Of a stretch of DNA of 64,000 nt, positions 1 through 64,000 are shown one piece after another. A program made the translations under genes and the position numbers. This DNA is from a virus, in IMG/VR virus record IMGVR_UViG_3300038701_001282, positions 1-64,000 of that record. One strand, written 5' to 3'. Below the pieces are notes generated by a model that saw nothing but the letters and a program-made list of their open reading frames with translations, did not search any database and was not told the origin of the DNA. Numbering within the stretch: the stretch's first letter is position 1; every line of letters starts with the position of its first letter.

Positions 1-1130
1 GTCAAATCTCTATCTTTCCACTCTAACGGTACCCAGCCTAGGTCTCCAACAAACCACTTCTTAATGTGGGTGGTGTCTTTGATTTCAGCAGGCTCTGTAG
101 TCTTAACAGCAGTGCCTTTATGGATAGGTAACTTAAATACTTTTCCATATATCTTAACTTTACGGTCATCTATCCACTCTCCGTCGTGCTTCTTTACAAA
201 GTTCTTAATGTGGGCTGTAAGCTCACCATTACCTTTCTTAAAGCATGTAGAGTTAAATGTGTACTCCTTAAGCTTAGTCTTACCCATTGGCTTAGTAGGA
301 AGTAGTGGCTCAATCTTATTTTTAGCATCCTCAATCATCTGATCAAGACGATCGACATTAATCTTTCCTAGTACCTCATTAAAATTAAAACCTCTATGCT
401 CTTGTCTAGTTACAATCTCAGCAACAGCTTTTTCAAGGCTATAGGAATCTTCCCAATCCCAGCCATTGTGGCGTATGTCTTCTAAGTAGTTCAGAACACC
501 CTTAGTTGCCTTACTATCGTAAATGTTGTAGTAGAGCATATCTGCAGCAAAAGTTTTAAATCTATGCTCAATTGGTACATCCTTTCTGAACTCAATTTTT
601 AAGTCGGAAGACTTAGATATCTTGGCCAGATTATCAAGACTATGACCTCCAAATCTATCAGGGTTCAAAGTCTTAGATAAGACCATCGTATCGTCAATTA
701 CACAAGACTCTCCTCCCAATGTATCGGGAGAGATTGTGTAGTCTAGGCCTAATTTTAGCTTAAGTACTAGATGGTCGTAATTAATACCATTATGAGAGAT
801 TAGTCTTAAGTCATTACCACATTCTTTTAAGAATGGCACTAATTCGTCAATAGTCTTACGGGTATACTCTACAGGATCATAATCTTTAAGTTCGTAAGTG
901 AACTCTCTGTCTACTTCCTCGTACTCACGACCATCAAATACATACTCATCTCCGTCATAGAAGCATATAATCTCATCAGTATTCACATTGATGAACACAG
1001 CGCAATGGAGCTTAAATAACTCTTCGCCATTTTCATCTACTTTAAGTTTATAAGGTACGGATGTGTAATCTATAAACTCATCTGTAAGGAGGCCATTAGC
1101 CTCCAAATCCCATACAAATTCATTATTCAT
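1..1130 (-). CDS. Family A DNA polymerase, T7 gp5-like, N-terminal part
   Basis: This is the N-terminal ~376 residues of a replicative DNA polymerase cut by the window edge. Reading leftward from ATG 1130 the protein opens with WDLEANGLL (D8, E10), the DxE exonuclease motif seen in T7 gp5 as DIEANALL. It continues with SHNGINYD and a D-T-M-V-L-S run followed by RFGGHSL, matching the order of T7 exonuclease motifs. The polymerase palm lies beyond the window. GAGG sits five bases upstream of the start. It is the last visible gene of a tightly packed leftward operon with the primase-helicase. The exonuclease domain should proofread DNA synthesis in the host cytoplasm. Confidence 0.9.
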   Translation of the reverse strand, partial: MNNEFVWDLEANGLLTDEFIDYTSVPYKLKVDENGEELFKLHCAVFINVNTDEIICFYDGDEYVFDGREYEEVDREFTYELKDYDPVEYTRKTIDELVPFLKECGNDLRLISHNGINYDHLVLKLKLGLDYTISPDTLGGESCVIDDTMVLSKTLNPDRFGGHSLDNLAKISKSSDLKIEFRKDVPIEHRFKTFAADMLYYNIYDSKATKGVLNYLEDIRHNGWDWEDSYSLEKAVAEIVTRQEHRGFNFNEVLGKINVDRLDQMIEDAKNKIEPLLPTKPMGKTKLKEYTFNSTCFKKGNGELTAHIKNFVKKHDGEWIDDRKVKIYGKVFKLPIHKGTAVKTTEPAEIKDTTHIKKWFVGDLGWVPLEWKDRDL

Positions 1131-1133
1131 TCA

Positions 1134-1331
1134 CTACCTCTCATTAGTAAAGCTTACTATAAAAGGCGTCGAACATAAGTGCCTATAAATGGATCTTATA
1201 ACCCTAACCTCACCACAGTCTTTCATTTCTCTACGTACATAGTCGACAGCATCTTCGTTGGAATATACGGGTATTTCTCGTTTTGCGCCTACGTCAGGTA
1301 TAGCGTAATACTTAATGATATCGTCCATCAT
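1134..1331 (-). CDS. Hypothetical protein, 65 aa
   Basis: I do not recognise this 65-residue protein. It begins MMDDIIKYYAIPD after an AGGAG site six bases upstream and ends four bases before the DNA polymerase start. Its start codon overlaps the stop of the upstream small gene (TAATG), so it is probably translationally coupled. It has no clear motif, signal peptide or membrane segment. Confidence 0.7.
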   Translation of the reverse strand: MMDDIIKYYAIPDVGAKREIPVYSNEDAVDYVRREMKDCGEVRVIRSIYRHLCSTPFIVSFTNER

Positions 1332-1504
1332 TATTCTCCTATAGAGGGGTTAGGGGCCACGACCTTAAACCCATACGCTTGAAGCCTGTTTGTTAGTTCA
1401 CGATTTTCTTCATACCATTTGTATTCGCGCTCACACATTTCTACAAATTCAGGAATGTCTTGATTTAATGTGTATTGCTTCCAATCTTCTTCACTCACTA
1501 TCAT
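1331..1504 (-). CDS. Hypothetical protein, 57 aa, MIVSEE...NPSIGE type
   Basis: A 57-residue gene overlaps both neighbours through TAATG junctions at each end. The ends MIVSEE and NPSIGE, and their nucleotide sequence, recur in a second small gene at 33122-33286, while the middles differ. The body is rich in charged and aromatic residues (EMCEREYKWYEENREL) and looks helical. Function is unknown. Confidence 0.65.
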   Translation of the reverse strand: MIVSEEDWKQYTLNQDIPEFVEMCEREYKWYEENRELTNRLQAYGFKVVAPNPSIGE

Positions 1505-1758
1505 TACTCCTCGATAGGCTCATACGTTTTTTCAAAAATATCTTGCTTGCATGGGTAAAACTCACCATTAACACCTTTAATTACCCAGTCACCTTCACGA
1601 GCAGTCATATTTCCCTCTAGTGTTTCTATAGTTAAGGCTGGTTCACCATTAACAAAATGTGCGAAGCAATTGCCGCGTACAAAGTTATAGCATTGGTTTT
1701 TTGATTCCATAGTGAACTGCATGGAATCAACAACTACTGGCTTTTTTCTGAATTTCAT
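1504..1758 (-). CDS. PGDYG-like small phage protein, 84 aa
   Basis: The protein starts MKFRKKPVVVDSMQF and ends in a REGDWVIKGVNGEFYPC block followed by DIFEKTYEPI. This pattern is typical of a widespread small phage family (PGDYG-type) in which a K-R-K-P-V-x-V start and a GDW/Y-x-x-G-x-x-GE-x-YPC segment are conserved. Its biochemical role is not known. It is coupled by TAATG to the next gene and lies just downstream of the primase-helicase. Confidence 0.7.
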   Translation of the reverse strand: MKFRKKPVVVDSMQFTMESKNQCYNFVRGNCFAHFVNGEPALTIETLEGNMTAREGDWVIKGVNGEFYPCKQDIFEKTYEPIEE

Positions 1759-1790
1759 TATTATTCCTTATTTTGTACACACGCTCCACC

Positions 1791-3845
1791 TTAAAATGGA
1801 GGAGCATCTTTAGATTCAGTACCATCATCTGATGAATCTTCTTCGTTATGGTGTTCTGGAACATCTTCGTAATTAGGCTCTCTGTGAGCCTCCTGCCAAT
1901 CTTCCCAGTCATACATAACATGTTTACCAGGGTCATAGTACCATGGCCCACAAGGCCCTGTAGCAACCCCTCCACGCCCTTTGGTGATAGTTGCGTAGGT
2001 CTTATTACGTTCTTCGGGATCTTCAGCATTCTTGTCTCTTGCCATTAATATATTCACAGACCCCGACTTAAAGATTGCACTTGCGCCATCAAGATCAGCC
2101 TCTTGAGGCATAATGATGTTACCGTCTTTGTCTTTGTTTAGTCGTGATCCAGCCTTATTAAAGTGACAGATATTAACAATAGTTACACTGTCATACTTCT
2201 TAACAAACCTCTTTTCCCAGCGAATAAATGCTTGTTGGTCTCGGAACTCTAGCCCCTCAAACAAGTCATTAAGTGGGTCAAATATGACCAGTCTTACGCC
2301 GAGTGTGACTACAGCCTCTTCAACCTTCTTCTGTACATCCTCGATAGTACCATCTCTATCGTCAACAATGAAGTATTTAGGAGATCCATCCTCATTATAG
2401 TCTAATTCATCAAGCTTTTCTTTATTTTCTTTAATAATATCGATAGCTTTATCATAATTCTTACTTAAGTTAATGCCAAGATGACGTGAATAGATGTTGA
2501 CAGCATATTGACCCTTAGCAAGCTCCAGTGACACAGGCAAGGATAGCTCGGTTAATTCTGTACACCAGAAATAAATAGCCTCACCAATCAAAGATGTCTT
2601 GCCAATACCAGTTGCACCACCTATGTTAATGATAGTACCCCCTGAGAAGCCCCCATTCGTCATCTCCTGGACTTTACGCATAAAGGGTGGTAGACGTATC
2701 TTAGTCTTCTTAAATTCCTCTATGGCTGCCTCACGCATTTCTGCAGAGCTTACGATACCTACAGGTATATGTCTTCTTTTGTTATTGAACAAATCACTAA
2801 CAAAATCCTTAACTAATCCCTTCATCAAATATTCATTAGGGTCTTTCTCTTGCCACAAGATCTTATACACCTTACCTTTTGGTAAGACATCTAAGCATTC
2901 GTCCATGGCCTTATTGCCAGCTTCATCATTGTCTAAAGCTAGTACAATCTCTTCGAAAGAGTTAATCCACTCATAATTGTTCTTAAGTTGGGCTTTTAGG
3001 CTACCCTCTCCAGAGGTAGGACTAACAAATGCTGGCTTATACCAATTCTCCCGGAAATGGCTACTATTGACCATATCGATGCAAGCTTCACGGTCTTCTT
3101 CTCCTCCTACAATGACAAGAGTCTTACCTCCTCCCTTGTAGTGGATTGCTCCGTAAAGATCATTAGTAATTCCTACCCTACCTTCAGAGAAGAATTTCTT
3201 ATCTCGTTTACCTGTTTCCTGGTCAACTATTGGACACTCTCTCTTCTTCATGCCAACTACTTTGAAGTTCTCTGTTGCTAGATACCAACGTGCTATCACC
3301 TCTCCATAGTCATCATACTCTGTACGAACTTTACTTCTTTTGAGTGTTTCGTCACTAATACCTCTGAATCCAGTTCCATGTGGGGCTGAATTTCTGATGA
3401 TCTGATTATATTTCTCGGTTGTTATTGCTGGCTTCTTCTCTTTTTTCTTCATAGTTACCTTTGGTTTAACTTTAACCACATCTTCGTCTTTATTGTTCTT
3501 TAAGTTTATATTGTATCTATCGACCAATATATCAATAGCAGCACCAAAACCAACATCTTCCTCTTTCATTACTACATCTACAATATCCCAAGTCTCAGCA
3601 CAAGCAAAACAGTGGCAGCTTTCCTCTGATACAAGCATAGAGGGAGTGCCATCGTTATGGTATGGGCATTTAACCTTAGCACTCTCGTCTGCATATTCGT
3701 GGTCATAGTGGTCAAACAACTCATATACAGTGACTGAAGACTTAACTTGTGCTATCTCATCTGCAGAGTATTTAGATTTATGTTTAGTAGTTAAAGTATC
3801 AAAGCTCACGATTGGATGCTCCATATTTAGTCCAAACAGCCACAT
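1791..3845 (-). CDS. Bifunctional DNA primase-helicase, T7 gp4-like
   Basis: This 684-residue protein primes and unwinds DNA at the fork. A CHC2-type zinc site is visible (C60-x2-H63, C79-x2-C82), followed by a Toprim core (GGEED 247-251 and DND 305-307), then a RecA-like hexameric helicase with Walker A GATGIGKTS at 410-418. An acidic tail (EDVPEHHNEEDSSDD) ends the protein, as in T7 gp4, where the tail contacts the polymerase. Together with the T7-type polymerase downstream it forms the replisome core. The start is uncertain: neither M1 nor M8 has a strong ribosome site, and the first codons overlap the gene at 3799-3978, so coupled initiation is possible. Confidence 0.93.
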   Translation of the reverse strand: MWLFGLNMEHPIVSFDTLTTKHKSKYSADEIAQVKSSVTVYELFDHYDHEYADESAKVKCPYHNDGTPSMLVSEESCHCFACAETWDIVDVVMKEEDVGFGAAIDILVDRYNINLKNNKDEDVVKVKPKVTMKKKEKKPAITTEKYNQIIRNSAPHGTGFRGISDETLKRSKVRTEYDDYGEVIARWYLATENFKVVGMKKRECPIVDQETGKRDKKFFSEGRVGITNDLYGAIHYKGGGKTLVIVGGEEDREACIDMVNSSHFRENWYKPAFVSPTSGEGSLKAQLKNNYEWINSFEEIVLALDNDEAGNKAMDECLDVLPKGKVYKILWQEKDPNEYLMKGLVKDFVSDLFNNKRRHIPVGIVSSAEMREAAIEEFKKTKIRLPPFMRKVQEMTNGGFSGGTIINIGGATGIGKTSLIGEAIYFWCTELTELSLPVSLELAKGQYAVNIYSRHLGINLSKNYDKAIDIIKENKEKLDELDYNEDGSPKYFIVDDRDGTIEDVQKKVEEAVVTLGVRLVIFDPLNDLFEGLEFRDQQAFIRWEKRFVKKYDSVTIVNICHFNKAGSRLNKDKDGNIIMPQEADLDGASAIFKSGSVNILMARDKNAEDPEERNKTYATITKGRGGVATGPCGPWYYDPGKHVMYDWEDWQEAHREPNYEDVPEHHNEEDSSDDGTESKDAPPF

Positions 3846-3978
3846 CTAGTAGACTTGCAGATTCAATATCTGAACACCTCACCCCAGAGTAAGAGCAATC
3901 TTCCAAATCACTGAATTCAGCAAATTCTGATGCATCTTTAAAGTCCTCTATACAATCTATGATACTGTTTATTTGCAT
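3799..3978 (-). CDS. Hypothetical protein, 59 aa
   Basis: A 59-residue reading frame starts at ATG 3978 with GGAG five bases upstream and overlaps the start of the primase-helicase by about 47 bases. It also overlaps the last codons of the gene before it. The sequence is acidic and serine-rich with no recognisable domain. The good ribosome site and the gap-filling position support it; function unknown. Confidence 0.5.
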   Translation of the reverse strand: MQINSIIDCIEDFKDASEFAEFSDLEDCSYSGVRCSDIESASLLDVAVWTKYGASNREL

Positions 3979-4262
3979 TTTGGCTCCGACTCTAGTTCCT
4001 CTACAAGACTCATTAAGGTTACCTTTGCTGATTCTGGTTTATCTTCCTTTATTGATTCCAGAGCTTTCTTCACCTTATCTCTCACATTGTCTTCTTTCTT
4101 AAGTATTATCCAAGGATATGCACCATCCTCAGATCCTGCTATACATGGTAAACAATCTCTAGTGTATGTGCAGTAATCTAGGTATACCTCGCCAGGCATA
4201 GGGCAACGATACTCGGCGAATTGAGAGTATCCAGGTATTTTTTCAGTAAGTTTTATTTGCAT
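3969..4262 (-). CDS. Hypothetical protein, 97 aa
   Basis: I start this gene at ATG 4262 because GAGG lies upstream at good spacing and the previous gene stops at 4264; an upstream ATG at 4295 lacks a site. The N-terminal half carries four cysteines in CPMPGEVYLDYCTYTRDC and LPC, which could bind metal or be disulfide-linked. The C-terminal half is a charged helix. Function is unknown. Confidence 0.65.
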   Translation of the reverse strand: MQIKLTEKIPGYSQFAEYRCPMPGEVYLDYCTYTRDCLPCIAGSEDGAYPWIILKKEDNVRDKVKKALESIKEDKPESAKVTLMSLVEELESEPKCK

Positions 4263-4263
4263 A

Positions 4264-4716
4264 TTATTTCCTCTTATAGTAGCAATGTGACCCAATACTT
4301 AGGGTAGGTGTTGTATTGTCCATCCAGGTTCTGTATATGGTACATTTAGTATAGTACAAAGATCCCATAGTGAAGTCACTAATTTCCTCAGAATCTACTT
4401 TTCTTGCTAGTTCTGCTACTCTTAAGTATTCAGCTACATCTTCATCTCTTATGAAATCTTCTCTGTCATCACATTTGAAACTGAAATGGCAAGCCCAAGG
4501 TTTACTTGGGTCATTGGAGGGTTGGCTTACTACATCACAGGCAGTATTCTTAAATTCTGTGGTTGTATCTTGTACTCTGTTCTTGATTACAAGTGCAACA
4601 CCCAACATACCTTCATCTCCATCTACAGATGCCTCATTAATCATGGCATCTGTTACACAGAAAAGTTCCATACCTAACTTTAATATCAGTGCTGTGGTGT
4701 TGCTATCTAAACTCAT
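4264..4716 (-). CDS. SleB/CwlJ-like cell wall hydrolase (probable endolysin)
   Basis: The 150-residue protein matches the SleB/Hydrolase_2 fold: an E-A-x-x-D-G-D-EGMLGVA-x-VIKNRV block at residues ~27-48 holds the likely catalytic glutamate, followed by CDVV, a FSFKCDD segment, GSLYYTK and a closing IGSHCYYK. Family members cleave peptidoglycan glycan strands. No signal peptide or membrane anchor is present, so release would need a holin, or the enzyme acts from the virion. It sits in the replication operon rather than beside the late genes. An M23 peptidase at 42860-43315 is a second wall-degrading enzyme in this phage. Confidence 0.8.
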   Translation of the reverse strand: MSLDSNTTALILKLGMELFCVTDAMINEASVDGDEGMLGVALVIKNRVQDTTTEFKNTACDVVSQPSNDPSKPWACHFSFKCDDREDFIRDEDVAEYLRVAELARKVDSEEISDFTMGSLYYTKCTIYRTWMDNTTPTLSIGSHCYYKRK

Positions 4717-4718
4717 AT

Positions 4719-5210
4719 CTATGCCCAGGGACAGTTGCTTCTTAGTACTTCTAGTTCTGCTTTGCAGGTATTATTAAAGTAGTTTTTTGCTTTGTTTATT
4801 TTTTCTACGGTATCGCCAGATAGTTGCAGTTGACTTACTTCTTGTTCTGGTATTGAGTCTACAACTTTTCTGATGCCCTCTCTCATAGTTTTAGCTTTGT
4901 TAAGACTCTCAGTTATTGTGTAGATTTCACTACGAAAAAGGTCACTTTCAGAAGTAGCTCTGAGCTGAGCAACGTAACCAAAAAGATCGTTACTAATCTT
5001 TTTATTTGGGCACTCTGCAGACACTATACTATTAGTGTTATCTAGGGAGTAAATCACACTTTGCTTTACACTATTATACTTGGAAATCAAGTCTTCAAAG
5101 TCTTTAATACGGTATTCAGCCATCTTCTTCAAATGATTCAAATCAAAAATAAATTGGCTGATACAGGTTTTACCTGTAATTGTCGATACTACATCATAAT
5201 TCGTTTGCAT
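4719..5210 (-). CDS. Hypothetical protein, 163 aa
   Basis: I do not recognise this protein. It is predicted to be mostly helical (FIFDLNHLKKMAEYRIKDFEDL; later ETLNKAKTMREGIRKVV) and soluble, with no zinc or Walker motif. It lies between the zinc-ribbon gene, with which it overlaps 17 bases, and the wall hydrolase, two bases downstream, so all three are probably in one transcript. Confidence 0.65.
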   Translation of the reverse strand: MQTNYDVVSTITGKTCISQFIFDLNHLKKMAEYRIKDFEDLISKYNSVKQSVIYSLDNTNSIVSAECPNKKISNDLFGYVAQLRATSESDLFRSEIYTITESLNKAKTMREGIRKVVDSIPEQEVSQLQLSGDTVEKINKAKNYFNNTCKAELEVLRSNCPWA

Positions 5211-5388
5211 GGTTTATGTCACTCTCCTCTTTAATTGATTTATCTACTGAGTACTCACTAACTAGTCTTCTGGCTTTCTTAATACAAGATGTGCATATTT
5301 GTACATCTCCGATACTAACATAAGCGGAGACCTTAGATCCACACTCATGGCACACTGTGCACAACCCCTCCATATTCACTATATGCAT
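5194..5388 (-). CDS. Small zinc-ribbon protein, 64 aa
   Basis: Two CxxC knuckles (CTVCHECGS and CTSCIKK) about 17 residues apart suggest a single zinc ribbon. A hydrophilic tail follows. I use ATG 5388, three bases past the preceding stop and with GGAG about nine bases upstream; a GTG at 5403 is an alternative. Such small ribbons in phages often bind nucleic acid or host RNA polymerase, but nothing here fixes the target. Confidence 0.65.
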   Translation of the reverse strand: MHIVNMEGLCTVCHECGSKVSAYVSIGDVQICTSCIKKARRLVSEYSVDKSIKEESDINHANEL

Positions 5389-5390
5389 GA

Positions 5391-5648
5391 TCACTCGCTC
5401 CACACATCATTAGCTGATTGGTTAATAAGTGACTTCATACGTTGCTTAAGCAATTCATAAGCTTCTTTGTCATTTATCTCGTAGTATAGTTCAGGCCAAG
5501 GTAGGATAGTAGAAGGAAGATAGTTGTTAACAACAAACTCACCAAATCGCATGAACTTAGTATCTGAAGTCTTTCTAGTCCAATAGTCTCTCCAGTACGC
5601 TTCTATGTTGTCCAGAATCTCTTCAAATAAAGCTTTTCTCTTATTCAT
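5391..5648 (-). CDS. Hypothetical protein, 85 aa; first gene of leftward replication operon
   Basis: This is the promoter-proximal gene of the leftward block that ends in DNA polymerase. It has an aromatic-rich sequence (IEAYWRDYWTRK, LPWPELYYEI) and a helical C terminus. No family is recognised. It lies downstream of the repeated control element at 5691-5755. Confidence 0.65.
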   Translation of the reverse strand: MNKRKALFEEILDNIEAYWRDYWTRKTSDTKFMRFGEFVVNNYLPSTILPWPELYYEINDKEAYELLKQRMKSLINQSANDVWSE

Positions 5649-5690
5649 GTATTATCTCTTGATTGGTGTTATTGTTGTGTTTGTATTGTG

Positions 5691-5755
5691 TACAAGTATA
5701 AGTATAGACGAATCCTTGGGGAATAATAAATCTATAAGTAAACTTATAATAATGA
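5691..5755 (-). promoter_or_regulatory. Repeated leftward promoter/operator element, copy 1
   Basis: On the minus strand this stretch carries CCAAGGATTCGT followed by two overlapping -10-like hexamers (TATACTTATACT), and upstream of them the perfect inverted repeat TATAAGT-AA-ACTTATA (5732-5747). The same motifs in the same order recur at 43365-43444, with 28 bases (5728-5755 and 43417-43444) identical. Both copies sit directly upstream of leftward operons. The ACTTATA heptamer appears three times here. I infer a phage-specific promoter with an upstream regulator site. Confidence 0.6.
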
Positions 5756-5803
5756 ATATATAATACTATATAATACTATCACATTTCCTAAAGGAATGTC
5801 CTT

Positions 5804-5831
5804 ATTATATCACAGTTTTTCAATTTTGCAA
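5804..5831 (-). promoter_or_regulatory. Sigma70-like leftward promoter
   Basis: Minus-strand TTGCAA (5826-5831), 16-base spacer, TATAAT (5804-5809), followed by AAGGAC and a short hairpin. Its core resembles the promoter at 42821-42848 well beyond the hexamers (both read CAAAATT-AAA-CTGTG before TATAAT). It lies downstream of the secreted-protein gene and would feed the replication operon together with the element at 5691-5755. Confidence 0.6.
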
Positions 5832-5882
5832 GTATTATTTTTATACTGATTATTTATAATAAGGACAAACTATATAACTAAA

Positions 5883-7313
5883 TTAGAATACTACACTATT
5901 ACCGTCTGAGTCCACATAAGTAAACAAGTCATTCCAAACAAAGGTTAAAATATTACCATAATTGTCTCGGATACTTGGGTGGATCATCTCTGGGATGTCA
6001 TATGTAATTGGTGGCATCTCTTGGTAGATTACCATATAACTTACAATTGCAGCAAGGAAGTAAGTATTAGGTGTACCGTGAGGAGCGCTATCTTCATACA
6101 ATTCAGCCACAGGAATATCTGAAAGAATACCTGAGTATAATTTAGACAGCACTGGCGCTACTGGAATCATCTTGAAGGGGACAAATGGATAATCCTCACG
6201 AGACTCTTCATATGCAGCTAACCACCAATCATGTGCACTTCCTAGTACTAGGTCATGGTATGCATTAAACTCGCCCTCAGAGATAGGGAATGAATTAGAA
6301 ACATAACCCATATCACTCCAGCTCTCGTATAGATAGAACACTTGTCCAGACTGATTTTGATCTGACCAAATCATAGCATCTACGACTCTAGATACAACAC
6401 TTGGCTCTCCGTAGAATATATCATCTGGATACACATCAAGACCAAAGTTCAAGACAGTCATCATTGTACTGGTGAATCCAACACCAGAATATAATGTATC
6501 TTCTGCCCAAGGACTTACAAGACCATCCCAACCCCATTGAGGAGATGGAGGAATCATAGGCATAAAACCATACTGACCTGACATCAAGTAACTCTTATCT
6601 TCAGATGCTCCAGCAAACTCTGTTAACCAATGAGGAGTTGTAGTGTATGGATGATCTTGAGTCTGGTATTCATGATTGATTAGACTATGACCAAAAATAT
6701 ACTGAACCTCATCTTGAGGTAAGTTACAAATAGGACTGAATTTATCTACTGCAACAGGGGATGGAGTGGCAGTAGGAGTAGGCTCAGGCGTCTCTGTAGG
6801 CTCTGGAGTGGGCGTTGGAGTCTCCGTCGGTACTGGGGTAGCAGTAGGCGTAGGAGTTGCCGTAGCGGTTGGTACAGGAGTTCCTGTGGGTGTTGGAGTT
6901 GGTGTGCCATCAGATCCGTACACATTTAGTGTTACCCATGCCCAGGCCATATTGTCCCAAGAGTTATGAGGTAAGTTAGGATCATCAATGATAGTCATCA
7001 TAAATCCACCAGTACCCGTAAAATCAGAGTCTGGTACAACAACTACTGTATCTCCTTCGATATATACAGAAGTAACCCCTTGCCAGTCATCCACTACAAT
7101 AATACTTAAGTAGCAAGATGGGTCTGGATATTGTGGGTCACAATCAGCATCAGTTGATCCTCCCAATAAGTTACTGAATGGGATAGCAATATCAGTATCA
7201 TTAAAGATATTGAATGTGCTTTCAGGAACTATAGGAGGAGCGGCAACTGTAGATGTCATAGCACCGAATACCATAGCTAATGTTAAAGTTACACTTTTAA
7301 GTAATGATCGCAT
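5883..7313 (-). CDS. Secreted protein with TP-rich linker and SGNH-hydrolase-like domain
   Basis: The 476-residue protein has a clear signal peptide (basic MRSLLK, hydrophobic core, cleavage near VAA-PP at 25). An extracellular N-domain (26-136) is followed by a threonine/proline linker (about 137-187), then a C-terminal domain with GHSL (208-211) and DSAPHG (D408, H412). That C-domain is paralogous to the virion-module protein at 51948-52913: both share HSL near the start, APHGT followed by a hydrophobic helix (FLAA), and similar order between. The HSL serine and D/H suggest an SGNH-type esterase, although the block reads D-x3-H rather than the usual DxxH. It would be exported by the infected host, perhaps to modify surface polysaccharide. 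Preceded by AAAAGGAG. Confidence 0.75.
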   Translation of the reverse strand: MRSLLKSVTLTLAMVFGAMTSTVAAPPIVPESTFNIFNDTDIAIPFSNLLGGSTDADCDPQYPDPSCYLSIIVVDDWQGVTSVYIEGDTVVVVPDSDFTGTGGFMMTIIDDPNLPHNSWDNMAWAWVTLNVYGSDGTPTPTPTGTPVPTATATPTPTATPVPTETPTPTPEPTETPEPTPTATPSPVAVDKFSPICNLPQDEVQYIFGHSLINHEYQTQDHPYTTTPHWLTEFAGASEDKSYLMSGQYGFMPMIPPSPQWGWDGLVSPWAEDTLYSGVGFTSTMMTVLNFGLDVYPDDIFYGEPSVVSRVVDAMIWSDQNQSGQVFYLYESWSDMGYVSNSFPISEGEFNAYHDLVLGSAHDWWLAAYEESREDYPFVPFKMIPVAPVLSKLYSGILSDIPVAELYEDSAPHGTPNTYFLAAIVSYMVIYQEMPPITYDIPEMIHPSIRDNYGNILTFVWNDLFTYVDSDGNSVVF

Positions 7314-7419
7314 TATATCTCCTTTTAGTGGTTTATTGCGATGTTTGTTTGTGCTACTTAATTGTTGCTCATTATTACATCATCACTGAGTGAGCAAGCT
7401 CAGATTTCAGCACTACTGC

Positions 7420-7647
7420 CTAGATTCTTACACGTTCTTCACATTCTATCATGAAGCCGTTGATATCTTGCTCTGCTATGAAGATTAACTCTGAGTACTG
7501 GAAATACCAATACCCGCCAAAACACACAGACACTTCAGCCTCTTCGTAGTTGGTATACTTAATGGCTTCCTCGGGTAAGGAAGAACATCCTACAACTAGA
7601 GCAGTCAGTAGGACGGATATCACATTAATAGGCAATTTATTGTTCAT
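7420..7647 (-). CDS. Small lipoprotein, 75 aa
   Basis: The N terminus has the form of a lipoprotein signal: MNNKLPINVISVLLTALVVGC with lipobox VVGC and Ser-Ser after the cysteine. The mature part is about 55 residues with a pair of cysteines (C42 and C68 region) and several aromatics. After export it would be lipid-anchored in the envelope. Function unknown; superinfection exclusion is one possible role for such phage lipoproteins. Confidence 0.7.
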   Translation of the reverse strand: MNNKLPINVISVLLTALVVGCSSLPEEAIKYTNYEEAEVSVCFGGYWYFQYSELIFIAEQDINGFMIECEERVRI

Positions 7648-8467
7648 TGTTTCCTCCTATATGTATGAATCTTGGTAAGATATTATACTCGTCATTCACT
7701 AGTTCACCTGGATATCCTACAGGGTTAGTTACAATCTTGCAACCCATAATTTCACAATCAACCTTATCGTGCGTATGTCCATAAATCCAATAAGTAGGTA
7801 CTGAAAAAAGCGCTTCTGGCACCTTCGGTGTAAAGTAGGAGGAGAAGTTACTAGGCCCTCTGTATGGGGCAGCACACATCGGAGACGGAGGAAAGTGAGT
7901 TACAACAATCGTCTCTCCTTCAAAGTCTTCTACATCATAATTACATTCTAGAGTGTCCTCGATAAATAGCAAGGACTCATTAAATAAAAATTGCATAGTA
8001 TTTGCAGACATGGAGGTATTACTGGAATCATTTGTTCTTATCAACCTGAAATCAGATATGCCTGACTCGCAAGCAGCCATGTCTACTGGGTGGTTATTGA
8101 AATCTGTCCACAAAGTACTGCCAATTATCCTTACATGGTTGCCCCTAGAATCAACAAATATCTCATAGTCGTTATCTAATATATGAAGATTATCAAGTTT
8201 TCTGTACATCTGAAATTGATGAACATCTGCTATGAAGTTTAGAATATCTTTACCATAAAACTCGTGATTACCTAATACAAATACTACCTTCCAATACTCA
8301 TCACAAAGGTTTGCCAGGTATGGGTACAACAAACTCTCCTCAGAGCAGATATCACCTGCCAATACTAGTATGGTTTCAGAATTATCGTCAATTTGGTATG
8401 TAGGTGGGTACCACATCCTTTTTGATCTGAACTCGTTATGTATGTCTGAATAATACTCAATCTTCAA
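7637..8467 (-). CDS. Calcineurin-like metallophosphoesterase
   Basis: The metal-binding motifs appear in order: SDIHNEF (D-x-H), LAGDICS (GD), LGNHEFYG (GNHE), then THFPPS and YGHTHD (GHxH). Family members hydrolyse phosphomono- or diesters with a two-metal centre; the substrate here is unknown. I choose the TTG at 8467 as start, because a GGAGG site stands six bases upstream and the D-x-H motif then falls close to the N terminus; an ATG at 8500 has no site. It overlaps its neighbours by 11 bases on each side. Confidence 0.85.
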   Translation of the reverse strand: MKIEYYSDIHNEFRSKRMWYPPTYQIDDNSETILVLAGDICSEESLLYPYLANLCDEYWKVVFVLGNHEFYGKDILNFIADVHQFQMYRKLDNLHILDNDYEIFVDSRGNHVRIIGSTLWTDFNNHPVDMAACESGISDFRLIRTNDSSNTSMSANTMQFLFNESLLFIEDTLECNYDVEDFEGETIVVTHFPPSPMCAAPYRGPSNFSSYFTPKVPEALFSVPTYWIYGHTHDKVDCEIMGCKIVTNPVGYPGELVNDEYNILPRFIHIGGNNEQ

Positions 8468-8903
8468 GGATAACCTCCCCTTTTTCAAGTAAATCTGCAA
8501 TTTGATAGAAAGTTAGTTTGAGTTCATCGTTCCATTCCACAGGGGTGTACTCTTCGTTTTCCAATGGCCCTAACTCATCATAAAATATCGCACAAATATC
8601 ATTCTCTGGTTCACTCTCTCGAAGTACAAGAGGTCTCTTATCTACTAAATACAGACAAGTAGGTAAATGAAGAGATACCCCAAGATCCTCAGCCCTTTGG
8701 ATTGTGATATCTCTGTCTAGCTCATTACAGCACTCTTCCATAACCTGTAGGCAACATGCTGAGTTAGGTATCTCAGGATGAAACATTACCTGGCGTATTT
8801 GGGTGTATTTACCACTACGTAAACCCTCTATCCATTTAAACGTGAACTCTGGGTTATCTGAGAGCAGTTTTTCAGTCAGTCCGGTTAATCTTAACTTTTT
8901 CAT
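8457..8903 (-). CDS. Hypothetical protein, 148 aa
   Basis: No family is recognised. The N-terminal half is basic (LTEKLLSDNPEFTFKWIEGLRSGKYTQ) and the C-terminal half acidic. A CC dipeptide occurs twice (SACCLQ and EECCNE). The reading frame resembles short phage proteins that carry an N-terminal helix-turn pair, but no catalytic residues are evident. TAATG coupling joins it to the upstream gene. Confidence 0.65.
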   Translation of the reverse strand: MKKLRLTGLTEKLLSDNPEFTFKWIEGLRSGKYTQIRQVMFHPEIPNSACCLQVMEECCNELDRDITIQRAEDLGVSLHLPTCLYLVDKRPLVLRESEPENDICAIFYDELGPLENEEYTPVEWNDELKLTFYQIADLLEKGEVILED

Positions 8904-9109
8904 TATTCTGTTTCCTCTCGCAACAGTGCATAAGATATCACAACAGCACCTATAACTCCAGATTTTTCTAACTCCTGTGTGATGCAGAATAACTGGTAAA
9001 AGTAAGTAATTTTAGCTTTAGATTTATATTCCATACAATCAAACCCTGATGCATGGGAATAAGATATAAAATAAATATATTTCTTTTCTCTCTTTATGAA
9101 ATTAAACAT
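8903..9109 (-). CDS. Hypothetical protein, 68 aa; first gene of leftward operon
   Basis: The 68-residue protein begins MFNFIKREKKYIYFISYS and is rich in aromatic residues. GGAG lies upstream at 9118. It is the first gene after the leftward promoter at 9134-9161. Function is not recognised. Confidence 0.6.
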   Translation of the reverse strand: MFNFIKREKKYIYFISYSHASGFDCMEYKSKAKITYFYQLFCITQELEKSGVIGAVVISYALLREETE

Positions 9110-9133
9110 AATATCTTCTCCTTAGTTTGTTGT

Positions 9134-9161
9134 AGTATACTAAGTTCACAATATGTGTCAA
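9134..9161 (-). promoter_or_regulatory. Strong sigma70-type leftward promoter
   Basis: Minus-strand TTGACA (9156-9161), 16-base spacer and TATACT (9134-9139) lie about 25 bases upstream of the 9109 start. This is a near-consensus host promoter and should drive 9109 leftward through the phosphoesterase, lipoprotein and possibly the secreted protein. Confidence 0.75.
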
Positions 9162-9172
9162 CAGTGTCGTTA

Positions 9173-9188
9173 TAATAATTAATTATTA
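9173..9188. promoter_or_regulatory. 16-base perfect palindrome in divergent control region
   Basis: TAATAATT/AATTATTA is a perfect palindrome between the leftward promoter and the rightward ferredoxin gene. TATAAT at 9171-9176 overlaps it and could be the -10 of a rightward promoter, though I see no good -35. The position would suit an operator controlling both directions; AT-richness makes chance possible. Confidence 0.35.
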
Positions 9189-9254
9189 GACATAAGCTAA
9201 ACTTCTGTTAGGCTGAACAACATAACTACAAAAAATTCAGAAAAGGTAATGCCT

Positions 9255-9461
9255 ATGTACGTTTGCAATTGTAATGTTATAAACGAAGAGGAAATAATAG
9301 ATGCTACGCATAAACTACAATTAATAGAGGATGCTAGCATAGGAGTGACCGAAGTGTTACAAGTGTTAGGAGAAAAGGAATTGCAATGTGGTATATGCTA
9401 CGCTAACATGAAGGTTACAATAGCTCAAGCCAAATCGATGTATAACCCTTACAGAGGATGA
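9255..9461 (+). CDS. Bacterioferritin-associated ferredoxin-like (Bfd) [2Fe-2S] protein
   Basis: The protein reads MYVCNCNVINEEEI and, 41 residues later, QCGICYANMK, giving the C-x-C ... C-x2-C arrangement of the BFD [2Fe-2S] domain. Length (68 aa) matches host Bfd, which donates electrons to bacterioferritin to mobilise iron. I start at ATG 9255, where AAAAGG is well spaced and the family usually starts MYVC; ATG 9249 is six bases upstream. It heads the rightward operon and is followed two bases later by a DNA repair gene. Whether it acts on host ferritin or another partner is unknown. Confidence 0.85.
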   Translation: MYVCNCNVINEEEIIDATHKLQLIEDASIGVTEVLQVLGEKELQCGICYANMKVTIAQAKSMYNPYRG

Positions 9462-9462
9462 T

Positions 9463-9936
9463 ATGACTAGAATTAACTGTGTAGAGCCTAAGTACTTACT
9501 TGATGAATGGGTAGGCTCTCATGTCCGTGAGGGGCTAAGACCCTTAAATAACATATTAAAAGGTAAGGACAGTATTGACAAATCCCCTGACGACTGGAAG
9601 TTAGGTCAAGGTCATGAGTACTTCTGTCGTAAACATTTAGTATTTACTATGAGACAATGGTATGCTGCTAAAGCTGAGTGGGTAATACGTGGTGGCCAGG
9701 GGTTTGATTTTACTCCTGCTCCTTTTCTTAGTCTTGATGAAAAGTATCTTAACGATTACACTCCGACTACCAAAGCTATTCGGTCTAACATTGCCAGATT
9801 ATGTAGTAGATGGAGAAACAGAGAAAAAACTTTACATTTTAAAGGCAAACCTATTGACAATGTAAAACAATTCAGACAATATTTAGCTTATCTTAAATTG
9901 ATGACTGGCGCTTACAAACCAACGAGGAATTGTTAA
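9463..9936 (+). CDS. denV: Pyrimidine-dimer DNA glycosylase, T4 endonuclease V family
   Basis: The N terminus MTRIN is identical to T4 DenV; after Met removal Thr2 is the nucleophile that forms the imine with abasic sugar. Further matches are the P-x-x-W/F-K-L-GQGH-x-x-F block at residues ~41-54 and a following KAEWVIRGGQGF region. T4 DenV is 138 residues; this one is 157, with a C-terminal extension that also resembles the pyrimidine-dimer glycosylase family of other phages. It repairs UV damage, which fits a phage exposed to sunlight. Confidence 0.85.
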   Translation: MTRINCVEPKYLLDEWVGSHVREGLRPLNNILKGKDSIDKSPDDWKLGQGHEYFCRKHLVFTMRQWYAAKAEWVIRGGQGFDFTPAPFLSLDEKYLNDYTPTTKAIRSNIARLCSRWRNREKTLHFKGKPIDNVKQFRQYLAYLKLMTGAYKPTRNC

Positions 9937-9938
9937 TT

Positions 9939-10166
9939 ATGAAATATACTACATTATTATTGATTATTTGTTTATTATGCTCTGCCTGTACTGTGAGAGT
10001 TAAAGACACTCAGACAAGTGCAACACTTAGAGCTAATGTTGTAGCTCCTGTGAACCGACATGAAGCACAATCTATATGTGCTATGGGGTTTGTTAAGTCA
10101 TATGTTAAAAAGACTGCAGATACTGACCTTAAGGTTACATGTAGGTTCACTAAGGAGATAAAATGA
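9939..10166 (+). CDS. Small lipoprotein, 75 aa
   Basis: MKYTTLLLIICLLCSACTVRVKDTQ is a lipoprotein signal with lipobox CSAC; the start at 9939 has GAGGAA upstream. The mature domain carries two more cysteines (SICAMGF and VTCRF). It would be anchored to the inner face of the outer membrane or the inner membrane. Role unknown. Confidence 0.7.
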   Translation: MKYTTLLLIICLLCSACTVRVKDTQTSATLRANVVAPVNRHEAQSICAMGFVKSYVKKTADTDLKVTCRFTKEIK

Positions 10167-10351
10167 CAGAAGAGGATGTTCTTGATTTTTTAGGGAAGAA
10201 TAATATAAGTCTGTCAGAATTAACTACTATTGAAACAAGGTATTTCTATGAGGAATCCTGGACAGTAGAAGTTGTATCACTTACTGGGATCGCTAAGGTT
10301 ATTGAAGCTGCACAATCACAAAAACATGGAGATAAAAATGATAGTACATAA
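10163..10351 (+). CDS. Hypothetical protein, 62 aa
   Basis: The gene starts by ATGA overlap with the lipoprotein stop and runs into the macro-domain gene. It is acidic at the N terminus (MTEEDVLDFLGKNN) and has no recognised domain. Confidence 0.6.
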   Translation: MTEEDVLDFLGKNNISLSELTTIETRYFYEESWTVEVVSLTGIAKVIEAAQSQKHGDKNDST

Positions 10352-10832
10352 AAAAGGTTGCTTAATAGAAGCATTCAAGAAAGGTGAAGTAGATGCTATA
10401 GCTCATGTAGTTAATTGCCAAGGTGTAATGGGGAGTGGATTAGCTTTGCAGATTAAGAAGGAGTTTCCTGAAGCATACGAAAGCTATATGATGAAATGTG
10501 AAGTGAATTACGATTTAGGATTTGCTACTTGTGAGTTACTAGGAGACACCAGTTTGCCATATCCTGACCATTATAAAGTTTACAACATGTTTGCACAAGA
10601 CTTTTATGGAGTAAAAGATAAGCACCTAAGATACTACTACTTAACACGATGTTTATTAAGGATTGGCCAAGATAAGGGAAACTTTACCCCTCCTACTTTT
10701 GACCCTAAACTAGGAGTTCCATGCCTGTTAGGCTGTGATAGGGCTGGCGGTGATTGGAGCGTAGTGTTAGAGATTCTTCAAGATTTTTCTGACAATTATG
10801 GTATTGAAATTTTTATTTACAGTAAAGATTAA
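10338..10832 (+). CDS. Macro-domain protein (ADP-ribose binding or hydrolysis)
   Basis: The 164-residue protein carries the macro-domain signature: GEVDAIAHVVNCQGVMGSGLA (asparagine and the GxGxA loop) near residues 15-35, then IKKEFPEAYESY, and a later PCLLGCDRAGGDW that corresponds to the G-x-G/A-x-GG loop. The architecture fits Poa1p/ALC1-type and DarG-type enzymes that act on ADP-ribose adducts. I start at ATG 10338 because GGAG stands eight bases upstream; longer starts lack a site. A counter-defence role against ADP-ribosylating systems such as DarT is an inference from the family. Confidence 0.85.
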   Translation: MIVHKKGCLIEAFKKGEVDAIAHVVNCQGVMGSGLALQIKKEFPEAYESYMMKCEVNYDLGFATCELLGDTSLPYPDHYKVYNMFAQDFYGVKDKHLRYYYLTRCLLRIGQDKGNFTPPTFDPKLGVPCLLGCDRAGGDWSVVLEILQDFSDNYGIEIFIYSKD

Positions 10833-10834
10833 AC

Positions 10835-11050
10835 ATGAAATTAATATTAACTTTGGTAGTGACCTTAGTATTAATAGGATGTGGAAGCAATCCTTATTCA
10901 TGTCCAGAGAAGAGGCTGTGGCTAATGACTGAATTCTTAAAAGAATGCACTAAAGAGAAAGATCCAGAAACTTGTGCTGCAACAGCAAAGCAGTTATACT
11001 GTGAGGTAATAGACACTAAATCACAACAGGAAGCAAGGGACTGGAAGTAA
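10835..11050 (+). CDS. Small lipoprotein, 71 aa
   Basis: MKLILTLVVTLVLIGCGS is a lipoprotein signal peptide with lipobox LIGC. The mature part (about 55 residues) has four cysteines, at CPEKR, KECTKEK, ETCAAT and LYCEV, suggesting two disulfides in the periplasm. It immediately follows the macro-domain gene. Function unknown. Confidence 0.7.
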   Translation: MKLILTLVVTLVLIGCGSNPYSCPEKRLWLMTEFLKECTKEKDPETCAATAKQLYCEVIDTKSQQEARDWK

Positions 11051-11058
11051 AAGTTTAT

Positions 11059-11136
11059 GTCCCTATAGCATAATTGGATTAATGCAGGAAATTTCTAATT
11101 TTCAGATTGGGGGTTCGAATCCCTCTAGGGACGCCA
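11059..11136 (+). tRNA. tRNA-Arg (anticodon TCT)
   Basis: A complete cloverleaf folds by eye: acceptor GTCCCTA/TAGGGAC, D stem GCAT/ATGC, anticodon stem GGAAA/TTTTC with loop TTTCTAA (anticodon TCT), T arm GGGGG-TTCGAAT-CCCTC, discriminator G and an encoded CCA. It decodes AGA, a codon frequent in AT-rich phage genes. An HNH endonuclease gene starts five bases downstream. Confidence 0.93.
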
Positions 11137-11140
11137 TATT

Positions 11141-11692
11141 ATGAAGATACCTAACATAGATAAAAATTGTTTTAAGTTAGACAAGACATTGGGCTATATG
11201 TATGCCATAGTACATGGACATCCTCTAGCTAACAAGTCTGGTAAAGTTTATGAGCACATTTATGTTGTATGCCAAGACATCGAAAGGAGTCTGTTAGACG
11301 AGGAATGTGTTCATCACATAGACAGAGATAGAGCTAACAATGCCAGGAATAATTTGAAGTTAATGAGTAAGGTAGATCATGCCTTATTGCATGCTAAAGA
11401 AGATGGTAAAAGACTTAGAAAGTCCTTGTCATGCCTTGTATGCGGCAATATATTCTTGGGAGATGAACATAAAAACAAATACTGTTCTACGAGTTGCCAA
11501 AGTAAGGCAGCAAGGAAGTTTGATATAAACAAAGACGAATTAACAATCATGGTGTGGAGTTTTCCTACTACGCACATAGCCACAATGCTTAGAGTATCCG
11601 ACAAAGCAATAGAGAAGCGATGTAATAAGTTTGGCATAATTAAACCTCCAAGAGGATTTTGGAGTAAACTAAGAGAACTAAGAAGCAATTAA
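11141..11692 (+). CDS. HNH homing endonuclease with zinc motif and HTH
   Basis: The first half has an HNH core: YEHIYVV, then CVHHIDRDRANNARNNLKLM. A four-cysteine treble-clef site follows (CLVCG ... YCSTSC), and the C-terminal part has a helix-turn-helix-like segment (THIATMLRVSDKAIEKRC). This matches freestanding phage homing endonucleases of the HNH type. It lies just after tRNA-Arg, a typical insertion place. Its own ribosome site is weak, as often found in homing genes. Confidence 0.85.
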   Translation: MKIPNIDKNCFKLDKTLGYMYAIVHGHPLANKSGKVYEHIYVVCQDIERSLLDEECVHHIDRDRANNARNNLKLMSKVDHALLHAKEDGKRLRKSLSCLVCGNIFLGDEHKNKYCSTSCQSKAARKFDINKDELTIMVWSFPTTHIATMLRVSDKAIEKRCNKFGIIKPPRGFWSKLRELRSN

Positions 11693-11707
11693 TGAAAGGC
11701 AATAAAC

Positions 11708-11932
11708 ATGAGAAGTCAACAAGAGATAGAAAAACAAATGTTATTGGGAATCATAGCACTCGAAGATCATACTTTACTGGAGAAAATAACCGCACGGAGT
11801 AAAGAGATTGTAGATAGAATACTGGCTGACATCTCTGATGCAAAGGAGGCAGGTCAAGTCGTAGTAGAATACTCAGCTTTAGCTCTTGCAGTGATCGATG
11901 TCTCAGCTATCTTAGAAGAGGAGATGGAGTAA
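11708..11932 (+). CDS. Hypothetical helical protein, 74 aa
   Basis: Leucine- and glutamate-rich sequence (EKQMLLGIIALEDHTLLEKIT...) looks fully helical and may dimerise. It ends in EEEME and its stop overlaps the next start (TAATG). No family recognised. Confidence 0.6.
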   Translation: MRSQQEIEKQMLLGIIALEDHTLLEKITARSKEIVDRILADISDAKEAGQVVVEYSALALAVIDVSAILEEEME

Positions 11933-12099
11933 TGGCAGGCAAAGGCAGTAAGAAAAGACCAACACAAATCAGCAAGGAAGAAGAAGATCTTCGTTGGAAA
12001 TTAGCTTTTGCAAGTGAAGAGAAGAAAGCTGAAATAAAGAAGCAATTAGATAAGTTTAAGGCTGAAAGATTGGCTAAATCCCATGACAAAGAAAATTAA
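11932..12099 (+). CDS. Hypothetical basic protein, 55 aa
   Basis: The protein is lysine-rich (MAGKGSKKRPTQISKEEEDL; later KKAEIKKQLDKFKAERLAK), resembling small nucleic-acid-associated or coiled-coil proteins. A GAGGAGATGGAG ribosome site and TAATG coupling support it. Function unknown. Confidence 0.6.
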   Translation: MAGKGSKKRPTQISKEEEDLRWKLAFASEEKKAEIKKQLDKFKAERLAKSHDKEN

Positions 12100-12262
12100 A
12101 TGTAAGAAATTAGCTTGCGGTCAAGTTAAACCTCATATATACTTTAGGAATGGTAGGTGGCATACTGTAGGACTGATGAGAAATCCTTTTAAGGCTCCTA
12201 ATTACGATTTATACAAGAAAGCCAGTAAGCATTCAGACAAATTAAATAGGAAATTAATATGA
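12083..12262 (+). CDS. Hypothetical basic protein, 59 aa
   Basis: A 59-residue basic frame overlaps the previous gene by 17 bases and the next by four (ATGA). It contains the compact segment PHIYFRNGRWHTVGLMRNPF, with two cysteines near the start (KCKKLAC). There is no strong ribosome site. Function unknown. Confidence 0.5.
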   Translation: MTKKIKCKKLACGQVKPHIYFRNGRWHTVGLMRNPFKAPNYDLYKKASKHSDKLNRKLI

Positions 12263-12501
12263 GCATCACTGAAGCATTTATTCTATTAGGAATACTCTCT
12301 GTAGTTACACCAGCAATAGTGTTTCTAATCTGTCCTATACTAATTATAATACTCACAAAAATCATAAAAGGTATTTGTGTGCTAACTTCTATGCTATTAG
12401 TTGCCTGGATTTATATTGTTACACTAGGGAGAGGAAAAAACTTCAGAGTGACCAAATCCCTGAAAAAATTCATAGAGGAGTACGAACCAAATGAGTTATA
12501 A
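12259..12501 (+). CDS. Small membrane protein, 80 aa
   Basis: Two hydrophobic segments cover residues ~5-34 and ~38-56 (FILLGILSVVTPAIVFLICP; GICVLTSMLLVAWIYIVTL), followed by a basic cytoplasmic tail. The order could suit a holin-like or accessory membrane protein, but there is no direct evidence. It is coupled to both neighbours by overlaps. Confidence 0.6.
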   Translation: MSITEAFILLGILSVVTPAIVFLICPILIIILTKIIKGICVLTSMLLVAWIYIVTLGRGKNFRVTKSLKKFIEEYEPNEL

Positions 12502-13561
12502 ATATCATAAGACAGGACAATTCAGAAACGCTGTTTACAAAATCTGTGAAATGTCTAAGTATAAAGGACAAGACTCAGAAGGGAATGCTATTATTGATGA
12601 ATTAGCAAAACCGCCAGAGATCACTTATGTAGGGTCAGTTAAGCTGCATGGTACTAATGCCAGTATTATTGCACACGAAGATGGATCTATATCGTTTCAT
12701 AGTAAATCAACCTTGCTAGGTAGAATTGATGTAGATGGAGAATTCACCTTAAACAAAGACAACTTTTCTTTTGCTCAAGAAATGAATGAAAGAAGAGAGG
12801 CTGTATTTAGTGTTGTAGCTAAAGTAAAACATTGCGCCAAAAAAGAAGGTATTGAGATTGTGTATCCACTTAAGATTTCTGGTGAGTGGTGTGGCCCTGG
12901 CATTCAAAGCGGAGTGGGAATTTCAGCTTTAGATAAGAAATCATTCTTTGTGTTTGGAGTTAGGGTTGGTGATCAATGGTTAGCATGGAATTCATTTTAC
13001 GTAGGCAATGACACAGTGGCTGGAATCTACGACATATTTCAGTTTCCACATAAATACATTAAGATTGACTTCTGTGAGCCAGCGTTAGCCCAAAACATAC
13101 TGGCTAAATATACAGAAGAAGTAGAGGAGCAGTGCCCCGTAACAGTTAAACTTAAAGAGTATGGAGTTATCCCAGAAGACGCTAGCGAAGTGGGTGAAGG
13201 ATTAGTATGGGTTCCAGAGGAAACTGAGTACGTAAAAGACAGTGATACTTGGTTTAAAACTAAAGGGCAGAAACATTCAGTAACTAAAGTAAAAACTGTA
13301 GCTCAAGTGGATGTTGAGAAGCTTAGCTCTATTGTTGATTTTGTTGACTATGTAGTTACAGAGAACAGGCTTAACCAAGGACTATTAAAAGTTGGTCTAG
13401 ACAGAACTAAAATAGGTGAATATATCAAGTGGGTTAGTTCTGATGTAAATGACGAAGAATCCGACACTCTAGAAAAGAATAACTTGACAATGAAAGATGT
13501 TGGTAAGTATATTAGCAACAAAGCCAGAGAATTCTATTTGTCTAAACTTAACGAGGTTTAA
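12491..13561 (+). CDS. RNA ligase, T4 Rnl2-like
   Basis: The 356-residue protein has the nucleotidyltransferase motifs of the Rnl2 family: motif I VKLHGTN with K51 as AMP acceptor, motif III around FFVFGV, motif IV GEGLVWV, and motif V FKTKGQKHS. Rnl2-type enzymes seal nicked duplex RNA. The gene lies between tRNA-Arg and the tRNA-like locus, so repair of tRNAs cut by host anticodon nucleases is a reasonable inference. Its C-terminal ~90 residues are helical and extend beyond the ligase core. Confidence 0.88.
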   Translation: MSYKYHKTGQFRNAVYKICEMSKYKGQDSEGNAIIDELAKPPEITYVGSVKLHGTNASIIAHEDGSISFHSKSTLLGRIDVDGEFTLNKDNFSFAQEMNERREAVFSVVAKVKHCAKKEGIEIVYPLKISGEWCGPGIQSGVGISALDKKSFFVFGVRVGDQWLAWNSFYVGNDTVAGIYDIFQFPHKYIKIDFCEPALAQNILAKYTEEVEEQCPVTVKLKEYGVIPEDASEVGEGLVWVPEETEYVKDSDTWFKTKGQKHSVTKVKTVAQVDVEKLSSIVDFVDYVVTENRLNQGLLKVGLDRTKIGEYIKWVSSDVNDEESDTLEKNNLTMKDVGKYISNKAREFYLSKLNEV

Positions 13562-13565
13562 GTGT

Positions 13566-13832
13566 ATGTGTGATAAAGATTGTCATGTATATGGAGCATG
13601 TCCTTTTGCTCACACAGAAGAATCTGAGAAGGTTCAGAATTATGGTTGTCTTCCTGGGCCTTACGAGATAATCAAAATGAGAGTAGATCATGGTAAAACT
13701 TGGGCTTGTCACTCAGACCGTAGTAAGCCATGTACAGGCGCTATTAATTACCTCAAGGAAAATGAGTTGCCTTATAAGGTTGTTGATGCTGAACTAGTAA
13801 CAGATAAAGATGACTGGGGAGTATACCTATGA
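13566..13832 (+). CDS. Cysteine-rich small protein, 88 aa
   Basis: The start at 13566 follows GAGG and leaves a compact protein with six cysteines: MCDKDCHVYGACPF, YGCLPGPYE, WACHSD and KPCTGA. The spacing suggests a metal-binding fold, and similar sequences of this type are annotated as hypothetical in bacteria and phages. No catalytic role is known. It overlaps the next gene by four bases. Confidence 0.65.
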   Translation: MCDKDCHVYGACPFAHTEESEKVQNYGCLPGPYEIIKMRVDHGKTWACHSDRSKPCTGAINYLKENELPYKVVDAELVTDKDDWGVYL

Positions 13833-14251
13833 ATAGTAACTTAACCAAAATTAAAGAAGCCTTCTCAATGTACCAAGAAGGACAGAAACTGATAGAGCAG
13901 GCCGATAGGAAGCTCTCTCCAGGCCCTGCAACGTATTACATAGGCAGAGTAGAAGAATACTGTACAGCACTGTTTGATCGCTTTGCTCCATTTCAAGAAG
14001 GAGATGAAGTAGTATTACTTGCAACTCCAGACTGCTCTGGTGGCTGGGAACGCTGTAGACATTTCTTGTGTGAGGGGTCTTTAGGAGTAGTACACAGTGT
14101 GGATTATACATCTGGTTTATTTCGTGCAGAAGTAGAGTTTTACAATGAATCATGGATAGATAACGACGGAAATGAACATATCACCAAAGAAAAAGATAGG
14201 CATACATTCTCCTTATCAGAGAACTACATAGATACGATTGTAACTAAATAA
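13829..14251 (+). CDS. Hypothetical protein, 140 aa
   Basis: An N-terminal helical part (LTKIKEAFSMYQEGQKLIEQADRK) is followed by a beta-rich region with FAPFQEGDEVVLLATPDCSGGWERC, resembling an SH3-like barrel. That fold is a guess from the turn pattern. The gene is ATGA-coupled to the cysteine-rich gene upstream. Confidence 0.6.
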   Translation: MNSNLTKIKEAFSMYQEGQKLIEQADRKLSPGPATYYIGRVEEYCTALFDRFAPFQEGDEVVLLATPDCSGGWERCRHFLCEGSLGVVHSVDYTSGLFRAEVEFYNESWIDNDGNEHITKEKDRHTFSLSENYIDTIVTK

Positions 14252-14269
14252 ACAGAATAAGGAATTAAC

Positions 14270-14425
14270 ATGAGATACTTACTTTATGTAGTGCTAGATG
14301 CACTAAAAATATCAATGCCATATATGTTGGGATTGCTTGCAGTTATGTGGGCATTGACTTATGCAAGTGAACACAGTTGGTTCAAGGAAATTTGGGATTA
14401 TATTTTAAACTACGGTATGCAGTAA
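14270..14425 (+). CDS. Single-span membrane protein, 51 aa
   Basis: A 51-residue frame with AAGGAA upstream encodes one hydrophobic segment (ISMPYMLGLLAVMWALTYA) between short polar ends. The stop is directly followed by the next start (TAAATG). Function unknown. Confidence 0.6.
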   Translation: MRYLLYVVLDALKISMPYMLGLLAVMWALTYASEHSWFKEIWDYILNYGMQ

Positions 14426-15700
14426 ATGAATAACTATATACTCACAGGTACTTATGCATTAAAAATGTATGTATACCCTCCAATATACACTGTAAGGAAC
14501 TCTAAAGACCTTGATATACTTAGTTCTGAGGAACCGGAAGTAGTAAGAGAGAAGGAGAGTACACTGGTAGAACAAGTGTCTTCTCTATTTAAAGATCTGG
14601 GAGTAAACCATTCAATAGAAAATTGTGATCCTACCAGAGTTGATGACAGTGTAATGAACACTATGCTTAAGTATTGTATTCCAGTGCTCTTCAAGGGGTT
14701 TTACCTTAACATACCATCAATATCAGCCCTATACACACTGAAATGTAGCCATTTGGGCTGGGACATTCACTGGGATAAAACTAAGTGGGATGTTCTTCAG
14801 TTGGGGCACTTATGTGATTTCAACCTTATAGATGAGCTATATGACGTATTAGTAACATACTGGAAGACAGTAAACGGCAGTAAGGATCACCTTAACTTAT
14901 CTAAACCTAAGAGTGAATTCTTTGATGATTTTGTAGAGACACAGTATGATCATGATTACCTACATGAATTAGTTGCATACCCTAATCCCCCAATGTACAC
15001 TAATTGCTTGAAAGATGGTGAAGAAGTGTTGATATCAAAAGCGAAATTTGATATACTGAGCCATGAATCCAAGGTGAGGATGTTCAGGGAAGAAATAGCA
15101 GTTATTGCAGCAGAGCGGTGGCTATTGAACCCAAAGTCAGATTTAACTATACTTCAGGCTTACAATGCAGCACTAAAGAAAACAATAGTCAGCCTCACTA
15201 AGAACTGGGCAACTGACTTTATAATTTGTAATCTAAAAGATTTCGTTATATTAGATATCCATTACTTTTTACACTTAATGCAAACTTTACAACCAGACAG
15301 GATGAATAAAATGACTAAAACACAAGAAAAACTATTATCTGACCTACAGGCCATCTTAGGGGAGGGTTTTCAAGACAGCATAGAGTCCCTTGATATGTTG
15401 GCAGTTGGTCTGGCCGATGACGACCTATATGAAATCAATGCAGGTTGGAACAGCAAAGCTTGCAATTGGGAGCACGACTACCGACAAAAGCTATTGGATT
15501 CTGGAGCTTACGAGCATACGGTACAAGAAGGAGGCGGAGAAGGTGGAACTGAGTATTGCTACGGAGTGTTTAAATTAAATGACACTCTCTACAAGGTAGA
15601 GTGGAGTTACTACTCTTACGATGGTTACTACACCGCAGGGGCATTCCGAGGCCTAACTGAAGTTAAACCAAAACAGAAAACTATTACTGTGTATGAATAA
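14426..15700 (+). CDS. Nucleotidyltransferase-like protein with C-terminal accessory domain
   Basis: The N terminus reads ILTGTYALKMYV then RNSKDLDIL; a GT/GS loop followed by DxD (D28, D30) is the metal-binding arrangement of minimal nucleotidyltransferases of the pol-beta fold. The middle of the protein is helical. The last ~60 residues, beginning EGGGEGGTEYCYGVFKL, form a separate domain that is repeated in the next locus (15822-16046), where it is the whole product. An internal M-N-K-M near residue 294 may mark a fusion of two ancestral genes. Substrate unknown; a third acidic residue of the active site is not obvious. Confidence 0.6.
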   Translation: MNNYILTGTYALKMYVYPPIYTVRNSKDLDILSSEEPEVVREKESTLVEQVSSLFKDLGVNHSIENCDPTRVDDSVMNTMLKYCIPVLFKGFYLNIPSISALYTLKCSHLGWDIHWDKTKWDVLQLGHLCDFNLIDELYDVLVTYWKTVNGSKDHLNLSKPKSEFFDDFVETQYDHDYLHELVAYPNPPMYTNCLKDGEEVLISKAKFDILSHESKVRMFREEIAVIAAERWLLNPKSDLTILQAYNAALKKTIVSLTKNWATDFIICNLKDFVILDIHYFLHLMQTLQPDRMNKMTKTQEKLLSDLQAILGEGFQDSIESLDMLAVGLADDDLYEINAGWNSKACNWEHDYRQKLLDSGAYEHTVQEGGGEGGTEYCYGVFKLNDTLYKVEWSYYSYDGYYTAGAFRGLTEVKPKQKTITVYE

Positions 15701-15712
15701 TAGGACGGTAAC

Positions 15713-15829
15713 ATGAATAATTCACAAAAGAAGTTTGAAGAGCTTATGACTGGGATTGTAGGTGGGTACAGTTACCAATTAATAAAAGATCATGTTGGGC
15801 TGGATCAACTAAGCGCAGGTCTTGAGTGA
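15713..15829 (+). CDS. N-terminal piece of a frameshifted paralog, 38 aa
   Basis: This short frame (MNNSQKKFEELMTGIVGG...LDQLSAGLE) aligns with the segment of the 424-residue protein just upstream that reads KTQEKLLSDLQAILGEG...LDMLAVGLAD. It stops at TGA 15827, while the homologous C-terminal domain continues in the +1 frame from 15822. The pair is therefore either a decayed duplicate or a product joined by +1 frameshifting at CTT-GAG. The ribosome site is weak. Confidence 0.45.
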   Translation: MNNSQKKFEELMTGIVGGYSYQLIKDHVGLDQLSAGLE

Positions 15830-16046
15830 TCTGGAACAGCACTACACACATTTGGAGTCAGACGGTGGAGGAGAGGGCGGAGCTGAAGATTGTTATGGAG
15901 TATTCCAACTTAAAGATACAATTTTTCGGGTTGAGTGGAAGTATTATTCACATCATGGAACTTACGCAGATTGTTCATATTCTTCGTTAGCAATTGTAGT
16001 GCCTAAGCAAGTTACTGTGACTCAGTACGTAGTTAAATGGAAGTAG
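15822..16046 (+). CDS. C-terminal domain paralog (EGGGEGG...YGVF...VEW), 74 aa
   Basis: Read from TTG 15822, the protein matches the last ~60 residues of the preceding gene: DGGGEGGAEDCYGVFQLKD, then FRVEWKYYSHHGTY and a closing VPKQVTVTQY. The TTG has only a weak site two bases upstream, so independent translation is doubtful; it may depend on coupling or frameshift from 15713-15829. The next feature is a strong terminator, so this ends an operon. Confidence 0.5.
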   Translation: MSDLEQHYTHLESDGGGEGGAEDCYGVFQLKDTIFRVEWKYYSHHGTYADCSYSSLAIVVPKQVTVTQYVVKWK

Positions 16047-16055
16047 ATTTATAAT

Positions 16056-16077
16056 GGGGGCGAAAGCCCCTCCTTTT
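16056..16077 (+). terminator. Rho-independent terminator
   Basis: GGGGC (16056-16060, plus C16061) pairs with GCCCC across a GAAA tetraloop, followed by TCCTTTT. It closes the rightward operon that begins near 9255 and directly precedes the tRNA-like locus. Confidence 0.75.
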
Positions 16078-16265
16078 CTGAGGTAGCTTAATGGTCATTA
16101 TACTACTTTTTTAGCTAACTGGTAGTATAATGAAGTGAGGAGGTGTATTTAGAGTCGGAAGCTTGGTAGCTCCCTGCCTAAGACCAATAAAATACACTAT
16201 CTATTCACTAGAGCGCTGGACGGTTAATCCAGAAGATGTAGGTTCGAATCCTGCCCTCAGCTCCA
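16077..16265 (+). tRNA. tRNA-Asn-like locus (GTT) interrupted in the D loop
   Basis: The outer parts fold as a tRNA: CTGAGG (16078-16083) pairs with CCTCAG (16255-16260), D stem GCTT/GAGC, anticodon stem CTGGA/TCCAG with loop CGGTTAA (anticodon GTT), T arm GTAGG-TTCGAAT-CCTGC, and an encoded CCA at 16263-16265. Between AATGGT in the D loop (ends 16095) and AGAGC (from 16210) there are about 115 extra bases. These contain a perfect 12-base inverted repeat (16095-16106/16122-16133) and an 8-base one (16143-16150/16190-16197). Position 33 is G instead of U and the first acceptor pair mismatches, so this may be a decayed tRNA or an unusual spliced or structured RNA. Confidence 0.45.
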
Positions 16266-16279
16266 AACCTTTTAATTCT

Positions 16280-16398
16280 AAAGCACTTTTTCATGTTTTG
16301 AGCTATAAATTTCAGCTTTCAAACAGAAAATTAATTTTCGAATATAATATCAAAAAGCTTGATATCAAAAGCACTTTTTCATATTCTGAGTTGTAAAT
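16280..16398 (+). repeat. Imperfect direct repeats flanking an inverted repeat; intergenic control region
   Basis: Copies at 16280-16310 and 16368-16398 share AAAGCACTTTTTCAT and then TGAG-TATAAAT with a few changes. Between them lies a perfect inverted repeat ATATCAA-N5-TTGATAT (16347-16365). The gene-free stretch 16266-16576 is otherwise very AT-rich and leads into the rightward small-gene cluster. It looks like a regulatory region, but I see no consensus promoter. Confidence 0.5.
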
Positions 16399-16576
16399 GT
16401 ATATTTACTGTCAGAAATATTCTCCCTAAGTCATATCCAAACACCCTCCAAATTGCATAAACATGCACCATCATTCATTCTATTCATAAAATTATTCAAT
16501 AAATATTCATTTTGATTTTTGTCTTTTATTTGTGTTAATGTTTAAAACATCAAGCAACAAACAAAAAGGTTTATTA

Positions 16577-16864
16577 ATGTTTAGTTTTCTATTTAATGAC
16601 GGAAAGAAAGAGACAGCACAGTTCGAACACACATACGACGAATTGCAGCAACACATAAGCAGATTTAGGCAGGCAATAGTTGATCATGGCCTAGATTATT
16701 ACGACATACACGAAATACTATACAATTTTCAGCGTATACAAGATATGCACCCAGAACTAACAAAAATACTTGAAAAAACTATTGACTTACCGAATAACTT
16801 AGTACTAGAATATAAGCCATCAGCTAACAGCTTACCTTATTATGCTGTTAATGAGAAAAAATAA
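16577..16864 (+). CDS. Hypothetical protein, 95 aa
   Basis: ATG 16577 is preferred to an ATG at 16532 because AAAAGG stands at good spacing. The protein is helical and rich in tyrosine and histidine (FEHTYDELQQHISRFRQAIVDH). No family is recognised. It is the first gene of the rightward 16.5-20.8 kb cluster. Confidence 0.6.
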   Translation: MFSFLFNDGKKETAQFEHTYDELQQHISRFRQAIVDHGLDYYDIHEILYNFQRIQDMHPELTKILEKTIDLPNNLVLEYKPSANSLPYYAVNEKK

Positions 16865-16893
16865 ATAATACTTACTATATAAGGCGGCATACT

Positions 16894-17529
16894 GTGAAAT
16901 ATAAAATTAATGTTATTGAATCTCTTTATGATGTAAAAGTTGAAAGCTTAGATTGTTTAAATGACACACAAAAACAACAACTTGCAGAAAAACTTATTAA
17001 CGCTTTTCCAGTTACTTTGAATAACCAAGTTGTAGAATATATTCTACAAAAATCAGGGGAAGACGATGATGCACCTTTCTCTTATGATGATATAACCAAT
17101 AACACGCCTTACGCTAATATCGAAATAACTAAAATAGATGGTTTCAAGTATTGGGTAGAATTAGACCAAAACGAAGCCAGCGAAAAACTTGAATTCTTTG
17201 AATACTTAAGAAATAAATCTCAAGAAGTACTTGATAACGTAGAATATGAAGATGGTGATAATTATACGTTAATAGAAAAGTGGGAAAAGATAGTGCACAA
17301 TCTAGACGTTACTTGTGGTAATTTAGAACATGCAGATTTTGAAAACTACCCTGAGATATATCAATGGTTTTCGTGTAGTGATTATTTAATCTACAAGTTA
17401 GAAGAATATGGCGAATGCACCCTTGACGGTGAATACTGGGGGCGCACATGTTGTGGACAATCAATTACACTTGATAGAGTTATTCAAAAAATAGCTTTTG
17501 ACTACTTCAAAGAAGAAATAAGAGGTTAA
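16894..17529 (+). CDS. Hypothetical protein, 211 aa
   Basis: The gene starts with GTG, preceded by the AAGGCGGCA leader shared with three other genes in this cluster. It is acidic and rich in tyrosine and tryptophan, with a CTLDGEYWGRTCCGQS segment near the C terminus. No domain is recognised. Confidence 0.65.
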   Translation: MKYKINVIESLYDVKVESLDCLNDTQKQQLAEKLINAFPVTLNNQVVEYILQKSGEDDDAPFSYDDITNNTPYANIEITKIDGFKYWVELDQNEASEKLEFFEYLRNKSQEVLDNVEYEDGDNYTLIEKWEKIVHNLDVTCGNLEHADFENYPEIYQWFSCSDYLIYKLEEYGECTLDGEYWGRTCCGQSITLDRVIQKIAFDYFKEEIRG

Positions 17530-17542
17530 TTAAAAATAACCC

Positions 17543-17570
17543 TTGCAATCTAAAATTATGTCGCTATACT
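17543..17570 (+). promoter_or_regulatory. Rightward promoter TTGCAA-N16-TATACT
   Basis: TTGCAA at 17543-17548 and TATACT at 17565-17570 are 16 bases apart. The arrangement, including CC before the -35 and an AAGGCGGCA leader before the start codon, is repeated at 18461-18488. It should drive the small membrane protein gene at 17611 and those after it. Confidence 0.65.
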
Positions 17571-17610
17571 ATATATAACAGCTTACGAAATATAACAAAG
17601 GCGGCATAAA

Positions 17611-17733
17611 ATGAAAAAATTAGTTATTCTTTTATTGACAATTACAGCTCTAGTGTATATGATTACCAATAATGAAACACGAGTTACACAAGGCTTGATT
17701 AAACAACATCATGAGAAACTTGCTAACATTTAA
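17611..17733 (+). CDS. Single-span membrane peptide, 40 aa
   Basis: MKKLVILLLTITALVYMITNN is an uncleaved signal-anchor followed by a ~20-residue polar tail. AAAGGCGGCA precedes the ATG. Its place directly after a promoter argues that it is expressed; function unknown. Confidence 0.6.
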   Translation: MKKLVILLLTITALVYMITNNETRVTQGLIKQHHEKLANI

Positions 17734-17760
17734 CTAACATGTAAATAAGGGCATAAGACA

Positions 17761-17991
17761 ATGAAAGATTTCGCATTTAACACTACTAACAAACCAATGG
17801 CTACACAAGACAATACAAAGCTTTGTAATCGATTTTCTCTGTACCCTGAACCTACCTACCAGGAACGTATTGAAAGCCTTAGAATGTGGCTCTTAGGAGG
17901 TTTTACAGCTATCCCTGTAGCCATTGCTATCTTATATGGTCTTAGCTACTCACAAAGTAAGACTTTACAAATTATGCTAACTTTGATTTAA
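17761..17991 (+). CDS. Small membrane protein, 76 aa
   Basis: A polar 40-residue N terminus precedes one hydrophobic span (WLLGGFTAIPVAIAILYGL), followed by a short hydrophobic end. AAGGGC lies upstream. Function unknown. Confidence 0.6.
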   Translation: MKDFAFNTTNKPMATQDNTKLCNRFSLYPEPTYQERIESLRMWLLGGFTAIPVAIAILYGLSYSQSKTLQIMLTLI

Positions 17992-18035
17992 TAGTAACAA
18001 TTTAATACTAAACATTAACTTAAGGATTAAATATT

Positions 18036-18287
18036 ATGCAAAATTCACCAGCTATGACACTTTCACAAATTGGGCCATATACACATACAACAACTAACAA
18101 GACTAACCCTCAAAAGTTATTCTTTGTGCCAAGTGGTGCCAATGTTACACAATATCGTAAAGATCGTAAGACTAAATACACTAAAAATGTGAAATTCTCA
18201 AACAACACTAACACTCACGCCTTAGTTATGCTAGAAAGTGGTCAAGTGTGCAAGATGAACACAAAGAACATTAAGAAGATTAAATAG
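18036..18287 (+). CDS. Hypothetical basic protein, 83 aa
   Basis: Rich in Thr, Asn and Lys (HTTTNKTNPQKLFFVPSGANV; ends in KNIKKIK). It may be a small beta-rich nucleic-acid-binding protein, but no family is recognised. AAGGA precedes the start; a terminator follows 130 bases later. Confidence 0.6.
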   Translation: MQNSPAMTLSQIGPYTHTTTNKTNPQKLFFVPSGANVTQYRKDRKTKYTKNVKFSNNTNTHALVMLESGQVCKMNTKNIKKIK

Positions 18288-18417
18288 TAATTTAGATTAA
18301 ATAATAGTATTGCGACAGTATGCCCCTATAACCTTGGTTTATAGTTATCTTTAACACTTAAATTAACTAAAGATTAAAGAGCTTTCCATTCATAGCTATT
18401 CTCCATGGTTATCTTAT

Positions 18418-18449
18418 GCTCCTTTGCTCAGTGCTTAGGGGCTTTTTTT
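18418..18449 (+). terminator. Rho-independent terminator
   Basis: GCTCC (18418-18422) pairs with GGGGC (18438-18442) across a 15-base loop and is followed by seven T. It ends the transcript from the 17543 promoter. The stretch 18288-18417 has no gene that I can support. Confidence 0.6.
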
Positions 18450-18460
18450 GTATATACCCC

Positions 18461-18488
18461 TTGCATTTCTCCCAGATAGCCGTATACT
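18461..18488 (+). promoter_or_regulatory. Rightward promoter TTGCAT-N16-TATACT
   Basis: TTGCAT (18461-18466) and TATACT (18483-18488) with 16-base spacing lie just after the terminator and 37 bases before ATG 18525. It repeats the layout of the promoter at 17543-17570, including a GGGCGGCA leader. Confidence 0.65.
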
Positions 18489-18524
18489 GTAACCATACAG
18501 ACAACAACACAAGGGCGGCAGATC

Positions 18525-18884
18525 ATGATTTTTCCAAACTGGCAACAAGTAGAAGTATGTGAAAGAGACGGTTATAAAATATATCTGAATTTCTTAGTAG
18601 AGCATCAAGATCCTTTCCTACATTTTGTGAAAGATTGCGGTTGGTCAAAAGACCAATACCAAGAGATTGACGGTTTTTATTGGTTTTGTGCTGAAGTAGA
18701 GGCCGTGAAATCAGGCTATACTGTAGGTTATGCACATCTGGGAGTATGTTGCTATGCTTCCAAGGAGGGCGTGATAGGGAGTAGTTTGGATACCATGCTA
18801 AACGGGCACATGGAACAATTAATTATTGAAGCAATAGAAGATTGTGATAAAGTAGCTGAATCAGACTTTAACCCTATTTATTAA
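18525..18884 (+). CDS. Hypothetical protein, 119 aa
   Basis: An aromatic- and cysteine-containing soluble protein (FHFVKDCGWSKDQY; HLGVCCYASKEGV). It is the first gene after the promoter at 18461-18488. No family recognised. Confidence 0.65.
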   Translation: MIFPNWQQVEVCERDGYKIYLNFLVEHQDPFLHFVKDCGWSKDQYQEIDGFYWFCAEVEAVKSGYTVGYAHLGVCCYASKEGVIGSSLDTMLNGHMEQLIIEAIEDCDKVAESDFNPIY

Positions 18885-18895
18885 GAGGCGGTACA

Positions 18896-19282
18896 ATGAG
18901 CACTTACAAAAACATTGAAAGATTATATAATGTAGTTTATAAATCAATCGCTAGGATTGACAGTAATCTAAGCTACCCTAGAACCTTAGAAGCTATTAAC
19001 CGCCTATGCGATGCAATCAATACATATTACGATAACGAAGAAAACCAAGACGAATGTATTTGGTATATAGGTGAGTCTAACGAGTTTAGCCTAGATTCTC
19101 TTATAGTTGGGGCTTATTGGTTCACTAGTGATTATCAAGCATTCGATAGGGCACCAAACCAAGAAGCTATAACACAAGGGCAACTATCTACAGTATTCAG
19201 CCCTAATTGCTCTGGTTTGGAGGAAGATAGCGGGGAAAGAGACGTATACGATTTTTTAGAGGCAAAGCGCAATGAAAGTTAA
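18896..19282 (+). CDS. Hypothetical protein, 128 aa
   Basis: Starts after AAGAGGCGGTACA, a form of the cluster's shared leader. Acidic, with WYIGESNEFSLDSLIVGAYW in the middle. No recognised domain. Confidence 0.65.
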   Translation: MSTYKNIERLYNVVYKSIARIDSNLSYPRTLEAINRLCDAINTYYDNEENQDECIWYIGESNEFSLDSLIVGAYWFTSDYQAFDRAPNQEAITQGQLSTVFSPNCSGLEEDSGERDVYDFLEAKRNES

Positions 19283-19361
19283 CTTTTTAACAGCTAATGA
19301 TAATGAACTACACTTTAAAATAGATGATCAAAAGGTGTACAATGAACAAAGCCCAAGCTAA
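19272..19361 (+). CDS. Possible short peptide, 29 aa
   Basis: A 29-codon frame with GAGGC about ten bases upstream bridges the stop of one gene and the start of the next, overlapping both. It could be a real peptide or only a coupling frame. Confidence 0.3.
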   Translation: MKVNFLTANDNELHFKIDDQKVYNEQSPS

Positions 19362-19647
19362 TTACTACATGAAGAAAAAAGCCCCTTTAATATGTAAGCC
19401 TTTTCTAGATTCTGTTAACATTCATACTTTAATTAATAGTAAAGTACCAAAAGAAAAACGAACCTTAGAAAAGGAAAAGATGAAAGCCAGTAACACTTTA
19501 AACCTCATTAAGATTAGACTAAAACTAGGCTATACAGCGAGACAAGCTATAAATCAAGATATGAATTCAACGCCTAGCGACAGAAGGCGGGAAGCTAGGG
19601 CTAAGAAATGGATTAAAAGGCTAAACAGAGAGGCAAAAACACAATGA
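19342..19647 (+). CDS. Hypothetical basic protein, 101 aa
   Basis: ATG 19342 has AAAAGG upstream, whereas an ATG at 19324 has none. The protein is strongly basic (KKKAPLICKPF; RRREARAKKWIKRLNREAK) with a helical middle that resembles a short DNA-binding helix pair (RLKLGYTARQAI). Nucleic-acid binding is plausible, not shown. Confidence 0.6.
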   Translation: MNKAQANYYMKKKAPLICKPFLDSVNIHTLINSKVPKEKRTLEKEKMKASNTLNLIKIRLKLGYTARQAINQDMNSTPSDRRREARAKKWIKRLNREAKTQ

Positions 19648-19883
19648 AGTACAAAACCAAAGTAGTTACATTCGATAATGTAGAGCATGATTGTGTAAGG
19701 GATGCCATAGACCACCTAAAGCGTAGAGAAAGCGCTTTTATGGCTCAGTTTGAACACAGATTAAACATGAAAAAATCTAATGAGGTAAGGGAGGTGATAG
19801 ATTCTAATTTACAATACTTCGTAGAATTAGATAAGATTAGGAAAGACATTAAAGACTATCCCACACATGACGAGGAAGGTTAA
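19644..19883 (+). CDS. Hypothetical helical protein, 79 aa
   Basis: ATGA-coupled to the basic gene before it. Mostly charged helix (IDHLKRRESAFMAQFEHRL). Function unknown. Confidence 0.6.
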   Translation: MKYKTKVVTFDNVEHDCVRDAIDHLKRRESAFMAQFEHRLNMKKSNEVREVIDSNLQYFVELDKIRKDIKDYPTHDEEG

Positions 19884-19886
19884 ACA

Positions 19887-20117
19887 GTGAATACCAAAAC
19901 ACTTAAAGCCATAGGTTGGTTTCATCCATATGAAAACACTTACACTCTAGAAGATGGTGGTAACATCATTAATGCTAAACCATCAGGGCATAGTATTTCA
20001 GATGCTGTTAGAGTAGCCCAGGAGCTAGGCTATACACATGTATTAGTAGATAATTGTTATAAGAAGCCTTATACAATACAAGTGGGAATCCAAGAGGAAC
20101 TATATGACAATGGATAA
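19887..20117 (+). CDS. Hypothetical protein, 76 aa
   Basis: Starts with GTG after GAGGAAGG. It reads as a small alpha/beta protein (IGWFHPYENTYTLEDGG; VRVAQELGYTHVLVDNC). No family recognised. Confidence 0.55.
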   Translation: MNTKTLKAIGWFHPYENTYTLEDGGNIINAKPSGHSISDAVRVAQELGYTHVLVDNCYKKPYTIQVGIQEELYDNG

Positions 20118-20310
20118 ACTAACACACGAAGACACTTTATTGTGCTCTTTATCGATAACTATCATACTTTCAGTATCTGGTCAAATAATGATCGGTTATA
20201 TACATTTACTGTTTTCTATGAGTGCTTTAATACTGTATACCAGTTTTATCGAATTCTTATGCACACATAAGGAACCTAACATTGAAGATATAGAAGAGGA
20301 GCATTATTAG
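20104..20310 (+). CDS. Small membrane protein, 68 aa
   Basis: Two hydrophobic segments (LLCSLSITIILSVSGQIMIG; HLLFSMSALILYTSFIEFL) form a helical hairpin with acidic C terminus. Overlaps the previous gene by 14 bases. Function unknown. Confidence 0.6.
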   Translation: MTMDKLTHEDTLLCSLSITIILSVSGQIMIGYIHLLFSMSALILYTSFIEFLCTHKEPNIEDIEEEHY

Positions 20311-20312
20311 CA

Positions 20313-20501
20313 ATGTGGCCTTTTAAACGATGCAACCATGATTGGAAAGTAATAAATGAGGTAAAAGAAAAGTCTTTTATAGAGAGGACTAATCCAACTA
20401 GGGTAAGGCATATGCATTATGAGTATACCCAAGGTACACATATTCTCACTTGTACTTGTACGAAGTGCGGTAAATTCAAACAAACGGTTAATAAGTATTA
20501 A
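20313..20501 (+). CDS. Small zinc-ribbon-like protein, 62 aa
   Basis: CNHDW near the N terminus and CTCTKCGKFKQT near the C terminus form a zinc-ribbon pattern common among short phage proteins. The middle holds HMHYEY. Nucleic-acid or protein binding is possible; target unknown. Confidence 0.6.
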   Translation: MWPFKRCNHDWKVINEVKEKSFIERTNPTRVRHMHYEYTQGTHILTCTCTKCGKFKQTVNKY

Positions 20502-20510
20502 GGGACAAAT

Positions 20511-20804
20511 ATGGCTATCAATATAATTGAATATTGGGAAGTGCAAGCTTGTTATGATAAGGCTATAGAAACTATAGCTTATTTTGATAACGAGCAAGCA
20601 GCTAAAGCTTTAGCTAATAAGAGTGTATATAACTCATACACACATAAAAAAGTAATAACAGTCAGCGGCGAAAAGGAAATATCTGAGGCTGCTAAAAGAG
20701 AACGAGTTCTAAAAGCTATAGAAGGTATGGCAGGATCAGACAAACAAGCCTTGTATGAGTACTTAAAGGAAGAATACACTAGCAATGCAACTCAGATACG
20801 CTGA
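20511..20804 (+). CDS. Hypothetical protein, 97 aa; last rightward gene before hairpin region
   Basis: The N-terminal half is an alpha/beta segment (IIEYWEVQACYDKAIETIAYF) and the C-terminal half charged helix. Stop at 20804 is followed by a terminator hairpin at 20874. No family recognised. Confidence 0.6.
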   Translation: MAINIIEYWEVQACYDKAIETIAYFDNEQAAKALANKSVYNSYTHKKVITVSGEKEISEAAKRERVLKAIEGMAGSDKQALYEYLKEEYTSNATQIR

Positions 20805-20873
20805 GGCTTAACAGACGAATCCACACCTGATGTTCTACCCTTTACCTATACCAACCTACCACCTATATGCTAA

Positions 20874-20891
20874 AAGCCCCTCACGGGGCTT
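20874..20891. terminator. Terminator-like hairpin
   Basis: AAGCCCC-TCAC-GGGGCTT is a perfect 7-base stem with a tetraloop just after the last rightward gene. It lacks a long T run, so strength is uncertain. It is also the first of the hairpin series described next. Confidence 0.6.
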
Positions 20892-22147
20892 AGAATGCGT
20901 TCTAGTGCTATGCACTAAATATCCCCTTTATATTCCCTAGAATATAGTATTACTTTTATTACTACTAATTATGGTGGTATTAGACTTACATTGTATTAAG
21001 ACTCTGTATGTAATACATACAATAGCATTAGTTTATGTACTACGTACATATGATAGCTATTTATGATGAGTAATTATATCTTGATGGGTGCTATAATTGG
21101 TAAATTATGTTTAAGAGATGTATAATACTTGGTGTATTGTGTTTAGCACATTTCCCTTGCGTATGCAAGAAATCTTTCAATAATTCTTAGAATAATTACA
21201 TTATTCATCTAATCCTTCTTATTTCTTACAGAAATATACTAATCTAACCTAATATAAGCCCTTCTCAGAGCATTAATAATTATCTATGCCAATGCATAGG
21301 GTATAGCTATACCTACGCTTAGAGCGTATTACAGAGCTTAGGCATTGTGGTTACACAATAGAAGGGTGGCTATAAGATGAGATTAATATTAGGTAGGATT
21401 GGCTTACTTATTGCTTAGCAATATAAATAGGATAAGAAACATACAGATAACGCAGTTGTACTGCGCATAATATCCATTATGTTAAATAGGTGATTTTTAA
21501 GTTATATACACTATGTTTCATAGTAGAAAATACTCTTAAAATACAGTGATATTTTATAATTATAGCTTGCTTTTGAGGTGTAGGTGTGGTAGTGCTAAGC
21601 ACCAATCTTGTAAATTTATTGAATCCTTCAAAATATAACCAACACACCATAGATTATTATTTCATGTCTAGAGACATAGATAGTGCTCTTAACTATAAGT
21701 CTAATACATACCAATATTGATATTTTTCAGATGTAATATTATCGATAGATCGATAAAAGTGAGTTCAAAATTTTAAATTTTAGTATTAGAGTATGTCCTC
21801 GGACAGAGGACTAAAGGTAGGAATGATATATTGTATCAATAACAGGTATATTTTAGTATTAGAACTAAAGTTCTAGTATACTCATACTAATATCTTAGAT
21901 ATTTTAGGATAGTACTACAAAAGATAGGTAATTCTCTGGGAATACAGCAAAATCAATATCTGGAGAGGAGCGTAGCGAGGATTTAGATATTGGGGCGCTG
22001 TTGGTAAAGGGTGGTATTATCGTTATAAACGATATTTTATCTGTTATTTGGTTGTTTATTGTTGTTTCTTAAGTATTAGATTTGAGGTGAGGTGGTACTT
22101 TAGTATTATGTAGGGCAGGGAACACCCCTGTACAGCTCTCTCAGGGG
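20891..22147. other. Gene-free convergent region packed with ~28 short perfect hairpins
   Basis: No gene is supported between 20805 and 22184. Perfect stems of 5-8 bases with mostly 2-4 base loops occur at 20891-20904, 20903-20917, 20929-20946, 21005-21021, 21034-21050, 21156-21169, 21220-21236, 21284-21299, 21300-21313, 21314-21328, 21344-21359, 21409-21423, 21451-21465, 21510-21524, 21619-21631, 21664-21677, 21739-21756, 21767-21781, 21795-21811, 21860-21875, 21874-21889, 21889-21903 and 22018-22034, plus looser ones at 21072-21098, 21538-21555, 21592-21602, 21824-21838 and 22125-22147. Stem sequences differ from one another, while loops often begin with T (TAT, TAC, TAG, TTA). The region lies where rightward and leftward transcription meet. 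Confidence 0.7.
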
Positions 22148-22184
22148 CTTTATGTTGAAATAGGTAGGTTAGGTAGGGTTAGTA

Positions 22185-22445
22185 TTAAAGTCCTTTAAGA
22201 TACTCCAGCCTGCTTTTACCCGATATATTTTTAATAGCCCTCTCTAGGGCTTCCTCCCAACACCAAAGCCTGCTTCTACCTGCATATGTAAATCTAATTA
22301 GCGACTCACTACACAAATCGCAAGACCTTGAAAAGTCATACTCGCTCAATATTCTGTCTATTTCGCTATACTTCCTTGCCTTAAAAAGCTCGGTTATTTT
22401 ATTGCACATAGGCAATATATCTTTCATTTCAGTGTGTTTTTTCAT
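22185..22445 (-). CDS. Hypothetical protein, 86 aa
   Basis: A helical protein with a SRSCDLCSES cysteine pair and SRLWCWEEALERAI near the C terminus. The ribosome site is weak. It is the last gene of the leftward accessory block before the hairpin region. Function unknown. Confidence 0.55.
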   Translation of the reverse strand: MKKHTEMKDILPMCNKITELFKARKYSEIDRILSEYDFSRSCDLCSESLIRFTYAGRSRLWCWEEALERAIKNISGKSRLEYLKGL

Positions 22446-22481
22446 GCGTCACTTCTTAGTTGCTATACAAGGTACTCTTGA

Positions 22482-22624
22482 GAGTTGTGCTGCACTGAGT
22501 CGAATCTAACTCTCAGTCCGTGTCGCTTTAGTAAAGACTCGAATAACCTCGTCTGTTTTAGCTATCGGCCCCATCCGCTTATATCGGGGCATGCATTCGA
22601 TTTACATGCTTTACAACACAACTC
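22482..22624 (-). ncRNA. Candidate structured RNA, copy A
   Basis: A gap of ~200 bases between small genes is closed by a perfect 8-base helix (22482-22489 with 22617-22624). On the minus strand the helix extends four more pairs (TTGT with GCAG, two of them G-U), which fails on the plus strand and so suggests leftward transcription. The ends closely resemble those of 32084-32236: both have TGTGTTGT near the 5' end, and AGTTAG-TTC and GCAGCACA near the 3' end. No long reading frame or tRNA fold fits. I infer a paralogous pair of structured RNAs of unknown class. Confidence 0.5.
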
Positions 22625-22645
22625 ACAGGAATACCCTGTTATTTA

Positions 22646-22945
22646 TTAAAAGTTTCTAAAACTAATCGCGCGCGTAATTTTTACATAAAATCTTGGAAGA
22701 TTAGCAACGGCAATATCTGGTGCCAACCAAGGACTAAATTCAAACCCAGTGCAACGATAACCTTTCTCTGGATTATGCTTTGGCGCAAACAGGCCAACAT
22801 GAGTTCCACACCACCCTCGAAGCAACCCAGGAAATAAAAATATGGCTGTATACCTTACCTGCACTCTAAGTAGCGAGTTTTTACACTGGCCATCCATAAC
22901 ATTAAATTGAATACCAACCAAATAAGGAATATTAATATCACTCAT
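22646..22945 (-). CDS. Hypothetical protein, 99 aa
   Basis: AAGGTG precedes the start. The sequence is beta-rich with several tryptophans and prolines (FLFPGLLRGWCGTHVGLF; FEFSPWLAPDIAV). No family recognised. Confidence 0.55.
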   Translation of the reverse strand: MSDINIPYLVGIQFNVMDGQCKNSLLRVQVRYTAIFLFPGLLRGWCGTHVGLFAPKHNPEKGYRCTGFEFSPWLAPDIAVANLPRFYVKITRAISFRNF

Positions 22946-22964
22946 ACATCACCTTTGTTTGTTG

Positions 22965-23234
22965 TTAAAAACAAATATCACAAGAGCAATACGATCGGTT
23001 GCCGCCACTTGCAATGCTTCCGCTTTCACAATTTTTTGAACCTTTGAATGAAGGTCCAAAGCTATAACTTGAAACTTTCCCAACATCAAAAAACTTTTTG
23101 CCATCTTCACTGTCACGATAGGGCTTGACGCACTCCTCACAAACTAATGCCTCTCTATGCGATAGGTCTCCTTTTTTTGTGACTTTGTATTTTGCTTCAT
23201 TTGTGCATTGGTTTCTATTTCCGCAACATTTCAC
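22965..23234 (-). CDS. Cysteine-rich putative zinc protein, 89 aa
   Basis: Cysteines are arranged CCGNRNQC, then CEEC, and CSCDIC near the end, suggesting zinc binding. AGGAGGGG precedes the ATG. An overlapping frame at 22949-23140 is ignored as it has no ribosome site. Function unknown. Confidence 0.6.
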   Translation of the reverse strand: MKCCGNRNQCTNEAKYKVTKKGDLSHREALVCEECVKPYRDSEDGKKFFDVGKVSSYSFGPSFKGSKNCESGSIASGGNRSYCSCDICF

Positions 23235-23237
23235 AAT

Positions 23238-23495
23238 CTACCCCTCCTCTTTGTTATCTAATACTGCATATAATGCGTGATCGTAGTCGGCTGGGTACGT
23301 GTGTCCATCGCATTGATATTTATGCTCTCGTATAGCCGCCTCTAGCTCTTTTATGCGCTTATCCTTCTCTGACTCTGGCTTTAATGCTTGCGCCTCGTCG
23401 TAAATCTCACGAGCTATACGTACAGCCCACTGGCTGACGCGATCACATTCCACTATTATTTTTTCTTGTGCTTTGTAAAAATATTGGTCACTCAT
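23238..23495 (-). CDS. Hypothetical helical protein, 85 aa
   Basis: Charged helix with a KDKRIKELEAAIREHKYQCDGH segment suggests a coiled coil. ATG 23495 overlaps the preceding stop (TGATG). Function unknown. Confidence 0.6.
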   Translation of the reverse strand: MSDQYFYKAQEKIIVECDRVSQWAVRIAREIYDEAQALKPESEKDKRIKELEAAIREHKYQCDGHTYPADYDHALYAVLDNKEEG

Positions 23496-23629
23496 CACTT
23501 CACCGGCCTATTTAATTGTTCGTTTAGTTTCTTAATCTTGTTTAACGCTGTTTTATAACCTTCCTCTAAAGCAGCATTTCTATCAAGCGCCTTGTTTAAT
23601 AATTCGCTTTCGAATAAACCTTTATCCAT
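23495..23629 (-). CDS. Small coiled-coil protein, 44 aa
   Basis: MDKGLFESELLNKALDRN is nearly the same as the start of the protein at 34208-34528 (MDKNLFENELLNKALLRI), so I take ATG 23629, with GAGG upstream, as the start; ATG 23647 is an alternative. The rest is a short coiled coil. These are paralogs 11 kb apart in the same leftward block. Confidence 0.55.
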   Translation of the reverse strand: MDKGLFESELLNKALDRNAALEEGYKTALNKIKKLNEQLNRPVK

Positions 23630-23639
23630 TACTTCATCC

Positions 23640-24044
23640 TCACTCATCGTAGAATTCCAATTGAGGACATACCTTAGCCTTCTTGGCTTTAATCCAAGCA
23701 ACCAATAAGTTATCTTCTTTAGTTGTAGGTAACATGTTTTCCTGGCGTAGGTACTCTTCTTCTATCTTTCTTTTAGTTCTGATATCACTTAAGATGGCAC
23801 CTAATAACATAACTAATATGAATCCTCCAGTAAGGGCATGTACTTCCAGATCTTCAAAGAAAAACTGCAATAAGACTGTAGAAATAAGAAACAATACAAG
23901 ACATACCACCACTATTCCTCCTAGAATTACAACCAAACCTAGTACAACCTTCCAGAAGTAAAGGCATAAGCTATTAGGTACAATCTTAGGGCTGCATACA
24001 AGAGATGCTATTTTGTAGTGGATACTATTTTTATTTATTTTCAT
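23640..24044 (-). CDS. Membrane protein with two spans, 134 aa
   Basis: ATG 24044 follows AGAGGAAG. Two hydrophobic segments (VVLGLVVILGGIVVVCLVLFLI and FILVMLLGAIL) are separated by a short acidic loop; both ends are probably cytoplasmic. Function unknown. Confidence 0.65.
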   Translation of the reverse strand: MKINKNSIHYKIASLVCSPKIVPNSLCLYFWKVVLGLVVILGGIVVVCLVLFLISTVLLQFFFEDLEVHALTGGFILVMLLGAILSDIRTKRKIEEEYLRQENMLPTTKEDNLLVAWIKAKKAKVCPQLEFYDE

Positions 24045-24393
24045 TAGACTTCCTCTTAATAGTGATAACCTTAATTCTCTTTTTGTTGGCTTGGTTAGTG
24101 ATATTATCTGTACCAGAGCCACCAGGGAATGCTACCAGAACATCTGCATTTAAGTCAAGCATTACTGAGTTTCTAATTGGGCCTGCTGCCTTACCATGTA
24201 GTTTCCAATTAGGAGGAACTATAACTTCTTGTACTCCATTATCTCTAGCCCATTTACCACTTAGTTTGTCTACACCTTCACAATTACCATGAATCAATAC
24301 TTCTATTTGTAGTTGATTGTTAGCTAAGTCTAAGGCTTCTCGTATAAATGGCTCGTCATTGAAGTCTCTGCCTCCACACACCACTATGACCAT
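24031..24393 (-). CDS. DUF2493/YAcAr SLOG-family nucleotide-binding protein
   Basis: The 120-residue protein shows the family signature in order: VVCGGRDF at the N terminus, LIHGNCEGVDKLSGKWA, VPPNWKLHGKAAGPIRNSVM, and AFPGGSGTDN. SLOG proteins have a Rossmann-like fold that binds nucleotide ligands; several act as sensors or effectors near defence systems. Here it is a single-domain protein in a leftward accessory operon. It overlaps the genes on both sides by 10-14 bases. Confidence 0.85.
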   Translation of the reverse strand: MVIVVCGGRDFNDEPFIREALDLANNQLQIEVLIHGNCEGVDKLSGKWARDNGVQEVIVPPNWKLHGKAAGPIRNSVMLDLNADVLVAFPGGSGTDNITNQANKKRIKVITIKRKSNENK

Positions 24394-24875
24394 TCGTTGT
24401 TAACCTCTAAGTCAGGCTCTTCTAAGAGTCTTTTTGCTACGTCTCGGTAATGTTGAATAATATCTGTTAAGTGTAACGGAACTATGAAGTCATCACCAGG
24501 CACATTCTTATCAAAAGCTAGCTCACTACAAAACAGAAGGCCTCCAAAATCATTTCCCCATAGTTCAAGGTTTACTCTGGCCCAATCTTCAAGCTCAATA
24601 TGATCTACAAACCCTAGTTTATCTGCAAGTATATCTGCCCCTTTTACGTAGAATTCATCCTTTCTTTCTAATTTCGTTGGAGAAATACTTGAGTACATTA
24701 TTGCAGCCCAACCTCCATGGCAAGCTGGAGTGTCACAAAGATTTACTTCTTCTTCTCTTTTATCACAAGGTTCATCCATGTCTACTGCTGTTTCAGCTAA
24801 GTTATTTTTAATAACAAAGTCTTCAAAATCTTGTGCTACTCGTAGAAACTTTCCTGCTAGCTCTTTATGTTTCAT
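24384..24875 (-). CDS. Hypothetical protein, 163 aa
   Basis: Acidic protein with cysteines in EPCDKREEEVNLCDTPACHGGW, which could bind a metal. The C-terminal half is helical. No family recognised. Confidence 0.6.
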   Translation of the reverse strand: MKHKELAGKFLRVAQDFEDFVIKNNLAETAVDMDEPCDKREEEVNLCDTPACHGGWAAIMYSSISPTKLERKDEFYVKGADILADKLGFVDHIELEDWARVNLELWGNDFGGLLFCSELAFDKNVPGDDFIVPLHLTDIIQHYRDVAKRLLEEPDLEVNNEWS

Positions 24876-25126
24876 TTGTCTTCTCTCGTTGAGTTAAGGG
24901 CATCTGCCAATTCAATTAAACTGTCTACCATCTCTTGGTATATCATCTCTAATCTTACTTGAGGGTTCTTAACCCTATTTCGTATACCATCTATCTTAGC
25001 TTGTACATGACGAAGTTTCAATACTAATTTTGGATCAGCATTATCTATGATCTTCTCTACTTCTTCGTGGAGATATTCTAACTTATCTTCGTCAGACATG
25101 TCAAACAGTTCATCAAATGATTTCAT
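24872..25126 (-). CDS. Hypothetical helical protein, 84 aa
   Basis: Acidic N terminus (MKSFDELFDMSDEDKLEYLHEE) followed by charged helices. ATGA-coupled to the next gene. Function unknown. Confidence 0.6.
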   Translation of the reverse strand: MKSFDELFDMSDEDKLEYLHEEVEKIIDNADPKLVLKLRHVQAKIDGIRNRVKNPQVRLEMIYQEMVDSLIELADALNSTREDK

Positions 25127-25129
25127 AAC

Positions 25130-25351
25130 TTACCTATCAATATTTCTAATTTCTTCAATTGATATTATACTTGATAGAGAATAGAGTTCAACATTACCAT
25201 TATCGTCCATTAGTACCCGGTAACCTGAAGAATAATCTATTACAGTGCCATATCTATTGTTAGAGCCTACTATCATAACCCTATCACCTTTGTTGTACTT
25301 ACAAGCTGTAATTAATGCTACAATTGTTATTGCTATAATAATTTTAATCAT
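25130..25351 (-). CDS. Small lipoprotein with SH3-like mature part, 73 aa
   Basis: From ATG 25351, MIKIIIAITIVALITACKY is a lipoprotein signal with lipobox ITAC. The mature part reads KGDRVMIVGSNNRYGTVIDYSSGYRVLMDDNG, which resembles a short beta-barrel (KOW/SH3-like) segment. An upstream ATG at 25375 lacks a site. Function unknown. Confidence 0.6.
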   Translation of the reverse strand: MIKIIIAITIVALITACKYNKGDRVMIVGSNNRYGTVIDYSSGYRVLMDDNGNVELYSLSSIISIEEIRNIDR

Positions 25352-25352
25352 A

Positions 25353-25589
25353 TCAATCTTCCATCCTGAATCCACTTATACCTACTAAATACCACATACT
25401 ACCATCTGTAGATTTCTCAAACTCTACTACTCTCTCCTCTAACATTTGCACATCCACTTCTGGGTACATCTCAAAATGTCTGGGAGACTCTGGTATAACT
25501 ACTTTAATTCTATCTTTACTTATACTCGAAGGATGTGGAGTTTCCTTCAGCGCCCAATACAACTCACCTGGAGTTATTCTAAATTTCAT
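25353..25589 (-). CDS. Hypothetical protein, 78 aa
   Basis: Starts MKFRITPGELYWALKE and has no recognised domain. Overlaps the lipoprotein start (stop at 25353) and is ATGA-coupled upstream. Confidence 0.55.
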   Translation of the reverse strand: MKFRITPGELYWALKETPHPSSISKDRIKVVIPESPRHFEMYPEVDVQMLEERVVEFEKSTDGSMWYLVGISGFRMED

Positions 25590-25924
25590 GATTTACTTAC
25601 TCTGGCTAATAATAAGGTTGCTAGCTGTAATTGTTGGCTTTCAGCATCTGCTATAGACTTATCTAGTTTTCCTAGGGTAATATCAAAGGTGTCTTTTTCT
25701 TTTTCTCTTGTGTCGTCTGGAAGTAAATTATACATACTTTTCAAATTATCTCTACTTTGTTTAGCCAATCTGATTTCTGAACCTAGCCACTCTAATCTTA
25801 GTGTATGGCATTCGTCAGATTTAAAAGAATCTGTATCTTCTTTAAACTTAAAACACACAATGGTTACTATAACCAAGAAAAATAGTACAGCAACTGCAAT
25901 AACTGTTATGTTTTCATAAATCAT
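25586..25924 (-). CDS. Membrane-anchored coiled-coil protein, 112 aa
   Basis: One hydrophobic span (VIAVAVLFFLVIVTIVCF) at the N terminus is followed by ~80 residues of charged helix. The topology resembles a spanin-like or Rz-like protein, but there is no partner lipoprotein embedded here, so the role stays open. Confidence 0.6.
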   Translation of the reverse strand: MIYENITVIAVAVLFFLVIVTIVCFKFKEDTDSFKSDECHTLRLEWLGSEIRLAKQSRDNLKSMYNLLPDDTREKEKDTFDITLGKLDKSIADAESQQLQLATLLLARVSKS

Positions 25925-25926
25925 GA

Positions 25927-26286
25927 TTAATCCTCCGTTGGTTTAGGTACACCATACACTTCATCTTTTAATCTTGCAAGAGTCTTTTCTAAATTATTTA
26001 TATATTGAATGTTTTGTTTCTTATCCTTTGCTTGTCTTTCTAGAGATTCTTCTTCTGTTTCAAGCCTGTAAGCAACTAAATCAAATCTGATATCATCCCC
26101 ATACTCTATGTATGCACATACATCAGTAGTTATATCTTGGTCTTGGGGTAGTGAATCTAAAAAATTATTTAGTGTATCACGTAAGTGTTTTACAGGGTTA
26201 GGGTTAAACTTCCCATATGAATTTGAATACTCATCCAAATTTAGACTATCAGAGATTAATTTTACTCTTCTTTTAGCTTTGGTCAT
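25927..26286 (-). CDS. Hypothetical protein, 119 aa
   Basis: A helical protein with a coiled-coil C terminus (EEESLERQAKDKKQNIQYIN). Its ATG overlaps the HNH gene's stop. Function unknown. Confidence 0.55.
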   Translation of the reverse strand: MTKAKRRVKLISDSLNLDEYSNSYGKFNPNPVKHLRDTLNNFLDSLPQDQDITTDVCAYIEYGDDIRFDLVAYRLETEEESLERQAKDKKQNIQYINNLEKTLARLKDEVYGVPKPTED

Positions 26287-26780
26287 TCAATTCTCCCGTG
26301 ATTCTCATGAAATCCATATTTGTTCTCTGCTGATTTTCTTGCACAACAAGCTTCAAAGAAGTCCTCATAACTCCCTATGTAATTTTTCTTCCCTATAGTA
26401 ACTTCATAGCTAGTGCGTTCAGTCCTCTTCCTGACCCCAGATATACCAGTCTTATTTCTTTGATCTAGTTTCTTGTTACGATTATTAGCATTAAAATCAG
26501 CTTCACGAAGATTTTTAATTATATTATTTCCTGGATTACCGTCTATATGGTCTATATGAGATCCTGTTTGATAGCCATAGTGTAAAAACCAAACAACTCT
26601 ATGCACTTTATACTGACTGCCATTATATTGCAATACTCTATATCCATAGGAATCTGTAGTTCCTGCCATATCACCTTTTTGAGCCATACTGTTAATTGAT
26701 TTAGTCCAACGTAAATCTCCATTCTCTGGATTATAATCAAGCAAGTCTTTTAATTCTTCTGGTATAGGCTTAGCTTTCAT
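26283..26780 (-). CDS. HNH endonuclease with AP2 DNA-binding domain
   Basis: The first ~95 residues carry the HNH motif: VHRVVWFLHYG, then HIDHIDGNPGNN and NLREADFNANNRN. The rest is an AP2-type DNA-binding segment (TGISGVRKRTERTSYEVTIG; later YEDFFEACCARKSAENKYG). This pairing is characteristic of phage homing endonucleases. It is inserted within the leftward accessory operon. Confidence 0.88.
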   Translation of the reverse strand: MKAKPIPEELKDLLDYNPENGDLRWTKSINSMAQKGDMAGTTDSYGYRVLQYNGSQYKVHRVVWFLHYGYQTGSHIDHIDGNPGNNIIKNLREADFNANNRNKKLDQRNKTGISGVRKRTERTSYEVTIGKKNYIGSYEDFFEACCARKSAENKYGFHENHGRIE

Positions 26781-27177
26781 TATAAAACTCTCTATTCAAT
26801 AGTTCAGGGTTAGCATAGATATTACCAATTACAGTTATACCTTCATTAATGTCTAAGGCATACCCATACCCAACAGCTCTGGTTGTAGGTAGAACTTCAT
26901 AAGATGCATCAAAATCATTCCAAATTATCTGACATATAATGTACTTCTTGATGTCATGATCATACATCTTAACAATGTCACCGTCGTATATTTCAGTGCC
27001 ATTCTTATCTTCTTTGCCAGTCCACTCTACTGTAGGTAAGTGTGTAATCTCCTGCCTACCATTAAACACATGGGCCAGTACTTCACCATCCCTGACAAAA
27101 TAACCCACCTGCTTGCTAGATTGCATCATAATACCTTTCTCAGCATTCCAGGCTCTAACTTTGGTTACTTTAGGCAT
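26770..27177 (-). CDS. YopX-family protein, copy 1
   Basis: The signature EWTGKEDKNGTEIYDGDIV and the closing VIGNIYANPELL match the YopX family, which occurs widely in phages and has no established role. A homologous gene lies 160 bases upstream at 27335-27775. Likely beta-rich and oligomeric by family structure. Confidence 0.8.
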   Translation of the reverse strand: MPKVTKVRAWNAEKGIMMQSSKQVGYFVRDGEVLAHVFNGRQEITHLPTVEWTGKEDKNGTEIYDGDIVKMYDHDIKKYIICQIIWNDFDASYEVLPTTRAVGYGYALDINEGITVIGNIYANPELLNREFYNES

Positions 27178-27180
27178 TTA

Positions 27181-27342
27181 TCACTCCCCTGAAGAATCTT
27201 TTGCATACTTCCACTCAACCATACGACCAATAGGTTCTCTGCTGTCAAAACACTCTTCCCATTCTTGTCGTTCAGGATTTCTGCCTACAATGTACTCACC
27301 ATCTTGTGGTAATCCATCTTCAACTTTATTCCATTCACTCAT
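27181..27342 (-). CDS. Small DUF551-like protein, 53 aa
   Basis: MSEWNKVEDGLPQDGEYIVG has the W-x-x-V-x-x-x-LP-x-DG-x-Y pattern of the short DUF551 family. It fills the gap between the two YopX genes, overlapping one of them by eight bases. Function unknown. Confidence 0.6.
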   Translation of the reverse strand: MSEWNKVEDGLPQDGEYIVGRNPERQEWEECFDSREPIGRMVEWKYAKDSSGE

Positions 27343-27775
27343 TTATCAAATCCTTGTTTTCGTAGATGTTACCGATTACCTGAATCTTATTTCTATGGAA
27401 AGTTGTCATGAAGTAAGGCTCATATTTTGTACTAGAACCACTCCTACCAAAAGGCCTGCCATTGTCATTTAGTCCCCAGACTCCCCATTCTTTAAAAAAT
27501 CTAACTTCAAATAATTTTTCCTTGTTACTGTTTCCGTATTGAACAATATCTCCTTCATAAATATCTTTACCATTCTTATCTTTGAGGTCTGTGTATTCCA
27601 TTAGTTCAAATTTAGTCTGATTATCTTCGTCAAATGTTGGATCATCTAAACTAGACCAGCCAGTGCTAAAATAAACATCACTGCCAGAAAATAATATTCC
27701 TTCTTTTGCTGAATCAAATAACCTCATTCTTTTATTGGCATAATCCCATGCTCGAAATTTAATTTCCCTACTCAT
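27335..27775 (-). CDS. YopX-family protein, copy 2
   Basis: From ATG 27775 (GAGG upstream; a TTG at 27790 is less likely) the protein begins MSREIKFRAWDYANKRM, the usual YopX start, and contains YTDLKDKNGKDIYEGDIV and QVIGNIYENKDLI. It is clearly related to the gene at 26770-27177 but has a longer variable middle. Confidence 0.85.
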   Translation of the reverse strand: MSREIKFRAWDYANKRMRLFDSAKEGILFSGSDVYFSTGWSSLDDPTFDEDNQTKFELMEYTDLKDKNGKDIYEGDIVQYGNSNKEKLFEVRFFKEWGVWGLNDNGRPFGRSGSSTKYEPYFMTTFHRNKIQVIGNIYENKDLINE

Positions 27776-28031
27776 AATAGATTTCCTCAAGGCTTTCTCT
27801 AATCTCTGTCCTTGCGATTGTGACTTCCTCTGATACTATTTCAAACATCTCTTTAAATGCTTCAAGCTGAGCTAACATTTCTTTCTTCATGGCTTGTTTG
27901 AATTCATCAGATAAGATAAGGCTTCTCTCTGTATTAATATAGCAACAGAGTAGGTAGTCTACATCCTCTCCCCATTCAGATCCTTCTAAGTCAGCATATT
28001 TGCTCAGTAAGTAAAATTCTTCTTCATTCAT
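27768..28031 (-). CDS. Hypothetical acidic helical protein, 87 aa
   Basis: Acidic sequence (MNEEEFYLLSKYADLEGSEW) with a helical C terminus. Overlaps both neighbours by eight bases. No family recognised. Confidence 0.6.
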   Translation of the reverse strand: MNEEEFYLLSKYADLEGSEWGEDVDYLLCCYINTERSLILSDEFKQAMKKEMLAQLEAFKEMFEIVSEEVTIARTEIRESLEEIYYE

Positions 28032-28209
28032 AATCTTCTATCTCAAAAGCTTCTGATTCATCATCACAATCGTGGAAATATTGTTTCTTCTCTTCTACTG
28101 AACAATCAAGTTGTTCATACATCTTAACAATAGCTTCTGATTTACTGTCGGCTTCAATTATGTCGCCATATATTTGGCACTCTTTCACTATAACTTCATA
28201 CTTAGGCAT
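28024..28209 (-). CDS. DpnD/PcfM-like small protein, 61 aa
   Basis: The pattern YEVIVKECQIYGDIIEADSKSEAIVKM resembles the small DpnD/PcfM-like fold (beta strand, then an A-x-S-x-EA-I helix). Such short proteins occur beside restriction or plasmid genes, with unknown function. Assignment is tentative. Confidence 0.5.
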   Translation of the reverse strand: MPKYEVIVKECQIYGDIIEADSKSEAIVKMYEQLDCSVEEKKQYFHDCDDESEAFEIEDYE

Positions 28210-28429
28210 CGGTCAAGTACTCGATAACTTCATTTAATGCCATTCCAGCAACTACATCAGCTCCTAAGCGTAATGCTGCTTTGTGCCGAAGCTCTCCTTC
28301 AGTTAGGCCATCTAAGACATCTGCTGCATTTACGATAGGTGAGGTTACTGCATCTACTGCTGTACCTAATGGATCATCAATAGCTCGTTCTACTGTACGT
28401 GATGCCATATCAAATAAATCTCCGAACAT
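28202..28429 (-). CDS. Hypothetical protein, 75 aa
   Basis: I use ATG 28429, eight bases after GGAG, rather than ATG 28468. The protein is alanine- and valine-rich (GTAVDAVTSPIVNAADVLDG) and may associate with membranes through an amphipathic helix. Function unknown. Confidence 0.6.
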   Translation of the reverse strand: MFGDLFDMASRTVERAIDDPLGTAVDAVTSPIVNAADVLDGLTEGELRHKAALRLGADVVAGMALNEVIEYLTDA

Positions 28430-28460
28430 TTTATGTTCTCCTTCTGTTAGTGGTAAGGTT

Positions 28461-28844
28461 TTAATCAACTCTGGCTACTGTTGTTAGGAGAGCAGTAACA
28501 CCATCCTCTCCTTTCTTGTATAATGCCATAATAGCATACTTATGGAATCCTACAACACATTCGTCGTCAGACATTGAACCTGTGAGAGGATAGACATCAT
28601 TCATTCCGAACTCTCCCTCTGATAATAATCTAAGGTTCTCGTCTTCTGTAGGAGGCTCAGCCCAAAAATCATCTTTATTTAGAACAGGGTTTGTGAATTC
28701 ATCAGCATATTCTGCCAAGTACAACAAATATGCTTTCTCTAGTGTATTGCCTTGAGAAATATATTTATTTATTCCCTTTACTACAATAGCCCAACTAAAC
28801 TCTGCTTGTTCTGATGCCCAACTGCTTGAAATTATATCTGACAT
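28461..28844 (-). CDS. Hypothetical protein, 127 aa
   Basis: ATG 28844 has AGAGGG upstream. The N-terminal part has several tryptophans (ISSSWASEQAEFSWAIVVKG); the remainder is acidic and helical. No family recognised. Confidence 0.6.
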   Translation of the reverse strand: MSDIISSSWASEQAEFSWAIVVKGINKYISQGNTLEKAYLLYLAEYADEFTNPVLNKDDFWAEPPTEDENLRLLSEGEFGMNDVYPLTGSMSDDECVVGFHKYAIMALYKKGEDGVTALLTTVARVD

Positions 28845-28857
28845 ATTAAAACCCTCT

Positions 28858-29499
28858 CTATTTGCTGTTTGGTGGTTTACCATCAATTCGTTTATTACCT
28901 ATACGCATGTGCCCGATAACAGCAATACGAGTTCCTATTGCCACAGGACACTTAACAAAATACTCTTCTTCTATGACATCTGGTCTGTCTTTAGGTAGGC
29001 TGCATTCTAAGAATTGAATACATAGCCCAGGCCTAACATTTACTGCCTTATAATCATTAACTTCATATTGGGCTATGCAGACTAACTGATCTTCATTCAA
29101 CTTTCTTTCTGAGTATACTTCAGAGCCTACCCTACCTCTAACATTGTGAGGTATCCCGTAATATTCTACATATGATCTGTTTACTGCTAGAAATTCCCAT
29201 CTCCCCTTCTTAAAATCTTTAACCTTAACCCAAGCTGGGACATTATAGAAATCCATATGGTCTACCCACACTTGGAAACTTGGTTGTACTGAGTCTAACT
29301 CTTGATTTCTTAATTTGTCAAGTTCTTGTTGTAATTCTATTTTCTTTATTGTTGATTTCAATAAAGCATTATCTTTTAATGATCTATCATCTGCAAGTTT
29401 AGGATAAATTGTAAAGTAGCCCCCTATTAATGCAGTTAATACTGACACTAGCGCTATGGCTAGTTTAACTGTCATTGAGAATTTTTCTTCTTCTTTCAT
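28858..29499 (-). CDS. Membrane-anchored protein with PAS-like domain
   Basis: A membrane span (LAIALVSVLTALIGGYFTIYP) near the N terminus is followed by a coiled coil (DNALLKSTIKKIELQQELDK) and a domain at ~80-140 with AWVKVKDFKKGRWEFLAVNR and YVEYYGIPHNVRGRVGSEVY, the cadence of a PAS fold. No kinase or output domain follows, and the C terminus is beta-rich. Function unknown; it may sense or recruit a host factor at the membrane. The PAS call is from pattern only. Confidence 0.55.
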   Translation of the reverse strand: MKEEEKFSMTVKLAIALVSVLTALIGGYFTIYPKLADDRSLKDNALLKSTIKKIELQQELDKLRNQELDSVQPSFQVWVDHMDFYNVPAWVKVKDFKKGRWEFLAVNRSYVEYYGIPHNVRGRVGSEVYSERKLNEDQLVCIAQYEVNDYKAVNVRPGLCIQFLECSLPKDRPDVIEEEYFVKCPVAIGTRIAVIGHMRIGNKRIDGKPPNSK

Positions 29500-29502
29500 A
29501 TA

Positions 29503-29925
29503 TTACATAGTTCCTGTATATCTGTAAAGCTTAAATTGCAACTTACTGGTTATTGCTTCAGTGTCATAATAGAATATTCCATCAATACATTTAAGTAGGC
29601 TTATACACACCCTATTACCACTAGGTAAGTGATAAGATATAGTACAATCCTCTTCTTCTCCTTTTGGGAGTACTTTATAATACCTAATTGCGCCCTCTCT
29701 TGCGTAGACAGGCCCTCCGCCAAAGTACACTGGACTTAGGTCTTTGTAGTCTTTGACTAATACAGTTTTTAAGTAAGTTTCTGGAGGTAGGTAATCGTAA
29801 CTAAGTTTAGATTTAACTTGGCTCCACTCTGAACTCTTAGAATGTTCTAATATTTTTAATATCTGAGATTCTTTTAATTCTGTTTTGAAGTGCTGCTTAA
29901 TCTTCTGTATTATTGCATTCATCAT
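29503..29925 (-). CDS. Hypothetical protein, 140 aa
   Basis: Helical N terminus (IQKIKQHFKTELKESQILKIL) then a beta-rich part. It lies four bases upstream of the PAS-like gene and may work with it. No family recognised. Confidence 0.6.
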   Translation of the reverse strand: MMNAIIQKIKQHFKTELKESQILKILEHSKSSEWSQVKSKLSYDYLPPETYLKTVLVKDYKDLSPVYFGGGPVYAREGAIRYYKVLPKGEEEDCTISYHLPSGNRVCISLLKCIDGIFYYDTEAITSKLQFKLYRYTGTM

Positions 29926-30000
29926 GACGTATACCTAGAAGATCTTCTATTTGATCTTAGTTCCTTTTAGTTTATTGATTAACATACTTAATCCTTACTG

Positions 30001-30192
30001 TTATATTGCTATTGTAATTGATATTGTATATATCATATACGCAAGTGAACTCCACATAGTGAATAGAGACACTGCTGTGTTAGTTGTTTCTTTTTCAGTC
30101 TTAATTCTTCTATCTAAGAATACTTCTGCTGTTACTACCAATACCAGCAAAGATAGGTATAACATTGTTAAGCATTTAGTTAGTACTAGCAT
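30001..30192 (-). CDS. Possible small membrane protein, 63 aa
   Basis: Two hydrophobic segments (CLTMLYLSLLVLVVTAEVFL; SLFTMWSSLAYMIYTISITI) are separated by a charged loop. The ribosome site is weak, so confidence is moderate. The remaining gap 29926-30223 holds nothing else that I can support. Confidence 0.45.
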   Translation of the reverse strand: MLVLTKCLTMLYLSLLVLVVTAEVFLDRRIKTEKETTNTAVSLFTMWSSLAYMIYTISITIAI

Positions 30193-30223
30193 AAGTTATA
30201 TTTCTTTATAATAATTAAGTTAA

Positions 30224-30469
30224 TCATGCTTCACCTTTTTTGTATCCGGCTGCCCCAGTTATATTTTCAATTGTTGTCCATTCTGTAGGACGTGGTACAT
30301 ACTCTCCACCTATGTCTGTTCTAAAATCAACCACACATGGCTGAGGTTCTGTTCTTATATTCCCAAACCGATATGACCCAGAAGCTATAGAATTGTTATT
30401 GTACTTCAGGAGTATTTGTGAACCATCCTTTGGTGCACTATCTATAGATTTCCAAGTTACATCTGTCAT
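30224..30469 (-). CDS. DUF551-like protein, 81 aa
   Basis: ATG 30469 follows AGGAGACTAAG, an excellent site. MTDVTWKSIDSAPKDGSQILL matches the W-x-x-I-x-SAPKDG-x-x-I/VL pattern of a family common in phages and proteobacterial prophages. Role unknown. Confidence 0.75.
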   Translation of the reverse strand: MTDVTWKSIDSAPKDGSQILLKYNNNSIASGSYRFGNIRTEPQPCVVDFRTDIGGEYVPRPTEWTTIENITGAAGYKKGEA

Positions 30470-30470
30470 C

Positions 30471-30689
30471 TTAGTCTCCTGTACTCTCTTCTTCAGTGTT
30501 TTGTTGGTGTTGTTGATCAATTTGATCTGCTAAATTACATACTTCTTGTTGTATATAAGAATAAAAATTATATCTTTCTGAATACGGCCCAGACTGACGA
30601 ATCTCAAACTCCATTACTGCATTAATGGTAGTTTCTATATTACTTAATCTGTTGTGTATGTAACTTATCTCTTTCTCAACTGTCATCAT
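30471..30689 (-). CDS. Coiled-coil protein, 72 aa
   Basis: MMTVEKEISYIHNRLSNIET begins a heptad-like helix; the C terminus is glutamine-rich (DQIDQQHQQNTEEE). Function unknown. Confidence 0.55.
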   Translation of the reverse strand: MMTVEKEISYIHNRLSNIETTINAVMEFEIRQSGPYSERYNFYSYIQQEVCNLADQIDQQHQQNTEEESTGD

Positions 30690-31047
30690 TAATCCTATCT
30701 TTAATTTTTGTCAGTTCACTTTCTACTAGTTCGTCCCAATTGGTACCTCCATTGTAGTACAAAGCTTCGAAAGACACAACACCGTACTCATCTACTTGTA
30801 CATTGCAGTATTCTACTGCGGGGTCATATTCATTCTCTACCTCTACAAAGTATAATTCATTATTAACAACAGTCAAGTCGTAATACCAAGGATCATCATA
30901 CAGTTGCTCTAATGCATTACTGTATGCTTTAGATAATGTCCCTTCTTTTCTTAGGATTAATTCTTCTGCCCAGTCTTCTATTGTTATTTCATGAAGTGTG
31001 GATTTAACTGGGGTTATCTTACCAGTTGATTTCTCATAACTACTCAT
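30676..31047 (-). CDS. Hypothetical protein, 123 aa
   Basis: Acidic protein with a helical N-terminal half and a beta-rich second half (YYDLTVVNNELYFVEVENEYD). Overlaps the coiled-coil gene by 14 bases. No family recognised. Confidence 0.6.
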   Translation of the reverse strand: MSSYEKSTGKITPVKSTLHEITIEDWAEELILRKEGTLSKAYSNALEQLYDDPWYYDLTVVNNELYFVEVENEYDPAVEYCNVQVDEYGVVSFEALYYNGGTNWDELVESELTKIKDRINDDS

Positions 31048-31067
31048 TATTGTTTTCCTTGGTTAAT

Positions 31068-31340
31068 CTAAGTCTTATCTGATAAGAGATTTTTATGGTT
31101 CTTTGCAGACCTTAATGCATCGAATCTATTACAAAATATTACACCTTCCAGCCCATCTTCATTTCTAACCCAAAAGAAATGAGAGTGATCTGCATTTAAA
31201 AATATTGTATAGCCATCTGGAACTGGTATAGCACCAAACCTATTTGTATAGTCAATGCAGCCAGCCTCAAAATATGTCTCAAGGGTTTCCTCTGGTACGT
31301 CACAAGCCACTCTATTCATCCACTCCTCAGCTGTTTCCAC
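31068..31340 (-). CDS. Hypothetical protein, 90 aa
   Basis: Contains FGAIPVPDGYTIFLNADHSHFFWV and a CDVPEE start region; compact alpha/beta protein with no recognised family. GGAGGG precedes the start. Confidence 0.6.
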   Translation of the reverse strand: METAEEWMNRVACDVPEETLETYFEAGCIDYTNRFGAIPVPDGYTIFLNADHSHFFWVRNEDGLEGVIFCNRFDALRSAKNHKNLLSDKT

Positions 31341-31352
31341 TTCTCTACCCTC

Positions 31353-31526
31353 CTATTCGGTGATGTCTGGCGGGTTTTTTATTTCTTTGTTTAACCTATC
31401 TACAAACTTAACAGCTTTATTCCAGGCTACTTCCTTGCAGTATCGACCAGCTCCAACATACCACACTCCTCCACTGAAAAATATGTACGGTTTGCGGTAA
31501 AAGGATCTTTTGAAAGACCTATTCAT
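31353..31526 (-). CDS. Hypothetical protein, 57 aa
   Basis: AAGGAG lies eight bases upstream of ATG 31526. Basic N terminus (MNRSFKRSFYRKPYIFF) then GGVWYVGAGRYCKEVAWNKA. Function unknown. Confidence 0.55.
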   Translation of the reverse strand: MNRSFKRSFYRKPYIFFSGGVWYVGAGRYCKEVAWNKAVKFVDRLNKEIKNPPDITE

Positions 31527-31557
31527 CTCTTACTCCTTATTTGTCAATGTCTGGGGG

Positions 31558-31731
31558 TTAATCGACATCAACAGGTGTTAAAATATATGGCTCAAAAGCA
31601 ATGTACCCTTCTTTTGTATCATCAGAATCAACAAACAAAGCATGAGTATATTCTGGCTCGCTATGCTTAATTTGAACGTCTTCTTTGTCATAAGGGCTGA
31701 ACGCTATCCAAACTAATTTTGGTTTTTCCAT
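31558..31731 (-). CDS. Hypothetical protein, 57 aa
   Basis: MEKPKLVWIAFSPYDKEDV begins an alpha/beta protein of 57 residues; GAGG upstream supports the start. No family recognised. Confidence 0.55.
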   Translation of the reverse strand: MEKPKLVWIAFSPYDKEDVQIKHSEPEYTHALFVDSDDTKEGYIAFEPYILTPVDVD

Positions 31732-31766
31732 CCTCTATCTCCTCATTTATCAGCATCTTGGGTTTT

Positions 31767-32006
31767 TTATTTCTTTGTTCGTCTTGTTCTCAGCCCTTTT
31801 TGGGGAAGATCTATATCTTCAACACCGGAAAGCCAAAATAAAATCTCATTAGCTCCTGCTGGAGAATCATTAAACCGTCCTAGGTCGCTATTAAAATAAG
31901 ATCCCCCTCTTTGCATCTCCAGGCTATACGGGGAAGCCCATAAAACAAGATAGAAACCGTTTTCCTTAGGCTTATCTTCGTCTATAAAAACCCATTCCAC
32001 TTCCAT
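31767..32006 (-). CDS. Hypothetical protein, 79 aa
   Basis: The start MEVEWVFIDEDKPKENGFYLVLW resembles the DUF551-like pattern (W-x-x-I, then P-x-x-x-G-x-Y-L-V). TAGGAGGAAG precedes it. The C terminus is basic (RTRRTKK). Function unknown. Confidence 0.55.
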   Translation of the reverse strand: MEVEWVFIDEDKPKENGFYLVLWASPYSLEMQRGGSYFNSDLGRFNDSPAGANEILFWLSGVEDIDLPQKGLRTRRTKK

Positions 32007-32083
32007 CCCACTTCCTCCTACTGGTTAATATCTGGGTTTAAATTTATATCTTCCATACATCACCTCTTGTTTATAAGTAAATT

Positions 32084-32236
32084 GGTGTTATGTGCTGCGG
32101 ATTGAATTGAACTAACTTCACAATAACTATCACGCTTGGCTAACGCTCTTAGTCTGCTACCCAGACGACAGAAATAGTTTTGATTTTAGAGCCGGTTAAG
32201 CACAAAACTTTAGATCTGCCCACAACACATAACACC
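32084..32236 (-). ncRNA. Candidate structured RNA, copy B
   Basis: GGTGTTATGTG (32084-32094) pairs perfectly with 32226-32236 (11 bases), and on the minus strand TTGT/GCAG extends the helix as in copy A. Inside, GTCTG-GGTAG-CAGAC and other stems are visible, and an AGTTAG-TTC loop near the 3' end is shared with copy A. Only trivial reading frames exist. The 5' end directly follows the TAGGCAAATAGG leader that elsewhere precedes small genes, so an RNA occupies what would be a gene slot. Confidence 0.5.
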
Positions 32237-32243
32237 TATTTGC

Positions 32244-32423
32244 CTAATAATTAGGAGAGCCCACACAAAGAAAAACGATCTCACCTTGCGAAGTTTGAGT
32301 TTCCAAAATATCACCAAAAATTCGATTGCCAGCATCGTCATCGCAAGTGCTTACATCTACAGATACAGTTAATTCGTAATCTGGAAGATCTAATAATATT
32401 TTTGCTAGTTCGTGCGCTTTCAT
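32244..32423 (-). CDS. Hypothetical protein, 59 aa
   Basis: ATG 32423 has TAGGAT at good spacing within an AAATAGGCAAATAGG leader. The protein begins MKAHELAKILLDLPDYELTVSVD, a pattern also seen in small phage proteins with a helix and a following beta strand. Function unknown. Confidence 0.55.
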   Translation of the reverse strand: MKAHELAKILLDLPDYELTVSVDVSTCDDDAGNRIFGDILETQTSQGEIVFLCVGSPNY

Positions 32424-32440
32424 ATTCATATCCTATTTGC

Positions 32441-32653
32441 CTATTTAAAATCAGCACATGCACCTGCTATGTAATTCTCTTGGTAATGTGGCTTTCTATT
32501 TAAAAACTTTTTATATTGGCATGTTCGCTTTTCTTGGTGGGTAGCCTTGCATGATTTTGAGCAAAACTTGCCCCAACCTCTTTTTCTGTCTGCAACTCTG
32601 GCCATGAATAATTCACCGCATTGCTTACATTTAACTTCCACTTTTTGTGGCAT
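32441..32653 (-). CDS. Small zinc-binding protein, 70 aa
   Basis: CKQCGELFMARVADRKRGWG then FCSKSCKATHQE is a treble-clef zinc motif often found in HNH-associated or nucleic-acid-binding phage proteins. It is preceded by the AAATAGGTAAATAGG leader. Target unknown. Confidence 0.65.
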   Translation of the reverse strand: MPQKVEVKCKQCGELFMARVADRKRGWGKFCSKSCKATHQEKRTCQYKKFLNRKPHYQENYIAGACADFK

Positions 32654-32666
32654 ATTTATAGCCTAT

Positions 32667-32756
32667 TTACCTATTTTTCAGTACGCGCCATAAAACCCAT
32701 AACCCCCAAAGCGCAAGGCATGTCGGGCCGTAATAGCTGGAAATAAAATCAATCAT
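32667..32756 (-). CDS. Possible membrane peptide, 29 aa
   Basis: MIDFISSYYGPTCLALWGLW and a basic end form a single hydrophobic segment. The ribosome site is weak. Part of a sequence that could also fold as an inverted repeat with 32699-32706/32779-32786. Confidence 0.35.
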   Translation of the reverse strand: MIDFISSYYGPTCLALWGLWVLWRVLKNR

Positions 32757-32759
32757 TCT

Positions 32760-32897
32760 TTACTGCCTCTTATCGGCAGGGGTTATAAATTCTTTTCGAA
32801 GCTTCTTGTTGACTTCACGAATCCAAGAACTGTTAGCGCGCCTCTGCTTTAAGACATATTTACTATGCCGAAGCTTTGCTTTAACGTGTTCATTCAT
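32760..32897 (-). CDS. Small basic protein, 45 aa
   Basis: GGAG precedes ATG 32897. Very basic sequence (MNEHVKAKLRHSKYVLKQRR; VNKKLRKEF) suggests nucleic-acid binding. Function unknown. Confidence 0.5.
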   Translation of the reverse strand: MNEHVKAKLRHSKYVLKQRRANSSWIREVNKKLRKEFITPADKRQ

Positions 32898-32925
32898 AAT
32901 CTCCACATTATTCTCCTACAAACTG

Positions 32926-33120
32926 TTAAATAGACTTTCCTGTGTAGTCGCTGAGAACTATATCGCCAATACATACATCGTCGCGACCAAGTTCTAATTT
33001 TGCCCACGACAAAATGTCTTTAATTGTTCGATCTTCAGAAAAGCATCTGCTAATGTGATGATCCCTGAAGGAGTCAACACCAACTGTGACGCAAATAGTT
33101 ACCGTTGCAACAATTTCCAC
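32926..33120 (-). CDS. Hypothetical protein, 64 aa
   Basis: Starts with GTG six bases after AGGAG; the upstream junction has the same sequence as that between 1331 and 1334. It reads EIVATVTICVTVGVDSFRDH then an acidic helix, without a recognised family. Confidence 0.55.
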   Translation of the reverse strand: MEIVATVTICVTVGVDSFRDHHISRCFSEDRTIKDILSWAKLELGRDDVCIGDIVLSDYTGKSI

Positions 33121-33121
33121 T

Positions 33122-33286
33122 TTATTCTCCTATAGAGGGGTTATGAGTTAAAAGCCCAACCATGCACGCCAACCCAAGAATGATAAGAGCCTCTTCCTCA
33201 GTTTTTATTACTGTGTTTGTGTTTGCAATTACGAGATTTCGGAATCTCTTTAGCTTCTCTTTTGTCTCTTCTTCACTCACTATCAT
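33122..33286 (-). CDS. Hypothetical protein, 54 aa, MIVSEE...NPSIGE type (second copy)
   Basis: The first six and last six residues (MIVSEE and NPSIGE) match the protein at 1331-1504 and so do the flanking bases, but the middle is unrelated (KLKRFRNLVIANTNTVIKTE and a hydrophobic IILGLACMVGLL). The hydrophobic segment may make this copy membrane-associated. A recombination between shared ends is likely. Confidence 0.55.
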   Translation of the reverse strand: MIVSEEETKEKLKRFRNLVIANTNTVIKTEEEALIILGLACMVGLLTHNPSIGE

Positions 33287-33292
33287 TACTCC

Positions 33293-33562
33293 TTATAAAA
33301 TACGAGGTTTATTTTTTGGATCGGCTGGAAGCAATAATTGCCACAACCTATATCTTTCTTTGTGTAGCTCTTCGTTGGTTGGCTGCTCCACTTTATTCAT
33401 TGGAGGTCTAAATTTTCTTTTTCCAATGTCGCAAACTTCGACATGTTGCGTATACTTAAACCATGAGCCATCCTCGAAAGGGCGCAAATACTCCACTATA
33501 AGTTTGGTTTTTATTTTTATCCTAAACCCAGATGGTCGCCTTTTTACTATTTCGATTTCCAT
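33293..33562 (-). CDS. Hypothetical basic protein, 89 aa
   Basis: Basic beta-rich protein (IVKRRPSGFRIKIKTKLIVEY). No family recognised. It lies between the small modular gene and the coiled-coil genes. Confidence 0.55.
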   Translation of the reverse strand: MEIEIVKRRPSGFRIKIKTKLIVEYLRPFEDGSWFKYTQHVEVCDIGKRKFRPPMNKVEQPTNEELHKERYRLWQLLLPADPKNKPRIL

Positions 33563-33570
33563 ATCTATAT

Positions 33571-33873
33571 CTATTCCTTATCTTCTGTTAGTACTGACTT
33601 AAGCTCCACAAACAATTCGTATGGACATACCCGGTCAACAGCGTTTAAATTGTCGTACTTTTCACAAGCGCGATTTATAGCGCTTTCTAGCTCTTGATTC
33701 TTTTTCTCTAATTCTTGTATGCGGTTCTGTTGTTCCGCAACTAAATCTTGATTGTAGTATTGTGTAATCGCAGCTAGTTTACCTGTAATGACTCCATCTA
33801 AGAAAACATTATCTAAGATAAACATAGCCACAATAAATGACCCTAACCCAGTAAAGAAATCACACCAATTCAT
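33571..33873 (-). CDS. Membrane-anchored coiled-coil protein, 100 aa
   Basis: A hydrophobic N terminus (FFTGLGSFIVAMFILDNVFL) is followed by a coiled coil (QQNRIQELEKKNQELESAI). Its NQ-x-LESAI core recurs in the next gene, suggesting local duplication. Function unknown. Confidence 0.6.
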   Translation of the reverse strand: MNWCDFFTGLGSFIVAMFILDNVFLDGVITGKLAAITQYYNQDLVAEQQNRIQELEKKNQELESAINRACEKYDNLNAVDRVCPYELFVELKSVLTEDKE

Positions 33874-33876
33874 AAT

Positions 33877-34224
33877 TTAATCCTTACCTACTTTCAACAT
33901 GTGGCTGATGAATTGTTTAAAATCATCTGGCATACTATAGGTTATATCTTCTTTTTTAGGTTTGTCTTTTGTCAGTGCTAACTCCAGATTGGCTACAAGC
34001 TGTTTTCTCATAACCTCTTTAGATCTGGGGGTCATCAGGTAAACATCATTGTACTCTATTATAAAGTCACATATGGCACTTTCTAGTTTTTGGTTTCTGC
34101 TGGCAAGTTCTACATAGCCGCTGGATAGTTTTGTGTATGCAACTCCTAGATCTTTTATTTGTTCTTTAAAAGCAACATTTTCATCTGCCAATCTATCAAC
34201 ATATTCTTTAAAATGATGTCCCAT
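33877..34224 (-). CDS. Coiled-coil protein, 115 aa
   Basis: Long helix with RNQKLESAICDFIIEYNDV, related to the downstream gene. No membrane span. Overlaps the gene upstream by 17 bases. Confidence 0.6.
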   Translation of the reverse strand: MGHHFKEYVDRLADENVAFKEQIKDLGVAYTKLSSGYVELASRNQKLESAICDFIIEYNDVYLMTPRSKEVMRKQLVANLELALTKDKPKKEDITYSMPDDFKQFISHMLKVGKD

Positions 34225-34528
34225 TACTTACCCTCTCTAAATCATAACGTAATGCAGCATTCTTTAACTCAAGGCCTAATACTAAGTTAGTCACTTCATG
34301 CAGCTTATTTGTTCCAAATGCTACTCCATGGCTAGTTGGCCACCAACCACCATCTTCTTCTAACATGTCTATTCCATACAGTATGTCACGAACTTGAGAT
34401 TCTTTGTTGCATTCTGGAGTCTTAAGCTGTTTATTCTCTTCTTCCAGCTCCTGTATGCGGTCTTCTAGTTGCACTATCCTTAGAAGTGCTTTATTCAATA
34501 ACTCATTTTCAAAAAGATTCTTATCCAC
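34208..34528 (-). CDS. Coiled-coil protein, 106 aa, paralog of 23495-23629
   Basis: MDKNLFENELLNKALLRIVQ and a heptad region (EDRIQELEEENKQLK) match the short protein at 23495-23629 in the first ~35 residues. The C-terminal part is unique. Probably oligomeric; function unknown. Confidence 0.6.
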   Translation of the reverse strand: MDKNLFENELLNKALLRIVQLEDRIQELEEENKQLKTPECNKESQVRDILYGIDMLEEDGGWWPTSHGVAFGTNKLHEVTNLVLGLELKNAALRYDLERVSNGTSF

Positions 34529-34530
34529 AG

Positions 34531-35094
34531 CTATAATTTTCCTTCTAATAAGAAATCATTGTATGTGATATTACACATATCTTGGTAAGTACTTTTTATT
34601 GCTTGTTCAAACTCTACTAAAGGAGTTCTGTATATGTGCATCATATAATCCATGCACACATTTATGTAATTCTTATCTATCCATCCTTTTTCATTAAGCA
34701 TTAGATATCTATGTGTATGGCCGTGTATGTTTTTCTTGCCTCTAAGCTCATTTGGGTGTATAGGGGCATGAGACAACCAGAACCCTTTGTATTTATACAC
34801 CCCGTAAATATCATCATATACTTCAACAAGGTCTGACATTTTATTCACTTGTCTGTCTAGGTCATGATTTCCACATATTAGTACTTTCCTTGCCTTGAGT
34901 CTAGAAATAAATTCCAACGATTCGTAATCTAGGGCAATATCCCCTAAAAAGAATATCATGGACTTCTTACCATCGATTGCTTCTAGCCCTCTTTTAATAA
35001 AAGAGTCATGAGACTTATCAGAATTGAATTCATCTCTATACTTACAAATGTTCTTGTGGCCTAGATGAAGGTCTGAACAAATATACCTATTCAT
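34531..35094 (-). CDS. Metallophosphoesterase, 187 aa
   Basis: From ATG 35094 (GGAGAAGGA upstream) the protein begins MNRYICSDLHLGHKNI with the D-x-H motif, followed by FLGDIALD, ICGNHDLD and SHAPIHP, then HGHTHRY. This is the compact calcineurin-like fold of phage and bacterial phosphoesterases. The start overlaps the previous stop (TAATG). Substrate unknown. Confidence 0.88.
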   Translation of the reverse strand: MNRYICSDLHLGHKNICKYRDEFNSDKSHDSFIKRGLEAIDGKKSMIFFLGDIALDYESLEFISRLKARKVLICGNHDLDRQVNKMSDLVEVYDDIYGVYKYKGFWLSHAPIHPNELRGKKNIHGHTHRYLMLNEKGWIDKNYINVCMDYMMHIYRTPLVEFEQAIKSTYQDMCNITYNDFLLEGKL

Positions 35095-35282
35095 TATCCT
35101 TCTCCCCAGATTGATAGGCCTGCTCTGAACACCTCTGCTAAATTGCAACTCCAATCACAAGAGAATAATATTTCACCAGTATCCTCGTTGATAAAATCTA
35201 TACAATCATCCTGGTAAGATATTAGAAGCTCCATTGGTTCCTGATTGTTATTAAGTACTGTAGTGACAATCTGTGTTTTCAT
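35094..35282 (-). CDS. Hypothetical protein, 62 aa
   Basis: A small beta-rich protein (TQIVTTVLNNNQEPMELLIS; DFINEDTGEILFSC) between two phosphoesterases. Function unknown. Confidence 0.6.
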   Translation of the reverse strand: MKTQIVTTVLNNNQEPMELLISYQDDCIDFINEDTGEILFSCDWSCNLAEVFRAGLSIWGEG

Positions 35283-35284
35283 TG

Positions 35285-35998
35285 CTATTCCTCGATAATA
35301 GACAAAAGATCTTTTAGTTTGTATATTTTGACTCCAGTATAGCCTATATCTTTGTAGTTTTCAAATATAAATGATCCTGTATCAATAAATAATGAATTAG
35401 CTGCTTTAATAACTTTTTTAGTTATAGTGTGCCCATGCACTGTCATTGTGACATTACTGATTCTTCTAGCTTTTTCCGCTCTCTCTATTCTCTTTCTTCC
35501 CCAAATCATTTTTGCTGTTATTTGCGGATCTAATTCTTTCTCTTCTTCCTTTGCCAGATCATTCCAGTCATGAGTTGGAGGTTCTGCATGACATATCCCA
35601 ACAGTCTTATTTCCTACGTCAACTGTCAGCGAATAAGGTACAATACTTCGTATAGATTTACATACTTTTCGTAAAGTTTCTATATCTTCTTGGTAATACC
35701 ATGAGCCTCCATTATTAACCCACATATCATCGTATTCACCATCCATTATGGTATCTAGCATTAGTATTTCATGATTACCGAGAACTGGATGAAACCAACC
35801 CTTACTGAATAATTCTAGGCACTTGAAACTTTCTGGGCCTCTATCAACTATATCTCCAACAGAGAATAGCCTATCAATTGCCACATTAAATCCTACACGA
35901 TCCAATTCTTTTTGTAGTTGGTTGTAACAGCCATGTATATCTCCTACAACATAGTCACTACCTAAGTAATTGTTGGTATAGTTTTTGTGTAGTAGCAT
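35285..35998 (-). CDS. PP2A/lambda-type serine/threonine protein phosphatase
   Basis: The motifs GDIHGCY, VGDIVDRGPES and LGNHEIL, then a late VHGHT, are those of lambda protein phosphatase (PPP family), in the same order and spacing. The 237-residue length is close to lambda's 221. It would dephosphorylate proteins or other phosphoesters in the infected cell. It lies next to another phosphoesterase (34531-35094). Confidence 0.88.
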   Translation of the reverse strand: MLLHKNYTNNYLGSDYVVGDIHGCYNQLQKELDRVGFNVAIDRLFSVGDIVDRGPESFKCLELFSKGWFHPVLGNHEILMLDTIMDGEYDDMWVNNGGSWYYQEDIETLRKVCKSIRSIVPYSLTVDVGNKTVGICHAEPPTHDWNDLAKEEEKELDPQITAKMIWGRKRIERAEKARRISNVTMTVHGHTITKKVIKAANSLFIDTGSFIFENYKDIGYTGVKIYKLKDLLSIIEE

Positions 35999-36020
35999 AT
36001 CTCAGTCCTCGGTGAGTTAA

Positions 36021-36533
36021 TTACTTTTGAAACCAGCTCTTAATGGTTTCTATAGTATCAGATGTATCAAACCTATATCCACCTTCTAGCCCAAATGCAT
36101 CATAAGTATTTCTATCTTGGTTAAATGCACATGAGTGATGGGTATATTTCCCATTTACATATCCTACACCAATACTATCTTTCCATTCAACAAAATTTAT
36201 CTTTGCTCCTACATTTGATGTTAACTTATCGTTTAGTCCTCCTTCGACACACTGAGAAGACAGCCCTTTAACATTGTCTATCCCAAAGTAAAGCTCAACA
36301 TAAGAGAAGTATTTAACTTCTAGTTCATTTGAGAAAGCTCGTGGAGCAATCACTAACGTAAGGAACACTACCAGCATTACAATAGCAATACCTTTAAGAA
36401 TTCCTAAGCCTTTCCTGCTGCCAAGAAAGTACTCTTTGATTCCAGATAGATTATCTCTGAAAGCATAAACTGTATAAATTACAAGAAATGATAAAATCAC
36501 TAAGAATGTTACGTCTGTCGATAATAAAGTCAT
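36021..36533 (-). CDS. Membrane protein with C-terminal beta-rich domain, 170 aa
   Basis: Two hydrophobic segments (VTFLVILSFLVIYTVYAF and LKGIAIVMLVVFLTLVIAP) are followed by a ~100-residue outward domain with YVELYFGIDNVKG and YDAFGLEGGYRF, which resembles a beta-barrel or outer-membrane-type repeat. Two cysteines (SSQCVEGG and HSCAFN) may form a disulfide. Function unknown. Confidence 0.6.
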   Translation of the reverse strand: MTLLSTDVTFLVILSFLVIYTVYAFRDNLSGIKEYFLGSRKGLGILKGIAIVMLVVFLTLVIAPRAFSNELEVKYFSYVELYFGIDNVKGLSSQCVEGGLNDKLTSNVGAKINFVEWKDSIGVGYVNGKYTHHSCAFNQDRNTYDAFGLEGGYRFDTSDTIETIKSWFQK

Positions 36534-36542
36534 ATTTTCTCC

Positions 36543-37103
36543 TTAATATGGTAAATTGATTATTGTTGGTTCTCCTCCACATCCGCTGCTCCAGTAGCAA
36601 GCAGCCTCAATGGCAGTTTCTATCTTCTTTTGTATTGACATCTTACTTTTAGCTGTGGTGTATAGGCTTCCATAGGCATAGGAGTAACCACAACCTATCG
36701 CAGAATAATCGTCTGCATTCTCTCCTACTTGAAAATCACATTCTATTGTAAATAGATTACCTCCAAAAGTAACCACAAATGTACCTGCTGTTTCTTCGTT
36801 GTTAATCACAGAGGTGTATCCGTGCTCCTTGAGTATCTTTCTCCACATAGGGACTAGGTACTGCACAGTATATGCATGTGGATCTTCCTGCATTAAATCT
36901 CCTGGACATTGTACAGGTTCTGAGTGATACCTGAGTATCTGCCCCATCCTGAATGAATCGGTGAACCCGTACCCAATCTCATTGGAGATAAACACTTTCT
37001 CGTCAAGCCTGAAGCATCTGTCAGTTCCGGCAGTTCCTTGTGAGTCTGCTCCAAGCCAAACCTTGTTATTCTTTTGATCTTTGTAGGCAACAACAATTGT
37101 CAC
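36543..37103 (-). CDS. Proteasome/HslV-like Ntn-hydrolase
   Basis: The protein begins M-T-IVVAYKDQKNNKVWLGADS, so Met removal would expose Thr2, and it continues with FTDSFRMGQILRY, TAGTFVVTFGGNLFTIECD and GCGYSYAYGSLYTT. This is the pattern of HslV-like Ntn hydrolases found in some phages and bacteria as single-subunit homologs. Thr or Ser nucleophile chemistry is expected; whether it is an active peptidase is unknown. ATGA coupling links it to the upstream gene. Confidence 0.8.
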   Translation of the reverse strand: MTIVVAYKDQKNNKVWLGADSQGTAGTDRCFRLDEKVFISNEIGYGFTDSFRMGQILRYHSEPVQCPGDLMQEDPHAYTVQYLVPMWRKILKEHGYTSVINNEETAGTFVVTFGGNLFTIECDFQVGENADDYSAIGCGYSYAYGSLYTTAKSKMSIQKKIETAIEAACYWSSGCGGEPTIINLPY

Positions 37104-37327
37104 TGTTGGCCCTCCTCTTCTATTGTTACAGTTATTTCAAATTCTACATCACCATTATCATCTAAGTAAAGTTTAACATACTTATCTTGTTTTAACAGTA
37201 CTGCGTGAACTCTGGCACTGTTTACTGTAAAAAATAACGAATCCAATCTGTTTTGAGATATGTCTGGTACAGATGTTGTATAAGGTTGAGTAGACTTAGG
37301 GGATGAAGATTTTATAATGTACGGCAT
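37100..37327 (-). CDS. Hypothetical protein, 75 aa; first gene of operon
   Basis: Disordered N terminus (SSSPKSTQPYTTSVPD) and beta-rich C terminus. It follows the promoter at 37372-37400 and is four bases into the Ntn-hydrolase gene. No family recognised. Confidence 0.6.
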   Translation of the reverse strand: MPYIIKSSSPKSTQPYTTSVPDISQNRLDSLFFTVNSARVHAVLLKQDKYVKLYLDDNGDVEFEITVTIEEEGQQ

Positions 37328-37371
37328 ATATCACCTAATTAATAGTTGCTGTAAGTAACACTTTAACTAAC

Positions 37372-37400
37372 ACTATATGCCACAAACTGCAAGCTGTAAA
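37372..37400 (-). promoter_or_regulatory. Leftward promoter TTTACA-N17-TATAGT
   Basis: Minus-strand TTTACA (37395-37400) and TATAGT (37372-37377) are separated by 17 bases and lie 45 bases upstream of ATG 37327. It sits in the 104-base gap after thymidylate synthase, where an AT-rich hairpin near 37415 might end the upstream transcript. Confidence 0.55.
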
Positions 37401-37431
37401 ACATGTTATTATATTTTATAGCTATTAAAAT

Positions 37432-38280
37432 TTAAACACTAAAAGGATATGGCATAGGGGGGTGATGCCTGTAGCCCTCTACTTCAAAATCGTCTAGTGT
37501 AACCCAAGTCATAAGATCTTCTAAGTCCTGGATAAATGGGTTGATTCTTAATTTCGGGTGTTCGTATGGTTCTCTTTGGAGTTGAACTTTAAAATTATCG
37601 ATTTGATCTTCATATACATGGACATTAACAATGTTGTGAAAAGCTTTAGCAGGTTTAAGGCCTGTAATTTGAGCCATGACCATAAGGAGCCAAGCCACTT
37701 GCACTTGGTTGAAACAATGCCCCAAAGGGAAGTCATCAGATCGTTGATCAGATGTAAGATACAGTTTATCATTAACAACACTAAAAGTATGAGTATGCAT
37801 ACAGGCATTAAGACATGCACGATCTCTTTCTCCTGGATTATTGAATGTCATTATCTCACAACGATTATCTTTCCCTTGCCGAAGGTCATCATAAATCATT
37901 TTTAATTGATCTATACTCTCTCCCTCTGGGTTCTTCCAGTCTCTCCCTTGAGCACCATAACATCTACCCATGTCATCTGGGCCTTTCCGAAATGGGTTAT
38001 TAAGCCAAGCTTCATTGTCATTCGCATTAGCATTCCAAGTATTACATCCAAGATCTCTAAAGTCAGCAGCAGAAGTATATCCTCTTAGGTATCCAAGCAT
38101 CTCTGCTATAGCCGGTTTCCAGAATACTTTCTTAGTTGTTTCGATTGGAATAGTCCCATCGCTTACGTCATACTCAAGTCTAGCTCCAATCAAAGTTAAA
38201 CATCTTTTACCAGTTCTCTCGTTGTAAATCCACTCCCCCTCCTGGAGGAGCTTCTTACCTAGTTCAATGTATGCACTCAA
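37432..38280 (-). CDS. thyA: Thymidylate synthase (ThyA type)
   Basis: The 282-residue protein converts dUMP to dTMP using methylene-tetrahydrofolate. Visible motifs are RxLxxxG start elements (GKRCLTLIGARLEYD), WKPAIAEMLGYLRG, GRCYGAQGRDW, the catalytic cysteine C160 in NACMHTH, QRSDDFPLGHCFNQ with the uracil-binding Asn191, and the closing HPKLRINPF. Retention of Asn191 favours dUMP over dCMP as substrate. The QRS-C-D of most ThyA is QRS-D-D here. It lies in the nucleotide operon with NrdA, NrdB and PhoH. Confidence 0.92.
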   Translation of the reverse strand: MSAYIELGKKLLQEGEWIYNERTGKRCLTLIGARLEYDVSDGTIPIETTKKVFWKPAIAEMLGYLRGYTSAADFRDLGCNTWNANANDNEAWLNNPFRKGPDDMGRCYGAQGRDWKNPEGESIDQLKMIYDDLRQGKDNRCEIMTFNNPGERDRACLNACMHTHTFSVVNDKLYLTSDQRSDDFPLGHCFNQVQVAWLLMVMAQITGLKPAKAFHNIVNVHVYEDQIDNFKVQLQREPYEHPKLRINPFIQDLEDLMTWVTLDDFEVEGYRHHPPMPYPFSV

Positions 38281-38705
38281 TCTTCAAAATCCTCTGGGTT
38301 TTCAAACTCTGAAAGTATATCCTCTACAGCCTCTTGCATTTCAAGAATCTGTTTCTCCATACCCTCTCCTGATATTGGGTTATCTTCTGGTATAAGGTCA
38401 TCGTCGTATAAGTCAGCCAGTACAATACCTCCGTAAATGAAGTTATAGTTTTCTGCCATCTCTCTTAATAAGTGGCCCATAACAAGTGGACTCTTAGGAG
38501 GCCCTGCCTGAAATGTTGCGACCCTTCCCTCTGGACTTCGGGTATGAACAATTACTTCTTCAATTTTGCCTTCTTTAGCCGCTCTCAGTAGGTGCAGTAA
38601 AGTACAAATAACTCCCTCATTACCATTATCATCTTCTTTAATATTATTGACGTTTACTCTGGTTTTACTGTTTATATCAAAAACATTACCTTTTTTATCT
38701 GTCAT
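38277..38705 (-). CDS. Hypothetical protein, 142 aa
   Basis: ATG 38705 follows AGGTG. Contains HLLRAAKEGKIEEVIVHTRS, then GHLLREMAENYNFIYGGIVL, and an acidic C-terminal helix. Resembles short alpha/beta phage proteins; no family recognised. It overlaps thymidylate synthase by four bases. Confidence 0.6.
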   Translation of the reverse strand: MTDKKGNVFDINSKTRVNVNNIKEDDNGNEGVICTLLHLLRAAKEGKIEEVIVHTRSPEGRVATFQAGPPKSPLVMGHLLREMAENYNFIYGGIVLADLYDDDLIPEDNPISGEGMEKQILEMQEAVEDILSEFENPEDFED

Positions 38706-39465
38706 AATCACCTATACCTTCTTGAATAAATGCCATAGTCCACTTCTTACAAGCTTCAGATCTAACAATGTCTTCTGGACGGTTGAAATCAATAAGCCCT
38801 GTAAGCTCTTCTAGCTGTGGATTGGCTATGGCCATGTTTCTTAGAAATCTTAAACCACTCTCCTGTGTTAAATCTGTTTGTCCTATATCGCCTGAAAGTA
38901 TCATTGTGCAGTTATGCCCGATCCTTGTTAGGAGCTTCCTGGCTTCTTCCACAGTGATATCTTCTGCTTCTTCAACAAGTACTATGCAATCCTTAAGACT
39001 ACGCCCTTTAATAACTTCTAAAGGAATAAACTCAATCTCTTCATGTTTGATAGCCTCTTCTAGGGCACCTTTATCCATACGCTCTTTAAACACAGAGAGT
39101 ACTTCACCTAGCCATGCAGCAGATTTCTCAGCTAAAGTTCCAGCAAAGAATCCTAGTGATTTACTCTTGGAGGTTGCAGGCCTTACCAAGAATATTTTAT
39201 CAATATCTCCTTTTCGGTACTTGTCGCAAGCAAATGCTGCCCCTAAATAGCTCTTACCAGTCCCTGGATATCCTGTTACAATTATTACTGGCTTACCTTC
39301 TTCAAGGTATTTTAGATACATCTTCTGCTCAGGATTTCTTGGTTTTAGTGGAGCAGCATTAATCTTTTGTTGTCTTTGCTCCATGAATTTAGGAGATATA
39401 GTTTTTTCTTCTCCTCTGGCTGCTTTAGATCTACGATTATTTCTTGTTGAATCTCTTTTGGCCAT
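38695..39465 (-). CDS. phoH: PhoH-like P-loop ATPase
   Basis: A basic N terminus is followed by NPEQKMYLKYLEEGKPVII, Walker A GYPGTGKS (65-72), IDKIFLVRPATSKSKSLGFF and the Walker B-like LVEEAEDITVEEARKLLTR, then MILSGDIGQTDL. This is the PhoH family, common in marine phages; biochemical role is uncertain, perhaps RNA or phosphate-stress related. It sits between thymidylate synthase and the reductase genes. Confidence 0.9.
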   Translation of the reverse strand: MAKRDSTRNNRRSKAARGEEKTISPKFMEQRQQKINAAPLKPRNPEQKMYLKYLEEGKPVIIVTGYPGTGKSYLGAAFACDKYRKGDIDKIFLVRPATSKSKSLGFFAGTLAEKSAAWLGEVLSVFKERMDKGALEEAIKHEEIEFIPLEVIKGRSLKDCIVLVEEAEDITVEEARKLLTRIGHNCTMILSGDIGQTDLTQESGLRFLRNMAIANPQLEELTGLIDFNRPEDIVRSEACKKWTMAFIQEGIGDYDR

Positions 39466-39743
39466 TACTTATCGCCCTTATCTTCTTTTGATTTTTTAAC
39501 TTTTTCTTTCGCATACTCTTCTACAGAACTCACAAGATCTTGCATACCTTGATGAAAAGTAGGGACATCTTCAGCTAAGAAAGAATTTCCTATATCTCCT
39601 CCTCTAATTCCCCACATGGGGTAGCATACTAATAATATGGTAAACCTTGTAATCTTGTTACCAGAAGATTTAGGGAGTGTAAACCACACTCCCCGAGCAA
39701 TTGCTAATAAATAAATACCAAGTAAAGTTAGAAATATTGCCAC
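39465..39743 (-). CDS. Small membrane protein, 92 aa
   Basis: Starts with GTG overlapping the preceding stop (TAGTG). Two hydrophobic segments (FLTLLGIYLLAIARGVWF; FTILLVCYPMWGI) are followed by a charged helix rich in lysine. Function unknown. Confidence 0.6.
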   Translation of the reverse strand: MAIFLTLLGIYLLAIARGVWFTLPKSSGNKITRFTILLVCYPMWGIRGGDIGNSFLAEDVPTFHQGMQDLVSSVEEYAKEKVKKSKEDKGDK

Positions 39744-39904
39744 TAGGTATATACTCCTTTTTGATTATTATCTAGATACCAGGGAATTTCAGTCTTACAT
39801 TCATTACATAACTTAATATTCTGACTAGTTAATGAGACTAGTCTGGTATCCCCGCATTTAGGACATTCTTTAGTAGTGGTTTTCTTTTTCTCCTCTTCAG
39901 CCAT
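39743..39904 (-). CDS. Small zinc-ribbon protein, 53 aa
   Basis: CPKCG and LCNECK, 18 residues apart, form a zinc ribbon; the N terminus is a lysine-glutamate stretch. It overlaps the NrdB stop at its start and the next gene at its stop. It may bind the reductase or nucleic acid; this is not shown. Confidence 0.6.
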   Translation of the reverse strand: MAEEEKKKTTTKECPKCGDTRLVSLTSQNIKLCNECKTEIPWYLDNNQKGVYT

Positions 39905-40919
39905 ACAGCTTCTCTTCTAGTATCCCCTTATACTTATTGTAATCTACATTTCCTTTTAGGGGTTCGTGAGAGTAGTCAGTAATCTTCTTCTCAAAGAAAT
40001 TGTCATGATGTCCTCCAGTAGTAAGCCACTCCATGAATTCAAACTCCTCTGGTATTGTAGAAGGTGATGATAACTTTAATCTATTAAGTACTCCCAGCTC
40101 TTTTAAACGTGTTTCTTTAAGATGTTTAAAGTATCTTGCATACCCTTCTTTAGTCAGTCCGTCTTGGTCTGGTAAAAGATCTACATAAGCAAGTTCACAG
40201 GCTTCGTATTCAAATGCCATCTCAATGGCAAAATCCTTAAACTCTGAAACTTCATCTTCAGTACAGTCCTTCAACATCTCCTTAACAATCTTAATGTTGT
40301 ATTTCACATGAAAATTTTCATCATTAAGTGACCACTGATTAATATCATTAAACCCAATAAGTAATCCTTTAGTTTTAAAATTAAGGAAACTGGAAAATGC
40401 TCCAAATAGTCCGATACCCTCTCCTAACAACACTTTACACAAATGCTTAGCAGCATTGATAGGCTGAGACAAATCTCCGATATCCTTATCAATTAAGTCT
40501 AGCTTATCTTGCATCTCTACATAATCCTTGAACTCTACCCAAGCTGAGTCTGGAAATCCAAAAGTCTCTGCAGCTAAAGCATATGCACGTTGATGCACAA
40601 CTTCACGAGCCAGGAATGTTGAAAGAAGATTACTAATCTCGTTGTTCTTCACATAGGGGATAAGTTTCTTATAGCCTACACCTACATTCTTATCGATCTC
40701 TGTAAACAAGCATATCTGGCTTGCAATTAATTCTTTATTTTGTTTATGGGAGACATTCTCAGTTTCCAGTCCCCCATCGCTTTTAAACTGACGTATATCG
40801 TCTAATAAGTCCACTTCATGGACATCCCAATGCATGTCTATTGCATGTTCCTTAGCTGCTTCTACAGCCCATGGGTATTTGAATGGACGATATGTTTCAC
40901 TTTCTTTAAATACACTCAA
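39897..40919 (-). CDS. nrdB: Class I ribonucleotide reductase, beta subunit (NrdB)
   Basis: The 340-residue protein carries the ferritin-like core: WDVHEVDLLDDI (first glutamate/aspartate ligand region), CLFTEIDKNVG, FLAREVVHQRAYALAAETFG (E-x2-H), and a later INQWSLNDENFHVKYNI (E-x2-H). Together with NrdA it generates deoxynucleotides from ribonucleotides; NrdB supplies the radical. NrdA lies 18 bases upstream. Confidence 0.92.
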   Translation of the reverse strand: MSVFKESETYRPFKYPWAVEAAKEHAIDMHWDVHEVDLLDDIRQFKSDGGLETENVSHKQNKELIASQICLFTEIDKNVGVGYKKLIPYVKNNEISNLLSTFLAREVVHQRAYALAAETFGFPDSAWVEFKDYVEMQDKLDLIDKDIGDLSQPINAAKHLCKVLLGEGIGLFGAFSSFLNFKTKGLLIGFNDINQWSLNDENFHVKYNIKIVKEMLKDCTEDEVSEFKDFAIEMAFEYEACELAYVDLLPDQDGLTKEGYARYFKHLKETRLKELGVLNRLKLSSPSTIPEEFEFMEWLTTGGHHDNFFEKKITDYSHEPLKGNVDYNKYKGILEEKLYG

Positions 40920-40936
40920 TTAATTGTCCTCATTAA

Positions 40937-42772
40937 TTATCCTTGACAACTTAAACATTCGGATGGTTCGTAATTAATTTTTTGTTGGTTGAGTGGCTGC
41001 TGCACTGAGGACTCTCCTCCAGCCTTCTCTCCTCTCATGTAATATAGACCTTTTAAACCTTTAGCCCAAGCTGCCATATGCACATCAGACATGTAAGACT
41101 TGTCCCAAAGGTTATTCTTAAACAAATTAACACTTTGGCCTTGGTCAATATACTCTTGACGTATTGCAGCTAACTCTACAATCCACAAGGGATCAATCTC
41201 TCTAGAAGTCTTAAACACCTTCTTGTGTTCCTCTGACATCCAGTCAATCCACTGAACAGATCCATCAGCTTTTGCAATAGCCTTCCACACTTCAGGGTTA
41301 TTTTTATTGTAGGCATCTTCAAGAACTTTTTCAAGATATTTGTTCTTAACTAAGAAGCTACCAGCTCTCCCTTGAGCAGTGAAGCAATTATAAGCCCAAG
41401 GTTCAATGCTTGGGGATTCACCTACCATATCACTGCTAGAAGCATTAGGGGCAATTGCCAACAAGTGGCTATTACGCATACCACTGCCAATACAGTCTTC
41501 AGGCTCACCTCTTTCTTTAGCGAGCATCTTAGAACCTTCAATTGCTTCAGATTCGATTAATGAATACATCTCATGAGTTAATGATACAGCACTTCCAAAG
41601 CCACCACTTTCGAAAGGTATTTCTTTCTTTTGAAGTATGGAATGAAACCCTAAAGTTCCTAGTCCAATAGCCCTCTCTTGAGATGCGCTGTGTACAGCTC
41701 TGCTTAGCTCTGGAGGGGCTAGCCGTATAAAGTATTCCAATACGTTATCAAGCAACCTAACTAGATCCTTGACTATTCCTGTGCCCTTCCACTCGTCATA
41801 CTTAGCTAAGTTCAGAGATGATAGACAACATACTGCTGTACGTTTCTCAGAGGTCATGAGATGGATCTCATTACACAGGTTGGATTGTGTCACTGAGTAA
41901 GTGTTTTTAGTTATCCATGGATTCCTATCGCGATTTACAGTGTCAATGAAGTTAAGGTAAGGCTCTCCAGTCTTATGGCGAACCTCCATCAACAACTCCC
42001 ACACCTCCCTGGCATTCAGAAACTCTCCTGTAGGGCCATGTTTAGGGTCAATTAGCTCATAATCTTCTCCACGAATAACCTTCTCCATGAAGCTATCTGT
42101 AATATTCACAGCATTGTTTAGGTTAAAACATTTTTGATTTATATCTCCACCAGAGGCAGGATCTCGCATAGACACGAACTGAAGTATTTCAGGGTGGTCA
42201 ACATTCAGGTAAGCAGCAATACTGCCTCTTCGCGATTCACTTTGTTTATAACTTAATGAGTCTGCATCATAGCCTCGCAAGTGTGCCATAACACCAGTAG
42301 ATTTCTCATCGGGTGATCTGTTAGAAGGGAAGACTCCGATACCACCGCCCATCATGGATAGCCATGCAGTCTCCATACGAGTACTAACTAGACCCTCTTT
42401 AGTGTCTGGGACATAAGACAAGAAGCAACTGATAGGTAGCCCATCTGCTGTGACATTCTCCTCTAACCAATCTCCAGCCTCTTCGAACTCAGCTCTGAAG
42501 AACTCTGGCCACTCAACAGGTAGTGCTGTAGACAAGACAGGGGAGGCAAATGTGAACCACCCTTGACTAGCATACTCATAGATACGTTGTGCAAATTCGT
42601 AGTCTCCGAAACTATAGCAAGTAGCTGCCCTAGCAAAGCTTTTCTGTGGGCTATCTTCTCCGTCTTTCTTGTAAAAGCCTTTCTTGGTAAGTAATGCCAT
42701 ACCCTTCTCAGGTATGCTTGAGTCTCTAGACTTGTCAATGACAATGCCTAGGTATTCTTCGACTATACTCAA
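40937..42772 (-). CDS. nrdA: Class I ribonucleotide reductase, alpha subunit (NrdA)
   Basis: The 611-residue alpha subunit reduces NDPs. It has the redox cysteine pair C116 (PISCFLSYVPD) and C315/C316 (TAVCCLSSLN), the thiyl cysteine C300 in NLCNEI, and the C-terminal ECLSCQG (C606, C609) that is re-reduced by a glutaredoxin or thioredoxin. It has no ATP-cone at the N terminus, so it is shorter than host NrdA (~760 aa) and probably lacks dATP inhibition. Start is TTG with AAAGGAG upstream. Confidence 0.92.
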   Translation of the reverse strand: MSIVEEYLGIVIDKSRDSSIPEKGMALLTKKGFYKKDGEDSPQKSFARAATCYSFGDYEFAQRIYEYASQGWFTFASPVLSTALPVEWPEFFRAEFEEAGDWLEENVTADGLPISCFLSYVPDTKEGLVSTRMETAWLSMMGGGIGVFPSNRSPDEKSTGVMAHLRGYDADSLSYKQSESRRGSIAAYLNVDHPEILQFVSMRDPASGGDINQKCFNLNNAVNITDSFMEKVIRGEDYELIDPKHGPTGEFLNAREVWELLMEVRHKTGEPYLNFIDTVNRDRNPWITKNTYSVTQSNLCNEIHLMTSEKRTAVCCLSSLNLAKYDEWKGTGIVKDLVRLLDNVLEYFIRLAPPELSRAVHSASQERAIGLGTLGFHSILQKKEIPFESGGFGSAVSLTHEMYSLIESEAIEGSKMLAKERGEPEDCIGSGMRNSHLLAIAPNASSSDMVGESPSIEPWAYNCFTAQGRAGSFLVKNKYLEKVLEDAYNKNNPEVWKAIAKADGSVQWIDWMSEEHKKVFKTSREIDPLWIVELAAIRQEYIDQGQSVNLFKNNLWDKSYMSDVHMAAWAKGLKGLYYMRGEKAGGESSVQQPLNQQKINYEPSECLSCQG

Positions 42773-42820
42773 CTAGTATTCTCCTTTATTTTTAAATTTT
42801 AATTTTTTAGGATAGTTCCT

Positions 42821-42848
42821 ATTATAACACAGATTTTAATTTTGTAAA
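42821..42848 (-). promoter_or_regulatory. Leftward promoter TTTACA-N16-TATAAT
   Basis: Minus-strand TTTACA (42843-42848) and TATAAT (42821-42826) with 16-base spacing lie upstream of NrdA. The spacer and the downstream AGGAAC resemble those of the promoter at 5804-5831. The same stretch on the plus strand reads AAAGCACTTTTT, which also occurs twice at 16280-16398. Confidence 0.6.
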
Positions 42849-42859
42849 GCACTTTTTAG

Positions 42860-43315
42860 TTATAAATAGATATCCCAATATTCTTTTTGTGGGTCTATGT
42901 GTTTGCCATTGTGTCTTATTTGGTAGTGTACATGATTTGGTATTCCATGGTACCTACTACCCAACCCTTGGAACTGGCCAATTACGTGGCCTTCCTCCAC
43001 TACCATACCCAGAGATAGGGCTGCATCAGGCTCTACATAGAAGAACTCATGGTCAAATACCTCTCCATCGTCCTCTGTAGTCTCTATACGAACATATCGA
43101 TATGATAGGTCATCAGCATAGGGGTATCCAAACTTTGTCACCACACCAGGCTTAGGTAAGCTCCAGAGCAGATCATCACCTACACTGTTGTAATAGTCAA
43201 TACCATTGTGTAGCCTTGTGCCACCAGCCCTACTGGCTCCGTAGTGACCAGCACCAAACGAGTCTACATGTCTCTTGGTTAATTTAGATACAGCTTTTAG
43301 TTCTATTGTTGACAT
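42860..43315 (-). CDS. M23-family metallopeptidase (lysis or virion endopeptidase)
   Basis: From ATG 43315 (GAAGG upstream) the 151-residue protein has the lysostaphin-type zinc site: RLHNGIDYYN (H-x3-D) and NHVHYQIRHNG (H-x-H), with GVVTKFGYPYADDLSYRYV between. It should cleave peptide cross-links of peptidoglycan. No signal peptide or membrane span is seen. It leads the leftward operon, apart from the SleB-like hydrolase at 4264-4716. Confidence 0.85.
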   Translation of the reverse strand: MSTIELKAVSKLTKRHVDSFGAGHYGASRAGGTRLHNGIDYYNSVGDDLLWSLPKPGVVTKFGYPYADDLSYRYVRIETTEDDGEVFDHEFFYVEPDAALSLGMVVEEGHVIGQFQGLGSRYHGIPNHVHYQIRHNGKHIDPQKEYWDIYL

Positions 43316-43364
43316 TTTAGTACCTTCTCTTTTGATTATCACCCTGTGGGTGTTGTATTGGAAT

Positions 43365-43444
43365 GAATATAAGTAGAAACGAATCCTTGGAGGAGCATAT
43401 GAATATAAGTAAATATAAATCTATAAGTAAACTTATAATAATGA
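43365..43444 (-). promoter_or_regulatory. Repeated leftward promoter/operator element, copy 2
   Basis: On the minus strand CCAAGGATTCGT is followed by TACTTATATT and preceded by the inverted repeat TATAAGT-AA-ACTTATA (43421-43436), as at 5691-5755. Here an extra ~20 bases between the motifs carry another ACTTATA copy. It lies 50-130 bases upstream of the M23 peptidase gene. Confidence 0.6.
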
Positions 43445-43531
43445 GGAGTTGCTAGTATGCGTGTTACACACATAAGAGTATACTATATATATATATAATA
43501 ATATCTGTAACCTTTCCCAAGGCTTACTCCC

Positions 43532-43560
43532 ATTATAACATGGAAATCCCGATTTGTCAA
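43532..43560 (-). promoter_or_regulatory. Strong leftward promoter TTGACA-N17-TATAAT
   Basis: Consensus minus-strand hexamers TTGACA (43555-43560) and TATAAT (43532-43537) with 17-base spacing. It points toward 43315 and would also transcribe the element at 43365-43444. The gene-free stretch 43316-43759 contains this promoter, that element, a TA-rich run near 43483-43500 and the rightward promoter below. Confidence 0.75.
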
Positions 43561-43697
43561 ATCTTTTTTATAGAATATTTTAGCATAACCAGTAACCACG
43601 GGGCCTACAGACCTGAAAAAATATCTAATTGGCATAATAATCAACAAATAAAGGTGTAATTAATTTAGTATATAACTTATCGATCTAAAAACAGTAG

Positions 43698-43726
43698 TTG
43701 ACAAATAGCCATTCTCGTGTTATACT
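43698..43726 (+). promoter_or_regulatory. Strong rightward promoter TTGACA-N17-TATACT
   Basis: TTGACA (43698-43703) and TATACT (43721-43726) with a 17-base spacer stand 34 bases before ATG 43760. This is the visible start of the rightward structural module. Confidence 0.8.
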
Positions 43727-43759
43727 TGTAGTATAACAATAAAGAAAGGCTTATTAGAA

Positions 43760-44071
43760 ATGACTGATTCTAAATCCAATAAGTCTCCACCAAGGCGTGA
43801 AAAGTACTCCAAAGCAGAGGAGGGCGCTGTTGATTACGTCGTTCAAGCGTACTTCTATGGTGGAGCATATATCTCACCTCACGCATCTGGTTCTAATCAT
43901 TTAGACATAATTCAAGAATCCTCTGGAGTATACTCTGTAACAGAATTAGATAACATACACCTTGAACCGGGGTTAAATTTCTGCAGAGAAGAATTAGATT
44001 ATAAACCTCCTTGGATATCTGAAGATCTTTTAGATTACTCTCTTAGAGGTCTTGATGCAATAAAACTATAA
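43760..44071 (+). CDS. Hypothetical protein, 103 aa
   Basis: AAAGG precedes the start. A basic disordered N terminus (SNKSPPRREKYSKAEEG) leads to a tyrosine-rich alpha/beta part. No family recognised. It is the first gene after the strong rightward promoter, so it may be regulatory or early-expressed. Confidence 0.6.
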   Translation: MTDSKSNKSPPRREKYSKAEEGAVDYVVQAYFYGGAYISPHASGSNHLDIIQESSGVYSVTELDNIHLEPGLNFCREELDYKPPWISEDLLDYSLRGLDAIKL

Positions 44072-44078
44072 CATACTG

Positions 44079-44109
44079 TTGACTTATAGAAAAAAATTAT
44101 CTATATAAT
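44079..44109 (+). promoter_or_regulatory. Possible rightward promoter TTGACT-N19-TATAAT
   Basis: TTGACT at 44079-44084 and TATAAT at 44104-44109 are 19 bases apart; TATATA at 44102-44107 would give 17. It lies 40 bases before the probable small-terminase gene. Confidence 0.45.
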
Positions 44110-44148
44110 TACGGTACGGAGATTAATACACACAAAAAGGAGGTATTT

Positions 44149-44556
44149 ATGCCCAGATTTAAAAAAGGCCAAAGCGGCAACCCAAAAGGTAGACCTCCTG
44201 GCAGTAGCAACTCCATCCCCTCAGAAAAAGAAATTATCGACTCTATAAAAAAACTTAACAAGTCCGCAATAAACAAAATTGCAGAAGTCCTCACAGGAAA
44301 CAACGAGGATAGAGCTTTTAAAGCAGCAGTTAAGATTGTTGATATAAACTATAGCATTGCCGTAGACGAAAAGAAAGAGAAATCGCTTAATAAACGTAAG
44401 ATAGAAAAAGTTAAAGAAGAAGAAGAGGCTGCTGCCAAAGCAAAAGAGATTGAAGAGGAAAGAAAAGAAAAAGAATCTTCAGAATCTGAAATGACTGTAG
44501 AGCAGACTGGCCCTAAATCTAAAGTCTTACGATTACCATCAAATTTCGGAAAATAG
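44149..44556 (+). CDS. DUF5681-like protein, probable small terminase subunit
   Basis: The start MPRFKKGQSGNPKGRPPGSS matches the FKKGQSGNP-GRP motif seen in small phage proteins that commonly precede large terminases. A helical region and a long lysine/glutamate coiled coil follow. AAAGGAGG precedes the ATG. Position next to the large terminase (with tRNA-Pro between) supports a DNA-recognition role, but no terminase activity is visible. Confidence 0.6.
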   Translation: MPRFKKGQSGNPKGRPPGSSNSIPSEKEIIDSIKKLNKSAINKIAEVLTGNNEDRAFKAAVKIVDINYSIAVDEKKEKSLNKRKIEKVKEEEEAAAKAKEIEEERKEKESSESEMTVEQTGPKSKVLRLPSNFGK

Positions 44557-44623
44557 CACAGCCTGGTAGTGCACTCGCTTTGGGAGCGAGGGGTCATAGG
44601 TTCAAATCCTATTTTTCCGACCA
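44547..44623 (+). tRNA. tRNA-Pro (anticodon TGG)
   Basis: Acceptor CGGAAAA/TTTTCCG, D arm GCAC/GTGC, anticodon stem CTCGC/GCGAG with loop TTTGGGA (anticodon TGG), T arm ATAGG-TTCAAAT-CCTAT, discriminator A and an encoded CCA. The first ten bases overlap the end and stop codon of the preceding coding gene. Confidence 0.93.
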
Positions 44624-44641
44624 ACCAACTTAAGGTAGCCT

Positions 44642-46288
44642 ATGTATTCATCTTGGGAGAAGGTTACTCCTCAACCCGGAAAACAAACTCTTGCCATGTC
44701 TCTTGTAGGTAAGGTGGATTTCATGTTGTGGGGTGGAAGTAGGTATGGAGGGAAAACTGAATTACTTACTATGATCCCAACAATGTTCTGTGATGATGCA
44801 TATTATCGTGGAATTTATTTCAGAAATACATATGGCGAGATCACTGGAGCAGGCTCATTATGGGACAAAGCAGAAGGTATTTACCCACTTTTCGATGCAA
44901 CTAGCAGGCAGAACCCGTTACACTGGAGATGGCCTTCTGGTTGTCAACAATACTTCACATACATGGACGCAGAAGGAGATAAGGAATCTCATCGTGGTAA
45001 GGGGTACAGTTTTGTTGGGTTTGATGAAATAAATAAATTTAGTAAAACTCAAATAACTTTCATGTTTACATGCCTTCGTTCAGAAGCTGAGGTAGATGCA
45101 ACAATGATAGGGACTCTGAACCCAGATCCAGACTCTTGGTGTTTAGAATTAGTTGAGTGGTACTTAGATGAAGAGGGGTTTCCTGATTTAGATAAGTGTG
45201 GAACTATCAGATATTTTATCATAGACGATAATAATGATTTTATCTTTGCAGATTATCCTGAATGGTTTGAAGAGCAAGGAGACGAATATGAAAAATATTT
45301 GTATGTCTATGATGAAGTTGAAGATGAAACAACATATACACCTCCCAGATCATTCACATATATCTTTTTTAATATACATGACAATCCAGCAGGTAAGAAG
45401 GCTGAACCTCGCTACTTAATGAACTTAAACAATCTTCCAGACCATGAACGTAAGACACAGTTATTAGGTAATTGGTATGCAAAACCTAAAGCTGTTTCCA
45501 TGTGGGACAGAGATTGGGTAAGAGGCGAAAATGGAAGTAAAGTTTTGTCTAGATCTGATATTCCAGGAAATTGCATAACAGTCAGAGGACTAGATAAGGC
45601 CCACACAGAACCAAACAATAACAATAGGTATCCAGACTATACTGCTATATCCCCTAAAATCAAGAAGGACTCTGATGGCTTTTATTATTTAATCGGAGAT
45701 TATGATCCCACAATAAAAGACCCAGAAGTTGTTAAGAAGGGGAGTTCACAGCGTAAGCCATGCCTCGGAAGATTCAGAAAAGGCCCAGGCGCAAGAGATG
45801 CGCTTATCACCAAACAACTTAAGTTAGATAACGAGTACGAGAAGGTAACACTAATTGTACCAAAAGATTCTGGTGGTGGTAAGTCAGATGGTATTTATAC
45901 CAAGGCTAAACTACTAGAAGAGAAGATTCCAGTAGAGGAAGGAACAACTCAATCAAACATACCCGACAAGAAAATTAAGGATTTCTCTCCTTTTGCAAAT
46001 GCTTGTCAAATGGGGTTAGTTCATATAGTTGAAGACAGTTTTGATCCTTACACATTAAGAATTATTTATCAAGAATTAGAAAATTTTAACGGCGAGAGAT
46101 CTACCTCAGCTAGAAAAGATGACTTTGTGGATGCCATCTCAATCGGATTTAATTTTTTAATAGATTGTAGAAAGCCTTACTCAACACCTTCATTCAACAC
46201 TTCAGAAGAATTGAATAAGTCACTAAGTTATGAACTAACAAAAACAAATATATTAGAGGACTACCATGACCCAACAAAAAGATACTGA
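44642..46288 (+). CDS. terL: Terminase large subunit
   Basis: The 548-residue packaging motor has an ATPase domain with Walker A GGSRYGGKT (~32-40) and Walker B-like GYSFVGFDEI (~120-128), and a C-terminal nuclease region with VRGLDKA and PDYTAIS carrying acidic residues. A DFVDAISIGF segment near the end matches the final nuclease motif. It cuts and packages DNA through the portal gene downstream. Confidence 0.9.
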   Translation: MYSSWEKVTPQPGKQTLAMSLVGKVDFMLWGGSRYGGKTELLTMIPTMFCDDAYYRGIYFRNTYGEITGAGSLWDKAEGIYPLFDATSRQNPLHWRWPSGCQQYFTYMDAEGDKESHRGKGYSFVGFDEINKFSKTQITFMFTCLRSEAEVDATMIGTLNPDPDSWCLELVEWYLDEEGFPDLDKCGTIRYFIIDDNNDFIFADYPEWFEEQGDEYEKYLYVYDEVEDETTYTPPRSFTYIFFNIHDNPAGKKAEPRYLMNLNNLPDHERKTQLLGNWYAKPKAVSMWDRDWVRGENGSKVLSRSDIPGNCITVRGLDKAHTEPNNNNRYPDYTAISPKIKKDSDGFYYLIGDYDPTIKDPEVVKKGSSQRKPCLGRFRKGPGARDALITKQLKLDNEYEKVTLIVPKDSGGGKSDGIYTKAKLLEEKIPVEEGTTQSNIPDKKIKDFSPFANACQMGLVHIVEDSFDPYTLRIIYQELENFNGERSTSARKDDFVDAISIGFNFLIDCRKPYSTPSFNTSEELNKSLSYELTKTNILEDYHDPTKRY

Positions 46289-46613
46289 CATTGTAGTTAA
46301 TGTTAAAGATGCTCGTCGTAAAGGCTTTATTAAGTTCATGTCGGAAGTAAATGAGCAAATTAAGGCAGGTAATGAGCTTATCTTAGATCCACCTAATGCC
46401 CCACGAAGCGCACCTTCATTCAGAGCACACTTTAAACCAACAGGTAAAAAAGTAGAAGCTCCAGAGCCAGTTAAGACTCCTGCAGAAAAGATTGAGGAGT
46501 TGACTGGTAAAAAAGATCTTATGGGTCTAGCTAAAGAGTTAAATATTGAAGTTCCAGAGGATGTTAAAGCTCCTTTATCAATTAAAAAATTCTTGAGAGA
46601 GAACATTAAATAA
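46266..46613 (+). CDS. Hypothetical virion-module protein, 115 aa
   Basis: Lies between terminase and portal with a 23-base overlap of the terminase end. Helical and proline-containing (DPPNAPRSAPSFRAHFKPTG), with a C-terminal EKIEELTGKKDLMGLAKEL. Its location suggests a head or packaging accessory; no family recognised. Confidence 0.6.
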   Translation: MTQQKDTDIVVNVKDARRKGFIKFMSEVNEQIKAGNELILDPPNAPRSAPSFRAHFKPTGKKVEAPEPVKTPAEKIEELTGKKDLMGLAKELNIEVPEDVKAPLSIKKFLRENIK

Positions 46614-46632
46614 TTCTAATTAGGTGCGATGA

Positions 46633-48240
46633 ATGGCCGATACAGATAGTAAAGACATTAAGAAATCGGAGTCCATTGCATATACCTCTCCAGGGTTTGC
46701 AGCTCCGAATAAAACAGAAAGAGGGCAACCCCAGCCTGGAAATGGAAATCTAACATACATACAAGATCTTAAAAGAGAAGATCTTAAAATGCCTAGACGC
46801 ATTTGTACTTACGATGAAATGTGTCAAACAGCATCTGTCTCTCAAGCACTTGAAGTTACTCAAATACTATCCCTGTTGGCCACAGCTAATGGTAAGTTTG
46901 TTGGAGTCAAAGGAAGCATTGAGAGCCAAGAAGCAGCAGACTTTTTAAACTACTGTATCCATAACATGAAGCATGGCACTTGGTTACAGTTCTGCACAGA
47001 TATGGTTGATTACCTTAAGTATGGGTTTTCTCTTTTTAATATCGTACTAGAAAAAAGACAGTATGGAGAGTATAAGGGAAGCATAGTATTAGATAAACTA
47101 TCTCCCAGATCACAACAATCTCTTCATGGTTGGATGTTTAACAAAAAAGGCACTGAGCTTCTAGGAATGGTACAAAAGCCCCCTAGAACCAGTGCAACCT
47201 ATAAGCCATCAGAGTTTGGTGGACTGTTAACATCATATTCACTTAGCGATCTTAAAAGTAAGAAATACACACCAATCCTAAATAAAGATTTACTAAGATT
47301 TACACACAAAGAAACTAATAGAAATCCTCAAGGTAATTCACCTCTAGCTAGTTGCTATGAAGACTGGGCTGAGATGAATATTATTCAACAGTACGAGGTT
47401 ATAGGGGTATCTAAAGATCTTGGTGGATTGGTTGTAGTAAGAGTAAGACAAGAGTTACTTGACAAGGTTAAGCAACCTGAAATGCACCCTGCTGATTATG
47501 CTGCGTATTTACAACTAGAGCAGCAAGTTGCCAACATCCATGCAGGTAAACAGAGTTATATTATTTTAGGCGATGAAGCTCAAGATGGTAAATACTCCTA
47601 CGACATAAAGCTTCTAGGTATTGAAGGTCAAGGCAAGCAATATAAAACATCTGAGATTATCGAGAATAAGAAAAAGAATATCTATAACGCTTTTGGTGCT
47701 GGATATCTATTACTTGGTCAAGACTCACATGGAAGCTATAACTTATCTTCTACTGCTAAAGTAACTCACTCCTTCTATGTAGAACGAAATAATGCAGAAA
47801 TTAAATCCGTATTAGATTCAGATTTAGCTCCTAAATTGCTAGCAGCTAATGGGGTCTATTTGCCATTTAGTAAAATGCCTTATTTTGAGATGGCTGATCC
47901 AGACCAATTATCACTCGACGAGGCTAGTAAGTTTATTCAACGTACTAAATCAGTAGGCGCATTGACTCCCCAAGCAACTGGAGAGATCTATAAAGATGCA
48001 GGACTTACTACTGAAGGTATTGACGAATTAGACTTTACTGATAAGGGTTCAAGCAGAGCTGGAGAAAGCCAAGGTACAAGTGGTACTGGAAATTCTCAAG
48101 ATGGAGGAGTTGGATCTACCACTAACAATGAGAATGCAGTGACATCCAAGTCATTCAGGCTTGATTACGAAGATAATGAAATGTTTATAGCAGTTGATGA
48201 GACAACTGGTGAACAGATACAAATTAAAAAGGAGTCATAG
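46633..48240 (+). CDS. Portal protein
   Basis: A 535-residue protein placed between terminase and protease. It resembles DUF935-type portals: FLNYCIHNMKHGTWLQFCTD and YLKYGFSLFNIVLEK, DLLRFTHKETNRNPQGNSPL, and a KKKNIYNAFGAGYLLLGQD region before a disordered glycine/serine tail. The portal forms the dodecameric DNA channel at one capsid vertex. Confidence 0.82.
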   Translation: MADTDSKDIKKSESIAYTSPGFAAPNKTERGQPQPGNGNLTYIQDLKREDLKMPRRICTYDEMCQTASVSQALEVTQILSLLATANGKFVGVKGSIESQEAADFLNYCIHNMKHGTWLQFCTDMVDYLKYGFSLFNIVLEKRQYGEYKGSIVLDKLSPRSQQSLHGWMFNKKGTELLGMVQKPPRTSATYKPSEFGGLLTSYSLSDLKSKKYTPILNKDLLRFTHKETNRNPQGNSPLASCYEDWAEMNIIQQYEVIGVSKDLGGLVVVRVRQELLDKVKQPEMHPADYAAYLQLEQQVANIHAGKQSYIILGDEAQDGKYSYDIKLLGIEGQGKQYKTSEIIENKKKNIYNAFGAGYLLLGQDSHGSYNLSSTAKVTHSFYVERNNAEIKSVLDSDLAPKLLAANGVYLPFSKMPYFEMADPDQLSLDEASKFIQRTKSVGALTPQATGEIYKDAGLTTEGIDELDFTDKGSSRAGESQGTSGTGNSQDGGVGSTTNNENAVTSKSFRLDYEDNEMFIAVDETTGEQIQIKKES

Positions 48241-48242
48241 CT

Positions 48243-49667
48243 TTGGATAAGAAAGATCTTACAAAAGCGACTAATAACGATAAACGTAGATACTTGTCCA
48301 AAGAACTTCCTGGCGAGTTTTGGTTGTTAGATTGGGATGATGAGTATGTTTACTTTGATAAGTACAATGCAGTAGAAGATACCATAGTAGCATACAAAGC
48401 ACCTTACGTACTTGATGGCGTCAACGCTTCTATAGATATCGAAAACAAATCAGAAGTAGAAGAAGAGACAGTATACACTGAGAAACAGCTTGAAGGCGTA
48501 GTCACTAGATTGTTTCATAAATTATTTGGAGACAGTCAAGAACAAGGCCGTAAAGTTATCAAAATGTTTGATGACGAAGAAATGGTAGTTGTAGAGCCTC
48601 TTTACGTAGCATATGGTGATATAGACGCACACAATGAGACTTACTTAAATAAAGAAGCTGTTTATCAGTTAGTTGATTCTTTTAACGAGTCAATTGAAGA
48701 AAACATTCTTAAGTCATCTTACTTTCACACGCATGAGACAACTTCTTTCAAGTCTGTTAGGGCATGGGTAAACAAAGAAGAGTCTATGCTAGGTGATAAT
48801 CTAATACCAGCAATGCAGCCACTAGTTGAAGTACAGTTCACAAACAAAGCAGCTTTTGAGCTAAGAAAAGAAAAAGACCTATTAGGTGTAAGTATTGGTT
48901 GTAAGGCTATCCCTCACGATTCAAAAGGTGTTGAGGTGTCTAAAGATGCTTACTCAGAAAGAGACACATCAAAAGACGCTGTAACTTACTTAAGTGATTT
49001 CAACTTCATGTATGAGGGTGCTCACTTAGCTTACACAGATGCAAGCACAGGAGGAGCAGCCAGCTTGAATAACGAATATTATGCAATTAAGACAAAGCTT
49101 AAAGCTAACTTGTCTGAAGAGCAGAAAAGAATTCTTGAAGAATCAGGGGAAGATTTTATGCCCCTTGACAAGAGTGTAGAGTCTATCCCTTCCTCTGTAA
49201 TTGAAGAGGATTCAACAGGGGAGGATAAAATTAAAACCGAAAACGGAAACAGTGAGAATACTATGACCGAAGAAGAAATGCAAAAACAAGCAGATCTTGA
49301 AAAGGCTAACCAAGAGTTGCTTTCTCAAGTTGCTAAGTTTAAGCGCGATGGCATTAGTAAAGATCTGCAAAAATATGGTTTTGAAGCAGAACTGTGTGAA
49401 GAGGTCGCTGACCTTTTTGTTGCAGTCAGTGAAGACCAAGTAGATGTTCTAACTAAAGCTTTCGATGCAATCGAAGGTAAATTAGAGCAAGTACAAGCTG
49501 ATCTTAAGAAAGCTAGAGAAGATGCTAAAGAACAAGACGACCTAGAAAAGAGTCTTGAAAAAGAACAAGGTTATGCTGACGATGAGCCTGCAGAGCAAGC
49601 TCCTACTTCACTTAAAGATCGAGTGAAAGCAGCACAAGCTAAATTACAAGATAAGGAGAGCAAATAA
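48243..49667 (+). CDS. Prohead protease with scaffold-like C-terminal part (XkdF-like)
   Basis: Starts with TTG after a GGAG site. The middle (about 120-270) has the XkdF-like protease pattern: VEPLYVAYGDIDAHNETY, SSYFHTHETT, a GVSIGCKA strand and DFNFMYEGAHLAYTD. The C-terminal ~170 residues are a charged coiled coil typical of scaffolds. It probably matures the head and is itself degraded. Adjacent decoration and capsid genes support this. Confidence 0.78.
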   Translation: MDKKDLTKATNNDKRRYLSKELPGEFWLLDWDDEYVYFDKYNAVEDTIVAYKAPYVLDGVNASIDIENKSEVEEETVYTEKQLEGVVTRLFHKLFGDSQEQGRKVIKMFDDEEMVVVEPLYVAYGDIDAHNETYLNKEAVYQLVDSFNESIEENILKSSYFHTHETTSFKSVRAWVNKEESMLGDNLIPAMQPLVEVQFTNKAAFELRKEKDLLGVSIGCKAIPHDSKGVEVSKDAYSERDTSKDAVTYLSDFNFMYEGAHLAYTDASTGGAASLNNEYYAIKTKLKANLSEEQKRILEESGEDFMPLDKSVESIPSSVIEEDSTGEDKIKTENGNSENTMTEEEMQKQADLEKANQELLSQVAKFKRDGISKDLQKYGFEAELCEEVADLFVAVSEDQVDVLTKAFDAIEGKLEQVQADLKKAREDAKEQDDLEKSLEKEQGYADDEPAEQAPTSLKDRVKAAQAKLQDKESK

Positions 49668-50149
49668 TGCCTGACGTAGGTACAGCTAAAAAATATCTAT
49701 CTCAACTAGTAGCAGGCCCAATTCCATTTGAAGGCCCAGATGTTGCTAATTTTTTCACTGCACGAGTTAACCTTACTGCTGTTGGTGGTGATGTTGATTA
49801 CGTAGTTGGTACACCACTTGTATGGGACGCAACTAATACTGGCTTTGTTCCGTACGTAGCCCAAGACATTTCAGCAGCAGGTGCTAGTACACTTCCTGAC
49901 GAGTCTCCTGTGGCTATTTTTATTGGTTCTGCAGCTTCTGCAGGAGAGCCTGTAACAGTTGCTGAAGATGGTGATACAACTTGTACTGTTCTATTCCGTG
50001 GCCCAATCGCAGTTAACACTGACGGTATGGAGCTTACTGGTATTACTTCACAGAACGTATCGGAGTTTGTAGTTCAGCTAGAAAAGCAAGAAGTTAAAGT
50101 AATTTCTGCATCTACTGCTGTTACTCCATCTCACGTAGACAACTCGTAA
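49667..50149 (+). CDS. Head decoration protein
   Basis: 160 residues, beta-rich, acidic, lying immediately before the capsid gene. The V-G-x-P-L-V-W-D-A run and the AEDGDTTCTVLFRGP core resemble lambda gpD-type decoration proteins of the bacteriophage lambda head. It should stabilise the expanded capsid. Confidence 0.65.
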   Translation: MPDVGTAKKYLSQLVAGPIPFEGPDVANFFTARVNLTAVGGDVDYVVGTPLVWDATNTGFVPYVAQDISAAGASTLPDESPVAIFIGSAASAGEPVTVAEDGDTTCTVLFRGPIAVNTDGMELTGITSQNVSEFVVQLEKQEVKVISASTAVTPSHVDNS

Positions 50150-50174
50150 TAACAAAGATAAGGAATATTATAAA

Positions 50175-51254
50175 ATGACTATGACTCCTGCAGACCTAGT
50201 AAAAGCAGTTGGCCAGTCCTCTACAGATGCATATGAAATGGTTGATATCACTCAACCAATTATCCGTAAACCATCTAAACCTGGACTTCTTTCTGCTATC
50301 TTAACTCCAAATCCAGAATACGGTAATACTGACGTATTTGAATTTGATAATATTGAGTACACAGCTCAACTACCAGAAGGTAAGTCTCGAACTGAAGTAC
50401 CAGAAGCTAAGATCCGTAAAGACCTACCAACCAAAAAATACTACGCTATTCCTTCTTTTGGTCTAAGCTACACTATGACTCCAAAAGATATCGACAAGCG
50501 TCGTAAGATTGGTACTAGTGAACTAATGAAAGCTGAAGACCTCATTGCTGAAATGGAAATGAAACAGCAACTTGCATGGGAACTTCATAAAGAATTGGCA
50601 ATGGCTCAATTGCTTACTGCTGATACTAACCTTGTCTCTGGCGGCCCAGGTACAGTTTACAACTTCTACACTGATCTTGTAGGTGGTGCACGTCCTGCTG
50701 CTACTGACATGCTTCTAGGCGGAACTCAAGACCACTTCGTACAAGCTTCTGAGCAACGCGAAGAATTAGAAGAAGAACTAGCTCGTTATGGCTTCAGCGC
50801 TGATCGTATCGCTGTTATCTGCGGTCGTACTTACTTCAATGCTCGTCTTGAAATTGAAAAGCAAGAAGGCATTGCTCGTGAGCTTAATAACGCTAAAGAT
50901 CTAGTATCTGAGATTGTTCCTGAGATTTCTGACGGTAGCTTCAATTACCAAATGTTTGAATCTCACGATGGTCTTGTTTACATCAAGTACACTGCAAATA
51001 TTGCTGGTTCCAAATTAATCGCTGACGCTGATGCATACATGGTTCCTCTCGGCGTTACTGAGAACCTAATCACTACTGCATACGCTCCTGCTGTAACTAT
51101 GTCTTACGTTAACACTACTGCTGTTCCTATGTATTCATGGGCAAAAGAAGATGAGCGTTCTGGTATTACAGTAGCAACTGAAAGTAACGTATTGTACGCT
51201 AACTTGCGACCTAAAGCAGTTAAGCACCTTACTAGCTCTACCTTCCCATCTTAA
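50175..51254 (+). CDS. Major capsid protein (lambda E type)
   Basis: 359 residues with codon choice typical of a highly expressed gene. Features of the E-type fold are IIRKPSKPGLLSAILTPNPE, DNIEYTAQLPEGKSRTEV, the YYAIPSFGLSYTMTPKDI block, a helical spine (ELMKAEDLIAEMEMKQQLAW), and VPLGVTENLITTAYAPAV. A strong terminator follows, as is common for capsid genes. Confidence 0.88.
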   Translation: MTMTPADLVKAVGQSSTDAYEMVDITQPIIRKPSKPGLLSAILTPNPEYGNTDVFEFDNIEYTAQLPEGKSRTEVPEAKIRKDLPTKKYYAIPSFGLSYTMTPKDIDKRRKIGTSELMKAEDLIAEMEMKQQLAWELHKELAMAQLLTADTNLVSGGPGTVYNFYTDLVGGARPAATDMLLGGTQDHFVQASEQREELEEELARYGFSADRIAVICGRTYFNARLEIEKQEGIARELNNAKDLVSEIVPEISDGSFNYQMFESHDGLVYIKYTANIAGSKLIADADAYMVPLGVTENLITTAYAPAVTMSYVNTTAVPMYSWAKEDERSGITVATESNVLYANLRPKAVKHLTSSTFPS

Positions 51255-51261
51255 TATATTT

Positions 51262-51283
51262 AGGGGGCATGTAGCCCCCTTTA
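51262..51283 (+). terminator. Rho-independent terminator after capsid gene
   Basis: AGGGGGC pairs with GCCCCCT across an ATGTA loop and is followed by TTT. Expected for tuning expression of the capsid gene relative to later ones. Confidence 0.75.
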
Positions 51284-51305
51284 ACTGAATAAAAGGAAAC
51301 ATACA

Positions 51306-51713
51306 ATGGCTTTAGCTTTTGCAGATGCCCTACGAAATTCGCAGCTTGACGAAATCACTGCAGATATTGATGCAGGATCAGGCGCAGGCCTAATTCGAAT
51401 TTACGATGGTACTCGTCCCGCTACTGGTGCGGCTATCACAACCCAAACACTATTGGCTACTTTAACTCTAAGTGACCCATCATTCCCTGCTGCTTCAAGT
51501 GGCTCAATGACTGCCAACTCCATCACAGATGATTCTTCTGCTGATGCTACTGGAACTGCATCTTGGTTTCGTGTAGTTGATTCAGATAGTAACTTTGTAA
51601 TGGATGGCGATGTAGGTACTTCTGGTTCTGACTTGAACTTGAACTCTACTGCTATCACCGCTGGTGTTACAGTATCTATCAGCTCATTCGTATTGAATGC
51701 TGGTAATGCTTAA
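51306..51713 (+). CDS. Conserved phage structural protein, 135 aa
   Basis: The start MALAFADALRNSQLDEITAD, then IRIYDGTRPATGAAITTQ and SWFRVVDSDSNFVMDGDVG, is the pattern of a small beta-rich protein common in the head-tail modules of phages. It lies just after the major capsid protein. Location in the virion is inferred; role not known. Confidence 0.72.
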   Translation: MALAFADALRNSQLDEITADIDAGSGAGLIRIYDGTRPATGAAITTQTLLATLTLSDPSFPAASSGSMTANSITDDSSADATGTASWFRVVDSDSNFVMDGDVGTSGSDLNLNSTAITAGVTVSISSFVLNAGNA

Positions 51714-51862
51714 TAATAACTAATAAATAACTAAAAAAGTGGATGACTTAAACACCATTGTGATTTTGTTGGTGGCAATAACTAATAATAAATATATTCC
51801 CCAAGACTACCCCTTCTAGCGTGACTAATTGCATATGTTTTTGTTCATTCACTTTTTAATAT

Positions 51863-51882
51863 AGCAGTGGATACACACTGCT
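51863..51882 (+). other. Isolated hairpin in the 51714-51947 gap
   Basis: AGCAGTG pairs with CACTGCT across GATACA. No T run follows, so it may be a processing or pausing site rather than a terminator. The rest of the 234-base gap holds nothing else that I recognise. Confidence 0.4.
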
Positions 51883-51947
51883 TATGTCAAGCAAAAAGCC
51901 AGGTAGCAGAAGTTACTAAATTAAAATAAGCATACGAGATAATATAG

Positions 51948-52913
51948 ATGGCTATTAATGGCAAACTTGTAATGACCCAAACCCTCGATGGTGATTTAAG
52001 GGGGCAGTATGCAGATGGTGTGTTGCCTGGGCCTGCTCCAGTAGACACTAATGTTAGAGCTTACTGGGGATCTCACTCGTTAGGTGTATGGGACGCAGAA
52101 GAAGAACCAGGAAGTACTGCAGAAAGCTCTATGGGCTATTGGCTTAATTTAATGTCAGCAAATGCAGGATATCAAAGTGCTTACACTGGGTCTTTTGGCC
52201 AGATGGATTACATTGCAGTACCTCCTTTCGCATCTTTTGGTTTTGATAATAATTCGTATGACCCTTGGCCAAGTGGAACTTATCAAGCGCAAAATTTTGA
52301 CTACCACCTGATGATGGCCTCTAACTTTGATTTTGCTGGTATGACTCCAGCAGCATGGTTGTCAACTACTGCTCGATGCTTTGATTGGCAAAGAGATAAT
52401 GCTCCTGACATACCGATTATTATGTATCTTCATTACCCAGAGCCTGCACAGACTCCAACTACAGGCCCTGACGAAGATATGGATGCTACTCAGTGGCAAA
52501 TATATAGAGACTTTACAAGAAGTTTTGCAGTAGGAGAGTATGCACGTTGGTTTGTTGATGTACAGAACTTGTTAATTTCTACTTACCCTACATTAAGCTT
52601 CCGTACATTCCCTGGTGGCCCTGTAATAGCAGATATACAAGAGCTAGCATCTCTAAGTAGCTTAGTTTATACGGATTACTATGCAGATGGTGCTCCTCAT
52701 GGAACTAGATTGTACTTCTTCCTTGCTGCTGCAATCCTTTATCGAATGACCCATAACGAGAGAGCAGATGCTAATGGCGCATTTACTCCTCCTCCAGGAT
52801 TATTACCAACAGTTGTTGAAAATAACCTTACTGAAATATTTACAACTATAGACACACGTTTAGATTATTACGACTCACTACCTGCAGCAGACAGAGTTAT
52901 AGTCTACCCATAA
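51948..52913 (+). CDS. Virion-module SGNH-hydrolase-like protein
   Basis: The 321-residue protein starts MAINGKLVMTQTLDGDLRGQ, an anchor-like segment shared with the next gene. A hydrolase-like domain follows with GSHSL (41-45) and DGAPHG (D247, H251). It is clearly paralogous to the C-domain of the secreted protein at 5883-7313 (both have APHGT followed by a hydrophobic helix with FLAA). No signal peptide is present, so it is probably a tail or fibre enzyme that removes acyl groups from host surface glycans; this is inferred. Confidence 0.65.
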   Translation: MAINGKLVMTQTLDGDLRGQYADGVLPGPAPVDTNVRAYWGSHSLGVWDAEEEPGSTAESSMGYWLNLMSANAGYQSAYTGSFGQMDYIAVPPFASFGFDNNSYDPWPSGTYQAQNFDYHLMMASNFDFAGMTPAAWLSTTARCFDWQRDNAPDIPIIMYLHYPEPAQTPTTGPDEDMDATQWQIYRDFTRSFAVGEYARWFVDVQNLLISTYPTLSFRTFPGGPVIADIQELASLSSLVYTDYYADGAPHGTRLYFFLAAAILYRMTHNERADANGAFTPPPGLLPTVVENNLTEIFTTIDTRLDYYDSLPAADRVIVYP

Positions 52914-52939
52914 CACCACTCATAATATTAGGTCTTCTT

Positions 52940-54763
52940 ATGGCGAGCAATGGACAATTAGTCATCTCTCTCACTAATGGGAATATGCTTGGCAGCAACG
53001 CTTTAGGCACCTTAGAGGGTATGAGAATAGGTGGCGGTACAAATGGTTTAGCTGTTTGGGCAAATGCTTGGCAATTCCAAGATGTGATGAAGAACTCACG
53101 CGGTTGGAATGATCTAGGTGGCACTGGCGCATATGAGGTTAATAGATCAGATCATATTGTTAATATCGAAGGCGATAGATTACTACAAAAATTAGTAGCA
53201 AGCGATGTGATTGGTGATGATATACCACCCGGAGGTGTGTATACAGTCCGTAAAACTAATGGTAGTGCTAATTTAGAATATGGTGTTTCAAACTCAGGAG
53301 CACCTGGATCAACAGGATGGGTTACTGCTAGTGAAGTAACCTTCACCCATACTCAGGGTGAGAATATTGTTTTATATGCTCGTAGTTCTGATGGATTGCC
53401 TGCATCATTAAGCGGATTTGAAATACTTGTACCTGGGTTTGTTGAAGGACAAACATTTAGAACAGAATGGTACAACTTCTTTGCTGCAATGAACTTGGAT
53501 ACTATCCGATTCATGGATTGGTCAAACACCAATGACACATACATCATGGAATGGAGCGAACGAACTCAGCCAGATGCACTCAGTTATACAGCAGCAAGAC
53601 ATGGAAAGACATTCATGGATCATGAAGATGGAACTATAGTTCATCATGTTCCTTATGAAGTTCAAATAGAACTTTGTAATTTAATTGGAGCAAATATTTG
53701 GATTAACTTCCAGACAAGATGCTCCTTAGCGTATGCCCAATCATACGGAGCCTTAATAAATTCAGATTTAGATGCTGGATTGGATTGTTATGCAGAATAT
53801 TCCAATGAAACTTGGAATTGGCTGTTTAATGATAATGTTAGGTGGGCTTCATTCTTAGGCGCTGAAATCAGAGAAGCTGCAGGAACTGTAGGTAGTAATG
53901 TATTACCAATCAATGGAACAGCTCCTGCTGAAGATGCTTCATTATTTTTGTTCAAACATCCAGATGGCGGATTACGAGATGCCCCTGGCTCAATGAATTT
54001 TGGTGGTGTCACCTACCGAGCAATTAATGTTGGTGGAGGTACATTTGAACTTGTTACAGACGATGACCTCGACACTCCAGTAAACATTGCTGCCGATATG
54101 GATTATATATACTGGACAGAAGTTTCTGAAAATCCAAACTACGGAGATATTGAAGTTACTGCAGAAAGAACTGGAGTACGCTCTGTACAGTTATGGGACT
54201 CTTTCGAGATAGGTCTTGCAAGCTCTCATACTTACCACAGAGTCTTAGCTGGAGTTAGTGATTGGGTTTCAATCAATGAGAAGAAGGCTGGAGTTAATGG
54301 AGCAAATGGTGCTTATGATTACATGGCAATTGCACCGTACTTTGATTTCCATGATACATATACTCCAGGACTAACTAATGCTCAATTAGCAGCATTAGAT
54401 TTAACAGCGGCCAATAACAGATTAACTGAGTTACAAGATCAGATTAACTCTCCATCAAACTTTAATTTAATTTGTTATGAGTTTAACAACCACACTATTC
54501 CAGTATACATGACAGGCGGTACTTTAGAAGAGCGAACAGCAGTAATGGATGCTTACTACAAGTCTCCAGAGTGTGTGACTGTGCTTCAACACTTTCTTCA
54601 AGAGATGGCCAACGATGGCGTTGAGCTTGTTTGTTGGTTTGTTGCAGATATATCTAATGGCGGTGGTTTTGGTTTCTGGGGTGTTCAAGACTCACTGAGC
54701 CAGCCAAACAGAGTTAAGTATCAAATGTTGATTGATTATGCAGGTATCGTGGAGACCACCTAA
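52940..54763 (+). CDS. Large fibre-like protein with glycosidase-like domain
   Basis: 607 residues, with a start (MASNGQLVISLTNGNMLGSN) that aligns with that of the previous gene. From ~170 on it reads like a TIM-barrel polysaccharide-binding or -cleaving protein: DTIRFMDWSNTND, VPYEVQIELCNLIGANIWIN, CYAEYSNETWNWLF with the E-x-x-NE-x-W pattern found in secreted cellulose-binding-type proteins, then a late ICYEFNNHT. A receptor-binding depolymerase on the virion is likely. I see no signal peptide. Confidence 0.65.
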   Translation: MASNGQLVISLTNGNMLGSNALGTLEGMRIGGGTNGLAVWANAWQFQDVMKNSRGWNDLGGTGAYEVNRSDHIVNIEGDRLLQKLVASDVIGDDIPPGGVYTVRKTNGSANLEYGVSNSGAPGSTGWVTASEVTFTHTQGENIVLYARSSDGLPASLSGFEILVPGFVEGQTFRTEWYNFFAAMNLDTIRFMDWSNTNDTYIMEWSERTQPDALSYTAARHGKTFMDHEDGTIVHHVPYEVQIELCNLIGANIWINFQTRCSLAYAQSYGALINSDLDAGLDCYAEYSNETWNWLFNDNVRWASFLGAEIREAAGTVGSNVLPINGTAPAEDASLFLFKHPDGGLRDAPGSMNFGGVTYRAINVGGGTFELVTDDDLDTPVNIAADMDYIYWTEVSENPNYGDIEVTAERTGVRSVQLWDSFEIGLASSHTYHRVLAGVSDWVSINEKKAGVNGANGAYDYMAIAPYFDFHDTYTPGLTNAQLAALDLTAANNRLTELQDQINSPSNFNLICYEFNNHTIPVYMTGGTLEERTAVMDAYYKSPECVTVLQHFLQEMANDGVELVCWFVADISNGGGFGFWGVQDSLSQPNRVKYQMLIDYAGIVETT

Positions 54764-54994
54764 ATGAAAATATTTTATTCAAAAATTATTGACGGAGAAC
54801 GTGATTTGTTCTCTGTAGAGCAAGATGTTACAGGATTGACGACTATTATTGAAGGTCTTGAGTACCGAGTAATCAAGAATGTAACTATAGGCGAAGATAA
54901 AGTTAACTTCGGAGTAATACATGACTTAACTCCAGCAAAAATGGGATTAAGGCTTGGCGAGTTAGCAGAACTTTATGAAGATCAGGTTTCGTAA
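54764..54994 (+). CDS. Hypothetical protein, 76 aa
   Basis: Begins one base after the fibre gene stop. Beta-rich (IFYSKIIDGERDLFSVEQDV) with a short C-terminal helix. May be a fibre chaperone or accessory by position only. Confidence 0.55.
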   Translation: MKIFYSKIIDGERDLFSVEQDVTGLTTIIEGLEYRVIKNVTIGEDKVNFGVIHDLTPAKMGLRLGELAELYEDQVS

Positions 54995-55170
54995 TGATTG
55001 ACTACTTCAGAAAGGCAGAGAGACGTTTGTACAAAGCCATAAGAGATAAAGATGTTAACTCTTATAACGTTGCTAGAGATTCAATTACAAGTATGTTGAA
55101 GCGTCCTAAATTACGACTTACAAGCGATCAAATAACTTATTACAAAAGCTTACTGGAACTAAAGATTTAA
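54994..55170 (+). CDS. Hypothetical basic helical protein, 58 aa
   Basis: TAATG-coupled to the gene before. Basic helix (MIDYFRKAERRLYKAIRDKD). No family recognised. Confidence 0.55.
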   Translation: MIDYFRKAERRLYKAIRDKDVNSYNVARDSITSMLKRPKLRLTSDQITYYKSLLELKI

Positions 55171-55179
55171 GGTTTAACA

Positions 55180-55359
55180 ATGACACTGAATGAAATGAGG
55201 CAACTTGGTAAACAGCTTGTTGATGCCAAAAGAGATAAAGACCAGCAAGCATTTGACACATTACAAGAACAGTTAGCTCAAGAATATGAAGATAACCTTA
55301 TAGGTATGTCACGAGAAAGCCGAATTCATTTCCAGCATTTAATTAATTTACAGTTCTAG
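55180..55359 (+). CDS. Hypothetical helical protein, 59 aa
   Basis: Charged, glutamine-rich helical protein (MTLNEMRQLGKQLVDAKRDK). Sits between the fibre genes and the adhesin-like genes. Function unknown. Confidence 0.55.
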   Translation: MTLNEMRQLGKQLVDAKRDKDQQAFDTLQEQLAQEYEDNLIGMSRESRIHFQHLINLQF

Positions 55360-55374
55360 ATAGGGGAAGATCTA

Positions 55375-56823
55375 ATGGCTCGACTCGCAGGCCCAACAAT
55401 TGCAGAACTAACATCTACATACACGTCCAACTCATTTAATGGCTTTGGTTCTGGTATTACGTCTAAGCCAGAATTTATTGCAGATGTTGCTGGAACAGTT
55501 ACTGGTGTACGAATAGGCGTAAATGATTTCGGAACAGACAACTATATTGAAGTTCAGTTATTTAAGAGAACAACCAGTTCAGGTGTTTTTACATTAGTAG
55601 GTACAGGTAATACTCCTACAGGTACAGCGTCACCTCAATTAATAACATTGACGATAACAGGTGATGCAACTTGTTCAATTGGAGATGAGTTCTGTATTCT
55701 CCAGTTTGGTGATGTGTCTGCAACAGACGCTGGTGCAACCTGGCGTTCTGCAAATGACGGCTCAGTTGCTCAAGGGGCTGACGGAGGTCTCGCAGGAGTT
55801 GATGGAGCTTTAGAAGGAAATCCTCCTGCCACATTCGATCTTGATGCGATTGGAACTGAAACAGCAGGTTCATTCTGGATGCAAGTGGATGGTACTGCTG
55901 GCTCTTCAGACACTACACCTGATTCATTCAGTTTCACAGACTTAACTGGTCAAGTAGTTTCCAGTGTAATTGAGTCCAGTGTTGTAACTATTACTGGTAT
56001 TGATGCAGCCACTGCTATTAGCATCTCAGGCGACGCTTCTGCAGAATTCCGAATTTCAACTGATGGCGGGACTACATTTGGTTCCTACACCAATGTTGCT
56101 ACTACTGTTGAAGTCAATGATCAAGTACAACTAAGATTAACTTCATCCGCAAGTAACGTAACTAGCGTAGATGCTGTTCTAGATGTTGGTGGAGTCACTG
56201 ATACTTGGACAGTTACTACTGCAGCCGCATCAGGAGATACTACCCCAGACGCATTTACTTTTACAGATGTAACTGATCAGACAGTTAGCACCCAAGTAGA
56301 ATCAAACGTTATTGTAGTTACAGGTATTGACACTACAACCCCAATCAGCATTTCAGGCACTGGTACTCCAGAGTACCGTATTTCTACAGATGGTGGAACC
56401 ACTTTTGGAGCATACACTTCAAGTGCTGGCAATGTAGAAGTAAATGATCAAGTACAAGTTCGAGTAACTACTTCAGCATCGTTTTCGACAGCAGTGGATG
56501 CTGCTCTTAATATTGGAGGAGTAATTGATACTTTCTCTGCAACTACTGGAGCTGCACCTGTATATGGCGTAACAGAGACTTTAGAGACTCTTGGATCACC
56601 AGGCACATTTGAACCAGACAAAGAATATTTCTTCACTGTACTAGACGCCACTACGCTAGCAATTGTAACTGGCCCTACAGCTCAAACAACCTCAAGTGGT
56701 GTATTTACAATCACTGGATTGTCTGACGCTACTGAGTACATAGTAGTTGTAGTAGATGATGCAGATGGAGACAATCTTTCTAACACTCGTGCGTATAGAT
56801 TAACTTCAGCGGAGATCGTGTAA
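55375..56823 (+). CDS. Virion adhesin-like protein with two Ig-like repeats
   Basis: 482 residues. An N-terminal domain (1-170) with GVRIGVNDFGTDNYIEVQLF is followed by two ~105-residue repeats (179-283 and 288-391), each with D-x-T-P-D-x-F-x-F-T-D, ESNVIVVTGI, EYRISTDGGTTFGAYTS and DQVQVRLTSSAS-like segments. A third copy lies in the next protein. A fibronectin-like end follows (FEPDKEYFFTVLDATTLAIV). Such repeats occur on phage surfaces and bind carbohydrates weakly. Confidence 0.7.
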   Translation: MARLAGPTIAELTSTYTSNSFNGFGSGITSKPEFIADVAGTVTGVRIGVNDFGTDNYIEVQLFKRTTSSGVFTLVGTGNTPTGTASPQLITLTITGDATCSIGDEFCILQFGDVSATDAGATWRSANDGSVAQGADGGLAGVDGALEGNPPATFDLDAIGTETAGSFWMQVDGTAGSSDTTPDSFSFTDLTGQVVSSVIESSVVTITGIDAATAISISGDASAEFRISTDGGTTFGSYTNVATTVEVNDQVQLRLTSSASNVTSVDAVLDVGGVTDTWTVTTAAASGDTTPDAFTFTDVTDQTVSTQVESNVIVVTGIDTTTPISISGTGTPEYRISTDGGTTFGAYTSSAGNVEVNDQVQVRVTTSASFSTAVDAALNIGGVIDTFSATTGAAPVYGVTETLETLGSPGTFEPDKEYFFTVLDATTLAIVTGPTAQTTSSGVFTITGLSDATEYIVVVVDDADGDNLSNTRAYRLTSAEIV

Positions 56824-56824
56824 C

Positions 56825-59062
56825 GTGGCATTAGTTTGGGGTACTCAAGGACAAAATAGCAATTTAGCGTGGGGTTCTCAGGAATCAGTTGCACCTACTT
56901 CTGCTATTACTAACGTTAGCGGTACATTCACTCCTGGTGGTACCCTGACTATAACTCACACTGGATTAGGCACTCTTACAACTGCTACGTTGGGAGGCCA
57001 ATCCCTTACAATAACTGATGGAGCATCGAACCCCTCCACAGTTGATATCCCTGCAGACATAGCATTAAGACGCGAGGATACATACACATTAACAATCGGA
57101 GATGGCACATCAACTGCATCTCAAATTAGTAATACTCTTACTACAGAAGCTGGTAGCACTGCAACAAACTTTAATGGCGTTGTACCAGATCCAGCAGAAA
57201 CCGAAAGCTTTTATGAGCTTATTTTAAATGATGGTGTTGGTACTCCAGCTATTGATGACCAGTTAATCTGGACAAACAATACCAACATGACAGTAGATGC
57301 TCAATGGCAACCAGACATCATACCTTATACTTCAGATGTAACTGGTACCTACAGATTTTGGGATAACTCTGCTGGAACATTGAGTGCTCCTCAGGCATAC
57401 TCGATTGAGCAGACAGATACTGCACCTGATGCCTTTACCTTAACTGATCAGACAGATGTGGCATTAAGCACTCAGATTGAGTCAAATGTTATTACAGTTA
57501 CTGGAATAAACGCAGCAGCTTCTATAATTATATCTGGAACTGGAGCTGAATATAGGGTATCTACTGACGGTGGAACCACCTTCGGTGCTTATACAAGCAC
57601 AGGAGGGACTGTAGATGTTGATGATCAGGTACAGGTAAGACTTACCTCTTCAGCTTCAAATAGCACAGAATCAACTGCTACTTTAACTATTGGTGGTGTA
57701 TCAGATACTTGGAATGTTACCACAGAAGCATTATCACCTACTGGAACAATAGCTGAAACTCTAGCAGACTTTACTTCTTCTGCGACAGGAGCAGCTACAG
57801 CAAGCGGTACAATCACTGAGAGCTTAGAAAGCTTTACATTGACAGCTACAGGAAGTTTGATTCAGACATTGACAGGCTCTATTACAGAGACTCTGGAAGA
57901 TACCACAAGTAGCATTAGTGCAGATGTTGAAGTTGGTGGCATAGCATTTAATGTGCTCGAAGACACTGAGTCAACTGCTTCTGGTGTTGTAGGATCGCCT
58001 CTTCTTGGATCTATCTCTGAAACTACAGAAGATTTTACTTCCGCAGGTTTTGGTGGAATAGGTCAGATCTTATTTGGGTTTGTATCTGAAGACTTAGATT
58101 CAGTATCAAGCTCAGCAGCAGGGGAGCTTACAGTTTCAGGTACATTGGCTGAGACTCTAGATGAGCACACCTCGACAGCTTCTGGTAGTTCATTTGTCTC
58201 TGGGTCATTAACTGAAACCTTAGAAGATCAAACAGCTACAGCAGCAGGCAGTGCATTCATTGGCGGCTCAATAAATGAATCAACTGACGATATGACATCA
58301 TCTGCGGCTGGAACAATCGTAGTAGTAGTTCTGGGTAGCTTAGAAGAAGACACAGACAATGTAACTTCTACTTTCGTGGCTGAAGTTATTGGTAATGGTA
58401 ACCTAGAAGGCAGTGTAGAGGACTTTGAGTCTGTTATATCAGCACTTGCTAGAATACCAGGAACTATCTCTGAGACCTCTGAGGACTTTACTGGAGCGCT
58501 CTCTGGTGGGGTAATTATTGCAGGTACAGTAGATACTGATACAGGCGATGTAAATTCTAGTACTGCTGGCTTAATAATACAAGATATTGTTGCGACTGGT
58601 ACTCCTACTACTGCAGATATGACTGTAGTTTCAACAGGAGAGCTTGGTGTTGGATCTATGATTCAATTAGCCATAACTCAAATGCATACTTGGCTTCCTG
58701 ACAACAATGTGCTATCGAACGATCAAATGGAAGCAATATTAATACCATTGTTTGATAGCCTAGGTGCTGAGAACTACCCTGAGATCTTGTGTAAGGCTCT
58801 AGAAAGAGCAGCACTGGCTAATAAGGCTAAGGCTACTACTTCTTACGGATTAACCAAAGAGAAGGTTTACAATGCCGAATACATGTATTCAACAGGTGGT
58901 AAGTCTCCTGCAGAGTTATGGGATGATTACATTAGAAGCTTATCAGAAATATGCCCAATATTTGGTTACAACAAACCAGTATCTTTAGGTATTAGAGTTG
59001 GAGTTGCTGACACAGTAGAAGCTAACCCTTACTGCAAGAAGAAGCCTGATTCACTTTACTAG
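56825..59062 (+). CDS. Repeat-rich protein fused to a head-tail adaptor-like C-terminal domain
   Basis: GTG start two bases after the previous stop. 745 residues: a beta N-terminal part (1-197), one Ig-like repeat (198-301) homologous to those in the previous protein, then about 13 copies of a ~22-residue unit of form G-S-I-x-E-T-L-E-D-x-T-S-S-A-x-G (304-~600). The last ~140 residues are unrelated: QMHTWLPDNNVLSNDQMEAI, KALERAALANKAKATTSYGL and ELWDDYIRSLSEICPIFGYN, resembling gp6-type head-tail adaptors. The genes that follow are neck genes, consistent with this. Confidence 0.6.
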   Translation: MALVWGTQGQNSNLAWGSQESVAPTSAITNVSGTFTPGGTLTITHTGLGTLTTATLGGQSLTITDGASNPSTVDIPADIALRREDTYTLTIGDGTSTASQISNTLTTEAGSTATNFNGVVPDPAETESFYELILNDGVGTPAIDDQLIWTNNTNMTVDAQWQPDIIPYTSDVTGTYRFWDNSAGTLSAPQAYSIEQTDTAPDAFTLTDQTDVALSTQIESNVITVTGINAAASIIISGTGAEYRVSTDGGTTFGAYTSTGGTVDVDDQVQVRLTSSASNSTESTATLTIGGVSDTWNVTTEALSPTGTIAETLADFTSSATGAATASGTITESLESFTLTATGSLIQTLTGSITETLEDTTSSISADVEVGGIAFNVLEDTESTASGVVGSPLLGSISETTEDFTSAGFGGIGQILFGFVSEDLDSVSSSAAGELTVSGTLAETLDEHTSTASGSSFVSGSLTETLEDQTATAAGSAFIGGSINESTDDMTSSAAGTIVVVVLGSLEEDTDNVTSTFVAEVIGNGNLEGSVEDFESVISALARIPGTISETSEDFTGALSGGVIIAGTVDTDTGDVNSSTAGLIIQDIVATGTPTTADMTVVSTGELGVGSMIQLAITQMHTWLPDNNVLSNDQMEAILIPLFDSLGAENYPEILCKALERAALANKAKATTSYGLTKEKVYNAEYMYSTGGKSPAELWDDYIRSLSEICPIFGYNKPVSLGIRVGVADTVEANPYCKKKPDSLY

Positions 59063-59072
59063 GAGATAACAT

Positions 59073-59471
59073 ATGTATGCCAAATCATTATGGGAATCCG
59101 ATGAATTAGTATTCTCTAGTGTAGATCCTAGTGCTGGATACTATGATGAAGATATGTCTTGGGTAGAAGGGGCTAGAGTAGACTCTAGTCCTATTCAAGG
59201 CAGCTTACAACCACTAGATGGTACCCATGCTAGACAAGTTACTACTCCAAGAGGAGTTACCTTAGAGGGGGCATGGATGTTTGCAACTAAGGATGGGAAC
59301 TTAGCCTCTGCCGATGAAGTTACATTAGATTTGGCTCCCAGGACTACTATCCAAGGTAGGGAGTACTATGTAGCAAGGAAGGGAGATTGGACAAGTCCAG
59401 GCAACAGAGCCAAGCATTATTTGTATATCCTTCTTGTTTGCCCAAGAGACACTAAAGTATCGGAGTTGTAA
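59073..59471 (+). CDS. Probable neck/head-closure protein
   Basis: 132 residues, beta-rich, starting MYAKSLWESDELVFSSVDPS, with GREYYVARKGDWTSPGNRAK near the end. Its order between the adaptor-like protein and the gp10-like protein suggests head closure. No confident family. Confidence 0.55.
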   Translation: MYAKSLWESDELVFSSVDPSAGYYDEDMSWVEGARVDSSPIQGSLQPLDGTHARQVTTPRGVTLEGAWMFATKDGNLASADEVTLDLAPRTTIQGREYYVARKGDWTSPGNRAKHYLYILLVCPRDTKVSEL

Positions 59472-59905
59472 TGGATCTAATAAAAGGGGATAGATTCTCT
59501 AAGTTTTTAAATAGATTAGATTCTGCAAGTAAAGACTCCGTCGATATTGGCTGGTTTGCTGAGCAAGGATACCACTACTCAGGTTTAAGTTACCCAGATC
59601 TTGCACAAGTACATTTTAATGGGTTGTCAGTACCTAAGAGAGATATTTTAGGTGTTGCCTTATTCCTGCACAATCCAGCAACTGACAGAGATTTAAAAAA
59701 TATAATTAAGTCTTGGATTGGAGAAGAGTCTGGCAGATCAGAAGAGTTGTACGAAGCGATCGGTATGCTAGAGAAACATAATGTTAAAAAATCTTTTGGC
59801 AGTCCAGTACTAGGAGTTACAAATAACCCAACTCCATTATTAGATACTGGCGACTGGAAAGAAAATACTCGCTACAAAGTAGAGTCGAAAGGGACTCTTA
59901 AATAA
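59471..59905 (+). CDS. Tail completion/neck protein, gp10-like
   Basis: VDIGWFAEQGYHYSGLSYPD then AQVHFNGLSVPKRDILGVAL follow the K/DV-x-IGW ... A-x-x-HF/HE-x-G-x-x-x-P-x-R pattern of HK97 gp10-like neck proteins. Overlaps the previous stop (TAATG). Confidence 0.65.
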   Translation: MDLIKGDRFSKFLNRLDSASKDSVDIGWFAEQGYHYSGLSYPDLAQVHFNGLSVPKRDILGVALFLHNPATDRDLKNIIKSWIGEESGRSEELYEAIGMLEKHNVKKSFGSPVLGVTNNPTPLLDTGDWKENTRYKVESKGTLK

Positions 59906-59913
59906 GGAGAAAT

Positions 59914-60483
59914 ATGGCAACTGATTTAAATGGTGTTCGTAACTCTCTTATTGCTGTAGCCAGGACTGCAATTGGATCGAGACTTTCTCAAGTACCAGGC
60001 CCAAATAGTACAACACTACCAGCAATTATAAAAGAGTTTAAGAAAGGTCATGAGCCAGATTTTCCTTTTGCTTCTATAAGTATTCAAGCAAGAAGAAGAC
60101 AAGGTCTCGATACCATGACAGAGTTCTTAGATGAAGATTTCATGACACAGTTTGTAAGATTTTATGATTACTTTGTGTCATTCACAGTTTTCGGAAGTGA
60201 CGCTATGGAACTTGCGGGAGACCTGGAGGTACGTTTTTGTGATCAAACCTCTATAGCTCAACTCAAAGAAGATAATGTCTATCTGGTAGACACACAAGAT
60301 ATTATCTTGTCATCAGAACTTAGAGGAGAGGACTACATAAGCATAGCTACTTTTAACATGATAGTAACTGTACCGGATCTGACTGAAACAGACTTAGGTT
60401 GCTTTGATTCTATGACGTTAAATGGAGAACTTTATCGGGATCAAGATGACCCAGATCCTACAACTTTTAATTTTGAAGTGTAA
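59914..60483 (+). CDS. Probable tail terminator protein
   Basis: 189 residues placed directly before the sheath gene, where tail terminators usually sit. PDFPFASISIQARRRQGLDT and YFVSFTVFGSDAMELAGDLE resemble LIC12616-type neck proteins. Assignment rests mainly on position. Confidence 0.6.
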   Translation: MATDLNGVRNSLIAVARTAIGSRLSQVPGPNSTTLPAIIKEFKKGHEPDFPFASISIQARRRQGLDTMTEFLDEDFMTQFVRFYDYFVSFTVFGSDAMELAGDLEVRFCDQTSIAQLKEDNVYLVDTQDIILSSELRGEDYISIATFNMIVTVPDLTETDLGCFDSMTLNGELYRDQDDPDPTTFNFEV

Positions 60484-60501
60484 TTTATCAAGGGATATAT
60501 T

Positions 60502-61884
60502 ATGGCAATAAACACAGTATCAGTTACAATCGACTTAGCTACTACTCCCGCTACTCAAGCTGGGTTCGGTACTCAGTTGTTTGTAAGTACTAATAAATTT
60601 TTTAATGAGAGAGTTCGAGTTTTCAACTCTCTGGAAGATGCAGAAGATCTGCCTTCAAACTCAGATGAGTATAAAGCAATTTCTATGCACTTTAACCAGT
60701 CTCCAAGCCTACCGATTAAGATTGGCCGTAGAGATACAACTCAAGTGCAATTAACTCCAATCAGTGTTGATGAAGGTGATGTTTTCTCTTTCACAATCAC
60801 AGTTAATGATGGAGATGACCTCGACGTAACTTACACTGCTGGCGCTGCAGAGACTGCAACTGATGTTGCAACAGCTATTGTATCCCAGATCCAAGGTAAT
60901 GCTGCTGTAGCTGCTCACGTAACTGCTACTGATAACACTGGCTCATTGACTATCGTAGAAGATTCTGCAAGTGATTTCTTTTATATTTCAAATGCATCCT
61001 CTAACTTCACTTACACTGCAACCTCTTCTGAGACTCCTGCAGATGTACTTGATGCAGTTGAATTGGCAGATCCAGATTACTATGGTATTACTTTCAACGA
61101 GACTAATGATGCAACTGTATTGCTTATGGCTGCTCAGGCTGAAGCACGTAACAAGTTGTTCTTGTACTGTACTGCTGACACTGCTGTACTAACTGCATGG
61201 AATAAAACTGACTCAGGTGTTGATGTACTAGCTGACTTGAACTTAGTTTCACGTAGGCAATCTGTTGGTATCTTCCACCATGAAGCACAAGACACTTTCC
61301 CAGAAGTAGGTGTATTTGCTTATTTCGCTGGACGTGGATATCAACCTGGAACTATTACTTGGAACTGGAAAACTATTTCAGGTGTAGGCCCAGCACAGAA
61401 CCCAACATCAGGTGAAGTTCTTACTGCTACAGAGATTGGTTATGTTAAATCTCGTAACGCTAACACATTTGAGCGTGAAGCTGTAGGCACTATCTTTGGC
61501 CCAGGCTCTGTTGCTAAAGGTACTGGATCAGGTACTGGTGAGTGGATTGAGCATGTAACTTCTAAAGACTTCTTGACAGCTCGAATCACTGAAGCTTACA
61601 AGACTAAGTTCTATAATCTTAACAAGATTAGCTATAGCTCTGTTGGTATTAACAGCCAGAAGTCTACTCTAGCTACTGTACTTAACCGTTATGTAGAAAC
61701 TGAGACTACTCCAAATATTCTGGATATTGATCGTCCTTATGAGTTGATCTTCCCTCAGTCAACAGATGTATCTTTTGCTGATAAGGCAAGTCAAACATTA
61801 CCAGTTAGTTTTAAAGCTTATTTGTCTGGAACTCAAACTAGTATAGTAGTTCAAGGCACATTGACTTTTAACGCTAGCGTTTAA
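60502..61884 (+). CDS. Contractile tail sheath protein (DUF3383-like)
   Basis: 460 residues. The opening AINTVSVTIDLATTPATQAG, the YYGITFNETNDATVLLMAAQ region and GRGYQPGTITWNWKTISGVG are typical of DUF3383 sheath proteins of myoviruses. The C-terminal QSTDVSFADKASQTLPVSFK is the usual sheath end. It shows that the phage has a contractile tail. Confidence 0.88.
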   Translation: MAINTVSVTIDLATTPATQAGFGTQLFVSTNKFFNERVRVFNSLEDAEDLPSNSDEYKAISMHFNQSPSLPIKIGRRDTTQVQLTPISVDEGDVFSFTITVNDGDDLDVTYTAGAAETATDVATAIVSQIQGNAAVAAHVTATDNTGSLTIVEDSASDFFYISNASSNFTYTATSSETPADVLDAVELADPDYYGITFNETNDATVLLMAAQAEARNKLFLYCTADTAVLTAWNKTDSGVDVLADLNLVSRRQSVGIFHHEAQDTFPEVGVFAYFAGRGYQPGTITWNWKTISGVGPAQNPTSGEVLTATEIGYVKSRNANTFEREAVGTIFGPGSVAKGTGSGTGEWIEHVTSKDFLTARITEAYKTKFYNLNKISYSSVGINSQKSTLATVLNRYVETETTPNILDIDRPYELIFPQSTDVSFADKASQTLPVSFKAYLSGTQTSIVVQGTLTFNASV

Positions 61885-61902
61885 TAAGAGGATTTCAACA
61901 TA

Positions 61903-62400
61903 ATGATTTTACCAGCATATATATCTAGAAATATTGCTATGGCTTGGGGAGACATCACGTTTGATGGCCTAGCTCCTGAGTTTTTAACGATTACTCCTAA
62001 CGCTGACATCTCCAGTACTGTAGTAGGTGCAGATGGTGCTCGTGCTCCTTCAATCAGCCCTGACTACACCTGTCAAGTAGCTGTCACTTTGCAGCAGAAT
62101 TCACCAACCAATCGTAAATTAGCTTGGTACTTGAATTCACAACGTGCACAACGTGGCTTGGGTGTAATGGATTTCACTTTGAATGATCCTTCAGGTGGTA
62201 CATTTACACTATTAAAAGAAGCATACTTACAGTCTGGCCCAGAGCAAGATTTTGGTTCAGAGCCAGGTACTCGTACTTGGACTTGGAATGCTGAACTTAA
62301 CTATGATCAATTAGCATCTGGTGTTGAGTTTACTTCAAGCATTGCAGCTACTATTGAAGCTGAGATTAATGCAGCAGTAAGTTTATCTTTATCGCTATAA
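61903..62400 (+). CDS. Tail tube protein (DUF3277-like)
   Basis: 165 residues directly after the sheath. IAMAWGDITFDGLAPEFLTI, GARAPSISPDYTCQVAVTLQ and DFTLNDPSGGTFTLLKEAYL are features of tube proteins of this type. It forms the inner tube within the sheath. Confidence 0.82.
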   Translation: MILPAYISRNIAMAWGDITFDGLAPEFLTITPNADISSTVVGADGARAPSISPDYTCQVAVTLQQNSPTNRKLAWYLNSQRAQRGLGVMDFTLNDPSGGTFTLLKEAYLQSGPEQDFGSEPGTRTWTWNAELNYDQLASGVEFTSSIAATIEAEINAAVSLSLSL

Positions 62401-62413
62401 TTAAATAGAAAGT

Positions 62414-62457
62414 CCTACCTCGAAAGCCTCTTAATAATGCTCAAACTTCGGGGTAGG
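62414..62457 (+). terminator. Hairpin after tail tube gene
   Basis: CCTACCTCGAA (62414-62424) pairs with TTCGGGGTAGG (62447-62457), one G-U pair, with a short T tail. Probably an attenuating terminator between tube and chaperone genes. Confidence 0.6.
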
Positions 62458-62488
62458 CATTTTAATAAATAATTGTTGAGAGAGAACA

Positions 62489-63028
62489 ATGAAAGAGCTT
62501 AAATCATCTGATATGCAAGCAGAGCTTGGTATCAAAGAAGAAACTATCGATGGTCATCGATTTGAGATTAAATTATTGCCTTGTGGCCCAGCAGGTGAAT
62601 TATTCATTGAAATTATGGATATCATAGGCCCAGGATTAGGTACTGTAGTAGATAAGATGCAAAACTATCACTATATAGAACCAGAAGACAATACAGCATT
62701 TACCGAAGTAATTAACACTTTTACCAGTAAGTTAGCTAGAGGTAACTATAACACTGTATTAGATATTGTATTAGAAGGGTGTCTTATTGATGGCGTACCT
62801 TTTGACAGAAATAAACATTTACGAGGGAAGTTTGGTACTTATGTATCTTTAGTTAAGTTAGCATTGGAGGCAAACTTCTCTGATTTTTTTACTGGTGTTC
62901 TCAGGGATATGGGTTTGGAAATCCCTACCTTGAGCGGCTTAATGGCAACGATCAAGGAGATGGCAGAGGAGCGTCAGTCGATGACTCAAGCAGTCTCGGA
63001 AGATTTGGAAAACGAATCTCAAGAATAA
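62489..63028 (+). CDS. Tail assembly chaperone, gpG-like
   Basis: 179-residue helical protein between tube and tape measure, the standard place for a chaperone that coats the tape measure during tail assembly. Codons 132-134 (GAT TTT TTT) contain seven T at 62884-62890, a -1 slippery site. Downstream an overlapping -1 frame remains open to 63249. Confidence 0.8.
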   Translation: MKELKSSDMQAELGIKEETIDGHRFEIKLLPCGPAGELFIEIMDIIGPGLGTVVDKMQNYHYIEPEDNTAFTEVINTFTSKLARGNYNTVLDIVLEGCLIDGVPFDRNKHLRGKFGTYVSLVKLALEANFSDFFTGVLRDMGLEIPTLSGLMATIKEMAEERQSMTQAVSEDLENESQE

Positions 63029-63249
63029 TTAAAGAGAATGATTCTTTAGGTACTTGGAAGCAAGTTATATTCGATGCTTATTCATCTAAGTATTGTAAAA
63101 TACAAGACTGGAGAGAGTTGTATTACAATTACTACCCTAAAGAATTTTTAAACCTCTTTGAATTTATTTGTCAAAAAGAAGCCATTGAAGAAGCAGTACA
63201 TAAAGATGCTGAGGCAAAAGCTAAACAAGCTAACAATAAGGCTAGGTAA
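62884..63249 (+). CDS. Tail assembly chaperone, -1 frameshift extension (gpGT-like)
   Basis: The -1 frame opens directly at T-TTT-TTT (62884-62890), right after a TGA in that frame at 62881-62883, and runs to TAA 63247. It has no ATG or GTG start with a ribosome site, so it must be made by frameshifting. The fusion would be 134 + 119 = 253 residues. The extension includes the helical GTWKQVIFDAYSSKYCKIQD and ends three bases before the tape measure gene, as in lambda-type G/GT pairs. Confidence 0.78.
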   Translation, partial: FFYWCSQGYGFGNPYLERLNGNDQGDGRGASVDDSSSLGRFGKRISRIIKENDSLGTWKQVIFDAYSSKYCKIQDWRELYYNYYPKEFLNLFEFICQKEAIEEAVHKDAEAKAKQANNKAR

Positions 63250-63251
63250 TT

Positions 63252-64000
63252 ATGGCAGGAACTAATAATAGGGGCATGGATTATACTTTAAAGATCGGTG
63301 CTGATTTCTCTGCTGTAGAGAAGTCTCAGAAACGGATTGAGGCTGTCTTAAAGCGTACTGGAAGGGTAGAAAGAACCTTCAACAGAGAGAGAATCAACGC
63401 TGCTAATAAGCTCCTAACCTTAGAGAAAAGAATAGCTAATGAAAGACTTCGAGGTATGAGGTCTTCTAGTGTAGCAGCTTCAGCACAAAGAGAGTTAGTT
63501 AGGTCAGAAGCTTCTTTGAGAAGAGGTACTTCAAGGGAAGCTTTTACTGCTCCAAGCTCGCGTTTAGTATCTCCTGTACAGACCCAAGATCAAATAAATA
63601 GAGCTGGAGAACTTAGAGACAAGTTAACACAAAGAACTGATGTATTTGACACCAAAGCTTTAGATGACATTAATCGAAGGATTGATCGAATCCAAGGCAA
63701 AATGCGTAAGACTACTAATCCTCTCGAGTTCAGAAGATTGAAGAGAGAGTTGACTGGAGTAAACACTCAAGTTAATAAGACAATCCGTAACTATGACAGA
63801 CTTAATCGTAAGATGTCTATGTCTCAGTTTGCTACTAATGGATTGTCCAGTTCCTTGATGAACTTAGGTAGATCATATGTTTCTGTATTTGCTATCATTG
63901 AGGGTGCTACAGCCTTCATTAGAATTACTAAGCAAATTGAAACTGCAGAAGTAGCTTTACTTAATGCAGCAGGCAGTGCAGAACAAGCAGCTCAGGATTT
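63252..64000 (+). CDS. Tape measure protein, N-terminal part
   Basis: Starts ATG 63252 and is cut by the window end (249 residues visible). The early MDYTLKIGADFSAVEKSQKR and the long helical charged segments, followed by SVFAIIEGATAFIRITKQIE, are typical of tape measure proteins that set tail length. The following order is expected to be baseplate genes. Confidence 0.85.
   Translation, partial: MAGTNNRGMDYTLKIGADFSAVEKSQKRIEAVLKRTGRVERTFNRERINAANKLLTLEKRIANERLRGMRSSSVAASAQRELVRSEASLRRGTSREAFTAPSSRLVSPVQTQDQINRAGELRDKLTQRTDVFDTKALDDINRRIDRIQGKMRKTTNPLEFRRLKRELTGVNTQVNKTIRNYDRLNRKMSMSQFATNGLSSSLMNLGRSYVSVFAIIEGATAFIRITKQIETAEVALLNAAGSAEQAAQD

Follow-up and report, generated by a model that had tools for sequence, protein, structure and literature searches.

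What does a gene-free segment of 1.4 kb, lying between converging genes and filled with small hairpins, do in the genome of a tailed phage? The segment is found in the window, by which we mean the whole stretch of DNA analysed here (64,000 nucleotides, positions 1 to 64,000 of the IMG/VR record IMGVR_UViG_3300038701_001282). The complete record has 72,545 bases, and besides the genes listed below it encodes a thymidylate synthase, a PhoH-like protein, a ribonucleotide reductase, a portal and a major head protein. The segment, its hairpins (stem arms in capitals, loops in lower case, no strand assigned) and the genes used as landmarks are as follows.

1791-3845, minus strand, primase/helicase
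12491-13561, plus strand, RNA ligase
20511-20804, plus strand, final rightward ORF on the left of the array (97 aa, without family match)
20805-22184, no strand, gene-free segment with the hairpin array; proposed genome-terminus (direct terminal repeat, DTR) region from counts and from gene order against relatives
20874-20891, hairpin AAGCCCC tcac GGGGCTT
20903-20917, hairpin TAGTGC tat GCACTA
20929-20946, hairpin TATATTC ccta GAATATA
21005-21021, hairpin TGTATGT aat ACATACA
21034-21050, hairpin TATGTAC tac GTACATA, with a C(GTA)G loop on the minus strand
21093-21108, hairpin ATAATT ggta AATTAT
21124-21138, hairpin AATAC ttggt GTATT
21156-21169, hairpin CTTGC gtat GCAAG
21190-21206, hairpin GAATAAT tac ATTATTC
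21220-21236, hairpin TATTTCT tac AGAAATA
21284-21299, hairpin CTATGC caat GCATAG
21300-21313, hairpin GGTAT agct ATACC
21314-21328, hairpin TACGCT tag AGCGTA
21344-21359, hairpin ATTGTG gtta CACAAT
21409-21423, hairpin TATTGC tta GCAATA
21451-21465, hairpin CGCAGT tgt ACTGCG
21466-21481, hairpin CATAAT atcc ATTATG
21510-21524, hairpin ACTATG ttt CATAGT
21619-21631, hairpin TTGAA tcc TTCAA
21664-21677, hairpin ATGTC taga GACAT
21739-21756, hairpin TTATCGA taga TCGATAA
21767-21781, hairpin AAAATT tta AATTTT
21795-21811, hairpin GTCCTC ggaca GAGGAC
21829-21841, hairpin TATTG tat CAATA
21860-21875, hairpin TAGAAC taaa GTTCTA
21889-21903, hairpin AATATC tta GATATT
22018-22034, hairpin TATCGTT ata AACGATA
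22116-22130, hairpin CAGGG aacac CCCTG, at the array edge
22185-22445, minus strand, final leftward ORF on the right of the array (86 aa, without family match)
44642-46288, plus strand, TerL

Perfect, non-overlapping Watson-Crick stems with loops of 3-5 nt numbered 28, 21 and 8 in 20805-22184 for minimum lengths of 5, 6 and 7 bp. The same counts in 500 dinucleotide shuffles of this segment had means of 6.9, 2.3 and 0.7 and maxima of 14, 8 and 5, so that the observed values were never reached. When 2-nt loops were included the counts became 29, 23 and 9. These values agree with a sequence-only reading of the locus, which had reported about 29 inverted repeats and had named examples at 20874-20917, 21284-21328 and 21860-21903 that proved exact. 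It had also described the surroundings correctly as gene-free and convergent: the rightward ORF ends at 20804, the leftward one ends at 22185, and no ORF of at least 80 aa (indeed none above 57 aa) lies between them. Hairpins cover about 32% of the segment. Across the 72,545-base record the density of stems of at least 6 bp was 15.2 per kb inside the array and 1.2 per kb outside it (ratio 12.6); most 1.4-kb windows held 0-5 of them, and the array is unmatched elsewhere in the stretch. The hairpin-dense array is thereby confirmed as real.

Little sequence is common to the stems. The most frequent 5-mer was found in only 3 arms, in line with the earlier statement that the stems are unlike each other and form no tandem repeat, and a repeat search of the stretch returned no inverted-repeat family with a common sequence. 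The spacing is periodic but there is no common unit sequence as in a tandem repeat. Mobile hairpin elements (REP-like), which had been proposed as well, are likewise not supported, the arms sharing nothing beyond this 5-mer. Two regularities had been missed by the sequence-only reading. One is a spacing near 30 nt: 12 pairs of hairpins lay 27-33 nt apart from centre to centre where 3.8 were expected (0 of 3000 simulations), and distances of 57-66 nt were in excess too (p 0.009). The other is a bias in the pair that closes the loop, which was 5'-C..G or T..A at 20 of 25 loops. The format of such arrays can be described as a stem of 5-8 bp, a loop of 3-4 nt, usually a 5' pyrimidine at the loop-closing pair, and no shared sequence.

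The phage itself stands rather alone. A DNA search of 18500-24500 in phages gave no close relative, and a comparison of the flanking proteins and TerL with viral contigs was empty as well. Homology in primase, TerL, portal, head and tail proteins, at about 25-44% identity, links it to Alteromonas PT11-V22, Limnohabitans DC31, Curvibacter P26059A, Pseudoalteromonas H101 and the PaP1, Felix O1 and rV5 groups. The gene order TerL, structural genes, primase side, rightward genes, array, leftward genes is common to the window, PT11-V22 and PAK_P1. Two RNAs were also noted in the record. A tRNA at 16077-16262 (plus strand; Rfam 39 bits; anticodon loop GTT, Asn) is interrupted by about 115 bases in the D-loop region and was missed by ARAGORN. 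A match to the abiF RNA family (62418-62454, plus strand, 44.6 bits against a gathering value of 37) lies between two ORFs of the structural region; this family is associated with Abi-type abortive infection genes.

Comparable arrays were present in distantly related myophages, namely Alteromonas PT11-V22, Pseudoalteromonas H101 and PH357, Pseudomonas PAK_P1, CHA_P1 and SYP, and Vibrio qdvp001. The syntenic convergent gap of PT11-V22 (69366-70986) held 12 stems of at least 6 bp against 2.2 expected. The corresponding numbers (expected in brackets) were 21 (2.6) in H101, 27 (3.5) in PH357, 15 (0.7) in SYP and 10 (1.8) in qdvp001, and within terminal repeats (DTRs) 13 (0.8) in PAK_P1, 16 (0.8) in EM and 5 (0.5) in CHA_P1. 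None of 500 shuffles reached these counts and the inside/outside density ratios ran from 6 to 14.5, though the single p-values carry a selection effect because the arrays were located by genome scans from which the densest stretch was picked. As a control, we used 120 IMG/VR loci (1.07 Mb) retrieved with an unrelated generic terminator pattern; only three of them reached at least 10 stems per kb, and all three are Pakpunavirus homologs. The 30-nt spacing was significant in the window, PH357, qdvp001 and H101, and not significant in the PAK_P1, EM, CHA_P1, PT11-V22 and SYP arrays. Strong hairpins stand at the edges of several arrays, and the window hairpin at 20874-20891 is similar to the strong left-edge hairpins of PT11-V22 (AAAGCCCCT tctac AGGGGCTTT) and qdvp001 (AAGCCCC tctac GGGGCTT).

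About half of the tested relatives were without an array, so that the element does not occur throughout this group. No hairpin-rich array turned up in the scanned rV5-like and Rheinheimera phages, the DC31 gap at 19820-20750 and the P26059A gaps showed no hairpin excess, and the 343-bp terminal repeat in the phi92 record is not hairpin-rich. Some candidates were set aside. A stretch of the Felixounavirus phiWec177 (8 stems per kb) resembled a weak array but was not counted: annotated genes overlap it, and it is not a site at which records begin or end. The stretch of Aeromonas phiA009 (L143:2500-4400) was significant and was given little weight, since a transposase is annotated in it and related records lack most of it; the transposase gene is 65% like Prevotella Lak megaphages at the DNA level and is missing from other Aeromonas relatives. 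In a further locus (L271) the stems share sequence (CTGCACAT etc.) and are located in ORFs. Another contig (L061:1-1200, IMGVR_UViG_3300021961_001367), from a distant phage with a distant primase homolog, had 15 stems of at least 6 bp in 1.2 kb against 0.8 expected, in a stretch that overlaps ORFs. The gene right after the H101 array (L128:1548-2861; H101 61548-62864) is homologous, at 27-29% identity, to genes of G011 and Acinetobacter phage YMC13/03/R2096.

Where genome ends of relatives are mapped or annotated, the arrays coincide with them. PAK_P1 67000-68932 aligns, in two places, with the end of the PaP1 record (89780-91715), and a terminal redundancy of 1190 bp was determined for PaP1 by run-off sequencing (PMC3652863). 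The annotated DTR of EM (93584-94775) maps to PAK_P1 67766-68932, and the terminal repeat of C11 is 1173 bp long (PMC5175280). The CHA_P1 record annotates tandem repeats at 61954-62707 and 62708-63461, a site at which related records, PS24 and Ab03 among them, start or end. The qdvp001 array aligns at two places to 138048-138948 of the 139,011-base record of R16F, for which PhageTerm gave a fixed end with a 353-bp DTR (PMC10152775). Mapping by simple offset put 6 qdvp001 hairpins in this DTR, 8 to its left and 6 to its right, and the array overshoots the repeat by about 0.6 kb on the left and about 0.4 kb on the right. As hairpins lie on both sides of the R16F repeat, the array corresponds to the terminus region and not to the repeat alone; the PAK_P1 array likewise overshoots its mapped DTR by about 0.3-0.4 kb on the left. 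The SYP record starts with its array, and 351 bases are repeated at its ends, either as a real repeat or through an assembly overlap. The link between array and terminus is strong in the relatives. The window array corresponds in genome position to these mapped termini by way of PAK_P1, whose array matches the mapped PaP1 end; the proteins of this phage and its relatives share only some 30-40% identity. From this gene order and the shared array format, the array would be the terminus of the window phage as well. No end repeat was seen in its 72,545-base record.

Selection was examined in Pakpunavirus, using an alignment (A2) of eight sequences and a structure of 33 helices made from hairpins seen in at least two of them. 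In this structure 88.7% of cells were paired against 28-41% when it was slid, a comparison that favours it because it was built from hairpins of the same sequences. Changes on both sides of a stem were found at 11 pairs (18 cells, against 3-9 in slid controls); the cell count was reached by 0 of 500 shuffles and the pair count by 16 of 500. Examples are CTTAGC tgtc GCTAAG, which is ATTGGC tacc GCCAAT in EM, and CCAAGC gtt GCTTGG, which is TCAAGC gtt GCTTGA in PAK_P1. Further pair types, one of the five covariation measures, were not raised, which speaks against covariation. In the non-coding left part, invariant columns made up 91.6% of stems, 77.9% of loops and 59.1% of spacers; stems and spacers differed little or not at all in the ORF and right flank of the DTR. 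Given the invariance and the double changes, the support for conserved pairing is mainly stem conservation with modest covariation.

The ORF inside the Pakpunavirus repeat (L211:1034-1663, L113:8097-8699) is annotated as an HNH endonuclease in many records. It holds 6, 7 and 6 hairpins of at least 6 bp in PAK_P1, EM and JG005, where synonymous-codon shuffles give about 1 and none of 1000 reaches the observed number; the excess is weaker in SPA05 and EPA3 (reached by 7 and 26 of 1000 shuffles). Within this ORF the hairpins differ between clades. A short motif, GCATGACA, recurs beside hairpins of the non-coding terminal part (A2 columns 120-180 and 640-660). The sequence-only reading had suggested selection on folding without conserved sequence. 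In Pakpunavirus this is borne out by stems that are kept, by some compensatory changes and by hairpins imposed on coding sequence; the window phage itself gave no such support. Since it has no close relative, both the terminus and the selection rest on its relatives.

Several lines of evidence bear on whether the hairpins act as DNA or as RNA. Of 184 array hairpins, 81.5% had 5'-C..G-3' or T..A (5'-Y..R-3') as the pair closing the loop; the share was 48% in shuffles and 53% in the remainder of these genomes. Both GNA/GNNA loops and complementary ones (TNC) occur, GNA/TNC being enriched in most arrays; 7 of the 25 loops in the window belong to GNA/GNNA or its complement, with 2.7 expected (p 0.015). 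Loops in both orientations are as expected if either strand may fold. Folding of nine window tiles as single-stranded DNA gave a mean z of about -2.4 and centroids that were mostly a string of hairpins. Folded as RNA, the same tiles had a mean z of about -1.7, and other, long-range pairings displaced several hairpins. Counts of G-U wobbles preferred no strand. No enrichment of T-runs was found after the stems on either strand, the T content being at background; terminator-like sites numbered 3 against 0.9 expected, and the array does not follow the pattern of an intrinsic terminator, a GC-rich stem followed by a T-run. A search for Rfam families returned only a chance-level snoRNA (E 3.8). Taken together, the loop closures in both orientations, the better folding as single-stranded DNA and the lack of T-runs favour DNA over RNA or terminators. 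None of these lines is decisive alone, and C-G closing pairs favour RNA loops too.

An explanation has to cover the excess of hairpins, the occurrence of such arrays in relatives as well, their position at mapped or annotated termini of several of these phages, and the retention of stems in Pakpunavirus. We think it probable that the array is the physical terminus region of a linear virion genome (DTR and flanks), collapsed in the assembly to one internal copy, and that its hairpins act as DNA. We infer that the acting molecule is single-stranded DNA. The stretch may turn single-stranded by resection of the infecting ends, by strand displacement when the terminal repeat is duplicated, or by end maturation at packaging, and each single strand would then become a string of mini-hairpins. 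Their likeliest use would be end replication: a 3' end within the array might fold back and prime synthesis, as reported for N4. With many hairpins, such priming would be insensitive to the position of the end cut. This fold-back priming is the least certain part of the proposal, and we hold it to be rather doubtful. In the window the inverted repeats are present and predicted to fold as single-stranded DNA, at what is a putative genome end. Among the earlier guesses that of a replication origin came nearest, as the array coincides with termini in relatives, although a genome terminus had not been proposed.

The main rival is a packaging-start (pac) element, in which the terminase small subunit or a partner would read the hairpins, small cruciforms or a structure phased at about 30 bp, and cut the concatemer nearby. 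It would suit arrays that sit at mapped termini, a spacing near three helical turns in four of them and an array that in the R16F mapping exceeds the repeat to its left and right. However, stems of 5-8 bp are short for cruciform extrusion, some 25 sites scattered over more than 1 kb are a large number for a cut site, and the regular spacing lacks significance in the arrays of Pakpunavirus and Nankokuvirus, the phages with the best-documented ends. We regard packaging recognition as unlikely, and the other alternatives as less likely than it. One of these is that hairpins at the ends are a by-product of mutation, in which template switching or fold-back synthesis writes short inverted repeats without function into tolerant DNA. 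Perfect Watson-Crick stems without shared sequence, a location at DNA ends that would provide the mechanism, and ORF hairpins that differ between clades would all agree with this. But neutral writing alone does not predict non-coding Pakpunavirus stems far more conserved than their spacers, nor does it fit the bias in loops and closing pairs, and its probability is low.

Equally low is that of a transcription barrier, one of the functions proposed from the sequence, which would halt or delay converging RNA polymerases and thus keep transcription across the terminus low. It is not favoured by the data on T-runs and terminator-like sites given above; moreover, many stems are AT-rich and weak, and the rightward ORF inside the DTR carries imposed hairpins too. 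For it speak the convergent setting in the window, the strong hairpins at several array edges, and gp113 of PAK_P3, which lies at the predicted genome terminus and is the only gene reported as untranscribed (PMC4933390). The same gene counts against the large structured RNA that had also been suggested, either non-coding or a 3' untranslated region full of hairpins. Such an RNA would be in keeping with stems that are conserved and show some compensatory changes, and according to its annotation PAK_P4 has a putative antisense RNA at some point of the homologous stretch. The missing Rfam match, the modest RNA folding scores with their displaced hairpins, the G-U pairs without strand preference and the loops in both orientations make it the least probable of all. 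The reading as a DNA terminus region is the one that we prefer.

If this reading is right, its use would go beyond a single locus. Apart from T7, N4 and a handful of others, the duplication and protection of ends in phages with long terminal repeats are poorly known. A recognisable and widespread structural mark of the end would allow termini to be predicted from sequence alone, also in metagenomic contigs. In PaP1-like phages the hairpins are defined targets for removal or scrambling, and the array is a clear case of DNA structure laid over coding sequence.

Among known systems, the hairpin array lies on or around the documented DTRs of PaP1-like (Pakpunavirus) and PAK_P3-like (Nankokuvirus) phages and R16F. 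The PAK_P1 array holds the same place in gene order as that of the window, for which a DTR is only proposed. The PaP1 paper found no inverted repeats longer than 26 bp and concluded that there is no complicated secondary structure (PMC3652863). Our search of the literature on hairpins at such terminal repeats found no description of them. The chances seem about even that the arrays represent a class of phage genome-end element that has not been described before. In this view some 20-30 DNA mini-hairpins would form a code of structure alone that covers the terminus and even runs through a protein-coding gene; selection would maintain it while single hairpins are exchanged, and it would be common to several genera within a large myophage group. 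Pakpunavirus loops such as AGC gaa GCT, AGC gga GCT and AGC tcc GCT fit, on one strand or the other, the stable DNA mini-hairpins of the d(GCGNAGC) type with C(GNA)G loops; in the window only the 7 loops mentioned above conform. The telomeres of linear Streptomyces chromosomes are dense in short palindromes with small loops, which are thought to fold in single-stranded 3' overhangs. These telomeres differ by being GC-rich and by their conserved palindromes; they are capped by a terminal protein. In T7 the DTR is duplicated during concatemer maturation with a hairpin end described as an intermediate; the likeness would lie in this duplication, but T7 has a single structure and a short repeat, and is not known to have a hairpin array. 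The nearest described mechanism is that of N4, which according to the summary in PMC3896407 has a DTR some 500 bp long, inverted repeats at its 3' ends and hairpin-primed DNA synthesis that starts at the ends. The likeness would lie in inverted repeats at a terminus, of which that summary mentions some, against a kilobase array of about 25 mini-hairpins here.
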